Assembly (NCBI GenBank): GCA_027946365.1
Contig: JAPEUQ010000005.1
Span: 620,001-684,000 of the forward strand
Origin: Kalmusia sp. IMI 367209
Lineage: Eukaryota; Ascomycota; Dothideomycetes; Pleosporales; Didymosphaeriaceae
Length of the DNA stretch: 64,000 nucleotides
Direction: 5' to 3'
The notes under the pieces are model-generated. The model did not search any database. It worked only from the letters and a program-made list of their open reading frames with translations, and had not been told where the DNA came from. Shown here one piece after another: positions 1 to 64,000 of the stretch; the first letter of the stretch is position 1, and each line of letters begins with the position of its first letter. A program made the translations under genes and the position numbers.

Positions 1-859
1 AGCCGGTGTTGTTGATGAAAGTGGCGAAGACAAATCTCGCATGCTGATGAGTTGGCGCAGTCGCAGGCACTGTTATCATCGTGACAAAGAAAGAGACCAG
101 AGAAGTCCAGAGGGCGACTGTGGCAACTCCTGGGAGCGTTTTCCCGTAGCAGTTGAACACGAAGCAGAAAATGTTGACTAATTGATATGCCACGAATACC
201 ATCCATCGTTCGATAACACTACAATCGTCAGTCAAAGGCTTATGCTTTTAGAGCGTCCGTCTCATTTTAGCGTATCTTTTCCTATAGCTAAAAAGAATTT
301 GCCACATTCAAGGGATTGTGTACCACTGCAAGTCATGACGAGGTATGGGGATCTCAACTTACAGATCCGGGTGGGTAAGCTGATAACAACCAACCAGAGC
401 ACTCCCAGCTGCGAGTGCAACGCTTGCACTTGTAAACATGGACCCAGCCCAAGCAAACCACCCTGTGAGATAACTCGCGATATTTGCATACTTCTTCGGC
501 GCTAGTTCGTTTGCCCAAAAATATTGACCACCGGCGTTTGGCATGGCGCTCGCCAACTCGCTCAATGTGACACCGATGCAAGTCGATATCAGTGCAAGGA
601 GTATCACGCCGTAGATGACGAGAATGGGACCTCCCGAATTGATGCCCGTCACCAGAGCTGCCGAGATACCGAACCAGGTATTTGTGAGCGAGAATCCCAC
701 ACCAAGGACGGACCACACGCTGAAATTCCTCTGCATATCTTGTGTATATCCCATTTCGGCTAGCTTCAGGGCATCCTGGTCGAAACTCGCAGCGTCACCG
801 TTCTTCACATCGATTGACTGCTGAGGCGCAAGCGCCTTCTCGTGGTCCGAATCGCCCAT
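1..859 (-). CDS. APC-superfamily permease (GABA/choline-type), 5' part only
   Basis: Predicted plasma-membrane amino-acid/polyamine/choline permease; the 3' part lies beyond the window edge. Exons read 859-363 and 218-1, with an intron at 219-362 (GTAAGT..TAG) joining in phase. The start ATG at 859 gives an acidic cytosolic N-terminus followed by the APC signature region (FSVWSVLGVGFSLTNTWFGI), helices with GGPILVIYGVILLALISTCIG, and the SELASAMPNAGGQYFWA motif typical of fungal GABA permease/Uga4 and choline transporter/Hnm1 relatives. The second exon adds further membrane helices containing FNCYGKTLPG. Substrate cannot be decided from this fragment. An in-frame extension upstream of 859 lacks homology-like sequence and is treated as 5' UTR. 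Confidence 0.85.
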
Positions 860-2540
860 GCTGAAGAGGTTCCGATTGCAGCAGTGAAAGTCAAGACGGA
901 GGCGTCGTAGGTGCAAGCAGGATATATGTGGGTCGATGCCAGGGTAGGCGCGCGGGAGATTGCCGCCGCTTAGGTGACGACGGAGCTTTGTGGTGGACGA
1001 GGACTTGGAACAGACGCAGGCTATAGATTGGGAAGCAGGGAGACAGAGGATGGGCACTGGGAGGGAGAGGAGCGCGGTATTTACAGGGTCTGCGTAATCA
1101 ACTGGGGGTTTGCGAGTGTGAAGGTGAGGAGATAAGGTAAGACGGCGAATCGGACAGGGCCAATTGAACAGGCAAAGGCGCACATGGGGGCAGGCACGAC
1201 CACGACGTAGCTACCACCAACCGGGCTGGTCGTGGTTGCCGGTCGTCTTTGCTCGGCGGTATAATGTCCAGTTGCGACGATGCGGACTGTCGTCCTCGAG
1301 CGAGTAAGCGATATGGATGATTCGGCCGACTAGCTGGATCGAGGAAACAAACGCTTAGTATGAGCGGGCGTCTGATCAAGCGCGTGGGTGAGGCGTGCGG
1401 AGAAGGACGGCGTGCATTTGTTTCGATGCTTGCCCAGGCACCCTGGGTGCATGCTTGAGATTGGCACGCTTAATCTCGCGCAAGGAGTGCAAGGAGTGCG
1501 AGGGGTGCGGACCCTGCTCAGATAGCACTTGGGAATGCTATCTTGACTTATCGGATAGTGACTGACACTGGGCACTTGGGGGGGCAGCACACCATCCACC
1601 ATCTGCACGTCTTTCCGTAGATTCGACCGGCCTGCCTGCATGTTCGTCTTGGATCGAGTGCCAACGAGTGCGTACAATGATGCGGTGCCCTCGGAACAGA
1701 CTGCATGCGACTTCTCGTGTCCATATGCCTGGGTTGTCTGCGGCAGCTGCTGTGAATGGCCGACGAGCGCCTATCATCGATTTCCGACGTAATCGGTCGG
1801 CGTCAGATGAGCCATCGTCTTGCGTAGAGCAGCTCGTCGCGGGTGCGGAACCGCTACCGCATGCTTAGGGCCACTGCGTTAGCCTGTGATGAGATGGAGT
1901 CGCACAACAGGATCGCCCAGAGTGTGTACCTTACACAAGATGAGAGGAACTTGTCGTTGTGCCTCGATAACATCCCGCGTAGTTGTTTAGATCTGGTCGG
2001 TGTGTGGGCCACTCGACTGCGGATCCGCAATCATCACAGACTAAGAGATATGAACTACGCTTTATCTCCCGCAGACCTCGTGTTCAATGTGCAAGTGTGT
2101 ATCTCGTGGCGCGCGGCTAGAATGCCTACCCGATGCGGTATATGAGTCCAGACGCATGCTTCAATGCACTTCGGAGCTGATCGCCGACCCTCCATCGATA
2201 GCTGCTGTCATCATCATCGTTCAAGGCCAGCACTCTGCATAGCCTCTGAGGTCAGATGCGGCGCTGGAAGGTGACGATTGCATATATGAGGGACACACGA
2301 CCGCCTCCGCAACGCTTTTTGTGCTCCTGACTGCAGGTGTCGTGCAACCGGCATAGACTCCGGTCCCGCTATTGCGCATAGAGCTGGTTTGCGAAGAGTG
2401 GTGTCGAAATTTGACACCGAAGAGTTTGATGCTGAGGAGCTTGTCTGATCAACATCGTTAGGGCAATCAGTGCTAATACTCTTTGTACTTCTCATCCAGC
2501 CTCGGAGGCTGGACACTCAGCCAAAGAAAAAGCAAAACTT

Positions 2541-2574
<34 letters not shown>

Positions 2575-3798
2575 GGTAGATTCTGGGTTGATCCCGGCTA
2601 TCCCAGCCCGCCATGTAGTCGGCAAGCCCATTCACCGCCTTCGTACACCGAGACGCCGCACCGTGAGAGCTTCTGCCGAGATCCGAAGCGCTCTCGAGTC
2701 TTGTACTATGTTGCATCAGCTCGAATGAGGCGGTCTACTGCTACCTGCGGTAAGGCCCGGTAAGATCAACGTGGTATCAAGATGGTGTCACGAACCAGGA
2801 GCGGTGATATTGGCAGCCGCATTGCTTTTCCAGCTCTTTCGCACCTGCACATCAAACGAATCATAGCAATGTGGGAGCTGCACCCGTCTAGTCATTGGGC
2901 TATTGAAACATGCTTCCGTTCCTGGAAATTTCTGCCAGACCCTTTGGTTGGGACATGGCTTGTTAGGGTCGAAGTCGAGATGTCGTGTCGTTGGAAGCGC
3001 GTGTGATCCGTAGCAGCAGTATCAATGACGCAAGGCTTCCTGTTCCTGTCGGCCGCCACGAGCTGCAGCGGCGGGCCTGATGTCCATCGCAATGCAGATG
3101 GCCTGAAAAGGAATGTTTGCATCCCGTTTCAGGCATGGTGTCATCTCGAACTTTAGTCGTGTGTAAGCGTCGTGTTTTGTAGTCTTCCCGATACGGCCAT
3201 GGTATAGCCGGATGCGGAAGTGCATTGCTGCACATATCTCGCCCAGCCCCGAGCGCGCACCAGAACGCAAGGAAGACCCTCGATCAATCGGCAATGAAGC
3301 GATCGGAAGGTGAATATTGCTTTGTGGTGGCCGGGCAACATCTGCTGAGATGCGATCCTTGTGTGACACGACTAGTTAGATCGATCGGGCAACTTGGATA
3401 GTATGATTATAGGTCTGTACGATTGATGCTTTGAGGGGGATTCAAAAAGTACATAATATATCGTAAAAAAAAGCTGGAAAATCCGATGTCGATGTTGGTG
3501 GAGAGCGGGCGAGAGACATGTAACTGTTGAGTGATTGATAGGAAAACACCACGCCGTATCCACGTAAAGCCGTACAGCCGCCCCCCTGATCCCTTAAGCT
3601 GCAGCCCAACTCCCAACATTGCCCTCATCATATACCTCCATCGCGTCCCTACATATGCAGACCATTGCGTGCCATGTACCAGAATGCCTGCAGTGTTGCA
3701 GCTTGATTATTTTCGCCATTAGTAGGGGGTATCCATATCCGAGATGCGCCGCCGGTGCTGTCTGCTTTAAATCAAAACAGAAGCAACTACATGTATAT
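860..3798. other. Intergenic region, 2.9 kb, no supported gene
   Basis: It lies between the 5' end of the permease and the 3' end of the MADS-box gene. Several open frames of 60-115 codons occur on both strands, but none has recognisable motifs, intron structure or convincing codon use. The only structured feature seen is a TC/AC dinucleotide tract at 2540-2574. The part near 860-1180 is presumably the permease promoter and 5' UTR. Confidence 0.6.
2540..2574. repeat. (TC)12(AC)5 compound microsatellite
   Basis: Uninterrupted TC dinucleotides run into AC dinucleotides in the intergenic region. It is likely length-polymorphic and has no apparent coding role. Confidence 0.9.
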
Positions 3799-4660
3799 TT
3801 AGCTGAGCTTCTGGTCCTGCGGGTAGTGCTGCGCAGGGTGACGGGGCATACCGCCTTGCGGCATTCCCGGGTACTGAGTCGACGGCTGCTGTTGCTGAAG
3901 ATACTGCTGGTAGTGCAGGGCCGCTTCGGGAGTCATGTACGCTTGGGGCATACCGCCGCTAGGCGCCATTCCACGCGGCTGGCCAGCGGGAACCTGGGCG
4001 TGGCTGTCTTCGGGAGAGTCTACTGGGCCATCGTCGACGCCGTTCGCGTTGTCAATTGAGGGCTCAGGCGCGTTCAAACAGGCCTGCGACGCGTTAGTTT
4101 TTGGATGCGATAGCCTTCGGTCGTTCACAATGTACGCACCTGGATGAGGTTCTTGCCCTCGGGTTTCGTGACGAGGGGCTGCAGCTTGGGCGTTGTGAAT
4201 GTGTAGACGAGACCCGTCTCGGACACGACGAGCAGCAGCACCTGGGTGCCGGTCAGAACGGATAATTCGTAGGCCTGGACACGAGAGCGAGTTAGCAAGG
4301 AAGACAGCGCGTGGGTTGTTTCTCATGCGACGCGGGTAAACAGCGTGCGCGCGTGTTAAGACGGGGATGCGGCGCCGCCAGGCGTCGGCAGCGTAGACGT
4401 CGACGTACCTTCTTCATGATGCCGGCCTTGCGCTTGGAGAAGGTGATGTGCCGACGCGACTTGTCCTGGATGAACTTGATCTCAATCTTCCTGCGCTCGC
4501 GACCGGGCTTGTCGTCGTCGTCATCGTCGTCGTCCTGGGCCGGGCGCGGGCGCTTGGTGCCGCGGTTTGCATCGCCTGCAACGAGTGCGCCATTGTTGGT
4601 GAGGTCGTCGTGGACCGAGGGCGACGCGTTCTGGTCGTGGTCGGTGATTTCTGAGGCCAT
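3799..4660 (-). CDS. mcm1: Mcm1/SRF-type MADS-box transcription factor
   Basis: Nuclear DNA-binding regulator of the SRF/Mcm1 class, which in fungi controls mating, cell-cycle and developmental genes by binding CC(A/T)6GG-like boxes with partner proteins. Three exons, 4660-4409, 4274-4140 and 4083-3799, give 223 residues with frame kept across both introns. Residues 1-55 are disordered and contain eight consecutive Asp (43-50). The MADS domain spans about 57-130 and includes RRKIEIKFIQDKSRRHITFS, KRKAGIMKK, the AYELSVLTGTQVLLLVVSETG core and the EGKNLIQACLNAP tail seen in Mcm1. The rest is Gln/Pro/Met-rich, a common activation-type region. The first intron interrupts the MADS domain just after the basic helix. 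It is divergently oriented to the tetraspanin gene, with 1.77 kb between the start codons. Confidence 0.95.
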
Positions 4661-6431
4661 GGTGGTGGACGCAGATGAGATTGGTTACTCGTGTTTTGGC
4701 TAACTGCTTTTGCGGGCGAGCAGCTTTTGTGGGGATTTCCTGTTTGGCAGAAGCCGGCGTGGAGTGGTCGTTACAGGCGCTGTGAGGAGGGGTTAGGCCA
4801 AAAAGAATCGGGGCGGATGAAAGAGGAAAAGCAGGCGCGCTTGGAATGAAAAAGATCAGTGGTTCGGGGGGCTGCGCTGACTGAACCCTTTGTGGTGTGG
4901 GCGGGCGGGCAAAGAATGCAAGGAAAGGCAGGCCAGAGGGCGCTTCGGTCGCACAGCGGCCGGCGGAGACAGCGCGGCCCTTGGCTCGCAAACTAATAAT
5001 ACGGCGGCTGGTAGAGGCTGGTGCGGTACGTACCTGTGGTGCAAGTGGCAGCGCGGAGCTGGTTCGATCGGGGTGAGCAGCTGGGGCGCCGGTGCAGGTG
5101 CGGAGAGGGAGCTGGGCCGAATGCGTTTAAGAGAACCGGCCGTGAATGGCAGAGATGGACGCAGAGGGCGGGCGGGCAAGCACAGCGTACGTGTGTCTCA
5201 GAGAGGGAAAGCGACGGAGAGATTGGGGAAAGTGAAACGGGCGGCAGGCACGTATATTTTGACGGCTCCCGACGACTGGGGGCCGGACACGGTTGGCTGC
5301 GCTTGGTGAGCTCACCCTGTCTGTCGTCCTGAATCGCTGATCGGGCGGCCGCGAGCGCGCGCAGATAGCGGGCCTGTGGGTGTTCACGTGCGCCCGGTCG
5401 CGTCGTCGCTGTGATGGGACTTGCAGCAGCCGACGGCGACGGGGTTTTTCTTCTTCCCCCCAGCGTCGTCTGCGCGTGCGCCGTGTGTTGCTGTGTCTAT
5501 ACACAGAGCGCAGGTCGCGGCGCTCAAACAGGTAACTGTCAGGTCTACTCTAAGCAGGCACGCCCAGCGCGCTTTCCCCAGCCGGGTGGCCAGGGTGGAC
5601 TTCGTTAGTGTCCCTAGCGGTGATTGAGCGGCAAATCAGGGGAGGCGCGACCCGCTTTTGGTGCCGCTGCCACTGCTAGCTGCTGACCTCAGCGTGAGAG
5701 GGCCGGCGGCGAAGCGGCCGTGAAGCGGCCTCGACGGTGCACATGTGCTGCGCGAGGCTTCGGGGCAGTCGCGCCCTTACCGCCTTCCGTCTTCGGCTGG
5801 CGCAGGTCGAGACGATGCAGGCGCCACCAACCTTCACCGCAACATTGGAATTGGTCGCTGGCGGACACACGTGCTCGACGCTACCCTCGACGCTACCCTC
5901 GACCGCACCCTCGACCGCACCCTCGACGCGTCGCCGCAGCGCTTCGCGAACACCGACGACGCCGTCTCTGCTGCATCTCGCCATCGTTCTGCCGTCGACG
6001 TTCCATCTGCTGCGTCGCCGACAGTCGCACGCCGCCTGCGCTGCCAGTCGACCCACGCCGGCGTTTGCGACGCTGATTCGTCCGCCCGCCGGCTGCTACG
6101 CTCCTGAAACCACTCACGCCTCGCCTCGCCCACCTGCGACGCGCCCACGAGAGCCTCTTAATGCTCGACGACTGCTAGATACTAACCCCCCATGCTCTCC
6201 CATTCGTCTTGCCGCTGTTTTCCTTTCTTCACTTCGTTTCTTAGCATCTAATCTCCATTTCTGCACATCGTCGTTCGCGAGCTCGCCGGACGGCTCCGCC
6301 ATCGACTTACATTCATTCATTCTTTTTTGGAACCAGAACGCATTGCAAGCCCTCGCCAAGTGACGCCCTCTCTACTCCCTAGACCGACTGCGATCGTCGC
6401 GACCGTCGCGTAGGACGGCAACGCCGCCACC
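4661..6431. other. Divergent promoter region between mcm1 and the tetraspanin gene
   Basis: A GC-rich 1.77-kb region carrying both promoters and 5' UTRs. Long open frames exist on both strands (for example a 208-codon frame ending at 6363), but their Arg/Ser/Pro/Ala-rich translations mirror each other and show no domain. I read them as by-products of high GC. A 12-bp tandem repeat lies at 5874-5930. Confidence 0.6.
5874..5930. repeat. 12-bp tandem repeat, about 4.5 copies
   Basis: Units of the form CCTCGACGCTAC and CCTCGACCGCAC follow each other head to tail within the mcm1/tetraspanin intergenic region. Read in frame on the plus strand they would encode repeated ATLD/RTLD, but the surrounding frame is not believed to be a gene. 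Confidence 0.85.
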
Positions 6432-7417
6432 ATGCCCACCAAGCTGATGATGTTCTTTGTGGGGCTGGACTTCCTCTTCGCTGGATGTGGAGGACTGTTG
6501 CTGGGCTTCTCTCTCATCTCTGAGCAGCGGATGCGCGAAAGTCCTACCGTGAACAATGTAGCGGAAAATGTGCTGCTCGGTCAATGCCCGTTGACAGGTA
6601 CGATTGATATATGGCGCGACTGTGGCGGCGCCTGTGCTGCGTTGGGCAGCGGGAGACAATATTGATGTCCCTGATGAGAACCACGGCATCAATACAACGT
6701 CACCGCATGTTTGATTCAGTGGCACAGGCCGACCACATTCTATCAGCGAGATGCACTAACAGTTTTGCAGCTGGGGTGGTAAACGCCGTCTTCATCTTTG
6801 TCACATTCCTGTTGTCTCTACCTGCGCTCTTTCTCCCAATGAATCGAGGTTGGCTGCGTACCCAAGGCTGGCTGGTCGTTGTCTGCGCCACCTTTACTCT
6901 CGGTCTAGGTCTTGCAGTCTGGGTAGATACGCTGCAGACTCGTGCTGAACTGAGTGAGATCTGGCAGCGCGAATCCACTCTTACCCGGAGTCTTCTGCAG
7001 CAAAAGGTGTGTATAATCTTCCATTTCTGGATGCTAAGCGGTTGGGGAATTTAGAGTTGGTACACGTGCTGTGCTGCAACCTTATTCCATTCCATGGCAT
7101 CCGGGGCGGGTGCTATCCCAAAGACGGTGCTGACACGAGCCTAGTTTAACTGCTGCGGATACTTTAACTCGACCGATGGCACAGTTTTCTTCGATAGTAC
7201 CTGTCTTAATCCACTCGTTGCTGCGCAAAAGGGCGGCTGCATTGCACCTTTCTCTTCGTTCGCAAACAGGTACCTCGACTTGATCTTCACCGCCGCATTC
7301 GGTATCGTTGGTGTGGACGCGCTTCTCGTATTGTGTGTCGCCATGGTTCTCCAGTACAGGTCAGAGCAGGAGAGGTATAGGCACATCGACGAGAAAAATG
7401 GTCTGGGTGGACTATAG
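6432..7417 (+). CDS. PLS1: Fungal tetraspanin, Pls1-like
   Basis: Four-helix membrane protein of the tetraspanin family; Pls1 orthologues are required for appressorium-mediated penetration in plant pathogens and act in other morphogenetic switches in saprobes. Exons 6432-6597, 6771-7006 and 7145-7417 give 224 residues, close to the usual Pls1 length. Helix 1 is near residues 5-27. Two more helices are encoded in exon 2, around VFIFVTFLLSLPALFL and WLVVVCATFTLGLGLAVW. The large extracellular loop starts in exon 3 with the diagnostic CCG motif (Cys137-Cys138-Gly139 in FNCCGYF) and holds further cysteines (STCLNP and GGCIAP). Helix 4 (FGIVGVDALLVLCVAMVL) is followed by a short charged tail. The start ATG has a CACC context. 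Confidence 0.93.
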
Positions 7418-9410
7418 GGGATTGCGCAGAGGGTGAAGGGGGTGTCGTCAAGAGAGGGGTAGTGCGGGATGGGTTTTGAAGAGATGGATGGACAGCTTGT
7501 TAACCATACCGACTATCTGAACGTCTCTATCTTTCCCACCCATCTCCGATCTTCGTTATGTGGTGGTAATGGTAAAGCACAAGTAGCAACCTTTTCAGCG
7601 GTGCTGATAGGCTACACAGTATATATCCTTCTTTTGTATTCATTCGAGCTTCTGCATTAGCGTTCTTCCCATAGACGAAATCATATATGCCCTACGCAAT
7701 GAACCACCATAAAAAAAACCAATTCTCGCCCACAGCCACTAAACGTGAACGAGGTGAATTCTAGAAGAGCGTTCCGCATTCCTCTCCGCAGGGACAGGCA
7801 TACCAGTTCGTTTCCCGCGTGCATCACCACCATGACGGCTCGCCGCGGCTGCTCGCACACTTCGGCCCCCAATCCCCCAACCTAAACCCCTTCGACCCGA
7901 TACCGGCAAAGCCACCGCAAGCGCACGACTCATGTCTTGCAGCTATTTCCTGCAGCTCTTTATCCCCCCCACATTTTCCCACTTCAGCCCGTGACCAGGC
8001 AGCCAGTCTTGGGGGGGCGTCAGGGTAGCCCAAAGTCCGCACGCGGCATCCGAGTCCCGAGCTTGCGCATTTAATTCCCGAGGGCTCCGCGTCGAAGCTT
8101 GACGACTGGACGGACATACTGTAGGCCATGGAAGCGTTACATTTAAGCGATGGGGCATGGTAGAAGCAGCTCTTGCCGGGGGGGGTCGGTGGCACGTCAG
8201 CTGACGGGACCTATTTTTGCCTGCGCGGGTCTGAGAAAAGTGCTGAGTGCTTGAACGGGGGTGGTTGCACGAAATGTGTTGTGATTGCGCGACGCGCACC
8301 GCCTACCTTCCCCTCTTCCTCTTCTGAGCGATTTCCATTGCAGTGGCGAATCTCATGCTGTACGTGCCGCGCTCCCCATCAATCACGCCCGCCCAACCGC
8401 TCTTATCGGGGGAGGGGCCCAATCGAGAAGGAGCTTCGTCAACGCGTCACCCGTGTTCCCTCCTCATCTTACCCCAGCCCCAGCGCGGTTCTGCTCGTTC
8501 CACGAGATGGTACCTGACGATCCCCCTGATGCCGACATTGAAACTTGGCGCTCTACGAGGGTCGGAAAAATGTTGACGTGTCTAGGCGCTGCGGGCGTTG
8601 TTGCTTGAGGGTGTTTGGACCAGGGGGCGGGATGGGCCGTTGGAGAGGGTGCGTCGGCTGGGCTAAGGGGTTTGAGCTCTGTCCGCGGGTTTCGCGTTCG
8701 GCTTCAAGTGTGTTCGGCGCGTTTGTAAAGTCCTTGTCGTCCCGTTGACTTCCGTGAGACGAGCTCATGGCTATCTGTTTTGCGTCTATTTTTTATGATA
8801 TGATCGAACATGTGCCTGTGTAATGGGGAAATCGTATTCACGAGGGACTCCGTGTGTAGCACGGTATAGTACCTATCAGCGCTATAAATCTTGAAGCCTC
8901 TCATATTAGTCGACCGAGTTTTGGAGGGCGTTTCGTCTCAGGATACATAATACAAAAGCCGACACCTCGTTCTTTCCTGCGAACATCATACAAGGCTTCA
9001 CGGATTGTTGCTCCAACTGGTGAAGATGCACATGTGATGCTGGGTGCCACCGCGCAATGAACACTGGTCTGCCTACAAGACTTGCTGCTATTCGTGTCGA
9101 CGGCGGAAGAGAGTGGTGGAGTTGAATTTAATTCAGGGCTATTTAGCGTCCTGTGAAGAGTTTACGCTGTGCATCGATGGGTTCGGGATTAGAGTAGCTG
9201 TGGATTGACGCAGCAGGTGTCCATCGGAGTTTTGAATGCACAGGCAGTACTGGCTTGATTATGTTTGGATGGCGCGGCAGATTAGTGTAGCATAGCAATA
9301 TGCAGCTCTCTATACACTATCCGAAACTGTATGTTTAGTTCAGACTCGATAGCTACATCGAAGCGTATCGTCGTCATTTCAACAAAGCTCACTTCCTCCC
9401 CCCGTAACCT
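7418..9410. other. Intergenic region, 2 kb, no gene seen
   Basis: It lies between the 3' ends of two convergent genes. Short open frames on both strands lack any family signature. AT content rises toward 8760-9400. No tRNA or repeat was recognised. Confidence 0.55.
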
Positions 9411-11850
9411 TCATATATCCATAGCAGCTTCCAAGGCTTCGGCGGCAGCCTCATTTAATGCCTCGTTCGATATGGGCGCCTCAGCTCCACTTTGACTCCT
9501 GTTTGGGATCAAATACTTCATGAACGTAGCCTTAGCCTGCTCGGTATGCTCATCGTCCTTGGAGAACACCTTCTTCAACTTTCGGCCCCCGATTCTGACT
9601 GCATGTTCAAGGCGCGTGCACAGTCGGTCGCAACAGTCATTCGCCGCTAACCTGGTAAGGTCAGTCATCGCACCTGCTACGTTGATGGAGTTGCCTATTA
9701 GTCTGATCTGCTGAGCAAGCGCATCGACCTCTCTATTGAAGTCCTTCTCATCCTTCGATGATGGTGTTGGAGCGAAGATTGCAGACGAAGCGTCCTGAGA
9801 TGCTGGTGGGCTGATAAGTGGTTCATATGGAACTGTTAGAGGTCCTGGCCCAATAGCAATATCAAGAAGCGTGAATCGCGCGGCTAAAGATGCGCAGTCA
9901 GAATTCTTCGTGACTCGAAAATCTTGCGAGGACTCGAGATGAGCGCGTATCAGATTCAAAACTGCAGGGCTACTGAGAGGTTCCGTGATCGTGATCGGGT
10001 ATAGGATAAATGAAAGGGCCAGATGCCGTTGAAGATACGCTGTAAGAGGAGATTTGGACGGTAATGCGCGAACAAGATCTCGTTGTAAGACAGGATGCTT
10101 GATACGCGGAAGTAAGGAAGAAAGGAGGTGATCCAGCTACCAGTTGATTAGATGCTGTGTGATGAAATTCCGGGACTTGCTTACAACTAAGACTAACTCA
10201 TTGTTGCTAGTTATGGGGCACAGGAGCGATTCTATAGTGTCTTGTATAGTGTGCAGTGCACCGGCATCTGACTGCACGCTGTCGTCCATACACATGTGTG
10301 AGAGGACGTACAGCACATGAATTCTCGCTTTAGAATGTATTCTTTATGCTCAAATCAGTGTCAATGCCATGCATTTCTCGAGAAAAAAAACATACCGTGG
10401 GGCGGCAACTTGCAGAAGCTTGCACACATGACTTAAGGATACGGGAAGAGGACGCTTACTCCCTAGAATAACTTAGCTCCTAAACCCGTCACGTGAATGT
10501 CTCTTTCTAAGTGTACCTGCATCAAGCTCATAGCAAGGAACAGCCTCCTGCAAGAGATTCAAGCACTGCATGTCTGCACCAAGTACGTTGAATATTGTTT
10601 CCAGCCTGTCCTTGTCAAGAAGGGTTTTCAGGTGATGATGGTGGACCTAAGGGGCATTAGTGTTACTGCAAGGGTTGTAAGGTAGGCTCTAAACTTACAT
10701 TGAGGAGTTGAATGTATTTGAGGCTGAGCGCTTCACTTCTGCTGTTGCACGCTGTTCAATCAGCTTGAGATGGCCCACTAGTTGAGAAATGTCCATACTT
10801 TGATCAATTATCCATGATGCAAGCTCTTCGGGAAGTTCTCGGAACTGGAAGACTCGCTGTGCGAAGCCAGATAGGAAAGCTTGGTCTCGCGAAGCAGGCT
10901 CTTATAGATAATCAGCTTCGAAGTTTCAATTAAGACCCTGAACCTGCCGCACCTTCAAAATTTGACGTCCAGCCATGCTGCGGTAGGCTATTCATTGGAA
11001 ACGGTGGGTTAGTGGTCGTTGGACTGTCCGAGCCTTCGTTGAAAAAGTGGAAGACACAATTTACATGCAGAGCATTAGTTCTCTGCATAGCGGCATACAG
11101 CTTCTTCGCCTTATCAGGATCGTCATCATCGTGCACTGTATTTGCAACTAAGTCTTCATTTATTTGCACGCTGCGCTCAGGATGATCCTCATGTAAGGGC
11201 TTGTCGAGATCCGCCTGTGCTTGAGCAATCCGTTTCTCCATTTCTGCGTTCTTCTGGGCTGTTTGTACGAATAGTTTAAAGACATCGTCATCTTTCCGCC
11301 TTTTGGGCGGTTGGCGCAATAAATCATCATCCTTGGACGCCCCTCTTGTCCTTGGTGTAGCTACTGCAGTCACAGCCTTGGGCTTGACTGGCGGATCATC
11401 CCATAGGGCGTCTAGGTCGGCCAACGAGTCGCTGTCCGAATCCGAATTGAGCACGACCTCCTTTCCATTTGAGAGTACTCGCTTGCTGGTATGCATGGAG
11501 TTCCCGGAGGACTGTGGTGGTCCAGAGTGGGGTTTTTCGATCGTCCGAGATGCATCTGTGCGTACTGCGGGGTCGCGCGGGCTCGTGGGCGATGGAGAAC
11601 GCGATGGATGAGTTGGGACAGGGGCGTTTACGGACACCTGTATTGCCGTAGGTACTTCTGGGATGGTGGAAGGTACAATGGAACCTGATTCTTGCTGTTC
11701 ATCAGTAGATGAAGCAATGAGTGATTGGGCTGTGGGCCTACCTGGCTGGGCACAAGCTGTATTTTGGCTGCTCTGGAGAGGTTTCTTGGGAACAGGTGCA
11801 AAGAAGTCCCCAATGTTCTGATTCTGAGGGGGCCTTTTCCGTGGGGGCAT
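9411..11850 (-). CDS. Nse6/SLF2-like (CANIN domain) protein, probable SMC5/6-associated factor
   Basis: Seven exons: 11850-10953, 10900-10799, 10751-10699, 10646-10517, 10462-10396, 10341-10185 and 10136-9411. The six introns are 47-54 nt and the spliced frame is continuous for 710 residues. The N-terminal 300 residues are disordered, with a PIP-box-like NQNIGDFF near the start and an acidic SDSDSDSLADLDALWDD stretch. The C-terminal half is helical and reads like the fungal CANIN domain family (segments AFLSGFAQRVFQF, ELPEELASWIIDQ, SEALSLKYIQLLN, RFTLLDIAIG, DFNREVDALAQQI). Family members related to Nse6/SLF2 bind the SMC5/6 complex and aid DNA repair. This assignment is from memory of the family and no search was run. 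An in-frame codon extension upstream to 11913 is possible; 11850 was preferred because the PIP-like motif follows it directly. The mobile element begins 126 bp upstream. Confidence 0.82.
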
Positions 11851-11975
11851 GGTAATAAGGATGCTCTGGTGTTGCCCGCGATGCTTGGCGCGTGGTGGTG
11901 AAGCGAACGGCATGGTCTCTAACGCGCTGACACGTCGGTCACGTGAGCTGCCAAACGTGGTTGGCTTCGAGCATA

Positions 11976-12089
11976 CAGCTCAGCCGACTGGTCAAAAAGC
12001 CAAGCCTACTGGTGGGGTCCGAGCTTCCTCGTGCCAAGTAGTAGGCTTGGCTTTCAAATTAACCGACCAGTCAGCTGAGCTTTACTAAT
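11976..12089 (+). repeat. Left terminal inverted repeat, itself near-palindromic
   Basis: Inverted relative to 15482-15595. Within the repeat the outer arm (CTCAGCCGACTGGTC, AGCCAAGCCTACT) is repeated in inverted orientation at the inner side (AGTAGGCTTGGCT, GACCAGTCAGCTGAG). A single end could therefore fold into a hairpin and resembles a complete small MITE with its own TA borders. Confidence 0.92.
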
Positions 12090-12119
12090 TACGAGTCTTA
12101 TGTAAAATATAAAAAAACA

Positions 12120-12330
12120 AGAGGATATAAATATGTTCTTAGCGTGTTTATATCCTATTCATCTCCTAATTGTAAACGCCTCCGTCTCTCAAGCAAATCT
12201 AGCTCCTTTTCCTTAATAGCTTACTACTCTACCTTTAGCTTAGTTTTTAATAGTTCTAATTCAATCTACTACCTTCGCTGATCTATTTCTTACTAAGAAA
12301 ATTGCCCAATAGTCCTAATAGAACGTGTTA
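12120..12330 (-). pseudogene. Possible RIP-degraded coiled-coil reading frame inside the element
   Basis: On the minus strand one frame reads as a charged coiled coil if TAG/TAA codons are regarded as former CAG/CAA (Gln) codons. Visible stretches are IELELLKTKLKVE and AIKEKELDLLERRRRLQLGDE, separated by such stops. At least seven stops, every one TAG or TAA, fall between 12120 and about 12300, which is the signature expected from C-to-T RIP mutation of Gln codons. It may be the remnant of a transposase C-terminus, but the family is not identifiable. Confidence 0.4.
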
Positions 12331-15300
12331 GTAATATGTTCTAAACGGATTATAGAATATTTATAAGGTGCACCTAGTAGATGGCCTTTATGAGCTAGAT
12401 CTTAAAGTTGAACTTCCTCGTGAGTTTTGCCGTAAGCCCCTACGCCGAATAATACTACTTAAGGATGCTCTAACAAAAAAAGAGTTAGGGTTAATAAAAT
12501 TCTCAGGCTGTTCCTTAATAGCTAAAGTACGACGCTATTCTAAAATGCGTTAGAAACACGTTTAGATCCTGTTTGGAATGTTATAAAGTATTACCTACTT
12601 TCACGAGCATATGACTACTGAAATCAAGCTACTAGAGACGTATCTCTCTATCTATGAGATACTCCAAAGCTCTAGCGAGTATTATACTAATCTATATCAC
12701 GCCTATTAAGCCTTTCACCACTAGAACACCTTAGGAACATGCTTAGAACGAGTTAGGAATATCTTAAGAACTTACTTTAAGATTATAGCTAGTATCCTTT
12801 ACTTTTTACTAGTTATATTTGACTTATTTACACTTTGCTCAACAGCATTCGTATGATGCCGTAACGTAGTAAAGATAATAGGGTTAATTAATAAGTAAGC
12901 CTCATTAAGCCTACCTATAATAAGTGGATAGCGCTTATACCTAGCCTATTCTTTGATAGGAGCTTCTTCATACTCTATAACGTGTTAGTAAGATGTTGTA
13001 AACATGTTCTAAATATAATAAATACTAATTAAAAGATCGCAAAGCTGATTATACTCAGTAGTAGTTTAATAGGTTAATAAAGATTTCATGCGTAACTATA
13101 ACTCATAGTTTATAGATACCAGAGTAGTTATACTTCTAAAGAAGTGTATAAGACAGAATACTACTGTCTTTTATATATACCATGCTAGTGGTCTAGCTTA
13201 TGGATCGATAGAATGGAGATATTACCTAAATCCTAGGAATATGCTTAGAACATGTTTTAAATATGTTGTGGCAGCTTACCTAGAAATTGGCCGCTATATA
13301 TATTAAGGGCGATTAACGTAAACGAACAATCTTCGCTAAAGGTAATATGGGACCAGGATAGCTTCTTGTCCAACACGTTCTCAACGTGTTTGAAAAGCCT
13401 TTGGAATGCCTTGAAATAGCTTTCTTGGTCCTGTTTCTCGATATATACTCTCGCGAGGGTGATAACTATTTAAGTCAATAACCTATTCTAAACGTGTTCC
13501 AGACGTGTTTACTTTTACCATATTCCCTAAGGAATTTTCTAATTATCATTTCGTTCAGATTTCGCTACTTAATTCATTTAAAAGAGACATCAACTTCAAA
13601 ATTCTCTTGTATTGATAGAATCTGAGCTTGTCCTTTAGTAAAGCATATAATCTGAATCCCAGAGGCATCATTATATATACCTTAGATATATCGCTATGTA
13701 ATTACGTTAGTAACACCTTTGCAACGCGTTTAGAACACATTTACGTATATCTACTACCGTCCTATGTCTTTGCTCATATTTAAATACTACGCCTGCAAAA
13801 TCTCATCCTTAAGGCTAATAGATAATTCGCTGTTTACGTATAATTACTAATATTCGATTAAGGTTATTAAACGAAATATAAAGATTTTATAATATTTAAA
13901 TATTATTCTGTTGATAGTATTACTGAAGCAAGGGCTCCGAAGAAATATATCTAGAGAAGGTTATTAATACGTTATAAATAGCTTTTAAACATGTTCTAAA
14001 CCTATTGTCAACCCTAGGTCTCTTATAGATTTTATAAGCTCCATAATCTCATAGATAATAGATCCTGGCGGCTTATTTGGTGGCGGTGGTAGGTATATAT
14101 GCTCTCTAATTAATATTAAAAGGATATATGGTATAGTAAGAAGGTCCTTAGGTATAAATAAATAGAAGACTACATTACAGGTTTTTATAAGAAGTTTTCT
14201 AGGGCCTTATGGATGGTTAATACCTGTTAAATAGTTTAGAACGCGTTTAGAACTTATTTTAAATGGCTTACTATAATTCTTTCTTCGACAGCTTCGTTAT
14301 TCTGTTATATAACAGCTAGTTGAAGAAGTAGTACTTTCCTTTATAGAGGATAGCAGTTCTTCTAGATAAGATATATTATATTTTATAATAAAGGATAATA
14401 ATTTTAGTAAATGAGGGTTCTTTGCTGTATCGTATAATTCTCACAGCATAAGAAATACTGGGGTTAGTTATTAATATCCTAAGACGTTAGGAACGTGTTT
14501 ATATTATGTTTATAATATAATTTTAAGGTAGTTACCTATATTGTACCTTGCTTTTCGTAAACGTAGTACACATATAGGTTGTTAGTCTATACAGGCAATT
14601 CCTTGCTAGAATCGTCTTTAAAGGCTTATGAATAGACTATTTATAGTAAGTATATTTATAACACGCTCTAAACGTGTTACGAACGCGTTTATATCTTAAC
14701 GAATTAGGTTAGGATCTAAGTAATCAATAACCTACTAAAGCTCTTAGATTAATCTCTAAATAGAATCCTCTACTTTAGTATATGTTAACGTTTGTAAGGT
14801 ATTATGAATATATTTACAATGTAATATATCTATACAACGTAACTTCCATTTTATTCCTCAGGCGCCATTTAAGAAAGGTGAGGTTACTGTAGTTGCTTAA
14901 TAGATTTGGCTCCAGCTATATTGCACCTATTAAAGCGCAATCATATTAGTATATATATAGAATACCTTATAAACATCTTAATAACGTGTTTTCGTATAGT
15001 AGACGCTACTTTGTATGGGATTATATTGAGAACATGTTAGGAACTACTTACTAATACCTGTTTAAGATTGAGGATATCAGTTGTATTTATATAGTATATA
15101 TAGCCATCCTTATATGTTTATGGATATTCTAGTATATATAAAGCAAATTCGAGCTCTGCAGTAATAAGGGGCTAAACTATACTATGGTAAGTATAATGGG
15201 CGCCGTAGGTTCCTCCTAAAAGAATGTTAACGTGTTATAAACATGTTTAGAATATCATAGTTTTAATCTACCTCTTCCTCTAATATGGTAGTGTTTGACT

Positions 15301-15408
15301 CTTCAATCTCTAGGTTAACTTGTTGTAAAATACTATCCTTAATATCAGGTAGCTCGGAGATATCCATTTGGTAAGGAATAGCCTTAGAACATGTTTAGAA
15401 TATGTTAC
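12321..15408. repeat. About 17 dispersed arrays of an 11-bp unit (consensus GAACRYGTTTA)
   Basis: Arrays of two to five head-to-tail units with an exact 11-bp pitch recur through the element. Clear examples: 12321-12364, 12542-12585, 12724-12778 (five units), 12978-13021, 13237-13269, 13371-13425 (five), 13479-13511, 13700-13743, 13965-14008, 14217-14271 (five), 14481-14524, 14659-14702, 14960-14992, 15030-15062, 15228-15260 and 15376-15408; 14785-14830 is weaker. The core varies among CGCG, CGTG, CACG, CATG and TATG, which are all related by transitions, so an ancestral AACGCGTT is plausible. Gaps between arrays are mostly 100-250 bp. None was noticed outside the element. Confidence 0.85.
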
Positions 15409-15481
15409 CATAGGTTGCGATATGTGAAGAATTACAAAATATAGAGGGCAAAAGAATACTATCATAAAGTGAAAATTTTTT

Positions 15482-15595
15482 ATTAGTAAAGCTTAGCTGA
15501 CTGGTCGGTTAATTTAAAAGCCAAGCCTACTGCTTGGCACGAGGAAGCTCGGACCCCACCAGTAGGCTTGGCTTTTTGACCAGTCGGCTGAGCTG
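15482..15595 (-). repeat. Right terminal inverted repeat
   Basis: Inverted copy of 11976-12089 with three transition differences. The element ends at ..GAGCTG followed by TA. Confidence 0.92.
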
Positions 15596-15597
15596 TA

Positions 15598-17044
15598 TCC
15601 TGGTTGGCTTCCGCCCGGGTCGAAATGTCCCGTCCGTCCCAGCGATCTCAAACTGTCAATCGTCGCGTCTCGGCACGAACGCCTTCGTCGGACCCTGGCC
15701 AACACTCATCATGCACCTGGCGCTGACAGAAGCATTGTTGACGACGGCTATACAATACGGCTAGCATGCCCTGGAGGTCGAGGATTGCAGCAAGGCGACG
15801 CCGCGCAGAGCCAGCCGAACACGACCTCGTTCGGCCCACTGGACACGCAGGACAGTTGCAAGATGTTTCAACCATTCGCATTGTGCCCTCCATGGCCCTC
15901 CATGGCGCATCCCTGCGTTGCCGGCCTTCGTTCATGCCAGATGCCCGCCTTCCCAGTTCGTAGGGCCGGACTTGCCGGTCCGACAGCGCTGGTGCTGTAC
16001 AAGTCCGAGCCCATTTGTAGTCTATAGATTGCTTGCAGTCACACGCCGGACTGCCGTCAGCCCTCGAGTCTCTGGTGCGTGGTGCCGCTTGCTTCAACGA
16101 GGAAAGACACGCAGCGGTACGAAGACAGCGGTACGAAGGCAGAGGACACGCAAGACTTGTTGTGCAGCATCGCCGCAACAAGGCGTTCCTGCCCGCCAGG
16201 CCCGGCCACTGGTGTTTGGTGCTTGGTGCTTGGTGCTTACCAGAGCCCCTGGTGCTGCGGCGCGGATACGTTTATAGAGTCTGACGCTCATCACAACGTG
16301 AAGCGCGGCGGGCCCTTTGGGAGGGCTGCTCGCCGGGCTGTGCCCGCCCGCTGACGCCCTGCACACGAGAGGCACTTGCGTCGTCTGCCTTCTCCGAGAC
16401 GGTTCCAAGCCCGCGCGTGTGGGCAGCGTAGATAGAAGCCTTGAATATAGTCCCCGAGAGCCTACACCTTTGCTACCTTTCTGACCCTCCGACTTTTTGA
16501 CCTCGTCTGCTCGGCGCTCGCTGCATGCAGCTTCCGAGCAGTGGAAGACCCCTAAAGACGCTAATTTCCGCCCGAGCTCATCCTGTGCCAAAGGACGCGC
16601 TGGACAAAACGGTGCCGCCCCGGCCGAATCCGCTACTGCCACCCGTGCTCGGTCAGCAACATTGGAATCATCAGAAAGACGCAAACCTTCTCTTCGCTAT
16701 TTCGCCGCCTTCGTCTTTGCCTGGATGGACTGACGCTGTCTGCGCCGCTTCCCTCGCAGCATCGCCGCCCCGTCACCGCTCGCTCCGCCCCATGCTCTAG
16801 GAGACGTCGCTCACTCGCGTTCCGCTAGCCTCACCTCCGTCCTCGTCGAAAGCGAACACAACACCTTTCTCTTCTGCGACTCCGCCTCTCGGGTCCTCCT
16901 CGTATCATTCTCCTCGTTCACTCTCTGCGTAGAGCACGGCGAATTGGCGTATAGCGCGTCGTGAAGCCTTTCCGGCTGAGGCCGGACAGCAGCGATCCCA
17001 GCAGCAACCCCCCGAGTCTCCGTCTTCCGCTACGTTGCGCGACC
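15598..17044. other. Intergenic and 5' UTR region upstream of the flippase gene
   Basis: Normal-GC DNA beginning right after the mobile element. Frames of up to 196 codons occur on both strands but have no motif and are not annotated. A short GGTGCTTG repeat (about 3.5 copies) lies at 16211-16240. The last few hundred bases are C/T-rich, as is common in fungal promoters and 5' UTRs. Confidence 0.55.
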
Positions 17045-20000
17045 ATGGGCCCGCAACCAGACGAAGACACCTTGGAGGTGACAAATCCCGTGAAGCGGAT
17101 ACGATGGGCAACCCACCGCGCGACGGGAGTCAAGGCTGCGAACAAGCGCCTTTCGCTGAAGGAGCGTTTACACCGGCGGGTAGGGTCCAACAGCGAGAAG
17201 AAAAGGGACTCATTAGGGAAAGAAACTGGTCCAACCGAGAATGGCGACGTTGCTAGCTCCCAGGCAGACAGCGACGAGCAGGACGCTGGCCGCACCATCT
17301 ACTTCAACATCAAGCTTCCTCCACACGAGTGCGACGAGGAGGGACTACCACTCGCTCACTACGCGCGAAACAAGATAAGAACGGCAAAATACACGCCAAT
17401 AAGTTTTATACCCAAGAATTTGTGGTTGCAATTCCACAACATAGCGAACATGTACTTCTTGTTCATTATCATTCTAGGCGTATGTTCTCCTTCGCGTGCT
17501 CTCTGCTATTTGCGCTAATTGGTCTCTTATTGTAGATTTTCCCAATTTTTGGTGCCTCGAATCCTGCGCTCAATGCTGCGCCCTTGATCGTGATTCTCTC
17601 TGTCACGGCCATCAAAGACGCTTACGAGGATTGGCGCAGGACCGTACTGGACAACGAACTGAATAATGCCCCTATCCATCGATTGGTTGAGTTTAACAAC
17701 GTAAACACTGCCGGCGATACGGTCTCTTTATGGCGAAAATTCAAAAAGGCCTGCACCAAAGCCATCGTCTCATTTTATCGCTTTTGGAAGTACAGGTCAT
17801 CTGGAAAAGGCAAGGGAACCTCGCAACAAGATGGGGAGTCGCGCCGATCCATTGAAACCCGACGAGCTTCTGTCATCTCCCATAGGTCTTCTTATGCTGG
17901 TCAGCATGATGTCGGAGATATACAGATGACACCGGTCCCATCGCCCCTTCCCGGCCAATCCCCGCGCCATTCACCGCCACCTCTATCGGCAGGAGGGCAC
18001 ACGGACGTTCAAGAAAATGACAAGATACGTGGGCCAGGGCACAACCACGCTTCCAAATTCTGGGGTAGTGTGATCGACCCGTATAAGACAACCCCAGACA
18101 AGGCCCGGTTCAAGAAAGATGCTTGGAAGAATGTGCAAGTTGGTGACTTTGTCCGTGTCTACAACGACGAGGAATTCCCGGCAGATGTGGTGGTCCTTTC
18201 TACCTCTTCTGACGATGGAGCCTGTTACGTGGAAACAAAAAATCTTGATGGCGAGACTAATCTTAAGGTCCGCAATGCCCTTCACTGCACACGTGATGTA
18301 AAGCATGCGCGACATTGCGAGCGATCAGAGTTCTGGATTGAGAGCGAAGCCCCGCATTCCAACCTTTACTCCTACAACGCTGTCATTCGCTGGAAGCAGC
18401 ACAATGCTAAAGACCCGAATGCGGAACCGTATGAAATGGCCGAGCCGATTTCTATCAACAATCTCCTACTCCGTGGATGTCAACTACGTAACACTGAGTG
18501 GGTTTTGGGAGTGGTGGTCTTCACTGGAGAAGAATCAAAGATTATGCTGAACTCGGGTATAACTCCGAATAAGCGTGCCAAAATCAGCAAGGAGCTCAAC
18601 TGGAATGTCATTTACAACTTCATCATCCTGTTCGGCATGTGCCTTGTGTCGGGTATCGTTTTGGGTGTCTTCTGGGCCAAACCTGACACCTCACACGCAC
18701 TCTTCGAATTTGGATCCTATGGCCACAACCCTGCTACCGACGGTGTCATCGCCTTTTGGGCTAGTGTGATTCTATTCCAGAACTTGGTCCCCATCTCCCT
18801 TTACATCACCCTGGAAATCATCCGGACGCTCCAGGCTGTCTTCATCTACAGTGACGTCAAAATGTATTATGCCGAGATTGACTATCCGTGTACTCCTAAA
18901 TCATGGAACATCTCTGACGACGTTGGCCAAATCGAGTACATCTTCTCGGACAAGACTGGTACCTTGACCCAAAATGTCATGGAGTTCAAGAAATGCTCCG
19001 TCAACGGTGTTCCGTATGGAGAAGCGTACACAGAAGCACAGGCAGGCATGCAGCGAAGACAGGGTATAGACACTGAGACAGAAGGCGCTCGCGCGCGCGA
19101 ACAGATTGCGCGCGATCGCACGCGTATGATCGGTCGCATCAGGAAAATGCACAACAACCCGTATCTCTGGGACGATGACCTGACGTTTGTGGCTCCTGAT
19201 TTCATCGAAGATCTAGCTGGGGACTCGGGCCAAGAACAAAAACAGGCCAATGAGCAATTTATGCTGGCCCTCGCTCTATGTCACACCGTGGTGACGGAAC
19301 GAACGCCCGGCGATCCTCCCAAGATCGAGTTCAAAGCACAATCTCCTGATGAGTCTGCGCTGGTGGCCACGGCTCGTGATGTGGGCTTCACCTTTGTTGG
19401 CCGAGAGGACGATCGACTCATCATCAACGCGCTTGGTGAAGAACGCCGTTATACAGTGCTCAACACTCTCGAATTCAACTCGACACGAAAGCGAATGAGT
19501 GCAATCATACGTATGCCTGACGGCAGGATTATACTATTCTGCAAAGGAGCCGATAGCATGATCTATTCTCGACTGGTACCTGGTGAGCAGCGAGAGCTGC
19601 GTGCAACAACCGGTGAACATTTGGAGATGTTCGCCAGGGAAGGTCTCCGTACTCTTTGCATTGCCCAAAGAGAGATCTCGGAGGAAGAATACCAGGAGTG
19701 GAATAAAGATTACGACATTGCTGCAAACGCTGTTGCCGGCCGTGAGGAGAAGCTCGAGGAAGTATCTGACCGGATTGAGAACAATCTCTGGCTCATAGGA
19801 GGTACTGCTATCGAAGACAAGCTGCAAGACGGGGTCCCTGATTCAATCTCACTGCTCGGCAAGGCTGGGATCAAACTTTGGGTGTTGACCGGAGACAAGG
19901 TGGAGACTGCTATCAACATAGGATTTTCTTGCAATCTCCTCGACAACGACATGGATTTGATCATTCTTAAAGTGACTGACGAGAGCTTGGCAACAGCCGA

Positions 20001-21815
20001 GGCCATTCTTGACGAGAAACTCGCTATATTCGGTATGACAGGGTCTCAAGAAGAATTGGACGCTGCGCAAAATGACCACGTACCACCACCACCCACTCAC
20101 GCTATTGTCATCGATGGGGACAGCTTGAAACTAGTGTTGGATGATTCGATGAAGAGGAAGTTCCTCCTACTTTGCAAGCAGTGCCGAGCTGTTTTGTGCT
20201 GCAGAGTCAGCCCAAGTCAAAAGGCTGCTGTTGTGAACATGGTCAAGACTGGTCTAGATTGTCTTACTCTTGCCATCGGAGATGGTGCCAATGACGTTGC
20301 CATGATTCAGGAGGCTCACGTTGGTGTCGGTATTGCTGGTGTGGAAGGCCGGGCCGCAGCTATGTCTTCCGATTATGCAATCGGTCAATTCCGATTCCTG
20401 ACCCGGCTTGTGCTTGTTCATGGTCGTTGGTCATATCGTAGGTTGGCTGAGTGTATTGCGAACTTCTTCTACAAGGTCAGTACGGTAGTATCATCAAGAT
20501 GCGTCATGCTAACAATAAGCAGAATGTTGTTTGGACGTTCGCCCTCTTCTGGTACCAGATCTACACCAATTTTGACAGTCAGTACATCTTTGATTACAGC
20601 TACATTGTGTGGTTCAATTTGGCCTTCACATCATTGCCCGTCATTCTTCAGGGTGTGTTGGACCAAGATGTCGACGATCGTGTATCACTAGCTGTTCCTC
20701 AACTTTACACTAGAGGTATCGAGAGAAAGGAGTGGTCACAGCTCAAGTTTTGGTAAGTTCTCACCTCAATGGCTACAGCATGTACGGTATTAACATCGGG
20801 TAGGATGTACATGCTTGATGGTATCTATCAATCGGCAATCTCTTTCTTTTTTGTCTACATGGTCATGTACCCCGCTACATTTGTCACAGAGAACGGCCTG
20901 GACATTGCCGAACTAAAACGCATGGGCATCATCGTTGCAACCATCGCCGTGTGTGCAGCCAACTTCTACGTGTTGTTCAACACTTATCGCTGGGATTGGC
21001 TGATGGTCCTGGTCGTCGTCATTAGCACGCTGATCATATGGTTCTGGACTGGCATCTACACGAGCTTCACCGCAAGTGCTCAATTCTACAAAGGCGGTGC
21101 AGAGGTTTATGGCTCATTGGTCTTCTGGGCAATTCTTTTACTGGCGGTCATTGCTTGTCTGCTCCCGAGATTCGCCGTCAAGTCTGTCCAAAAAATATAC
21201 TTTCCGCTCGATGTCGACATTATACGAGAACAAATCAAGCAGGGAAAGTTCGATTACCTCAAGGAAACCGACGCGTACCTCCCGCCACCACCGGACAAAG
21301 GTATTTCTAAGGTCTCCTTGGACGCTTCGAAATACAAGGCCGCAAATGCCCAGGACGGCGATGACGATGTCCGCCCCATATACCCACCTTCTGTTGCACC
21401 TACTGCAACTACCCACAACCCTAGGAGCCAAAACGGTAGCGGTAGTACAGACTACACATTCCGACGATCCCTAGAAGGCATCCCACAGCACCGCATATCA
21501 ATGGATCGACCGCGACCGTCTTATGATCGTGCACGAATGTCGATGGATCGTGTTCGACCCAGTTTCGAAGCTAGCAATGACTTCACTTCTGCTGCGATGC
21601 TGACGCGCATGGAATCAGCGCACAGCCGCAACAGTATCGGTGCTCAACCCCAAACAAGCGGTTACATTGCGAGCCGTCTACGAAACGCATTCCGGAGACC
21701 GACAGTTACTCGAGAGGAAGCACCAGATCTGCAGAATAGTGAACAGCCTCCTGTTCCTGCAGTGCATCATAGCGATGATCCCCCACGAAGTCCACCGCGC
21801 AGCCCGCCCCGATGA
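17045..21815 (+). CDS. dnfA: P4-type phospholipid flippase, Dnf1/Dnf2 (DnfA) class
   Basis: Membrane ATPase that moves phospholipids from the outer to the cytosolic leaflet at plasma membrane, endosomes and polarised tips, normally with a Cdc50/Lem3 subunit. Exons 17045-17479, 17536-20475, 20523-20752 and 20804-21815 give 1538 residues, near the length of yeast Dnf1. The start ATG lies in CGACCATGG. Domains in order: Arg/Lys-rich N-terminus; first helices with PKNLWLQFHNIANMYFLF and AIKDAYEDWRRT; actuator loop with DGET at 383-386; phosphorylation motif DKTGT with acceptor Asp617; nucleotide-binding domain (KGADSMIYSRL); hinge GDGAND at about 1060-1065; then the last transmembrane helices. 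The roughly 220-residue cytosolic tail contains five evenly spaced RxS-hydrophobic-acidic motifs (Ser1424, 1434, 1441, 1448, 1455), which match the flippase-kinase Fpk1 consensus. Dnf1/2 class is chosen over Drs2 or Neo1 from the N-terminal core and long tail. Confidence 0.95.
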
Positions 21816-22856
21816 TGCGACTCACGCCCAACACATAATTACACATTCCTTCTGACGACCACTTGTACATAACACGGCTATCGGGATTGCGGATCGAAAT
21901 CCCCATGCAAAAATCATTTCTTACTACTTGTCTATCGATATTACACACCATGGGTCGGCGTTACCTAGACCATCGCGCTTGATCGGTTCTCCATCTTTTT
22001 GCATTGCTTTACTTTTGGATTTCGACTTAACACGGCCTCTGAAGTGGGTCGAAACGCTTCGACTAGGTAGTGAAGCGGGGCGGCTGGGTATTTTTTTTTA
22101 GCTCACGTCGCTGTGTTACCCGACATTGTTTTCTTCGTTTTGTGATATATCTCTGCTCTTGCGGAAGTTGGAGCTGACTTGAGTGACAATTGCGATACTT
22201 CTTGGGTTGAAGGGGAGGATACCAGTGTTCGAGGATGAAGGGTGTTGTAGATAAGTAATGATCGTCTGCATTCGTGGGCTTGCAAATGAGTTAAATAATC
22301 TCCATCATATTCTGTCGATATCGTGAAACCCTTGTGCTCTGTAGTGGAAATAATGTATGATGGTGCAAGGCCAGAGACTCCAGGGTTCACAAGCATGTGC
22401 TAAATGGGCTTGGCAACACCCCGGTCTGGTGGACGCGCACTAGCCTGAGCGCGTCACGTCCGCGGCTGCGGCTTCTCTTTGTGCGCCAGATCCCTGCTTA
22501 TTTGACTGACTTTCTTCAACCCACCTATTGTCCTTTGGCCTCTCTCACCTGCTGGAACGAGCACTAACTGTCTTCTCTCACAACAGGTCGCCTGCGCTCG
22601 AGAGCGTCTATAAAAACGACCCTCTCCCCAGCCCTATCAGCCCCACCGTCACTCGTTTGTTCCAACCCAGCACGAGACAGGCGCCCTTCTCTCTACATCT
22701 AGCTATAGCACATAGTCTTGTCTCCAAACAGTCGGGTGTCACGTTGAATAGCCTGCCTGCGTCCGCCATTCAGCTCGGGCAATGCCCAGTAGCAGTTGAT
22801 AAAGGTGGGAGAAGCACTCACCGTCCGCGGGAGTGCCAACGGCATCTTCAAACACT
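21816..22856. other. Intergenic region between flippase and Sen1 genes
   Basis: 3' flank of the flippase gene and promoter/5' UTR of Sen1. Frames at 22103-22396 and 22528-22872 are not supported; the latter runs over the Sen1 start in another frame. Nothing else recognised. Confidence 0.55.
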
Positions 22857-25800
22857 ATGGCGGAGATATTAGAGCGCATCAAGTAAGCCACTACATTGCC
22901 GGCGTATAAAGTCATTGTGCTGATAATACAATCCGTATAGCGAGCTCAAAACCCTTCCCGCCGAACAGCATCTATTTTGCCCGCGCGCTAGCCCCGACGA
23001 TGGCGCCGTATACTTCGACGAAGACATCGCAGCAGATCCGAATGCAGACAAGGATACTACCGCCGTAGAGGAGCGGAAAGCTAAGATCAAAGAGGCCGAA
23101 GATCGAAAGTGGGTCGCTCTCGAAGCCCTACAGATACTGGCATTCGATGGCGATGAGGCTGCTCCGCACAAGGAATGGCTGCAGACCCGCTTGAATAGTC
23201 TCATGATGTCATGCGATGTCTGCGTGCGCGTGTTCCACCAGTCCAGAGCGGAGTGGAAGCTAAGACTCATAGAGTATGTATCACGAGGATGGAACATCGG
23301 GACTTGTGCTGACACAAATAGGCAATTCGACGAGGAGCATGTTCTCGAGTTCTTGAATGTGGTCGACACTCAGGCTTTGGCCCGCATTCGACGAGGATTG
23401 GACGAGGCGCACGCCGTACTTCGTGACGCCGATCCCAAGCAACGTGGAGTGCGGATCTTACCCTCCGAAGCAACATACGCTATATTTGAGGCCTTGAGCT
23501 GCGACGCCATGATACGGAATGAGGATCTCTTGCAGCAACATTTTGATTCACCATTTGATCTTGTACAGACTAAAAAGCGTCTCAAGCTGCAGACGTTTGT
23601 CCCTGCCATGACCCGGTTCCTCTTCAGTCGGAACGAGACCCGACAGCACTGGGCCATCATGTCCTGGTCTACTTTTAAGCGGGACATTCTCAAGTCTGAG
23701 TTCGATTGGGCTGTGCGGGACCATTTGGTAAACGCGATGATGAAAGTGCAGATGAATAACCTTGATCTTCCTTTCGTTGCTAGCTACTGGAGCGGCGTTA
23801 GGCTCATTGTCAATAAATTGGACAAAGAGCTGATTACGACTTCGATTCGTGATCTAGAGGGCGACTTTTACCGTCTGTTACTAGAGCACTTATCGCTTAA
23901 TTCCGAGGGCTTTCTCGACCTAGTCATTACTATGAAGACTCTCCTCGAAAAATCACCCACAGACTTTTGGGATGCTATGGACGCTATCACACCGTCCACG
24001 GCTACCATAGTCGAGCAAGTTTTTAACAGCCCTATCCTTAAACAAATGTTGCTGGCAGCAACGGAGGACAGTGATGAGGACATGGCAAACTTGCATCATG
24101 CCTTTAGCTGGATCACTCCTTTTCTAGCTTCTATCAAGTCGACAAACTTGCCACCAGCCGTCCGTGCATTTGCAAACGCATTCTTGGGCCGCTTCCAGTC
24201 CGATCAATACTCACGTACAGCGCGTGCCTATTGCTTTAAGGAAGGTTTACGCGTCTTGGACTATGCTTTCCGCAAAATGTGTGAAGGCAAAGCTGAGATC
24301 AATTTTGTCGGCCAGCCCACAGTCAACAGTATGCTAGACGTGCTGTCGACTCACATCAAGCTCATTGTTGGTAGTCTGAAGCGTTTGCAGGGCTCCGAGA
24401 ATCAGGAAGACCTACGATTAACTTTATCTACGATTCAATATGCCTTTACACTCGAAGCGACCTCCCTGAATATTGAAAAGCAATTAATCTCAGCTAACAA
24501 ACCCTCACCAACTGAGACTCCCTTCGAGCCCCATATGGGCGACCGTTCTCATGGCCATCGACGCGGAAAACATCAATCTTGCTACGCACTTATTAGTCGC
24601 CGGCAGGAATCTCATCGGTCTTGAACCATGTTTGTGGAAAGCAGGCTTTGATAAGATTCCTCCGACTATCAAACACTTCAACAATAGATTCGAGCTTCTG
24701 TCTAAATCAATCACGGATGTTGTCGATCGAATGGCAGAGTTCAGTCCGAGGCAGTTGAACGAATTATTTCGACAGCCTGCTACTGCTAGCGCTATTGTCT
24801 CTCTGTTGTTCTCCTCAACAGAGGACACGCGGAGTTCAGCTATTGAATTGCTGAAGGTAATCACATACCAGGACGAACGTCGCAATGCTCTTCAACACAT
24901 TCTCAAGACTCATTACAAGAATGTTCTTATTGGAATCTCAGATTCTTTGCCGCCAGATTACACGCAAGAGGGTTTTTGCGCCAGCATCTAGTATGACTAG
25001 GATGTGCTCAGATATCATCGACGTGCTCTGCAATTCGCAGGATGGATTGCTGCGTTCTAGACAATTCGACCAAGGAGACGCCGGCGTGACTATGAACTTC
25101 TGGAAGAACTTATGGAATACGCTGACTATGTTCTTCGCGACCACAGAAGCATGGAGTAACCTTGGTGTTTACGACAAATTGATGATGATGGACTTTTGTC
25201 GCGACGTCATGCAATTTGCAGACTACACTTTCGATCAATGCAGTGTATTCGCCTCTGCGTTGAAGCCTTCAACTAACGAAGATGACGAAGTAGCAAATAA
25301 TAACGAGCTGCTAAAAGAGTTATTGCAGCTTCCTGCAGGAACCATGGCTGAAGCGAAGAAGTGGCTTCGCCTTCGCGATGAATTCCTTTCTAGTAGGTCG
25401 GTCACACTCATTGGGAAGCTACTTGTCCGCCTCCACGATGTGTCCATCGAAATCGACCCGGATACGTTGGGATTCATGTCAGACATTATCACTGGCAGAA
25501 TAAAAGCCAAACTCAGCATGCAGCAACATGCAGAACTACAAAGAGCCATAGAAACCCATCTCGGTCATTCTTTGGTGAAGGAAGAAGAGCAGCGGACCAA
25601 GCAGCACCGACAAGTCTCGATTAATAAGTACATATCGACCGATACAGCGAAGGAGCCGACCGCAGGATCAGATGCGCGTGGGAACTTGATGAAGTCTATA
25701 GCCCCAACTATGTTAGCCTTCAAGGAAAATCGAGAATTATTGAGGGTCAAGGAAGCAAAAGCTGCGAAGCAAGCAAAGGTTGATGAAGCGAGAAACGCTG

Positions 25801-28800
25801 CGCAGGCAGAGTTCAGGCGAAAACGTCAGCTCGAACTCGAACGCGGGAAGAAGGAAAGGGAAGCTCTTATTGCCAAGGCTAGAAAAGATAGAGGTTTAAC
25901 GAGTCAGACAGCCGAGGCGGGCTCCGGTCTGGCAGGCTTAGGTGTCCTAGGCAAAGACGTCGCGCCCAAGGGAGAAGGCTTAATGCATTCGTCCGACGAA
26001 TCTGATGACGAGGGGGACGATTTTGATGCTGAGCTGTTTGGTATCAACAAGAACAAGTCGAATGCCGGCCCGAAGACAAACATTATCAATGAAGTCAAGG
26101 TGCCAATGCCAGTGAAGAAGCGAAGAGTACAGAGGTCGGCAAAGGACATGCGTGCCCGTCTTGCCCCGGATCTTTCGCCTTTACACAAGACTATCCTTGG
26201 ATGGGACTATTTCCACGATGGCGACTTCCCACCCAATTCGAAGAAAGACAACTACGCGGCAGTCCTAAGCACGTTCCGAACACCGAACGATTATCAAGCA
26301 ACATTTGGACCTCTGCTTACGCTCGAAGCGTGGCAAGGCTTTGTCAAGGCGCGTGAAGAAAATCAAGCCAAGCCATACGAAATTCGCATCACACAAAGAT
26401 CGACAGTGGATGCTTTCATGGAAGTCGGCAGTACCATGACCCATAACGAAAACAAAGACATCCAAGTGTCAGAGGGGGACATTATTCTCCTTTCTCAATC
26501 CAAGATGCCGTCTGCACAAGATCCTCACTGTTTGGCCAGGGTGTTCCGCATGCAACGTAAACAACAACACGTAGAAGTCTCATATCGTGTTATGCCCGGA
26601 AACCATTTGTCGTCATCTCTCAATCCCAATAATACTGTTTTTGGGACCAAACTTCAGTCTATCACGCCACTGGAACGCGAATATGGCGCGCTCCTCGGTC
26701 TGCAATACTACGACCTGTGCGACGAGATCATTCGCGCAAAGCCTTCGCCTCTTCTAACATACAAAGATCATCAGATCGATCCACTAGTAGAAAACTACAA
26801 GCTAAACAAGGCCCAAGCGAAAGCTGTCAAGTCTGCGATTGATAACGACGCCTTTACACTGATTCAGGGGTAAGTTACTGTTTTTTCGCTCCGACCATGC
26901 ACTAACGAACCAAAAGTCCTCCGGGTTCCGGGAAAACCAAAACCATAACAGCTATCGTGGGTGCGATTTTATCAGAAAGTCTCCGCAAGAATAGCAAGTC
27001 GGTGCCGGTGCCTGGCCAGACCGGGAACGATACTGCATCCAAAAAGCTACTTGTTTGTGCGCCAAGTAACGCCGCCGTCGACGAATTAGTCATGCGTTTC
27101 AAAAACGGTATCAAAACTTTGGATGGCTTTGAGCGAAAGGTCAATATTGTTCGTTTAGGTCGCAGCGATGCAATCAATGCAAACGTGCAAGACGTCACAC
27201 TCGAAGAGCTTGTAAGCAAAAAATTAGGAATCAGCACCACCAATGGCAAAGACTCCGAGGCTACCCGAAAGCTTTTCGAAAAACACAAGAGTGTGTCAGC
27301 TCAACTTAACCAGACACGCGAACAGATGGATTCTGGGACGAACCAAGGCGACGCTCTAAAGAAAATCACTGAGGACTTCCACGCTCTACGACGAGAAAAG
27401 GCAATGCTTGGGAAGCAGATTGATAACGCCAAAGACGAGGAGAAAACGGCGAGTCGTAACGCGGATATCAACCGACGACGGGCCCAAGAACAGGTTCTTA
27501 AGGATGCGCACGTCATATGTGCCACACTCAGCGGTAGTGGTCACGAGATGTTCCAAGGACTGAGCGTCGAATTTGAGACTGTTGTTGTCGACGAAGCAGC
27601 ACAATGCGTGGAGATGAGCGCCTTGATACCTCTTAAATATGGGTGCGCGAAGTGCATCCTAGTCGGCGATCCTAAACAACTGCCACCAACCGTGTTTTCG
27701 AAAGAGGCAGCTCGTTTCCAATACGAACAGAGTCTGTTCGTACGCATGCAGAAAAATCACCCCAACGATGTGCATCTCCTCGATACCCAGTACCGTATGC
27801 ATCCTGAGATTAGTTCCTTTCCCAGCCAGACGTTCTACGACGGTAAACTGCTCGACGGAGGTGATATGGCCGGCCTCCGAAAACAACCCTGGCACAAGAG
27901 TTGGCTACTGGGCCCGTACCGGTTCTTTGACGTACAGGGTCAGCAGCAAGCCGCACCTAAAGGTCACTCGCTCATTAACATTGCTGAGATCAACATTGCA
28001 CTCAAGCTATACTCTCGGCTTACCCAAGATTATCCGAACTACAACTTTCGCGGGAAAGTGGGCATCATCACACCTTACAAATCTCAGCTTCGCGAATTGA
28101 AAGTGAGGTTCGCCAACCAACATGGAGCTACGATCACCGAGGACATCGAGTTCAACACCACTGATGCTTTCCAAGGTCGTGAATCGGAGGTCATCATCTT
28201 TTCATGTGTGCGTGCGTCTCCTGCGGGCGGCATCGGTTTCCTGCAAGATATTCGACGTATGAACGTCGGTCTTACGCGTGCAAAGTCGTCGCTTTGGGTC
28301 CTCGGTAACTCGCAATCGCTCGTGCGTGGGCAATTCTGGCGCAAGTTGGTAGAGGATGCGCAGCGTCGCGATCGTTACACAGATGGTAATCTGCACAACA
28401 TGCTGAACAAACATTCAGATGCATACCCAGCAAAGCCTGGTATGTTTGATGCCCCTGTACGAGCGCCGCCTACGGAGGTAAAGTCGGAGCCGATGAGCCG
28501 GAACGTGAGCAATCAATCGGCCAACTCTCGTGCTTCGGGAACTTCTCACATCAAGCAAGAAATCAAACAAGAAATCAAACAAGAAGCCAAGTTGAATGGT
28601 AGCCGGAAACGCAGTCACGATGACAGCTCTGACACTGAGATGAAAGACATGGATATGGTCGACATAGACTCTGGAACGGCACCATGGGACACACTGAACG
28701 GCAGCGGGACCTCCACACCCGCAGGCCTCGGCCGCGGTTCTGCGACCCCAGAAGTGGCTGGAGCGGATATCAGCGAGAAGATGAGAGCCATGACCAAACC

Positions 28801-28876
28801 GAAGATTCGAAGAAAACCAAGAGAGGGGCCAAATCCATTGGTCAGTAGGCCGCCTAAAAAGCCGAAAAATGGCTAG
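22857..28876 (+). CDS. SEN1: Sen1 superfamily-1 RNA/DNA helicase (two +1 frameshifts in this sequence)
   Basis: Nuclear helicase that removes R-loops and terminates non-coding RNA polymerase II transcription. Exons 22857-22882, 22941-23273, 23322-26869 and 26917-28876. The third exon changes frame twice, at the CCCC run 24529-24532 and at the CC near 24950-24952. Each shift is one extra base; allowing for both gives about 1954 residues, normal for the family, and the sequence is conserved on both sides. The N-terminal half is the helical Sen1 N-domain (RKRVFAPASSMTRMCSDIID, VLCNSQDGLLRSRQF). The helicase core has Walker A GPPGSGKT across intron 3, CAPSNAAVDELVMR, VVVDEAAQC (motif II), GDPKQLPPTV, DTQYRMHPEI, DAFQGRESEVIIFSCVR and VGLTRAKSSLWVLGN. 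The C-terminus is disordered and basic, with three tandem IKQE repeats and a VKSE, all fitting the SUMO consensus. The shifts most likely reflect sequence error. Confidence 0.93.
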
Positions 28877-30452
28877 GCGAAGCAGCGAGGAAGAGACAGC
28901 GGGGCCAAGAGTTGAGGTGGACTTGTATGTTACTGCATAGCTGGATGGAGTACCGGCGCTGGTTAGGCTTCGGAGAGCCTGCATTTGTAGGCGTTCATCG
29001 TGAAGTCGGCATCATGGCGTGGCGTGATAATGGGAGATTTTCGTGTTCATCTAGTTGTAGCAGTCCGAGGCTCGGGAGAGCAATACGGCTCCTCGACAGC
29101 TTGCAACGTAGCATTGGTGCCGCCGAACGCCGAAAGCGTGGTGGCTGATCTTTCAGAGTCCCTGACCTTCGGTGACATTGACACGCAGCTTCGAAAACCA
29201 GGCCTGCGGAAAAGCGTCTTCGTGCCACTCTACACTGATGGGCGCTCACAAGTTGATGTGACGTCCGTGGTCGTTTGTATCTCGTTCGGCAACTGCCGGT
29301 TGTGTGCGCGCATCTAAAGACGTGACTCTCACCCACACAGCGCGTCCTGCCTCTCGTCCATGCTGCTGGGCAGCCTATCGCCCAACAGCCGTTTCTACCT
29401 CGTCAGCTCCCTCCTGCCCAAACGAGCCCTGTGCAACGAGGCGACGTGCCACCGTTGGGCGCAGTGCGACATGGACTGACCCCTTGGTCCCGTTGTCGAG
29501 ACAGCTCGTGAAGTCCACTCTGGGGTCCCAGCGACGTCACCGAGTCCTCAACACCAAGTACAGTCAGGGCCTTTCGATACCGACGCAGTCATTCTTCCAC
29601 ACGCGCGGCCAATGGTATGGTGGAATCGCAACTGCTTCCATGTCACACTCCTGTTCTGTCTGGCGCCATGTCTCTCGCTTCACGCGTGTACCCTACCCCT
29701 CGACTCACCCAACACACTTCTCGCGCGCGTCATCTTCCCAAGGCGGTTGCTGCTCTTTCACTCGCCGTCACCATCTGCTGTGGAACGTCGCCATGGGCAT
29801 GGCGGCTGATCCGTGCAGAAAGGGTCCCCTGCCTGAATGGTGCCACATGTCGCACCGCAGGCACTTCCCATCGGAATTTTCTCTTGCTCGCAGCAAGCTT
29901 GCCATCCGACTGTAACATCGACCGGGATCAAAAGGCTTTTCGGTACGTGCTACTCCCCCTCCCACGCAGTTGCGACCCCGCGAGCGTGACAAGGAGACAT
30001 GCTCAAGAGGTTCTTCGAGATCCAAGGTACGTGCTGGCAACACCGGCCTCGTCAGATTTTATGCACACGCAGTCTTGAGGCGGTCCATTTCCCTCGCCTT
30101 TTCTTTCGAGCGAGCTGATCATTGGCATTTGGGAGGCTGACGGCAGCGTCAGGAGAGTCTGTATCAAGAAGAAGCGCGGCTACACGCATTGTCGTTTCAC
30201 GCCAGAACTATCGCGTGCGACAACAATGCATATGCTGCGCACAACTTCTCCGTTCGTGGTAACGCCCCTGGACCAGCCGCTCATTGCACGCGCTGTGCGG
30301 GTTGACCCGACTGAGAATATCGAATTAGCTATCTCTGTCAACAAGTCGGCATAAGTTGCGGCCACGCCTCTCCCGGAGTAATTCGGTAACGCCTCCGTAC
30401 CTGAGCTTCACTGATGATCATTTGTAGATCCTCTTCGACGCAATTTCACACG
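28877..30452. other. Region without a confident gene; weak coding hints
   Basis: Two stretches look mildly protein-like but match no family I know. First, a frame from ATG 29030 could splice (donor near 29277, acceptor near 29340) to give about 127 residues. Second, an ATG-poor open frame runs from about 30077 to 30352 and could be an internal exon. Neither joins cleanly to the downstream gene in the phases I tried. The rest looks like promoter/5' UTR sequence. Confidence 0.35.
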
Positions 30453-32621
30453 ATGCTAGGGCACCCGGGAATCAGTGCTTTCGAATATGCAGGGGAAGCG
30501 GAGCGTCACAATCACGAGAAGAGAGTGAAAGACGTACACGGAGAGCAGAAATTATTCGGACTCGCCCTCTGGCGTGATTCAACACACTCAGCGAAATCGG
30601 CGCAGGAGGATGATGCAGCACAGTCTGTGGTCAGCTCTAAGAGGTTGGAATGTCAGCTACCGCAGACGCATATCGAGGACTGTACTATCGCACAGCGACG
30701 TCGTGGCACCTTTATGAACCATACCCCGCGCAATCATGAAGTGCGGTCGCCTACCAAACTCTCACATCGACAAACGTCGTCTGAAGACCTCGGGCGATTG
30801 TACGCTTCCTACCGAGGAAGCTCAGATGACAACGCGAATACGTCAGTGAGCCATAGTGTTCAGCATTCGTCTTACGGTTCGTTCAGCCTCGACCAAAGCG
30901 CTAAAATGAAGATGAATACGTCGGTAGAGCTTGATAGTAAGGAAGTCACTCTCAACCCCCTAGTAAGTGTATACACAAAGCCTCAAATGACAGAATCACA
31001 CGAAGAACGAAACTCACATATTGGGAAGATCATGCACCCCACCTCTACTGTATCGCCGAGACCACGGCGCAACCAAAGCTCGAGTGCCGCCGCTTCAATC
31101 AAGTCATCCCACACGGGAATCAGCAAGCGAAGTCTAAAGAAATTTCTTGGTGGAAACACGGGGCTAGATACATTCGTGGATCATCATCCAGCATCGTTCG
31201 AAGAAGAGATCAGACCAGACACAACGGCCAGTAAATCCACCCAGCGACCGGAAACGGCCAATAGCAAACGTCGCCGTCGACAAACACCATACAAGTTACC
31301 GAAGCCGATAGTTACGGACCCGAGTCGACATGCACCTCTAGAGCCTCTAGTGGCACATCATCGTCGTGAAGTGACTGGTAGCGATGTCGACCCTTTGCCT
31401 CCGCATGTTGATATCGACAACGACATCAGCGAGGCCGCTACGCTACTGGCAATCAATGAATACTTTGATCTTCAGGAACTTCCTCGACCAGTGGACTCAT
31501 CCATGGAGCTCTCCCACCCAGTCAAGCCAGCAACGTCAAAGACCGCTCATGCTGAGGCACCCTCACAATCATCAATTAGTAGCTCGTCTTCCAAACATGC
31601 ACCTCCCATACAAGACATAGATGGACCCAAAGAGTCAACGCCCAGTCTACCAGAACGTAACCCTGAGCGACTCAGTAGAATCAATTCACCTATCAATTCA
31701 CACCGTATGAAGAGCACCTCGGAACTTTCCACGCAAAGTGACTTCACATCTGCGGCCAAAGGCCAATATTCTCCTTATGACGAACGATTTGATACCGTTC
31801 CAAGAGCGCTGCTCCACATACCCCTCCCACCAGCCATACATGCACGTTCCACCTCCTCCGCATCCGGCAAACTCGCGCCGCGCATCCCAGGTCATGACGA
31901 ACTAGCCAGCGCCCGCCTAAATGACTTCAACTACTTCCTGCGCATGACTGGTCCATCGCCTACCAACGAGATCAAACTTTCATCCAAGAAAAAGAAGAGG
32001 GGCCTCAGGGCGATGAAAGTGCGCAGCAGGAAAGACTCCAAGAATGGCATGACCAGCAATTCTCCCAACCCGTCTCTCCCACCACCCCCCGCTTGCGCCC
32101 GCGAAATGACAACCTCAAGTGGCGCAAAGCACCTCCAGATCATGATCCCGACCTCTGACGTCTCACCGAACCAGACAGTTTCGCTCCCTGTATACGACGC
32201 ACAGGGTCACTCGCGCCGTGTCTCGGTCACTTGGACAGACGAGTTGCTCCAGCCACTTGCCGGCGCTTCTGTTGAGCGTGCAATAAATCCCGGTCCATCG
32301 ACACCCGCTTCTACCACCACACAGCGCAGTCCCAAGCCTGCTGCTGCCTCGCCAAAAGCTGTCCCGGTGGAAGACCATCCACTACTTGTAAGCAGGAAGG
32401 AGCAGACGAGGAACAGGAAGCTAAGGGATCTGAAGAAGGCGAAGGAGAAGGTGGGTGTAATCGAGGACGACGGGGATATGGAGGACAAAGTGGCGCGGCT
32501 GGAGTGGTTGGCGGGGCAGCTTGCGGAGGGGTTAGCGAAGAGCGCGGGAATTGAGGGTGAGCTGTTGGGGCCGGAGGAGGTATTGGAGGCTTGGATGGGG
32601 ATGGTGAGGGAGGAGGAGTAA
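30453..32621 (+). CDS. Hypothetical protein, mostly disordered, with conserved-looking C-terminal coiled coil
   Basis: One continuous frame of 722 residues from ATG 30453. An earlier in-frame ATG at 30414 overlaps a plausible splice acceptor (ATTTGTAG, 30427), so an upstream exon is possible and the start is uncertain. Most of the protein is Ser/Thr/Pro/His-rich and low in hydrophobics, without recognisable domain. Basic patches such as KKKKRGLRAMKVRSRKDSKN could serve as nuclear localisation signals. The last 90 residues are different: a charged helix (RNRKLRDLKKAKEK) followed by DMEDKVARLEWLAGQLAEGL and ELLGPEEVLEAWMGMV, likely a short coiled-coil or interaction module. Function is unknown. 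Confidence 0.72.
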   Translation: MLGHPGISAFEYAGEAERHNHEKRVKDVHGEQKLFGLALWRDSTHSAKSAQEDDAAQSVVSSKRLECQLPQTHIEDCTIAQRRRGTFMNHTPRNHEVRSPTKLSHRQTSSEDLGRLYASYRGSSDDNANTSVSHSVQHSSYGSFSLDQSAKMKMNTSVELDSKEVTLNPLVSVYTKPQMTESHEERNSHIGKIMHPTSTVSPRPRRNQSSSAAASIKSSHTGISKRSLKKFLGGNTGLDTFVDHHPASFEEEIRPDTTASKSTQRPETANSKRRRRQTPYKLPKPIVTDPSRHAPLEPLVAHHRREVTGSDVDPLPPHVDIDNDISEAATLLAINEYFDLQELPRPVDSSMELSHPVKPATSKTAHAEAPSQSSISSSSSKHAPPIQDIDGPKESTPSLPERNPERLSRINSPINSHRMKSTSELSTQSDFTSAAKGQYSPYDERFDTVPRALLHIPLPPAIHARSTSSASGKLAPRIPGHDELASARLNDFNYFLRMTGPSPTNEIKLSSKKKKRGLRAMKVRSRKDSKNGMTSNSPNPSLPPPPACAREMTTSSGAKHLQIMIPTSDVSPNQTVSLPVYDAQGHSRRVSVTWTDELLQPLAGASVERAINPGPSTPASTTTQRSPKPAAASPKAVPVEDHPLLVSRKEQTRNRKLRDLKKAKEKVGVIEDDGDMEDKVARLEWLAGQLAEGLAKSAGIEGELLGPEEVLEAWMGMVREEE

Positions 32622-33727
32622 ATGCTGGCTTTTAAGGGGTGTTTTGTTGGCGATATAATGGTTGATTTAACCCTGATAGAAGGATGACGTGGGTAGAATC
32701 GGGCACAGTTCCTGATTGAGAATCTTTGCATACTTTAGTAGTATGACCTAATGAGTTGCCCTGGAGGATATGCGAGACTTACTAGGAATTCCCTATTTTA
32801 GGTTTGCACTTGGCAACACGCTTTTTCTTTCCCGTGGAGTTGTGTCGATTTGTGGAAAAGACTTGAATGTTGATGTGAGAGTAGGGCTGACGCAGCATCA
32901 TTCAGGCCGCAAATGCTGCAGCTAGACGGGTTCTGATTGTGGGAAAACCTTGCGCGCCAGAATTCGTGCTTGTTGATCTGTCGTCGAGCCTGTGCTATCT
33001 GACGTTCTATCCTATATGACTCCTTAAGCCAGCGAGAATACATGACGATGATGTGTGTCATATGCTAGGAAGTAGTCCTGACTTAGATGAGTGCTGAAGT
33101 GCTGAAGATGAGAATGTTTATTTATCGGGTGTTTGGCTACACCTTGTGAAGTGTTCTCTCTTCAGGTATCTCGCTGGGGTGTGTGGTACGATAGTGAGTA
33201 CGCAATGTCTTTGACAGCGCACTTAATATCGCGTGCACAAAATGTTGCACTCACTCCCATCAGCATCCGCGGACCAATTGACTGACTGCATATCTCACTA
33301 TAGTGAAGTACAGCAGCGTGATGGTTTATTGAGAAAGTCAGTCGATAATGAAAAAAGATTCATTGTTGTGTGAAATAAGCGGGAAGAGCGAGACAACGTC
33401 AAGGCAGTGGGAGATAGTCAAAAGCAGATAAGCCAGGCGCGATGGAGAGAGAACTAAATGATCGCCAAGGAAAGTGCAGGGATCCGAAAGACATCAAGAC
33501 ATATAGTCTAGTGCAAGCAATACTCGAGAGAGCTCGTTTCTTTCGGCACAGGGAAGAGGTCTGTACAGCTGGGCATATCGAACCAATCTTTCTTTGACCT
33601 TCCGCTATGTTCGTGATCCCTAAAAATGCATGCGCACATGCTCGTAGCGCCTAGGACAGTTTATTCATTTAATCTCTCTCTGCGAATCACTCGTGTGTGA
33701 ATTTCAACCACTTCCAGGAACATTACA
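32622..33727. other. Intergenic region between convergent genes
   Basis: 3' flanks of the hypothetical gene and of the HET gene. The single 87-codon frame at 32798-33061 (minus strand) shows no motif. No RNA gene or repeat was recognised. Confidence 0.55.
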
Positions 33728-35845
33728 TTACACAAGCGCAATGTCATAATCGACACTGTCCGGATCCAAGCCACTGTATGCTTCACCATGCATTAAGCCA
33801 TCTACATAGGCATCACCAACGAGCTGATATCGCTCATCGCCTACGGGACGCATGATATAAAGGCAATGCGATCCCCTGGAAACTACCACTGCGTCCCCTT
33901 CCTGCGCTTGATTTGACACGTTGCAGAATTTGCCCGTTCGAGATACACAGAAACAGCGGCCCCTAAATAGCTGGGGTGAATGGAACTTGAGACTAGCGTC
34001 AAAAATCTTGTCCTGAAGCTGCTCCCTCGCGGAGTAGTGATATTCCGGTGGGAACAATCTTGAAAGAGTCGCGATTGTGCGATTGCATTCGGCGTCGAGC
34101 GTCGTCAAAGTTTCGGGTTCGGAGGTAGTACCGCCTTCGTTCAAGAATTGGACCAGGTAAATAAAGTAATAATAGAGATATATAGCCACGTGCGCTTCCT
34201 CTGACAGTTCTGCATGCTTTGGCAGACGCCAATCATCGGGAGCCAACGTGCGGCAAAGCATAGCAATCTTTTCCATTGTTATCTCAGATGACATCATACC
34301 CAAGATATCGTTATAGTATTTTAAAGTATACCGTCTGTCTATGAGCTTGTTTTTGGCTGGCTCGAAAATGCGCGAAGCCTCGGAGATGTAGTCCAGTACA
34401 CGGCCCTTAAAAACAAGGACTGCATCGTCATCGTGAAGTGAGAAGAGACATGTGTCGATATGTGTCTTCGGATGAGGAAACCAGCGACCTGAATTGATAG
34501 TTCGGGGAGTCATGGTAGAATAAGGTAGGTCGAGATTGATACACCACGATGGTAAAGCAGAAGGTTGTCGCCATTTGCAGGCAAGAAGAATCACGGCGTG
34601 GAAAACAGCAGTATGATAAAGATCTTCGCGTTTGAGCCAGGCCAGTGTCAATCGTTTTGACAATACCGCAAGTGTGGTTGCATCCGAGTAATCTGGTTGT
34701 ATCAAGGGTGTTGTAGCGTCCAAGTCGACATCGCTTGAAATAGCCAGCAAAGCGTAGACTCGGTCCCGCGGATCTCGACATTGCAAACCGTAGGTTAAAG
34801 ACAAATTAGTGGAAAGAAGTGGAAATGAGGGGCTCTGACCAACGCCAGTTCGAGCATTGAGCCTCGTTCTCCACATGTGCAAAAGGGAGCTGGTAGGGCT
34901 TGATATATCCAGGTTGCGCTCATCTGCAAAACGTTTCAGGTACCTTACTGGAAGGATTCCTATTTGAAAGAGAAGTATGAGTCTCAAGATATCTTCCCAT
35001 CTAATTAATATCCTACCTTGCATGAAATACCCTTCTGTGTTGAGCATCTGCTCCTAGAACCTTGATCAGTACTGACTCATAGCTGACTCGTAATTTTTTC
35101 ATGTAGCATGAATTAGTAGACCCAATGGGACACTTACTTGAACAATCCATAACCTTTGAGTCCAGTCTCCGAGACCAACTTCCAGTAACCATCTCCAACC
35201 TTGATTGATATAATTATGCAATTCTTCTTGGTTCGTCCACTCTTCTTGAATCTCCAAGTCTCGCGGCAAGTGGGTTAAAGTTGTATCCCGTCTCAATATC
35301 TTATCCGTCTCAAGGAATGAACCAGAGCTGTGGAGAGTCTTAAATGCGTTATGTTCTGACGGAAACAACTCTTTAAGTCGTTCCAACAAGCTTCTACCAT
35401 GCTCTTGCTCTTCCTCTGACCGCATGGGCCCCATGTATGTAATAACCTTCTCCGCATGAGAATAAATTTTTCCCATCAATGCAACTTGGTGGTTTTTCTC
35501 TGTCGCATCCTGCTGATTGATGCAGATCTGGTCGATCCAAAATGATTTGTGGCCGAGTGACGATTCCCGGATGGCTTGTAGCGCATTAACCAGATTTTGC
35601 GTGAGCGGTAAGCCTCCAAGTAGTGCGCCCGACTCATCAATCACCATAGCCTGATGCTTTGTTTCGGGATCGCCCCATACGTACGATAGCGCATGGTACG
35701 CTCCTTCGAAAAAAGTGGTGTGTCGTATGCGGCACTCTATTCGCTTCTTGGTAGGCAGGATCTCCAGAACGCGGATCTGATCAGTGCCCGAAAGCGGAGG
35801 GTATGCGTAGGTCGGCTGATCATCTTCTTTCAATGTGCTAGTCAT
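33728..35845 (-). CDS. Heterokaryon-incompatibility (HET) domain protein
   Basis: HET-domain proteins take part in fungal self/non-self recognition and can trigger cell death after fusion of unlike strains; many orphan members have unknown partners. Exons 35845-35138 and 35053-33728 are separated by an 84-nt in-phase intron and give 677 residues. The N-terminal HET domain (about residues 45-190) shows YHALSYVWGDP, LTQNLVNALQAIR, FWIDQICINQQD and SHAEKVITYMGP, the three usual blocks. Exon 2 contains LQCRDPRDRVYALLAISSD, typical of the region after the domain, and a C-terminal segment without recognised domain. The ATG at 35845 is the first in frame. It is divergent from the epoxide hydrolase gene. 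Confidence 0.92.
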
Positions 35846-36434
35846 GACTACTCTGATCGCTTGGGATGATAGCGCGATAGGTGTCAATATGGAGTGCAAG
35901 TACTGAGAAGTTCTTGTTCCAGTACAGAGGTAGAGTTATCGTACAGTGCAGGCATTCATGTGCTTTTCTATAGTCTGCATTCAGCCTTTCTGCAACTCAG
36001 CCACCTTGCTCGGGCTCGACAACCAATCAGGTCGTTTTACATCCCTCAATGCCTGTGGATGGCTTCGCGATTGATTTCTCTGCCACGTGATGGGGTTCTC
36101 TTCTTAATTGATTGGCTATGGCAGGCAGTAAAGTGAAATTTAACGCAGTGTGTAACAACAAAATACCGTCCACGTGCAAGCTTGAGCATAATCCTCGATA
36201 GCATAGACAAACGCGCACCTTAAGTCAAGTAGTTCCAACCACTTCTTGAAATATTTCTTATCGTGATGGCCGTAGAAGTGGAGTGGGTGAGCAAGAGACC
36301 TGAAGATCAGTGGGGCTGTGCACCGACCACACATCGTGATCGGTAGCTGCCTAAACATAAGAAACGCCTTCATTTAACGGTCGCCCTAGTACATTTTCAT
36401 CGTCGTTATTCTAATACTACCATAGCCATCTACA
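35846..36434. promoter_or_regulatory. Divergent promoter between HET and epoxide hydrolase genes
   Basis: 589 bp between the two start codons; both promoters must lie here. No specific regulatory box could be assigned. Confidence 0.5.
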
Positions 36435-37743
36435 ATGAACGCTCTCAACGTACAACCATTTTCAGTGAGTTGAACAAGGGTGCAGAATTCAAATCCAGAA
36501 CCTCAATGACTGACCAAACGGCTTCGGCAGGTAGAAATCAGTAAGACAGAGCAAGAAACTCTGACGAAAAAGCTGCAATTGACGCGTCTTCCTCTGGGAA
36601 ATTCCACAAGGAGTTGGGGAGAGGAAAATGGGGTCACTCTAGGGTTCATGCAAGAGATAATAAAATATTGGCTCGACGAATACGACTGGGAGGCCGAGCA
36701 GCGTAAAATCAACCAGCTCCCACAATTCAAGGCAAACATGGAGCTGGAAGAATGGGGAGCCTTCGACATTCACTTTGTTCACGCGCGCTGCAGTGAAGAC
36801 TCGACACAGGGAATCCCCCTACTTTTCCTTCACGGCTGGCCGGGAAACTTCACAGAGGTAACGCGGGTACTTGAACCGCTTCTTTCTGCAGGGTATCACG
36901 TTGTTGCACCCTCTCTTCCGGGTTTTGGGTTCTCATCGTATGCAGAGAAGGCGGGCTTCAAGAACTGGCATTCTGCGGAGCTGATGCATCGACTCATGTG
37001 TGGGTTGGGTTATAAGCAATACGTCGTCGCAGGCGGGGATTGGGGAGCGATGATAGCGTCGTCTATGGCCAGACTGTACCCAGAGGCCATACAAGCCATT
37101 CATCTGACGAACGTAAGTACAGTAGCTACGAAACGATCAGAAATGTCTCCTTACGATCTTTACGGCTTACAAAATACCGTCTCAGGTCTTCGTGAGCCCA
37201 CCGCCGAATAAAGATGAACTCAAGTATTCCGACTTCGAGCTCAACTCGTTACAGACCATGGCATGGTTTGCCGATTCTCAGAGTGCCTACGGCCAAGTCC
37301 AAAAGACTAAGCCCCGCACCCTCGGCTTCGCTATGCACGACTCTCCAGTCGGCATGCTCGCTTGGATGGCAGATAAACTCCTGCTGTGGGCCGACGAGTA
37401 TCCGTGGACCAAGGACGAGATCATCACCTGGACGTTGTTGCACTACTTCCCAGGGCCGACAACGGCTTTCCAGATGTACAGGGAGAATCTGCCCGTTTTT
37501 GAGTCGGGCGAAATTCCGCCAGGTGTTGAGGACAAATACGTGAAAGTCCCTACCGGAGTGAGTGCTTTTGCAAAAGAGGTATTCATGGTGCCTCGAAGTT
37601 GGGCTGAGATAGACTTCAATATCGTGAAGTGGCAGGAACAGGCGCGAGGAGGCCATTTTCCGGCGTATGAATGGCCGCAGGAACTGTTTTTAGATATTGA
37701 TTCTTTTATGAAGGCACATTGGACTGGGACGGATAGTACTTAA
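36435..37743 (+). CDS. Epoxide hydrolase, microsomal (EHN) type
   Basis: Alpha/beta-hydrolase that opens epoxides to diols through an Asp ester intermediate; used in detoxification or in secondary and catabolic pathways. Exons 36435-36464, 36531-37112 and 37186-37743 give 389 residues. The N-terminal EHN region (about 5-105) includes NVQPFSVEIS and YWLDEYDWEAEQRKINQLPQ. The oxyanion motif HGWPG starts at His111, the nucleophile is Asp180 in AGGDWGAMIAS, and the catalytic His is His361 in RGGHFPAYEWP. A tiny 30-nt first exon precedes a 66-nt intron. No signal peptide or clear membrane anchor is seen, so it is probably soluble. It is the first gene of a metabolic neighbourhood running to 46806. 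Confidence 0.93.
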
Positions 37744-37916
37744 GATGGGAGGAACGAGAATATAGACGCTTGAGAGGCTGACAATGATCAAAGGTGAATA
37801 AATACGGCCTAACTGTAATCATGTTCGAGAGAAGTTGACCTCAGATGGTCTCTTTATATGCTTGGAAGATATGATGATGCTCTTTCATCATGTCCTCGTC
37901 GCAGGTCTTTTCTACT

Positions 37917-38990
37917 TCAATTTGAATATGACAGCCCACAGGTCGCCATAATACCGTCCATACGAGACAGGATACTATCAGTCATACCCAGGGGATACGT
38001 ATCATTCTCAAGCCTTCCAGCTTGGATATCCAAAGCAACCGCATCAGCCTCGTAGTGAAATCCCTTCCCCTCTACGGGGAAATCGTACCTCTTCTCCTCT
38101 CCATCTTTTGGCTTCACGATCAAAAATCCCGGCTTTGATGCTGCGACACCTCCCACGAAGATCGTTCCCTTGGATCCTTCAATACGAGCAAATATCTCTG
38201 GTGTTTTGTACAGCAACGATGCGGTGCAAATAGCTTGTGCCCTTTGCTCCGGATACCGCAATACGACGGCGACTTGCTCATCAACACGATCAGCGGGATT
38301 CTCAGCATCGGAAAAAATCATGTTGGCGCTTATTTCTGGAGTCGCATTCGGCACAGTGTCCAGCACCAGAGACGCCCACGTTAGTGAATAGATTCCGATA
38401 TCGAGGAGCGCACCCGCGCCTAGCTTCTTCGACACCGTCCTGGATGCAGGGTCGCGGCCACTTATTGGCATGTAGATGCCAAAGTCCACCCACACAGCCG
38501 ACACATCTCCTATGACCTTCTCTTCGTGTATCAATCGCTGCATCTCCTTCGTGACGGGAAAGAACCGCGTCCACACCGCTTCCATCAAGAACACACCCTT
38601 CTTACGCGCAGCCTCGATCATCTCGTGGCCTTCTTGCGCATTCATCGCCATGGGTTTCTCGCACAGCACATGCTTCCCAGCTGCAATAGCTTCCAGCACA
38701 TTCTTGTGGTGCATAGGGTGCGGAGTGCCAATGTAGACAATGTCAACATTCGGGTCTGCATAGACGCCGGCGTACGAGTCATAAATGGCGGGAGACTGCG
38801 AAGGGCAATTTTTGGAGGCGAAGTCGCTGCCTTTTTGCTGGGAAGAGGATCCGATGGCTGTGATCGAGTGTTTTGCGAGAGCGTCCGAGCGCGACAGCAT
38901 TAGATCGGTGACGAACCAGGTGGAGATGAGACCGCATCCGACTATGCCCCAGCGAAGGGCGGGTAGTTCGCTGTTGGCCATTTGGTGCAT
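37917..38990 (-). CDS. Gfo/Idh/MocA-family NAD(P)-dependent oxidoreductase
   Basis: Single-exon gene, 357 residues, of the family that includes dimeric dihydrodiol dehydrogenase and D-xylose 1-dehydrogenase (NADP). The N-terminal Rossmann fold shows WGIVGCGLISTWF, and later VDIVYIGTPHPMHHKNV and the family motif CEKPMAMN with the conserved EKP lysine. The C-terminal beta-sheet domain includes GGALLDIG-like LGAGALLDIGIYSL. The exact substrate cannot be read from sequence. The start at 38990 (MHQMANS) has an alternative ATG nine bases downstream at 38981. It is convergent with the epoxide hydrolase, with only 173 bp between stop codons. Confidence 0.92.
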   Translation of the reverse strand: MHQMANSELPALRWGIVGCGLISTWFVTDLMLSRSDALAKHSITAIGSSSQQKGSDFASKNCPSQSPAIYDSYAGVYADPNVDIVYIGTPHPMHHKNVLEAIAAGKHVLCEKPMAMNAQEGHEMIEAARKKGVFLMEAVWTRFFPVTKEMQRLIHEEKVIGDVSAVWVDFGIYMPISGRDPASRTVSKKLGAGALLDIGIYSLTWASLVLDTVPNATPEISANMIFSDAENPADRVDEQVAVVLRYPEQRAQAICTASLLYKTPEIFARIEGSKGTIFVGGVAASKPGFLIVKPKDGEEKRYDFPVEGKGFHYEADAVALDIQAGRLENDTYPLGMTDSILSRMDGIMATCGLSYSN

Positions 38991-39466
38991 CGCGAGTCCG
39001 ATGTCCTAGGTATCAATGGCAGCGACTTTCTCTTATTAAGGTCTTTGGAAGGTTGTTGACGGTCGTGGGCCGGACATCGACAAAGAGTGGTGCACCAGGC
39101 ACTTTAAGATGTCTGGGCTTAGCCAGATCCTAAAGCGGTGGAATCACATCGATGACTTTTGTTTGCAATCATAGACTCTGCGGGCTGTTACCCGTCTGAA
39201 CCGACATGAGCCTTGAAGCTAAGCTCGCTTGCCCCACTATGTACGCACGCAAGTAAGTGGGTCCTGCATCTCAAAGGTCCGTTACTCCGCGAGCCTGGGC
39301 AACAAGCCGAATAATTGGCGACAGCCACAGGCGGACACCTTGCATTTATGTGGAGCTGGTATGGGCTCTAAATCTGGATGGCCTACATAATACAGAGACA
39401 ATAGAATACTAGGTTTGACAGCTTTTGTTGCCGCGAGCTTGTCCTGGACTTATCATGACAATTAAT
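38991..39466. other. Short intergenic region between two oxidoreductase genes
   Basis: 476 bp holding the promoter of the upstream-facing dehydrogenase and the 3' end of the next one. No further feature seen. Confidence 0.5.
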
Positions 39467-40669
39467 CTATGCGTAGAAATGCTGCATCGCCATAGTGAAC
39501 ACTTCCAAGTCTTGTAGCGCATCTTGCGCCGTCGTTTTTACTGGTTTTCCTTCAGCTACCAGCTCCCATAACTTCTTCATTTCACGCGTGTATGGGTCTT
39601 CAAAAGACTTTCGCATCTTAGTCTCCTTGTAAGCGCCGTCGACGTTTTCGGCTATATGCATTGTGATAGGTAGACCTTTGACGTATGGAGTATCGTACTG
39701 CACTTTCACTGTTTTGTTAGTCCCGTACACCTCAATATGTGCATCAAATCGGGGGACGTTGTCAATGCCAGATTCATACGAAACAGTGAACCCAGGGTAT
39801 CGGAAAAGAACGCTGGAAAATTGCACATATTAGTCACAGGTTGAACGATGGAGGGTGCTGCTTACTTCCAGAAAGGATATCCTAAAGACGACCCGATGAC
39901 CTTCTCTGGCATACCCAGCACTTCTCTCATAACCGACAAGTCGTGCGAGCCGAGGCCTCCAAAGATCCTCCACATGAGAGTGGATTCTGCCGTTACCGCA
40001 ATGCCCCCAGCTTCGGTTTCAAGCGCCGTCTTGACCATCTCTTTGGCTCGCTCATCTTTGTCTGTCGAGTCTTCTTTGGCAAAGTCTGTGAACTTCTTCG
40101 GAAAAGTGCCAGATTGATTTACGAACGCGGAGTTGGGCCCAATAATATCTGTAATGTTCATACAAGCTGTAGTTTTGCGAGCATGATAACATACCTCTCA
40201 CTCTTGCGTAGAGAATCTTATCGAGGCCGCCAATCTCCTTGACTGCATCCTCGAATGGCGCGGCGTATCGTCGCATGTATCCTACCATAACACTACCCTT
40301 ACTAGACTTCTCTGCCTCGATGACAGCCAAAACATCTCGTTTCGTTAATGCTAACGGCTTTTCCACCAACACATGTTTGTCGTGTTTGAGCGCAAGGACT
40401 GCATGTGCCGCGTGATACTCATCCGAGTTGGCTACCAACACCACATCTACTTCTTCCGAAGCGCAGAGAAGTGCTGGATCTGGGGTCGTCCGGTGTTCGT
40501 TGGGTATACCTTTCGAGCAGTGTTCCAAGGCAGCAGAAGAGACATCGCACAGGTATGTAATACGGAACCAGTCGCGCATAAAGAGAAGGGTCGGAATGTG
40601 GACGACCTGCGCGATTTCGCCGCAGCCGATGAGACCGACATTGACAATCTTGCTTTGCTTTGTAGACAT
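39467..40669 (-). CDS. Second Gfo/Idh/MocA-family oxidoreductase
   Basis: Exons 40669-40195, 40148-39866 and 39812-39467 give 367 residues, with introns of 46 and 53 nt in consistent phase. The Rossmann motif GLIGCGEIAQVVHIP and the VEKPLALTKRDV motif identify the family, and the C-terminal domain is present (VLFRYPGFTVSYESGIDNV). It differs from the neighbour at 37917 in intron content and is only distantly similar, so it is not a recent tandem duplicate. An in-frame extension to 40735 adds 22 residues; the ATG at 40669 just before the Rossmann strand is preferred. It is divergent from the Zn2Cys6 gene and could share its promoter. Confidence 0.92.
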
Positions 40670-41146
40670 GTTCGGGAGGATGGTCAAGGAGGATAGAGAC
40701 AGTGCGGGGCAGTTGGTAAGAGGAAGAAGCGACACGCCAGAAGAAAGCGCGTCTACATGTCTACATGTCTACTTGTCTACTTGTCCACTGACACCACACG
40801 TGATGATGCACTGTCGGTGGAATAGTTGATCAACCCGTGATGGATCTCTCCCTTTGCTGTCTCCTTCGCTAGACACTGAGCGGGGGCCACGCACGCCGTC
40901 CCTTTCGCCAGTAGCTGCTCATTCCAGTATCCAATAGAGTTAGCGCATGTTTACTCCTCACGCTACCCTCGCGGAATGCCGGACCATTGTTGCAGCCCCA
41001 CCACACTTCCCCGAGCCATGGCAACCACGATCGTCCGGTACTCCGCGTCCTTAAGAGCGCGCTTCTCTCTCGCACATGCGTGTCCTGCATCTCCGCAATC
41101 CTGACGGCTCGGTTGTTAATCCCCGAAACATCTGCAAGTTATCCGC
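40670..41146. promoter_or_regulatory. Divergent promoter of oxidoreductase and Zn2Cys6 regulator, with an 8-bp tandem repeat
   Basis: 477 bp between start codons. At about 40753-40792 an 8-bp unit is repeated head to tail: GTCTACAT twice, GTCTACTT twice, then GTCCACTG. It could be a multi-site regulator target or a simple-sequence slip; the sequence alone does not decide. Confidence 0.55.
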
Positions 41147-43312
41147 ATGAGCGACCCTACCCATTTCGATCCATTCCCACCAAGCGCCGACGACCAGGGT
41201 TTCTCGCATGCTGGACGGCATCACAGCAATGGTGATTTACCTACTGAATCACCACGCCGCAAGCGATCACGCGTCATCAAGTCAAGGTCTGATGTAGCGT
41301 ACACTCGAAAAAGGGCCACGGCTGCTTGCAACCTATGCCGCGCCCGGAAGGTCAAGTGCAACAACGCACGTCCCTCATGCTCTGCCTGTATTGCCGCCTC
41401 TTCAACGTGTGTATACGGCGATTCTCAGGACCAGTCTAGGTAGGTCCGTGGACGTATCCACTTGCCTAAGGATGCACAAGCTGAGAATTTAATGGGCAGT
41501 TTTGATCCGGCTAGTATTTTGATTCTAGACCGTCTGAACCAAGTGCTCTCCAGACTGGATCGGATTGAGGTCCCTGCTACCCCAATCACTAGTGAAAATA
41601 CAGCGGCAGGCATACAGAGGCCTGAAGCACACGCCGATGCGCTAATACGGCAAGATCAATCCGATCAACTCAAGATTCCTGCGCGGCGAACAACGCCTGA
41701 CGCTGTGCTCCGGTGGCCTGTTTTCCAAAATCGCTGGCCCTCAAACTATCTGACTGATGCAATCTTTGAAAGCGAGAACTCGGAATGTGATTCAGACCTC
41801 GAAATTCCGGTAACACAACAGCGTCGCTCACGAGTAGGAACTCGTGGCATTGAGGAGGATGCAATTCCTTCTTTGATCCGTCGGTTTATAGAATTGGTTC
41901 ACATCAAGAATCCAATTCTAGACGTCAAGACTATATTGGCGTATGCACGTCATGCTGCTGAGTTTGGACTAGGTTGGGATCCTACTTCATGCTTGGTTGT
42001 ACGTCTCTTGTGCTAGATCGACCCATGACATCTGAATTGTATGACTGACTTGTGTAGCTTCTAGCATGCGCCCTCGGCTGTGTTGCCGAGCCATTTGATA
42101 GTATATATCCAGTTGGAGAGCGACAGACCTCGCTAGAATACGGCGAAGACCGGCTGCAAGATGCAGAAGCTTACTACAACATGGCGCGGAGACGTTTTGG
42201 ATTTCTCGAAAGAGGTATTGTCGTCCCACAGTGTCATTTTCTAGCTGGAGTGTACCTCATGTACACCATGAAACCATTACTAGCCTGGACAAAGTTTCAA
42301 GAAGCGTCAAGATCTTATCATCTCTACCTTCAATGCCAAGTCAGGCGACCACATCGTGTCCCTGAAAATCCCACAACTACTAGGCGGCGAGCTTTGGAAC
42401 AAAGGCTTTACTGGAGTTGCTACAAATCGGAATGCGAGCTCCGTGTTGAGCTAGACCTTCCAAATAGTTCGTTGGCTGAATTTCATTATCCAGATATGCA
42501 CCCGTCTCCACCGGACTTGGATTTAATGGATGAGCCTTCACCACAGGCAAGTAATCTAGAAGATGCCCAGCACCGAACAACTAGCCAAGACAGTGTACTC
42601 CATCTGCGGGAGCAGCAACAACAGTCATGGTTCTACTACTTGACTGAAATTACTTTGCGCCGTATCACCAATAATGTCCTAAACATACTCTATTCCGAAA
42701 ACTACTGCTCTTGGAACGACGAGTTGTTAGTGTGCAAGTTGAAAGCTGCGGAGGAATTCAATGAACAGCTGATGAATTGGTACGAAACTATATCTGCATA
42801 CCGTCGCCTATCTAGCTTACCGAATTTGATTTAGGTATTCTAGCGTTCCAGATCAAATTCGGTTCAGCGAAGAAGACTTCCACACCGAAGAGCTGCCGTA
42901 CATGCTCCAGCTTCGTTTTATTCATCTCCAGTGCATCATTGGCCTACCATTCTTATATTATGCGATTCATAATCCAGCCGACGCACGATGCCAGAGCATG
43001 GTACAGCCGATGGCGCAACAGGCTCTCTTTAGCTGTATTCGTCAAGTAAGCAACGATCGAGGCCATCACAGGCATCATGGTTCATGGAATTGGACAAGGA
43101 CAAACACTACCGCTGCTCTTGTACTCATTGCTAGCGCTACATGTAAGACTGTCACACTGCCTCTGAACTGGAAGCAGCTCGTACGATGCGCCATCAAACA
43201 ATTGCAGTATTGGGAATCCGAAGGGCCGGGACTATCTCGAGCAGTCGAAGTGCTTGAAGACCTCCTGCATATGCAGAACGGACGAGAGCATTTGCAGCAA
43301 AGCGAGTATTGA
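41147..43312 (+). CDS. Zn(II)2Cys6 transcription factor
   Basis: Gal4-type nuclear regulator. Exons 41147-41439, 41500-41998, 42058-42779 and 42835-43312 give 663 residues. The zinc cluster has Cys61, 64, 71, 78, 81 and 88 with the canonical 2-6-6-2-6 spacing, preceded by basic residues. After it come a possible dimerisation helix (FDPASILILDRLNQVLSRLD) and a fungal-specific TF middle homology region (ARRRFGFLERGIVVPQCHFLAGVYLMY, RRALEQRLYWSCYKSECELR). The C-terminal helices contain RHHGSWNWTRTNTTAALVL. The last intron was placed so that NWY joins to SSVPDQIRFSEED; the unspliced frame would stop at once. Sitting between a dehydrogenase and a transporter, it may regulate this cluster. Confidence 0.92.
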
Positions 43313-43622
43313 GCCGAGTCAGTTTAATGAAATCATACGATGGGTCTTGATCCATCTCGAGACTAAACATGGGGTAGCCCAAGCAAGTGCGGGGACATCC
43401 GTTATGCCCGGCACTCCGCGAGAAGGACGACTCACTGAATCAGGCAAAGCGTCAAAGCGTCCGCTGCCATCCCCATGGGGTGGGCGAAATATCGGTCCCA
43501 AGATCTCGTTGGTCTCGACCCCATGTAAACATGATTGTTCCACTATAAATTGAGTCGTTGATCCTGCTTCACCCATAACATGTGCTTTCTACCCGGCGCA
43601 GCGGTTCACTCTTCGATACATC
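43313..43622. other. Intergenic spacer between regulator and transporter
   Basis: 310 bp that should include the 3' end of the regulator transcript and the transporter promoter. No specific site recognised. Confidence 0.5.
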
Positions 43623-45241
43623 ATGTTCGGATTCAAGTCAAAGTCACAACCTAAGGAACGCCGCGGCGTTGGAGAGGAGCTTGCGCGTGTCTTACCAAGC
43701 GATGGAAAGCCCTGGTACAAACAATCCCACCTAGTGTATCTCAATTATCTCGCAGTATCAATGGGACTTCTATCGGCAGCAACCGGCTACGATGGCTCGA
43801 TGATGAACGGCTTGCAGGCTCTCCCACAATGGGCCGAATTCATGGACCACCCGACCGGAGCTTGGCTGGGCTTCATCAACGCTATCCAATTTGTCTCCAG
43901 TGCGGTTGCATATCCTATCGCAGCCTACTTTGCAAATCGCTGGGGCAGAAAGAAAGGCATCTTCATTGGATACTTCTTCATATTCCTAGGTGCTCTATTA
44001 CAAACGTTCGCACCTAATGATACATCCTTTATACTCAGCCGCATGTTCATCGGCCAGCCAAGCGCTTGGTGGGGAAGCCTTGCACCATTACTGGTCACAG
44101 AACTCACCTATCCGACCCATCGATCTTTTCTTACAACTTTATACAACTGCGGCTATTATGTTGGATCGATCTTATCTGCTTGGGTCACCTTTGGTACTCG
44201 TAATATTCCTAGTTCATGGGCGTGGCGTATCCCTTCGCTCCTTCAGATTGCCATTCCAATAATCGCCCTTCCCGCCGCGATACTCATCCCAGAGTCCCCA
44301 CGTTATCTCATCGCCAAAGATCGAATTGAAGAAGCGCGAGCCATACTGGTCAGGTTCCACGCCGGTGGGGATGAGAACTCTCTACTTGTCGCATTCGAGA
44401 TGAATGAAATAGAGCAGTCTATCAAGGCCGATTTGCACAACGCATCAAGCACATCATGGCTAGATTTGGTGCGTGGCGAAGGAAATCGTCATCGAGCTTT
44501 AATTTCAACGACACTAGGTATCTTCGCCCAATGGAATGGTGTAGGTGTCGTGTCCTATTACCTCGCTTTGGTCCTAAAAACCGTGGGAATTACGAGCGTC
44601 ACAGATCAGACTCTGATCAGCGGGTGCCTTCAAATCTGGAACTTGATCGCCGCCGTTGGTGCTGCCACCTGCGTCGACAGTCTCGGCAGGCGAAAATTGT
44701 TTCTGGCTTCCTCGGTGGGCATGCTCATCAGTTTTATCCTAATTTCCGGCCTATCAGGCGGTTTTGCCACTACTGGGAACACTGCCGTTGGTCTCGCCGT
44801 CGTGCCGATGCTGTATATTTACTATGGTTTCTATGACATTGCCTTGTAAGTCTACCAAAAGTGTGCAGGCAATTATGCACTGACGAAACGGCAAATAGTA
44901 CTCCGCTCGTTGTATCCTATCCCGCTGAAATCTGGCCCTATCATCTGCGAGCACGTGGCATAGCCCTCACTCAAATGTCTACTTACATTGCTCTCTTCTT
45001 CAATACGTTCGTCAACCCTATTGCACTTGACGCCATTGGTTGGAAGTACTATATTGTCTTTGCCGCGATTCTGGTCGTGATAACGGTTACGATCTGGTTC
45101 TACTATCCGGAAACAAAAGGTCATACCTTGGAAGAGATGGCTGTTGTGTTTGATGGAGCGGATGCTGCAGTGAGTGGACAAGAAGCGTTGGAAATTACTC
45201 TAGAGAGAAAGGGGTCTGTGAAGCTGATTGAGCATGCGTGA
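43623..45241 (+). CDS. MFS sugar transporter, lactose-permease-like branch
   Basis: Plasma-membrane sugar:proton symporter of the major facilitator superfamily, 12 predicted helices. Exons 43623-44845 and 44899-45241 give 521 residues. Sugar-porter signatures: NRWGRKKGIFIG between helices 2 and 3, PESPRYLIAKDR before the central loop, DSLGRRKLFLAS between helices 8 and 9, and the closing motif PETKGHTLEEM. The TGYDGSMMNGLQALPQW segment and FTPLVVSYPAEIWPYHLRARG resemble fungal lactose/hexose permeases of the LacP group. The actual substrate is unknown; the neighbouring dehydrogenases and aminotransferase make a sugar or amino-sugar derivative plausible. Confidence 0.93.
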
Positions 45242-45468
45242 CAAGTTCTGAGCTATTACGGTCCATGCATGAAACTTGTCGTGGAAACTTATGCGATACA
45301 CGAAAGATTGAGACTTGAGGACGCTAAGAAGATGCAACGATTTTCAGCCGTGCTACACTTCATATAACAAACATCTTACTATTCGACCAACGTACCGAGC
45401 TAACGATCGATCTGTGAATCGCATTTTCAAGTCGTTCTCGACATGACCGACGTCAATCTCCTTCCGAA

Positions 45469-46806
45469 CTACAACTGTGACCTCTCGCTCCGTTTAAGAA
45501 CTGCGTCCAAAGACGCGATAACTATGTTTGCCAGCTCAATAATTTCATCTTGGGAGACGGTGAATGGCGGCGCAATCAGGATTGCGTCCACAGCCGAGGA
45601 GCATACGTACACGGCCGCGCCGCGCTCGAAGCATTCATCAGCAACACGCTGCATCAGCACACCATGACCTATCTTCTCCCCTAATTTCCCAAAATCCACC
45701 GTTCGGAAGAGTCCCATTCCCCGCAGAGTACCGCCGCACTCTCTGAAGGTCGCAGGAAGACCTTCTTCCAGCGTCATTGCAAGCAAAGATCCCCTTCGTG
45801 AAACATTGTCGACAAGATTGTCCCTCTCGATCACCTGTTGAACAGCTAATGCCGCCGCGCACCCAATCGCATGGCCTTGGTACGTATGTCCGCTCACGAA
45901 CTTGTTAGCGCCCTTGGAGTATTTTTCGAAAACCTTGTATACGTTTTCATTGATCAAAACCCCGGAAAGTGGTTGGTAACCAGCTGCAAGGCCCTTCCCG
46001 ATAGTTTGCAAGTCTGGCGGGACTCCACCTAGACTCTGCCACGCATGATACGACCCAACCCGTCCCAAACCGCACATCACCTCGTCGAAAATTACCAATA
46101 TACCGTGACGACTACACAGCTCCTTGAGGCGAGGGAGATAGGTCGTAGTCGCGGGCACGGAACCGAGCGTCGCACCTCCCACCGGCTCAACGATGACTCC
46201 CGCCACGGTCTCCGGACCAAGTGAGTTGACCTTGTCTTCCAGTTCCACGATAAGACGATCCTCATATTCTTGCTCGGTCAAACCGGCGCCATCCGCATCA
46301 TAGAAACACCTGCTGACATGGTGGAAACTAGGACCCAGCATCTCTGTAAATGCTGCTCTCCTTTGCGGGTTGTTCCCAGCGGCAAGTGCACCTAGTGTAT
46401 TTCCATGATAGGCGTACATGCGGCCGATGAAATTCACGCGGCCCGGCTCTCCGTTATAGATGTGATATTGTCGAGTCATCTTGATGCTAGACTCAACAGC
46501 CTCAGAGCCCGAACTCAAGAAGGTGATGTGGGTGAAGGCGCCATCGCTTTTGTCGATGATGGTCCGGGCCAGGGCTTCCGCAGGGTCGGACGTAAAGAAC
46601 GAGGTATGCGCGAAAGCCATCTTGCGCGCTTGGCTTATGATGGCTTCGATAACATCTGCATGGCCATGGCCAACAGATGAGACGGCTGCCCCGCTACTTC
46701 CGTCTAATATTCTCTTCCCACTTTGGTCGATAAGGTAAATACCTTCGCCCCGAACTGCGGTAGGATAGGTCTTTTCTAACGAACGATGGAAGACGGCTGA
46801 CTCCAT
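45469..46806 (-). CDS. Class III PLP-dependent aminotransferase
   Basis: Single-exon enzyme of 445 residues in the omega/class III aminotransferase family (ornithine, GABA, beta-alanine and adenosylmethionine-8-amino-7-oxononanoate aminotransferases). Signatures: SSGSEAVESSIKMTRQYH (phosphate binding), YHGNTLGALAAG, VIVEPVGGA, LVIFDEVMCGLGRVG (Asp that pairs with the pyridine nitrogen), and the Schiff-base Lys271 in TIGKGLAAGYQPLSGV. The start at 46806 (MESAVFHRSLEKTYP) fits the family. It is convergent with the sugar transporter, with 227 bp between the stops. The amine substrate is not predictable from sequence. Confidence 0.94.
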   Translation of the reverse strand: MESAVFHRSLEKTYPTAVRGEGIYLIDQSGKRILDGSSGAAVSSVGHGHADVIEAIISQARKMAFAHTSFFTSDPAEALARTIIDKSDGAFTHITFLSSGSEAVESSIKMTRQYHIYNGEPGRVNFIGRMYAYHGNTLGALAAGNNPQRRAAFTEMLGPSFHHVSRCFYDADGAGLTEQEYEDRLIVELEDKVNSLGPETVAGVIVEPVGGATLGSVPATTTYLPRLKELCSRHGILVIFDEVMCGLGRVGSYHAWQSLGGVPPDLQTIGKGLAAGYQPLSGVLINENVYKVFEKYSKGANKFVSGHTYQGHAIGCAAALAVQQVIERDNLVDNVSRRGSLLAMTLEEGLPATFRECGGTLRGMGLFRTVDFGKLGEKIGHGVLMQRVADECFERGAAVYVCSSAVDAILIAPPFTVSQDEIIELANIVIASLDAVLKRSERSQL

Positions 46807-47695
46807 GGTGTAAAGTAGTAGGATTTGTGAAGAATATCTTGAAAAGGGAGCTAGAGAGATATTGTTGCAGCTTGGGATTCATTGACTATTCAAGTTCGAA
46901 GAGAGCGTCAGGCGATGTCCTTTTCACGACAGAATAGATAGTTATCACTGAACTTGACCTGCGTTGACTATAATCGATCTTCCCGAGCGCTAATCACTTA
47001 CATCCAGGTGCTTTTCTGGTTGAGTTTAGGCGAGCTCGTAAGCGACTCGAACTTCCCAAAGTGGAGGTCATGCATGCACCAGCGGATTGTGCTTTAGTGG
47101 AAGACAATCCCTACTGGTCGAAGATGGTCAAGATATTAAACCATTGAGTTGTTATGTTTAACGTAGCCATCTAAGTCGCGCAGGAATTGACTGACTCGGC
47201 CGTGGATTGCGACGTAGGTTGGCATAAAAGTGGAGCATTCTAAACTCTGCTGGTGTTTCGGTGGCAAGTTCCACTAGCGACACGAACTGTCATATGCGGT
47301 AAGGTACATATTAGAAGTGGAGCTTCGCGTCGGTGAGCGTTTGTAAGCGGCGAAGTCCGCACATTATTCGACGACGAAAGAGTATGTAATCCCAACGGCG
47401 AGATGCCCATAACAAGTTAATTTCGGACTGCAGTGTGAAGCATATGCACCCACATAGAACCCCCTGGCTATTCTACAGACTATATATCTTTATTTTCCCG
47501 AACCAGGCGTACACAAAGTACTCATCGCGAATCGCGGTGAGGTTGCCGTACGGCTGATCAAGTCTTGTAAAAAGAAATTTCTTGCTACTTCGCTAAGAAC
47601 ATCTTGAGGGCTGACAAGCACACAGCCAGTCTTTGACCCAAACACGATCGACTAGGAACATGTGGTCTTTACTATCGTATGAACATTAAAGGTGT
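46807..47695. other. Intergenic region, no gene seen
   Basis: 889 bp with the aminotransferase promoter on the left and the 3' flank of the second Zn2Cys6 gene on the right. No repeat or RNA gene recognised. Confidence 0.5.
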
Positions 47696-48059
47696 TCAGC
47701 AAATGAACAAAGCCTGTTCTCTGACTACATCTTTCGCAAATGCGCTTTCCCAAAGAGCGTCGAAGGCAGCTGTCATAGCTTCTCGTGTCTTTGAGGGGTA
47801 CTCAGTAGTTAGTTGACAGCTTCTCAATCGGATCCTTCCACGTAATCCAGGGTCGTTAGCTGCACACGCGGCAACATAAAGCGGCATGGATAAAGAGGAG
47901 TCTGGTCCACAGCCCAGCGGTAGGGACTCCATAATTTCTATCAGTATGAGCAATGACGATCGTACTCGTAAAGAGTCACGGGAGTCTTTAAAGACGCGAC
48001 ATTGTAGTAGGAGGATTGCAGTCCAGTAGTAGCACTGCCCCACTGTTTCCAGGTGTTGC

Positions 48060-48122
<63 letters not shown>

Positions 48123-49477
48123 ATTTGCACTTCGACATCATTACTCAAATGCTGCCGAGCTGACATCGCGAGATCTGTTTCCAATGCATGTGCTTGTGAC
48201 ATAATTGTCCCTGAAGGAATACCAGTAGCCATATCTGTTGATAAACAAGAGATTCTTGCTAAGTAAATGATTAACCAGTGAGGGCAGCCAGTAGTTTCTT
48301 GAAAAGTCGGGCAAAACCCAGTAATCCGATCATCCGCACTATAAAACCAGAAATTGAGTGGTAGGAAGGGCCGACGATGCCAGAAAATAGAGCTCAAAAC
48401 GTCAATGATAGTCATTCGTTGTACGAGAATGGTACCAATGGGAGTCGTTGGTTGTCCCGATTCGTAACCGAGTTCCTTAAAAAGATGGAGCCCACCTATG
48501 ATATGGTGTTGAATGCCAGTTCCTGCGGAAACAATTTCGACCGTGATTTGAAGCAGAATAGTGGCTAGTAAATCTCTTTTGAGAGTTGAAACTTCGCCGT
48601 CCTCACCACGGGTGACAGCACTAGAAACAGACGGTAGACTGCTGCGTATTGTAGCTAGAGCTCGAGCTTGTCTTTCAACTGCTAATGAGATCGGGGCTCT
48701 TCCTCGGAGATGCATGTAGATTGTTGCAATAGAAAGTATCGTGTCCATCAACACTGGAGAAGACAAAGCAAGGACTGCTAGTTGTCGGTAACCATTCTGC
48801 ATGCCACCATACGCAGGTAGAATGAGAGACACAGAGCGGACAACTACAACAACATCAGTAGGAGCTCAGACCCTGAAATGTCCTTATCGTACAGTAAAGA
48901 TAAGCTATGTCATCGCCGACAGCGCGAGTGAGCGAGGCACACAACCCCTGAAGCACGGTATCGTTGAACGTCCGAAATCTGGGGCTTGGTGCTCGAGACT
49001 CAACAATGGGAAGATCGTCATCTTCGGATGCTTCGTGGTCCTGGGGGGAAGACTGTACGAGACTATGCCGGCCAGGCAAAGGGTGGTGGAAATCTGAACA
49101 TTTGGCAGTTGATAGATGTGCATCATTATCTAACGTAGTATATTGTGATACATGTTGCTCTTCGATTTGTTGGACACGGTCAGGGGTAGTCCAGATGGTG
49201 GAGGGCGATTCAAGGTGACTCGGTCTTGGCCTGTCGTGAGCACCATTTGGAACAGTCAATACCCGCTTACGGGGGAGACGGTCACGAATTGCCCATCGTA
49301 ATTTGCGCTGATAATTACACTCGACGCCGCGGCGAATGCATCTTCCACAGCGTGGCTGTAGCTCATCACACTTTCGGTGTTGCTGGCGGCACGCAAGGCA
49401 GCCTTTGTCAATTGGCATAGGAATTCGGCCTGAGTGTTTTGGGAAGACTGACCTCGTCTGGACCGTCTTTGCTCCAT
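47696..49477 (-). CDS. Zn(II)2Cys6 transcription factor with polyglutamine tract
   Basis: Nuclear regulator, 560 residues. Exons 49477-49453, 49402-48893 and 48843-47696. The 25-nt first exon is needed: it joins MEQRRSRRG to CLACRQQHRKCDE and gives the usual zinc cluster with Cys10, 13, 20, 27, 30 and 37. Without it an internal ATG at 49418 would give an atypical N-terminus. The 49-nt second intron has a good TACTGAT branch site. The middle and C-terminal parts match the Fungal_trans_2-type helical region (LATILLQITVEIVSAG, HHIIGGLHLFKELG, DVLSSIFWHRRPFLPL). A run of 22 Gln encoded almost purely by CAA interrupts the helical region. Targets are unknown; it lies next to the aminotransferase gene and could belong to the same cluster. 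Confidence 0.9.
48056..48121 (-). repeat. CAA trinucleotide repeat encoding polyglutamine
   Basis: Twenty pure CAA codons followed by CAG and CAA in the coding sequence of the Zn2Cys6 factor. Purity of the tract implies replication slippage and likely length variation among strains. Confidence 0.95.
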
Positions 49478-49625
49478 ACTAATCTAGTGTTACATAGAAG
49501 GTAAGTTGAAGGAGAGGTCGAGGTCGTGAGATAACCGAGATCTAGCCGCACAGACCACCACTTTGACGTATGATGGCGATTCAAGTACCCTCCATCAAAT
49601 AGTCTCTTTCACCACGCTTTGTATC

Positions 49626-49859
49626 ATGCCTACCTCATCTGAATCATTCCTAACTCGCCATAGATATTTGGCTCTCATTGGAACCTATGCTCTCGTCACT
49701 GGTGCCCTGTTTTTCCGTGTTTCGCGTCAGCCTTATAGCCAGAGCATCAAATGGGAACAGTATGAGACAATTTTCAAAGGGACGACCTTAGGAGCTGTAC
49801 TTATAACCATTGGTATAGGGGGTTTTAAAAGAAGGAATGAGGGGGGTGTGCATTTGTAG
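49626..49859 (+). CDS. Small membrane protein, hypothetical
   Basis: A 77-residue frame from ATG 49626 with two hydrophobic segments, about residues 13-28 (LALIGTYALVTGALFF) and 51-64 (TTLGAVLITIGIGG), and a positively charged C-terminal loop (FKRRNEGG). The organisation resembles small mitochondrial or ER membrane proteins, but no family is recognised. An in-frame upstream extension to 49563 is possible. It is divergent from the Zn2Cys6 gene, 148 bp between starts. Confidence 0.5.
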   Translation: MPTSSESFLTRHRYLALIGTYALVTGALFFRVSRQPYSQSIKWEQYETIFKGTTLGAVLITIGIGGFKRRNEGGVHL

Positions 49860-50298
49860 GAACAGAGGACCACTGTTTCAAAACAGACAGAGACTCTATG
49901 GGAAGCAACGTAAACTTCGTCCACAGCGTTGATGTTACCTTTGCTAACCATATACAGCTTTGGTAACTCTCAAGATTGAGGCCACAAAGATGGTCTAGCT
50001 GATGGCGTGGGTTTACATTTATGGTCACCCGGAAGAGAAGGCAGCATTAGATTTGATGGGCGCATGCAACGACGCACGAAGGCCTTTCCCTCAGAATATG
50101 GCAGAGACTATGAATAAAGTATAGTTTTACATGTAAAGAATTAGTCACTTCACCTCACTGAAAGAAAAGAGTATCTGCTCACTGAAACCTACGCCCTCGT
50201 TTCTACTAGAAGGCAACAAGTGCGCGAGGGAGAAAGGAACAAAATAGATGACAGAGGTAAAAAGAAGCTGAATGTTGCGAATACCAGGATCGAGCATA
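49860..50298. other. Intergenic region before the tRNA gene
   Basis: 439 bp without open frames or repeats that I can support. Confidence 0.5.
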
Positions 50299-50370
50299 AG
50301 TGGTGGACCAGAATTGAACTGGCGACCTTCAGGACTGCAGCCCGCTGCTCTACCACTGAGCTACCACCAC
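50299..50370 (-). tRNA. tRNA-Cys (anticodon GCA)
   Basis: A 72-nt intronless cloverleaf reads on the minus strand. The acceptor stem GTGGTGG pairs with CCACCAC, discriminator T. D arm GCTC-AGTGGTA-GAGC. Anticodon loop CTGCAGT has GCA in the centre. T arm GCCAG-TTCAATT-CTGGT. The anticodon stem (GCGGG/CCTGA) has one G-T pair and a G27-A43 mismatch at its base, otherwise the fold is complete. The CCA end is not encoded. Confidence 0.88.
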
Positions 50371-50630
50371 GATATTGTTGGTAATGATTCTTTCCGAAAG
50401 AATAATATTAATACTTGGACCACGCAGAAATCAAAACAACTGATTGATAATGCAGAGAACATTGATCGTTTGGTCTGGCTGTTTGCACGGCAAACTCGCC
50501 CCATCGTTCAGCATCACGTAAAAGACAGCCATTATCACTTGGCAATGAGGAGCAGCAAGTGAGTCGACGCGATCCATGATAATAATCACAGAGCTTGAGC
50601 AAAAATGCTGCTTAATCATACGCAGGTGCA

Positions 50631-52259
50631 TTACGCCTGTTTGAAATACACAATGATAGCCTCGCTATCAGGGATTACAACCTCAACTACACCGCCTGTC
50701 ACCTTCAACGTCTTCTGCATCATCTCTCCGGACACTTTACCCATACCAACGTCGAACCGCCACTCTTGGTCCTGCCACTTGATCTCCTTCTTATTTACAT
50801 CCATGCCACCAGCTGCAGTGCCCTCGGGCGCATGCAGCCTCCCAATCCTCACCTCTTCCACGCCGCCCAGGCCCTGTAAACGCACCTTAACGGCTTTTCG
50901 AGACTCCTGGCCTGCAAAGTTACGCAGATTGACCAGCGCCACCTTCGAAATCTGGTCACCTTCATACATAGCGTACGCAGTGATGAAATTCGTATCGAGC
51001 GGCAGGTGCGCCACGCCCCTCGGTCCGCTTACGCTCTTCCCCAGAAAGTCAGCAACAAAAGGCATCGCATACCACGGGGCTTGCACCCTCGGCCCCGGCG
51101 TCGACAATCCAGCGCTCGGGATCCAAAGCGAGCGCTTCGCAACCGGGCGTTGGACCAGCGACACCCTCTGCACGCCATGGCTCATCGAGTACAGCATGAA
51201 GTTGACTGCCCACAGCGTGTTCGCGAACAGCGCGAATTCCTCTTTTGATACGCCCAGCGGTCCGCCCGTCTCGCTGAAAATATATCCGACTTTTTCCACG
51301 CCGCGAGTGTAATTAATGTGAGGCTGATACTTAGCGAATTGTTCCACGAGCTCAGCGTGATTAAGCAGATGGTCTTGCACGGTGCCATCCTTGCCATTGA
51401 ATTGATAGTAGTGCTCGGCCAGATACTTGACTCTCCCATCTTCATTTATGCCCGCGTTGAAGACACCTTTGGGAGTGTATGGTGCCGGAATCGAGCCCTG
51501 TGTGCCTTCAGATGCTGTGTCGAGAATCTCCCATATCTTTCCCTCGCCAATGGGGATGTCGGAGGCCGTTAGGTAGCCGGCGGCTTGGAGAGAATCCTGA
51601 ACTGCGTCTGCAGCGTCTATTTCGAAGAAGTTGATCTCGTTGCCGAGGGCAATGGCGTCGATGCGTGAGGCGTCGAGAACTTTGTAGACTTCGCGCATGA
51701 AGGCGAGGACGTTTGTTTTGTTGATTGCAGCGTGGGAATCTTTTTTCGCGTCAAGGGGAGCTTGGATGGAGAATTGCGCATCTTTGAAGCGGTTTCGAAG
51801 GGCATCGAACCAGTGTGGGCCTAAAATGAAGTGGTCGGCGGATGTGCAATTGTTGACGTCGTCGTTGGCGAGGCAGTCTGCCGGCTCTGTCTGTTTGGGA
51901 TTGTACTTAAAGATGTCACTGGTTGCTATTAGCCTTATCCTCTTTCTCAAATCAACTTCAACTTTTCTCTTCAGTATTTAAAACACATACCCACTCGTTC
52001 CTCCAATGCGAATCAAAGGCTTCTCACCTAGCCTTGCGCCCAATTCGGCGATCATATTATCAGAGAACTCGTTATCGTAACCGGGGAGAAACGCGTGCTC
52101 AAAACCCACACTAGGAAAGTTCGCAGGTACCTCGTACGCACTGACAGGCTTTGAGGTTGGTAATTGGACATTCTGAGTAGAAGTTACAGTTGCCTGCGCC
52201 GCAACATCGCGTGCAGCGAGCACCGCCAAAGCAAGCGGTAGACTTGACAAGGTAAACAT
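50631..52259 (-). CDS. Secreted GH79-family glycoside hydrolase (beta-glucuronidase/heparanase-like)
   Basis: Extracellular glycosidase acting on glucuronic-acid-containing glycans. Exons 52259-51991 and 51918-50631 give 518 residues. The N-terminus is a signal peptide (FTLSSLPLALAVLAARDVAA, cleavage probably after AxA near residue 21). The catalytic (beta/alpha)8 part shows IRIGGTSGD across the intron, the acid/base Glu184 in ALGNEINFFEID and the nucleophile Glu306 in GYIFSETGGP. The C-terminal beta domain of fungal GH79 enzymes is present (WYAMPFVADFLG, ALVNLRNF). ATG 52259 was chosen because it places the signal peptide at the N-terminus; an upstream in-frame ATG near 52310 would bury it. 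Confidence 0.93.
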
Positions 52260-52828
52260 GATGGGGATGTATGTGATAAGGACTGGATGTCGATTCAGGT
52301 CTCCCATCAATTTTGTTTGGATGTGCGCCGGCTATTCATACATTCTTTAAACACCCTTCAGGCGTACCAGGAGTAGTACGTCCAATCCCAGAACTACACA
52401 GCCACCGCTGCATTACCCACTCGCCGCAGGAGTCTATACGTTACCATATGTGAATAGTCGCTGATGGATGCCTAACCCCCAACGATCCCCGATGATTCAT
52501 CATACCCTGGACCATAGCTTTTATTTCACGTCCACATGTGTACCCGGGTCTTCGCAGTGTAGCCAAACTCGGCTAGCGCGATTCGTATGAACCTTGTCTG
52601 CCGACCGTCAGCGACCATCCGGAACATAATTATAGAACATTAGCAAAACTCCGGGAGTAAGTGCTTTATTCTGCAAATTAATTGCTCGCGGTTGAATCCT
52701 TACCCAGGCACATAGCGTTCGTTTAGCATCGCGTCAGAGGAACAACAAAATGATCATGGTATCTTTTTACTTAAAAGCTTCAAAATTTCACTCCCTTTTA
52801 CACCATCAAATGCAGCATACACTATACC
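52260..52828. other. Intergenic region upstream of the GH79 gene
   Basis: 569 bp with the GH79 promoter and the 3' flank of the Rrp12 gene. Nothing else recognised. Confidence 0.5.
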
Positions 52829-55800
52829 CTACCGTGACTTCATCCACTTCCCAGCGCTCCCCTTCCCTCTCGGACTCTTCCCCTTCTCAACTCTCCCATT
52901 TGCGCCACCACCCTGTCCACCTCTCACTTTCTGCATGCCCAAACCCCTCCGCTGGTTTTGAGCTCCACCTCTACCTCTCCCCATGCCGCTCCCTGACTTC
53001 GCACTCCTAGCCTCCTTCTCATCCTCGCTATCAACATCCATCTCATCTTCATCTTTTCTCTTCTTATTGCTGAATTTGAATTTGCCTTTCTGTCCACGCT
53101 GTGCAGCATCACGACCGCGGATAGCATCGACATAAGCGTTGATACCGGCTTCGAGAGAAATAGAGTTATCGTCGATATCCATGAGGACATCGCCTTGGTC
53201 GTCCGTAGCGGCTTGACGCTTGCCTCCCTTCTTCCGAGCGCTAGAGTCGTCTTCGGAGTCGGAGTTGCCGAGGATGAGCTTACCGTCCTCATTTGTGCGC
53301 GCCTTGGTCTTCTTCTGGGGCACTTCTCTTCGGCGTAGAGGCTTTGTCGAAGAAATGTTTCCAAGCGCGCGCTTAGAGAGCAGATCCAGTGGTTCGTCTT
53401 CGTCTTCGACAATGTATGTCTCGCCACCCTTAGCCTTGCCTTGCCGTTGCTTACTCTGACTTTTGATAAACTCGTCTTCCGAATCTCCTTCGCTTTCGCT
53501 CTCACTGCCATACACAGCTTGATCGTACTCGCTCTCGAATCTGCCTTTTGGCTTCTCTTCCGGCTCCTCTCCATCCTCGTTTCCTTGTTGTTTCTTCTTT
53601 TTGCGGTGTTCGCGCGTCTTTCTGATATTGGTGATGAGTTTGCGATCCTCCGCTGGACAGGCTCTCTCCACTTCCTCGACCCCAAATTTGCGGATCATGC
53701 GCTCTACAATATGCTTGACCTTTGCCTTGAAGTGCGCCTTGTGTTCGTGGCTCCAGACAAGTAGGTTCGAGAGCAATGTGTTGAGGCGGGGCTTGACCAG
53801 TGACTCCGGCAATGAGATGACCTCTACTTTCACGAAGCCCAGCACACTTCGTACAATCTCGCGATTTGGATTCTGCAGGAAAATATCCATGATCTCAAGC
53901 AGATTCTGTACTGTCTCTTTCGACACCCTAGTATGAAACTCAAAAAGTATACGAGTAACGGCAGTGATGGAAGCGGAAATCATATGTGGAGTGGAGGCTG
54001 CGAGACCAGCTGAGACCATGGTGAAAAATTCTTCGAGAGATGCCTCCACAGAAGGTGCATCCGCAGGCATATTGGGAACTTTGTTCTGTAACACCGTTCC
54101 ACCTAAGGCCATCTTCTCACCCATTGCAACGAGCAGTTCGTAGGCCGCTTCTCGCGCTTTCTCGTTCACTTCTTTGGCTGAAATGACAACTTCGGAGAGA
54201 ACAGATGGAATGAAGTGAAGATCAGTCTGAGGAAGGTAATCCAAGATTTGTGAAAGAGCCAATAGCCGATCTCTACGTGCAGGCCCGGAAGCTTGCTCTG
54301 TACTTTGCAGGAGCAGTTGCTGGAGCTCGCCATTTCGTTCTTGCAACGCAGCTTTGCCGGTCTCTGATTCCCCGAGCCTCGGAATAAGCTTGTAAGCCTT
54401 CTTCTGCAGCTGTGGGTCTTCTTTCTTGTTGATCATTATAGAAGCCATCCTGAAGAGAGAAGGATAGCTATCGCGTGGAAGGTATGGCGCAATAGTGATA
54501 ATGAGATCCATAAGAGTGTGACTCATTGGAGGCATCTTGCTCTGATTCTTATCCTGCTTTTGCTTGTCTGCCTGCGTCTGAGGGCCAGACTCTGGTAAGA
54601 CTGCTTCAAGGTTGGTGGCAACTCGTTCAAAGGTATCCATAAGTTCCTGTAACATCGTAAGTAAAGAAACATTTGAACGTGAATAGTGACTCACTTTCTC
54701 AGGAATAATGCTCAAGAAAGCATTTATGGTCCTGAGGATAGTGCCACGGTACTGCGGAAGCGTCTGACTGTAAACATTGAACAACACTGCAAGCATGTTA
54801 CTTGCAAAACTAGCCAGATGCTCCAAATTCTTCTTAGCTTGTGCCTTCGATATTCGTGCCTGTGCAACAAGATCTTCTTCGCCATCTAGCTCTACAATAG
54901 CTTTGTTGCCATCGACAAGGTTCTGCAAAGCCCTGCAGACGTCTGTTCGTAGATCTGCTTGGCTGTACAGTAAATTTGCTAGCATTTCAGCAAGGCTTTG
55001 GTCGAATGCTTCCATAAGGTCAACCGGCAGATCGCAATAACCAGGCAAAGTGGACCAGATTTGCTGAACAAGTGTCTCGAAGACCTTGATCTCCATTGTC
55101 TTCTCCCGGTTGCTGTGCTCTAGGACCTTTTGGAAGAGGACCTCGCTAAGTGGCACCATCTCTTGCCTGAAATGTGCCAATTTAGTATTGTGCACGGAAT
55201 CCCGAAGAAGGGGAAGCATCCAAACTCTGCCTGTTTGACCAGGCGGTGGCTTCGGTAGGTTCAGAGGCAATACCTCTAGCACAACATCGGGTCCCATCGC
55301 GCCGATCGCTTTGAAAATGACGGCATCCGCCTCTTTCTTTCCCGCAAAAGATTCATTACTTCTTAGTTCTCCAACCGTCTTGAGCACAGGCTTGAGAATG
55401 GACTCCGAGCGCCAGCGCAGCGCTTCGAACAAAGCGCACAGCATGCTGAATACCTCCATCCAAGCAGCCTGATACTTGACGCTTAACAGATTTTGCGCAG
55501 ATCGCGCAATTTTCTCCAATATTTTCTCGTCATAAATCGAAGGCTCCAATATAACGCTGTCGGGTATAATATTTGCGAAGAAAGAAATCAGACATTCAGA
55601 AGCAGAAACGCGGATGTTATGGGACGGCGACTCAAGGAAAGCGGCCACCATGTTGAAGAGTTCAGGGAGTTTTGCAAAGGTGTCTTCGGGTTCAACTAGA
55701 GCGGAGACCTCGTATCCTCTCGATATGACGGCTATCCACGGAGGAAGCAGCTGTGTGTCATTCTTTGAAGGCTGAAGCTCCGAGATGACTTCGAGGAGAC

Positions 55801-56708
55801 GGGGCAGCTTCGCCGAAGAGACATCGTCAGTCATGCCAACGAAAATAAGCTCAAAAATCTCAAAGGCGGCCATGGTTAGATACTCGCTGGTGGACCTCGA
55901 GATGTTTAGTAGGAGCTCGCAAAGAACATCGATCTTCCTGCTCGGCCAGCCACCAGCCGAGTTCGCAATTGTCTTGATCAGTTGCAGCGCATGCATGAGA
56001 TCCGGCTCTTTGCTCTGATCGCCCTGCCGCCTCTTCTGGTTTTGCGACTTGCTCGCTGCCTGAGCAATATCCTTTAGCATCTTGAGCGCGGTCTCCGCAC
56101 ACATGTCGGCAGCGGGATGGTCTAGGGACGGACTCGGTGGGGCATTGTTAAGCACTTTCGCAAGAGCATCCTGTGCTCTCTTCCGCACTTTCGGTCTGTG
56201 ATCCACGGCTATCTGTAGCAGTCCAGCGACAGCGGCCCGTGGGCCAACCTGCGTCTGCGGCAGCTCCCAGGCTCGCGCATCTTGGACAACGAGCAACGAT
56301 TCGAGACAGCCTATCGATGACCGGAGGAGCGGTGCTTCGGCATCGCGGTGTGTAAGGGCAGGCGCAAGACTTGGGAGAATGCCCCGAGAATTTGGATCGC
56401 AGCAGCGGCGCTGGGACGTGTGGAGTGACTAGGTCGAGGAGATATATGACCGATGTCGCTGTCTCTTTATTCGCTATGCCTTCGTTTGATACCTGCCGTC
56501 CCAAGAGTGCAAGGAGCGCAGCGAAATAGGCCGTCGGCGTAGGGTCTGAGTTCTGCTGCTTAAGCGTGTCTTCGATTGCAGCGAGCACAACAGCATTCTA
56601 TGAATATTAGTGACGAACGTCGCGTTTTTTTTTTTACGTGCACACCTGATGCTGATTATGGGCTTTTGGCGAGTCCCGCACCTTGCTCAATCTCTCTTCA
56701 AGCGACAT
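52829..56708 (-). CDS. RRP12: Rrp12-like ribosome biogenesis HEAT-repeat protein (one +1 frameshift in this sequence)
   Basis: Nucleolar/nuclear export factor for pre-40S and pre-60S particles (NUC173 domain). Exons 56708-56646, 56597-54695 and 54646-52829. Exon 2 changes frame at the CCCC run 56382-56385: before it the frame reads HVPAPLLRSKFSG, after it ILPSLAPALTHRDAEAPLLR, which is continuous in the family. Exon 2 is one base too long for a clean join, so one extra base fits exactly; the corrected protein is about 1260 residues. The 48-nt last intron (GTGAGT..TTACAG) is a multiple of three without stops and could be mistaken for coding sequence. HEAT-like helices fill most of the protein. 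The tail is acidic, then Lys-rich, ending in an RGG-like Gly/Arg segment (GMGRGRGGAQNQRRG). Confidence 0.92.
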
Positions 56709-57395
56709 GGCGTGCAATGGAGCGAGGGTTGACGCTCGTGATGTTGGTCGGCAAAAAAGTTCACACACAACAATATTGCCAGCGCTGACCGCCTGGCCCC
56801 GCCGGTAATCGATAAGCCCACGTGATGTACTCGGCACCATCTGAGCAAACATGCAAGCGGTTTCCCCCTAGATCTGTCTCGCGATGGCACGGAAGTTGAG
56901 CTTCAGATGGATTTTATGCACGATCCGCCTGATACGACGCAGTAATTAAATAGAAAATGTGGAAAATTCCTCGCGTATTTCATGTAGCCATGTATAAGTG
57001 AACTCACGATGTGTCCATAGACTTTTGTTCTAGTGCAAATAGTGCCTTCTAATCAGGATATCAGGGGTATAACACAGCGACGAGCTGCATCTCAACAGTC
57101 GAAAATAGCATATAGAAAGACATCGAACGCGCATCCATCCACTTCCTGAACGAAACCACTCCTCGCTCAAATCGCTAAACAAAGCCCCGAATCACCTTTG
57201 CACAGATTCCCAACAAACAAGACCAACCGGACTGACTATCCACCCAACCTCATAGATCCGTGAAACATACGAAATGCGATACGTATGGTATGGCTCCGAG
57301 GCCAGAAAGATCCGTCCAAATATACAGTACATCCAAGATTAAACGACAAGAAACGTCGGGTAAGAAGAAATTTTTGACAAAGAAGACCAGAAGCT
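56709..57395. other. Intergenic region between RRP12 and the DOCK gene
   Basis: 687 bp containing the RRP12 promoter and the 3' flank of the DOCK gene. Short frames here are not supported. Confidence 0.5.
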
Positions 57396-60300
57396 TTATT
57401 CCTCCTCCAGGGTATCATCAACATGTCCTCTAACGCTCGCCTTGCTGCTCTTCTTTCCGAGATAAAAGTTGCTCAGCCGCTTCTTCACACTGCTGCTCCT
57501 CCTCTGATGCTCCGACTTCTCACTCTTTATGCTCTTGCTAGTTTGTGGCCTCCCGTCGATACTTTGATCACGACTCTGAACTTGAGCTAATTTGTGCTGG
57601 CTGGACGGCTGGCTCGGGAAGGTAGGTAGCGCCTCTGGCACTGGCGAGTTTGGCGAATTTGGTGAGATGAAGCTCAAGCTCAAGCGGTTTTTCGACTTTG
57701 ACCCGTCCTTACTACGACTACGCGAAGATGCACTGGTCGACGCAGTATCGAGAATATCATCTGCTAGGGGTTTGTGCTCCTTCTCTGATTTCTGCGACGC
57801 ACCCTCGCTGGTAGGCGCTCCTATACCAAAGAAGGAAAGGCTCATTCGCTTTTTGTCTTGTCGTGCTGGCCTTGCATCTGGGACAGGCGACGTCACTTTG
57901 GTGCCGTTCACTTGCGTGGTAGGATTTGACGTAGGACTTGCCACGCGGGATGGCGACGTTGCTGCCGCCAGCCAAGACCCTGTAGGTGAGCGTACAGGCT
58001 GAACCACGGTAGCTGGCATCAGGTTTGCTAGCTCATCTCTGAATGCTAATTCGAGACCTATATGATTAATAGTCAGCAAGGTATTTCTTTACATAGTCTA
58101 AGAGTCACCTACGCTGACTAAGGTCTGTCTTAGTTGCCAATTGAGCAGGCCTAGTATATAATGCTAAACATCGTCGAATTACCAAAGCATAATCGACAAG
58201 TGCAACCTTGAGCGCATTCTCTAGCGGGTTCGGTTCTTGATGTGTTTCGATCTCTTCAGACTCCATCGAAGCGCGTCGGGAATCTGGTAGTAACTCGTGA
58301 TAGTTAGCAACGCTGGTCTCTTGTGTTGTGTCCACCGCAAACATTAATTCTCGCGTCAACTCAGTGAAGAGCAACTCTTCCCCGCCAGATACCCTCTTTT
58401 CCAGTGTATGCAATTCAACAGTCTTTCGTGTTGTCCGTTCGATGGCTGTCTGAAGCGGTGTCAGCGTCACAGTGCCAACAGCAATGATCTCGCTCCTCCG
58501 CAGAATCGTAGGAAAGCTCTCAGCAGTAGTGTACACCGTCTTCTCGACTGTAACCTCCTTCGATGACCCTTCAACAGCGGTACGTCGGGATGCAGTAGTG
58601 AAATGTGAAGGCCTGGAGAGCAGATAGTAGTCTCGAATTGACTGAGCGACCTTCGCGCGTTGAAATATTGGATGCGATAGGTCTTTCTGCGCACTGACAG
58701 GGAAGATTTGCAGATACTGGCCCTCGACGTCTTGCTCCATCCCAGCTGTGAGAATCTGCGCCGCTGGATGCTGTTGTTGCATGCGGTCAGTAAACGTAGC
58801 CAGGCGGTCGTTTGGCGACCCTTCAAAAATAAAGTGCTTGTCGCGTAGACCAACAGGAAAGCCCAAGCCTTTATACACCACGCGGAAGTAGCGAGCATTT
58901 GGCCGCTCGCCCTTAGCGATGCTTTCGTAGATCTTTGCCATGGCGTGTTGCGTCCTAGCGAGCTTTGCAAAGTCGAACACGTTGTGCTCATACTGAGTTG
59001 CCAGCTCCATGTATGAGCCTAGCGCATTATCCCATGATTGGCCATTCTCGTAGTGATCGATCATTTGGAAGTACAGTTGCTCCTTGCGCTCAAACGAAGT
59101 CTGCGCAGGGAAAGCAGGGTCAACCAGCGGGTCGACAATCGTTGTTGGGTCCCATTCGTAAAGCTCAGCGTGGAGTCGCAAAGCAAGGCCTGCTTCCGTA
59201 AAATTTTGCGCGTCAGCCTGCAATTGTACAAGCTGATGAACGTAACGGATATACATGTCTTCCTTCTGCATGTCTTTTAAGAATTCCATTAAGTGTAGTG
59301 TATCCATTATGTGGAAAACTTCTCCGGTTGCTTCAGTGCTGTGAACGGCGACCAAGAGATCTAACAGTTCGTCGATTGTCGTAATCAAGTTCTTCACGGC
59401 GGTGAAAAGTTGCTCTTCCGGATCCTGGGCCAGTGGTTCGAAAAGGTCAACAAGTTCTTGGATGAAGTGCTTCTGCAGCACCACCTCGGTCAGAGGTCTC
59501 GACTTGAAGAGAAGGTCTAAACAGTCAATCATCTCAGCTTGTATCAAGGATAGGTCCTCGCTCAATGTCCATTCGCTGACGATCATTGTCTGAAGGACTT
59601 CAATTGCAACACTGCGAAGACCTTCGTGTACGCTGAGACAGAGCTCGACTACTGGCGCCACTAGACCCGGGACGTATTGTACCTGGAAACCACCCATCTT
59701 CTCCAACCCATACTGTTTTTTGTCTTCGGAGCTTGCTTCCCACCCAATAGCTTCCCAGCTGCGCTGAAGTAGATCAGCACCAAGTTCGCGAACGTCCCCG
59801 GCAATCTTCCACACCGCGCGGCGCTTCTGTTCAGGAAATGTTTCCAATGCCAGCGCATCGCTGCCAACCAGCTTCAAGAGGGCGTCAAAGAATGCGCGCC
59901 AAAGGTCAGTGTTGAATTGTTCTGCCTCATCAGGGTGTGGCAAAAACGAATCCATCAGTACGCCGGACAACTTCTCCAGTGCTCGCATCGTAGCCTTGTG
60001 GTGAAAGATGTGGACGCTCAACCAGGAGCTTGGGAAAGCTTCACAATCCAAAATCGATATGTAAACTTGCAACGTAGAGAATAAGAAACTCGCAATATCC
60101 TCCTTTGGCCAGTCCAGATGAATGATAATTGGGAGACTTGACAAAGCTGCAAGTACAGCTGATATTTCGATTAGAGCTTCATCGAACGGTGCTTGAGTTG
60201 TGGTGGGCCGCGTTGGGAATGGATATGTCGTAGGGAAGAGAAGGGACAAGTTCTTTTTGACAGGGCGCGGTGTGGCTTGAATCGCTCGATAAGAATCCAC

Positions 60301-63300
60301 CAATTTCGGGATGTACTCGCAAGCGTCTTGTCCAAGTTCTTCCACCAGCGACGCGACGACCGAGCAGCAAAGCCGAACTTGATCCTTCCATTGGTCTGTG
60401 ACTTGTTCAATCTTGCCCCAGTGAGGTGCCAGCCACTTGGCAATATTTGAGAGAAGTACTCTTCTAGTGTCTGGCGTTTTGAAGAGGTCCAGACCACCCA
60501 CGTGATGAATTAACAACAACTTGTACAGAATCAGTTTGCCCGATGCCGTAGCACACGATTCAATAAAGCTTGACGCAAGCTTAAGGATTTCCATAGGCGT
60601 CATAGAAATTGCTAGCTCTGGAAGCCATAGGTGAAAGTTCTGAACAAGGATTGTTTTTGTCCCAATTAATATAGCGGAAGGGTTGCTCATGAGAAGCTCT
60701 AATGATTTAAAGATGGCGTGTATATCTTTTGCAAATGTTGGCTGTCGGTTGGTAATTCCAATGCCCGCTTCTTTCTCTTTTTGCTGTTGTCGCGCATTCA
60801 TAATGAACTTGAGAATATGCCTGCCAACCTTAAATGTTGCACGCAGTCGGCGCGAAGAATCAGGGTCCGAGGGACTTGTTAGTAGCCGGGTATAGCTGCG
60901 CACCAAGCATGCCGTTGCAAAGGGGTAGTTGAATTTTGTTTCAGCATATTGGTCAACTAGAGGGGCCAGGTTGAAACGTCGATCATGTACTATGCCCAAT
61001 ATAATGACAAGGGCATTGAAGACAAGGTCTTCGTACTCATCGCTACCGGCGTACTCAACTAGTATCTCGAAAAGAGCTTCAAAGACTTCGCTCAAAAGTT
61101 TGACGATTTCTATTTCCGGGACGAAGGGGAACCGCCGAAGCAAACCGACGAGGTCTCCACCAGCTTGGTCTCGCCATTTCAGGAGCCCCAAAAGGTTCGG
61201 ATCTTGTGAATACTTTGTACTACAAAGGAATGTCCTGAGGTGCAAGGATGCCAGCGGGCCCATAACTTGGTCATCTTTCTTCCTCACGCTCCATGGGAGG
61301 CCAAGATAGGCGCCTTTGCCAGCGATCATGCTCGAGGTGTATTCATCATAACGGTACAATGACAAAGCATGGTCCCCATCTCGCGCAAATGCATCCTGGG
61401 TCCACAATGGCATCCAGCATAAAGCAAAAGGGAATCCAGGCGCGTCAGCTATGCTCATTACAATGTGCGATCCAGGTACTTCCTCGGGCTTGATAGCTAA
61501 TCGTACTGTCAGGTTCCACTTTTCGCCTCTTTCCACAGCCGTAGTTCGCCACGCTGTGTGTCCCGCACTATTACTTGACGGGTAGATGCAGCTTTCAATA
61601 CGCTCGCCTGATTGCTTGCGGACCTCAATTGTCAGCTGTAAGTTGTTCATCGACGAGGTCTGGGTAAGAGGAACGGTGCCCGTCTTAGGGTGGGCTAAGA
61701 AGGCGTTTTTCGGCAAGAATGCTTCGCTGAGGGTAAGATAAATGTCGCTCCGTGGCTTGGTGGGAGCTCCGGAGAAGCCTATTTTGCGAGACATTCTGAT
61801 ATTGTGAAGTAATGTCGGGGTCTTCTCGATAAGGGTGTCCGCATCGGAGTGGGCAAAGGCTTTGAGGTGGACCGTTATACGGCTGATCTGAGGATGCTTT
61901 TTGTATCTTCCAGTATGACTTGGGTATATCTCATCGAAAAACTCATCCCAACCAATGTCTTCCTCGGAGACCTCATCGAGTGGTTGGGGCAAAGACCACA
62001 AAGTGATGTTTTGATCAGATTCCGATTGCGTTCGTACAAGCTGATCCACACGGTGAACCCCCACGGCAACAGTTCTCTTCAGCGTTTTCTGATCTTTCGA
62101 GTTGGACCGCGGCTTTGTGACGGTGGAAGATGCGGGTCGCCCGTCCCGACTTTGGCTTCGACTGGTGTCCACAGATGTAGATCGTGCGTCTACAGAGCTA
62201 GTGCTAGAATGAGCAGATTCCTTGCGTTTCGAACCGAACATCACGCTGCGTCTTCCGCCTTTGATGCTCCCGTACTGAGAGGGTTGTATCCCGTTCGAAG
62301 TTCCAGATGTGCCATCCCGAGGAAAGTTCTCTTTTGCTACCACCACCGGGCGTATAGGTTCATTAGTGAGTAGTTTGAAGACTAGATAGAGACGGGAGCC
62401 TGAACCTGCGCCTTCGCCAATGTCGGTTGAGCTCAGATCTACCAGTAACGACTTCAGCTTTTCCCCGAGAGGTACAGGTGTCCCATCCCGAGTGGTTAGA
62501 TCAAACGAATAAGCTTCCGAGAGAGGCATGGGTGCTGTACCGGGCACCTTGAGGCAAAGATGCATGCTTACTTGGGCACCGCTCTGCACTACATCACCCA
62601 TGACTTGCTTCAAGTTCACAAACAAATGGTGTAGGTTGTGTTCGTCAATGTGCGGCACGGGCCGACCATCTAACAAGCTCATCATGGACTGTAGTTTCGT
62701 AACCTCAATGGCTGAGTCGTCTCCAGTGAGAATGCGCCCACGCTGCGAGGGGCTTCGCACTATGACATCCCCACAGAGCATCTTGTTCCCTGCTACAAGA
62801 TCCCACACGGTTGCTTCGCGCACGTTGTCCAGCTCCTTTACGGTCAGAACTTTGTGCAACAGCTGCCGCCGTGCCGTGTCCAGTCGCTGTACCAAAGCCG
62901 ACATCTTGTCCAACGCACTGTACTTCCGGGCTAGCAGAAGCTCGTGTAATTTCGTAGAGTGCCATTCGCGCAGGCAGGACGCGATCTCGTCGACCAATGG
63001 TTCCTGAGCTGAGGTGGGTGTCTCGTCGCCAATCTTGAGCATAGGCACCGGCGCGGGCGGTCGCGGGGCAGTGGGATCGTGGGACGTCGGGGACACGGGC
63101 GAGAGGGGCAGCGCAAGCTGCTGGAGGTGGTCGGAGCGGGCAGTCCACTGGGAGCCGTGGCTGCCAGCGCGGTTCTTGGTCGAGCGGCGGCGCGAGAGGG
63201 GGCGTGTCGCGGAGGTGGGCAGCGCAGACACAGTGTCGGATCGGGAGACTCTTTTGGCGTGCGAAGCTGCCCCCTTCGCAGAGGGCGGCGTCGCACCTGT

Positions 63301-63687
63301 GCTTTCGGTAGGCGTGATGACGCCGTTGGTGGTGTGCTCGCCATGGCTGGCACGTCGCTCGGCCCCGTCATTCGGGGTGGGCGTAGGTGCGGGTGTAGGC
63401 GTGTTCTTGCCCTCGCCGAGGACCTCTCGCACTTCGACACAGCACCGCGGGAAGATGCCTGAGAAGACGCGTGCCTCGAGGGTCTGGCCCTTGACGCTGG
63501 TCAAGCCTGCCAGCAGCGAGGGCGGCGCCACGAGGTAGCCACGAAACCAGGCACCGTCCTTGCCGCCCTGTTCAATTACGTACAGCTCGTCGCCGATTTC
63601 GAGGGGCAGGTCGGCGGGCGACGAGGGCTGGAATGGATAGATGCATATTGCGAATGCGATCCGCGGGAGCGGCCTCCAGCCAGGCAT
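57396..63687 (-). CDS. DCK1: DOCK-family guanine nucleotide exchange factor (Dck1-like)
   Basis: Large cytosolic GEF that activates Rac/Rho5-type GTPases together with an ELMO-type partner (Lmo1 in yeast), linked to polarity, stress and mitochondrial quality control. Exons 63687-58113 and 58057-57396 give 2078 residues with one 55-nt intron. The N-terminal SH3 domain covers about residues 13-90 (AICIYPFQPSSPADLPLEIGDELYVIEQ region to GIFPRCCVEV). Helical and C2-like DHR1 sequence follows (SDIYLTLSEAFLPKNAFLAH, SCIYPSSNSAGHTAWRT). The C-terminal DHR2 exchange domain contains FRVVYKGLGFPVGLRDKHFI, YDHYENGQSW-like IDHYENGQSWDNALGSYMEL and ELTRELMFAVDTTQETSV. The last 200 residues are Ser-rich and basic (RRSSSVKKRLSNFYLGKKSS). 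The start at 63687 is the first ATG before the SH3 fold. Confidence 0.94.
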
Positions 63688-64000
63688 GGCAGCAAACGTT
63701 GCGCTATCTGCGGGCCCGGGGGGGCGAGGGCATCACGGGATGCGGCGGCGGCGGTAGAGTCACTAATCTGGCCAGCCGCTGTGACAGACGTCGTCGTCGT
63801 CGTTGTCGTCGTCGTCGAGTGCTCGGGTGGTGCCCCTGATGGGGTGCGGCGCGCGGGCGGAGACACGAAAAGCTGGGGAGACGCGACACGGGCGGGGAAC
63901 GGCGCAAAACTCAACGGCGGCGCTGGGTGCGTCTTCAATTGGGCAGCACTGAGCTGGGTGGCTCTGACAACGGCCGTGTCCGACGTCGTAGGGGGTAGTT
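63688..64000. promoter_or_regulatory. 5' flank of the DOCK gene
   Basis: GC-rich region upstream of the start codon, with a GTC/GTT trinucleotide run at about 63790-63816. The open frames seen here look like compositional by-products. The window ends within the presumed promoter. Confidence 0.5.

Follow-up and report, generated by a model that had tools for sequence, protein, structure and literature searches.

A gene-less, non-autonomous, MULE-like DNA transposon in an ascomycete with RIP-type mutation (element A, positions 11969-15602 of the window, the 64,000-nucleotide stretch of DNA that we analyzed) carries clusters of short palindromic sites throughout its interior, and these clusters are kept at collinear positions in three element families, A, B, and C. 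The 11-bp phase of the sites is confined to the inside of the clusters. Clusters in matching places across element families suggest protein binding along the whole element, and we think it rather probable that the interior of these elements is a cooperative-binding platform that loads a sequence-specific protein from end to end.

Element A is bounded by TIRs of about 120 bp with 7-bp tips and by a 9-bp TSD, placed as follows.

11960-11968, + strand: left TSD copy GTTGGCTTC, the same as 15603-15611
11969-11975, + strand: left tip GAGCATA, 7 bp; the tip pair GAGCATA/CAGGATA is present in every copy read at both ends
11970-12089, + strand: left TIR, an imperfect palindrome in itself, 120 nt, 97% complementary to 15482-15601
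15482-15601, - strand: right TIR, 97% complementary to 11970-12089
15596-15602, - strand: right tip, 7 bp, CAGGATA when read inward; other half of the tip pair in copies with both ends read
15603-15611, + strand: right TSD copy GTTGGCTTC, the same as 11960-11968

Each TIR is an imperfect palindrome, with about 70% agreement between the left one and its reverse complement. The TSD falls within the 8 to 11 bp of MULEs, since perfect 9-bp duplications flank 11 of the 12 family A insertions; in the twelfth (C25:269316-295064), the match covers 8 bp and is shifted by one. The TIRs of A (120 nt, 97% complementary) also agree with those of MULEs, which are often long, while those of B and C are 37 to 39 nt (86 to 87%) and those of D are degenerate. 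A TA target duplication of the Tc1/mariner type was ruled out by the flanks of the copies, as the tips lie 7 bp further out and the TSD is 9 bp.

The interior had been predicted to be non-coding, and no long open frame was found in it. In six frames, no stop-free stretch exceeded 234 bp in the window copy and eight others, and 73 to 95 stops per frame were common to all of these copies; column shuffles of A gave a longest + strand stretch of 190 to 399 bp (5th to 95th percentile). On the shared stops and the 234-bp maximum, we ruled out a RIP-ruined gene for A. The longest stop-free stretches in B, D, and C were 210, 240, and 234 bp (C from one copy), and B-C transversion rates in the three phases were 0.225, 0.196, and 0.207. 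The MULE transposase domain PF10551 had no match in the whole genome. Because the same kind of search found DDE_1 (PF03184) in 18 stretches, all RIP-damaged with internal stops, the absence of PF10551 is informative, with the proviso that a strongly diverged transposase would escape. The KDZ transposase PF18758 likewise gave no match, in a search whose controls were equally without match, so that this result carries no weight. MULEs rely on a transposase that they encode themselves or that an autonomous partner encodes; given the absence of PF10551 and of an open frame, we term the element MULE-like, membership of the superfamily not being proven. A known structured RNA was also ruled out, there being no Rfam match at gathering threshold in 11900-15700.

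Autocorrelation of 12090-15481 against 300 dinucleotide shuffles gave the predicted excess at 11 bp (z 6.6) and a second one at lag 22 (z 2.9), with no other lag up to 60 above z 2.5; when the TIRs were included, lag 21 also reached z 3.2. The word AACRYGTT occurred 19 times in this interval, where shuffles averaged 0.1, and a single time in the remaining 60,368 bases of the window. When AAYRYRTT cores were paired, allowing up to one mismatch in 16 letters, a spacing of 11 bp gave 26 pairs, 22 bp gave 12, 16 bp gave 2, and every other spacing from 8 to 23 bp (8 to 10 and 12 to 15 bp included) gave none, so that the exact 11-bp pitch first noticed was borne out. In 200 dinucleotide shuffles, pairs at 11 bp had a mean of 0.05 and a maximum of 1. 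The arrays form 18 clusters between 12130 and 15406, throughout the whole element as had been claimed.

12130-12148, no strand: array 1, AAYRYRTT cores at 11-bp pitch
12322-12351, no strand: array 2, AAYRYRTT cores at 11-bp pitch
12544-12573, no strand: array 3, AAYRYRTT cores at 11-bp pitch
12725-12765, no strand: array 4, AAYRYRTT cores at 11-bp pitch
12979-13019, no strand: array 5, AAYRYRTT cores at 11-bp pitch
13238-13267, no strand: array 6, AAYRYRTT cores at 11-bp pitch
13372-13401, no strand: array 7, AAYRYRTT cores at 11-bp pitch
13480-13509, no strand: array 8, AAYRYRTT cores at 11-bp pitch
13701-13741, no strand: array 9, AAYRYRTT cores at 11-bp pitch
13966-14006, no strand: array 10, AAYRYRTT cores at 11-bp pitch
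14240-14258, no strand: array 11, AAYRYRTT cores at 11-bp pitch
14481-14521, no strand: array 12, AAYRYRTT cores at 11-bp pitch
14649-14689, no strand: array 13, AAYRYRTT cores; the second best model match is 14658-14691
14796-14825, no strand: array 14, AAYRYRTT cores; weak, best model match 12.1 bits
14961-14990, no strand: array 15, AAYRYRTT cores at 11-bp pitch
15020-15038, no strand: array 16, AAYRYRTT cores; weak, 10.1 bits
15229-15258, no strand: array 17, AAYRYRTT cores at 11-bp pitch
15388-15406, no strand: array 18, AAYRYRTT cores at 11-bp pitch

Eight clusters have three units, six have four, and four have two. The original prediction had about 17 clusters of two to five units, recurring every 60 to 310 bp from 12321 onward. 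Small clusters are real, but there is one more of them, the first (12130-12148) lies before that start, and by the threshold used the size range is two to four units; cluster starts are 59 to 274 bp apart, with an average spacing of about 190 bp. Gaps of about 40 bp on the left and about 75 bp on the right separate the outermost arrays from the TIRs, which are themselves without arrays. An array model built from sequence only (R1) had no match in the window outside 12122-15407 at E values up to 1. A helical phase between clusters was rejected, since 82 cluster-to-cluster gaps in four families showed no phase of 10 to 11 bp.

A host aminotransferase has its closest named relatives among ascomycetes, including Helicocarpus, Emmonsia, and Blastomyces, at 66 to 69% identity, and one unnamed hit reaches 71%. 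In the genome (42.8 Mb, 30 contigs), family A has 12 insertions, 10 of the full-length type and 2 deletion derivatives of 508 and 113 bp, each seen once and each with a perfect 9-bp TSD. Four copies are uninterrupted; in two copies on C12, two on C25, and one on C29, other sequence of about 6 to 39 kb separates the parts of the element. One insertion lies in two halves near contig starts (G000:C6:9882-10001 and C10:9520-12976), and since their 9-bp flanks, CGCTCGTAT and ATACGAGCG, are complementary, these are probably a single insertion split by rearrangement or an assembly break. Element A resembles a MITE in being non-coding with TIRs and a TSD, but not in length; MITEs are usually shorter than about 800 bp, the uninterrupted copies measure 3623 to 3634 bp, and only the two derivatives are short. 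Arrays were expected in other copies, and the long copies that we compared (eight of nine, the C29 copy excluded) carry them. Among the short forms, the 508-bp derivative retains the outermost arrays only and the 113-bp derivative none; the latter (G000:C5:561771-561881) is a solo element, the TIR palindrome alone between its TSDs. Because both derivatives have perfect TSDs, transposition may not need most of the arrays, unless the derivatives arose by deletion in place.

Two copies (G000:C12:2086465-2096055 and C29:1542118-1584581) have the interior oriented as in the window and the 7-bp tips swapped, as if the interior had been inverted between the TIRs. A repeat of about 6 kb is nested in two family A copies and also lies beside the C6 half element (L034-L035, L039, L042, and L050); part of it (1.1 kb seen) is present in one family B copy.

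Compared with the window copy, the eight other long copies (C29 again excluded) each differ by 192 to 453 transitions and 0 to 7 transversions; there are 9 transversions in the 508-bp derivative and none in the 180-bp end on C6, which shows 7 transitions. For each site where any of nine compared copies had C, we asked whether another copy had T. This was so at 330 of 333 CpA, 168 of 187 CpG, 103 of 172 CpC, and 174 of 520 CpT sites. The transitions look like repeat-induced point mutation (RIP), which prefers CpA, and the predicted variation of the cores by transitions held up. Decay of the cores from a single AACGCGTT, which had also been proposed, was not supported in that form. The 19 exact cores in the window copy are CGTG (8), CATG (6), CGCG (3), and CACG (2), and the less mutated copies mostly agree on the core state at a given unit. 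The shared states indicate that much of the core mixture is older than the spread of family A; it may reflect an older RIP trajectory or tolerated degeneracy.

A two-unit pattern with at most one mismatch had 85 genome places per strand, versus 20 for the reversed pattern. The first 100 pattern matches listed yielded family B (four copies, 5.5 kb) and family C (three copies, 3.8 kb), and a weak DNA match yielded family D (at least two copies, 4.9 kb), so that four array families are a lower bound. The TSD of B is a perfect 9 bp in one copy and matches at 7 of 9 positions in a second, with two transition differences; that of C is a perfect 9 bp in the one copy read, and that of D is not clean in either copy. 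The ends of B and C, CAGGTCAACC and CAGGTCATCC, resemble CAGCTCAGCC of A, and the start of D, GTGCATACAGGTAACC, is similar to the A tip. The four families have 26, 20, 23, and 12 core pairs spaced exactly 11 bp apart (shuffle means, 0.02 to 0.05); at 8 to 10 and 12 to 15 bp, A and C had none and B and D had one at 10 and one at 13 bp. Lag 11 was the strongest autocorrelation in A (z 6.7), in two B copies (5.4 and 4.3), and in C (5.7).

B and C share about 60% identity along their common length, and 29 units (43 aligned in B, 54 in C) stand at exactly aligned positions, where about 0.6 would be expected. Seen from B, cores had a purine/pyrimidine identity of 0.89, linkers of 0.80, and spacers of 0.78, and arrayed cores scored 0.899 versus 0.802 for non-arrayed AAYRYRTT words, a clear excess; seen from C, the values were 0.888 for arrayed cores and 0.875 for isolated words, a small one. 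Reversed A was 50 to 51% identical to B and C, versus 47% in the + orientation and same mode, in alignments partly anchored by the arrays themselves. Another mode, run in the + orientation only, gave 53 to 54% over fewer columns; A's identity is therefore near background and not decisive by itself. At up to 25 bp per step, the chains of reversed A with B and with C each took in 15 clusters (of the 18 in A), and at up to 15 bp 11 and 14; the B-C chains had 16 and 11 clusters at these tolerances. None of 400 gap shuffles reached the reversed A-B, reversed A-C, or B-C chains.

The orientation of A was a choice of two, made after unit overlap had been seen (A-B, 30/54 in reverse and 15/55 in the + orientation; A-C, 31/51 and 16/52). 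In the + orientation, the chains of A were weak and the reverse gave the signal, so collinearity in the + orientation was rejected: 8 and 36 of 400 shuffles (tolerances 25 and 15) reached the A-B chain, which is better than most shuffles, and 110 and 384 reached the A-C chain. For family D, collinearity with A, B, or C is not clear, as 18 and 274 of 400 shuffles reached the D-A chains, 83 and 332 the D-B chains, and 368 and 276 the D-C chains (same tolerances). Aligned unit overlap of A with D was alike in both orientations (18/50 and 18/56).

We also compared mutation in cores and spacers. The mutated fractions of CpG (cores/spacers) were 0.32/0.43 in A, 0.15/0.26 in B, and 0.15/0.28 in D; those of CpA were 0.59/0.71, 0.44/0.46, and 0.33/0.38, a difference that is clear in A only. 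Within the same NCRN four-base context, the core minus spacer difference came to -0.09 for A (permutations, 6 of 3000) and -0.10 for D (41 of 3000). That of B, -0.04, was not significant (357 of 3000), and the pooled value was -0.07 (0 of 3000). Masks shifted by 40 to 100 bp (n = 22) gave -0.04 to +0.06 (mean, +0.01), and none reached -0.07. The comparison of arrays with spacers across copies, which the original prediction had put forward, came out with the cores partly spared. The cause could be sequence context wider than four bases or protein occupancy. Cooperative binding on one helix face, proposed at the outset, is still what we infer, now with array conservation between families and partial sparing of the cores in its favor.

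On the platform reading, clusters of two to four palindromic AAYRYRTT sites, in helical register inside each cluster and with a mean spacing of about 190 bp between clusters, would let a DNA-binding protein load cooperatively along the whole element. The ligand would be a trans-acting protein of the transposon system, supplied by a partner not found here. Plasmid R1 parC, a bacterial partition site, has 11-bp repeats that ParR binds cooperatively; it shares phased 11-bp units with the element, and the cooperative loading proposed here, and differs in context. By analogy with VANC on VANDAL elements, the ligand might coat the element and keep it open or mobile, a tentative suggestion. That it is a transposase using the sites as a scaffold seems to us doubtful. 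We hold it unlikely, though conceivable, that a phased coat, loaded during the sexual phase, gives the element partial protection against RIP or silencing; such a coat would amount to a sequence-specific fungal anti-defense system, analogous to VANC, on gene-less elements whose length and spacing would be selected, and this extension we regard as just as speculative. Loss of the interior is possible, as the derivatives demonstrate, but each of them was seen once, 10 of the 12 insertions belong to the full-length type, and three families keep the cluster series.

The arrays might instead be plain transposase-binding sites of the subterminal-repeat type, for synapsis and cleavage, that reach further inward than usual. 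The short distance from the outermost arrays to the TIRs, and a motif common to four families with comparable ends, are what this would predict. However, the clusters are spread over 3.6 to 5.5 kb with no crowding at the ends and none inside the TIRs, and single insertions with no arrays or the outermost only have perfect TSDs, so we doubt this explanation. An improbable alternative is that the arrays bind a host factor of replication, cohesion, or the cell cycle, which would give the element timing or persistence. Palindromic, degenerate, phased sites would suit a dimeric host factor, no element-encoded protein is visible, and AACGCGTT contains ACGCGT, which we take to be the yeast MCB word; yet beyond the element the motif hardly occurs in the window, and CGCG makes up few of its exact cores. 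Very unlikely is a decayed minisatellite, an interior grown by slippage of an 11-bp unit with the clusters as functionless remnants, which would account for short head-to-tail runs of a single unit length but not for clusters collinear in A, B, and C, for B-C cores conserved above linkers and spacers, or for cores mutated less than the shifted-mask controls. We give hardly any credence to a tie between the pitch and RIP homology recognition, with the arrays as decoys or pairing triggers, for although RIP contexts in the elements carry heavy mutation and the pitch coincides with the triplets matching every 11 or 12 bp that are effective in Neurospora RIP, RIP is unable to create arrays, the cores are mutated less and not more than the spacers, and the available text of that study (PMC4858203) deals with several hundred base pairs and reports little or no effect of 11- to 15-bp periodicities in one construct.

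Arrays in the non-coding parts of a transposon have a precedent in Arabidopsis, contrary to the early remark that arrays across a whole element were not a known pattern: VANDAL elements carry such motifs in their non-coding parts, according to the available text of PMC5735166. There and in the corresponding portion of PMC10398659, short motifs repeated in the non-coding parts of VANDAL elements recruit the anti-silencing protein VANC, and related transposons carry related motif systems. The repeated motifs in non-coding parts and the related motif systems recur here; VANC, which acts in trans from its bound motif on the element as a whole, has a putative counterpart only. VANC motifs (e.g., YAGTATTAY) are tandem repeats that diverge rapidly between related transposons, with no fixed pitch described in those portions of the two papers. 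In the fungal element, by contrast, the motif, the 11-bp pitch, and the cluster positions are conserved between families, A, B, and C being collinear, and there is no gene. VANC on VANDAL elements is nevertheless the nearest functional parallel to the proposed platform. As far as the sections at hand go, the fungal MULEs Hop and Mutyl have the same 9-bp TSD, with 99-bp TIRs in Hop, and they encode a transposase (PMC5014426, PMC6446971), whereas here there is no open frame and the MULE domain was not found in the genome. Galileo and foldback-like elements, in the accessible part of PMC3688188, have several transposase-binding sites per element, as is putative here, but inside long TIRs; here the TIRs are without sites and the unique interior carries them. 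In the open-licence literature, as titles and abstract openings among the matches listed, there was no fungal element with such arrays.

These elements bear on what a transposon interior is for. Non-autonomous transposons are usually held to require little beyond their ends. Here, 3.6 to 5.5 kb of gene-less sequence keeps phased clusters, collinear in three families, with spacers near background in one comparison. A cluster series kept across three families while the spacers diverged points to selection on the interior. A concrete probe for fishing the protein is at hand in AACRYGTT cores spaced at 11 bp, and should the protein prove to act against silencing or RIP, fungi would have a counterpart of the plant VANC system.

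Three minor observations concern other repeats. Across 18 sources, the sole matches of the array model outside the families were both strands of L053:947-971 (G000:C1:1432446-1432470), a single two-unit array in surroundings of 49% GC. The 19-mer AAGGCGTTCTCAACGCGTT, probably another repeat, occurs on either strand at at least four places (G000 C1:644137, C7:242069, C11:266574, and C12:1624577). The window also holds a run of 23 TGT triplets at 48054-48122, with 96% matches.
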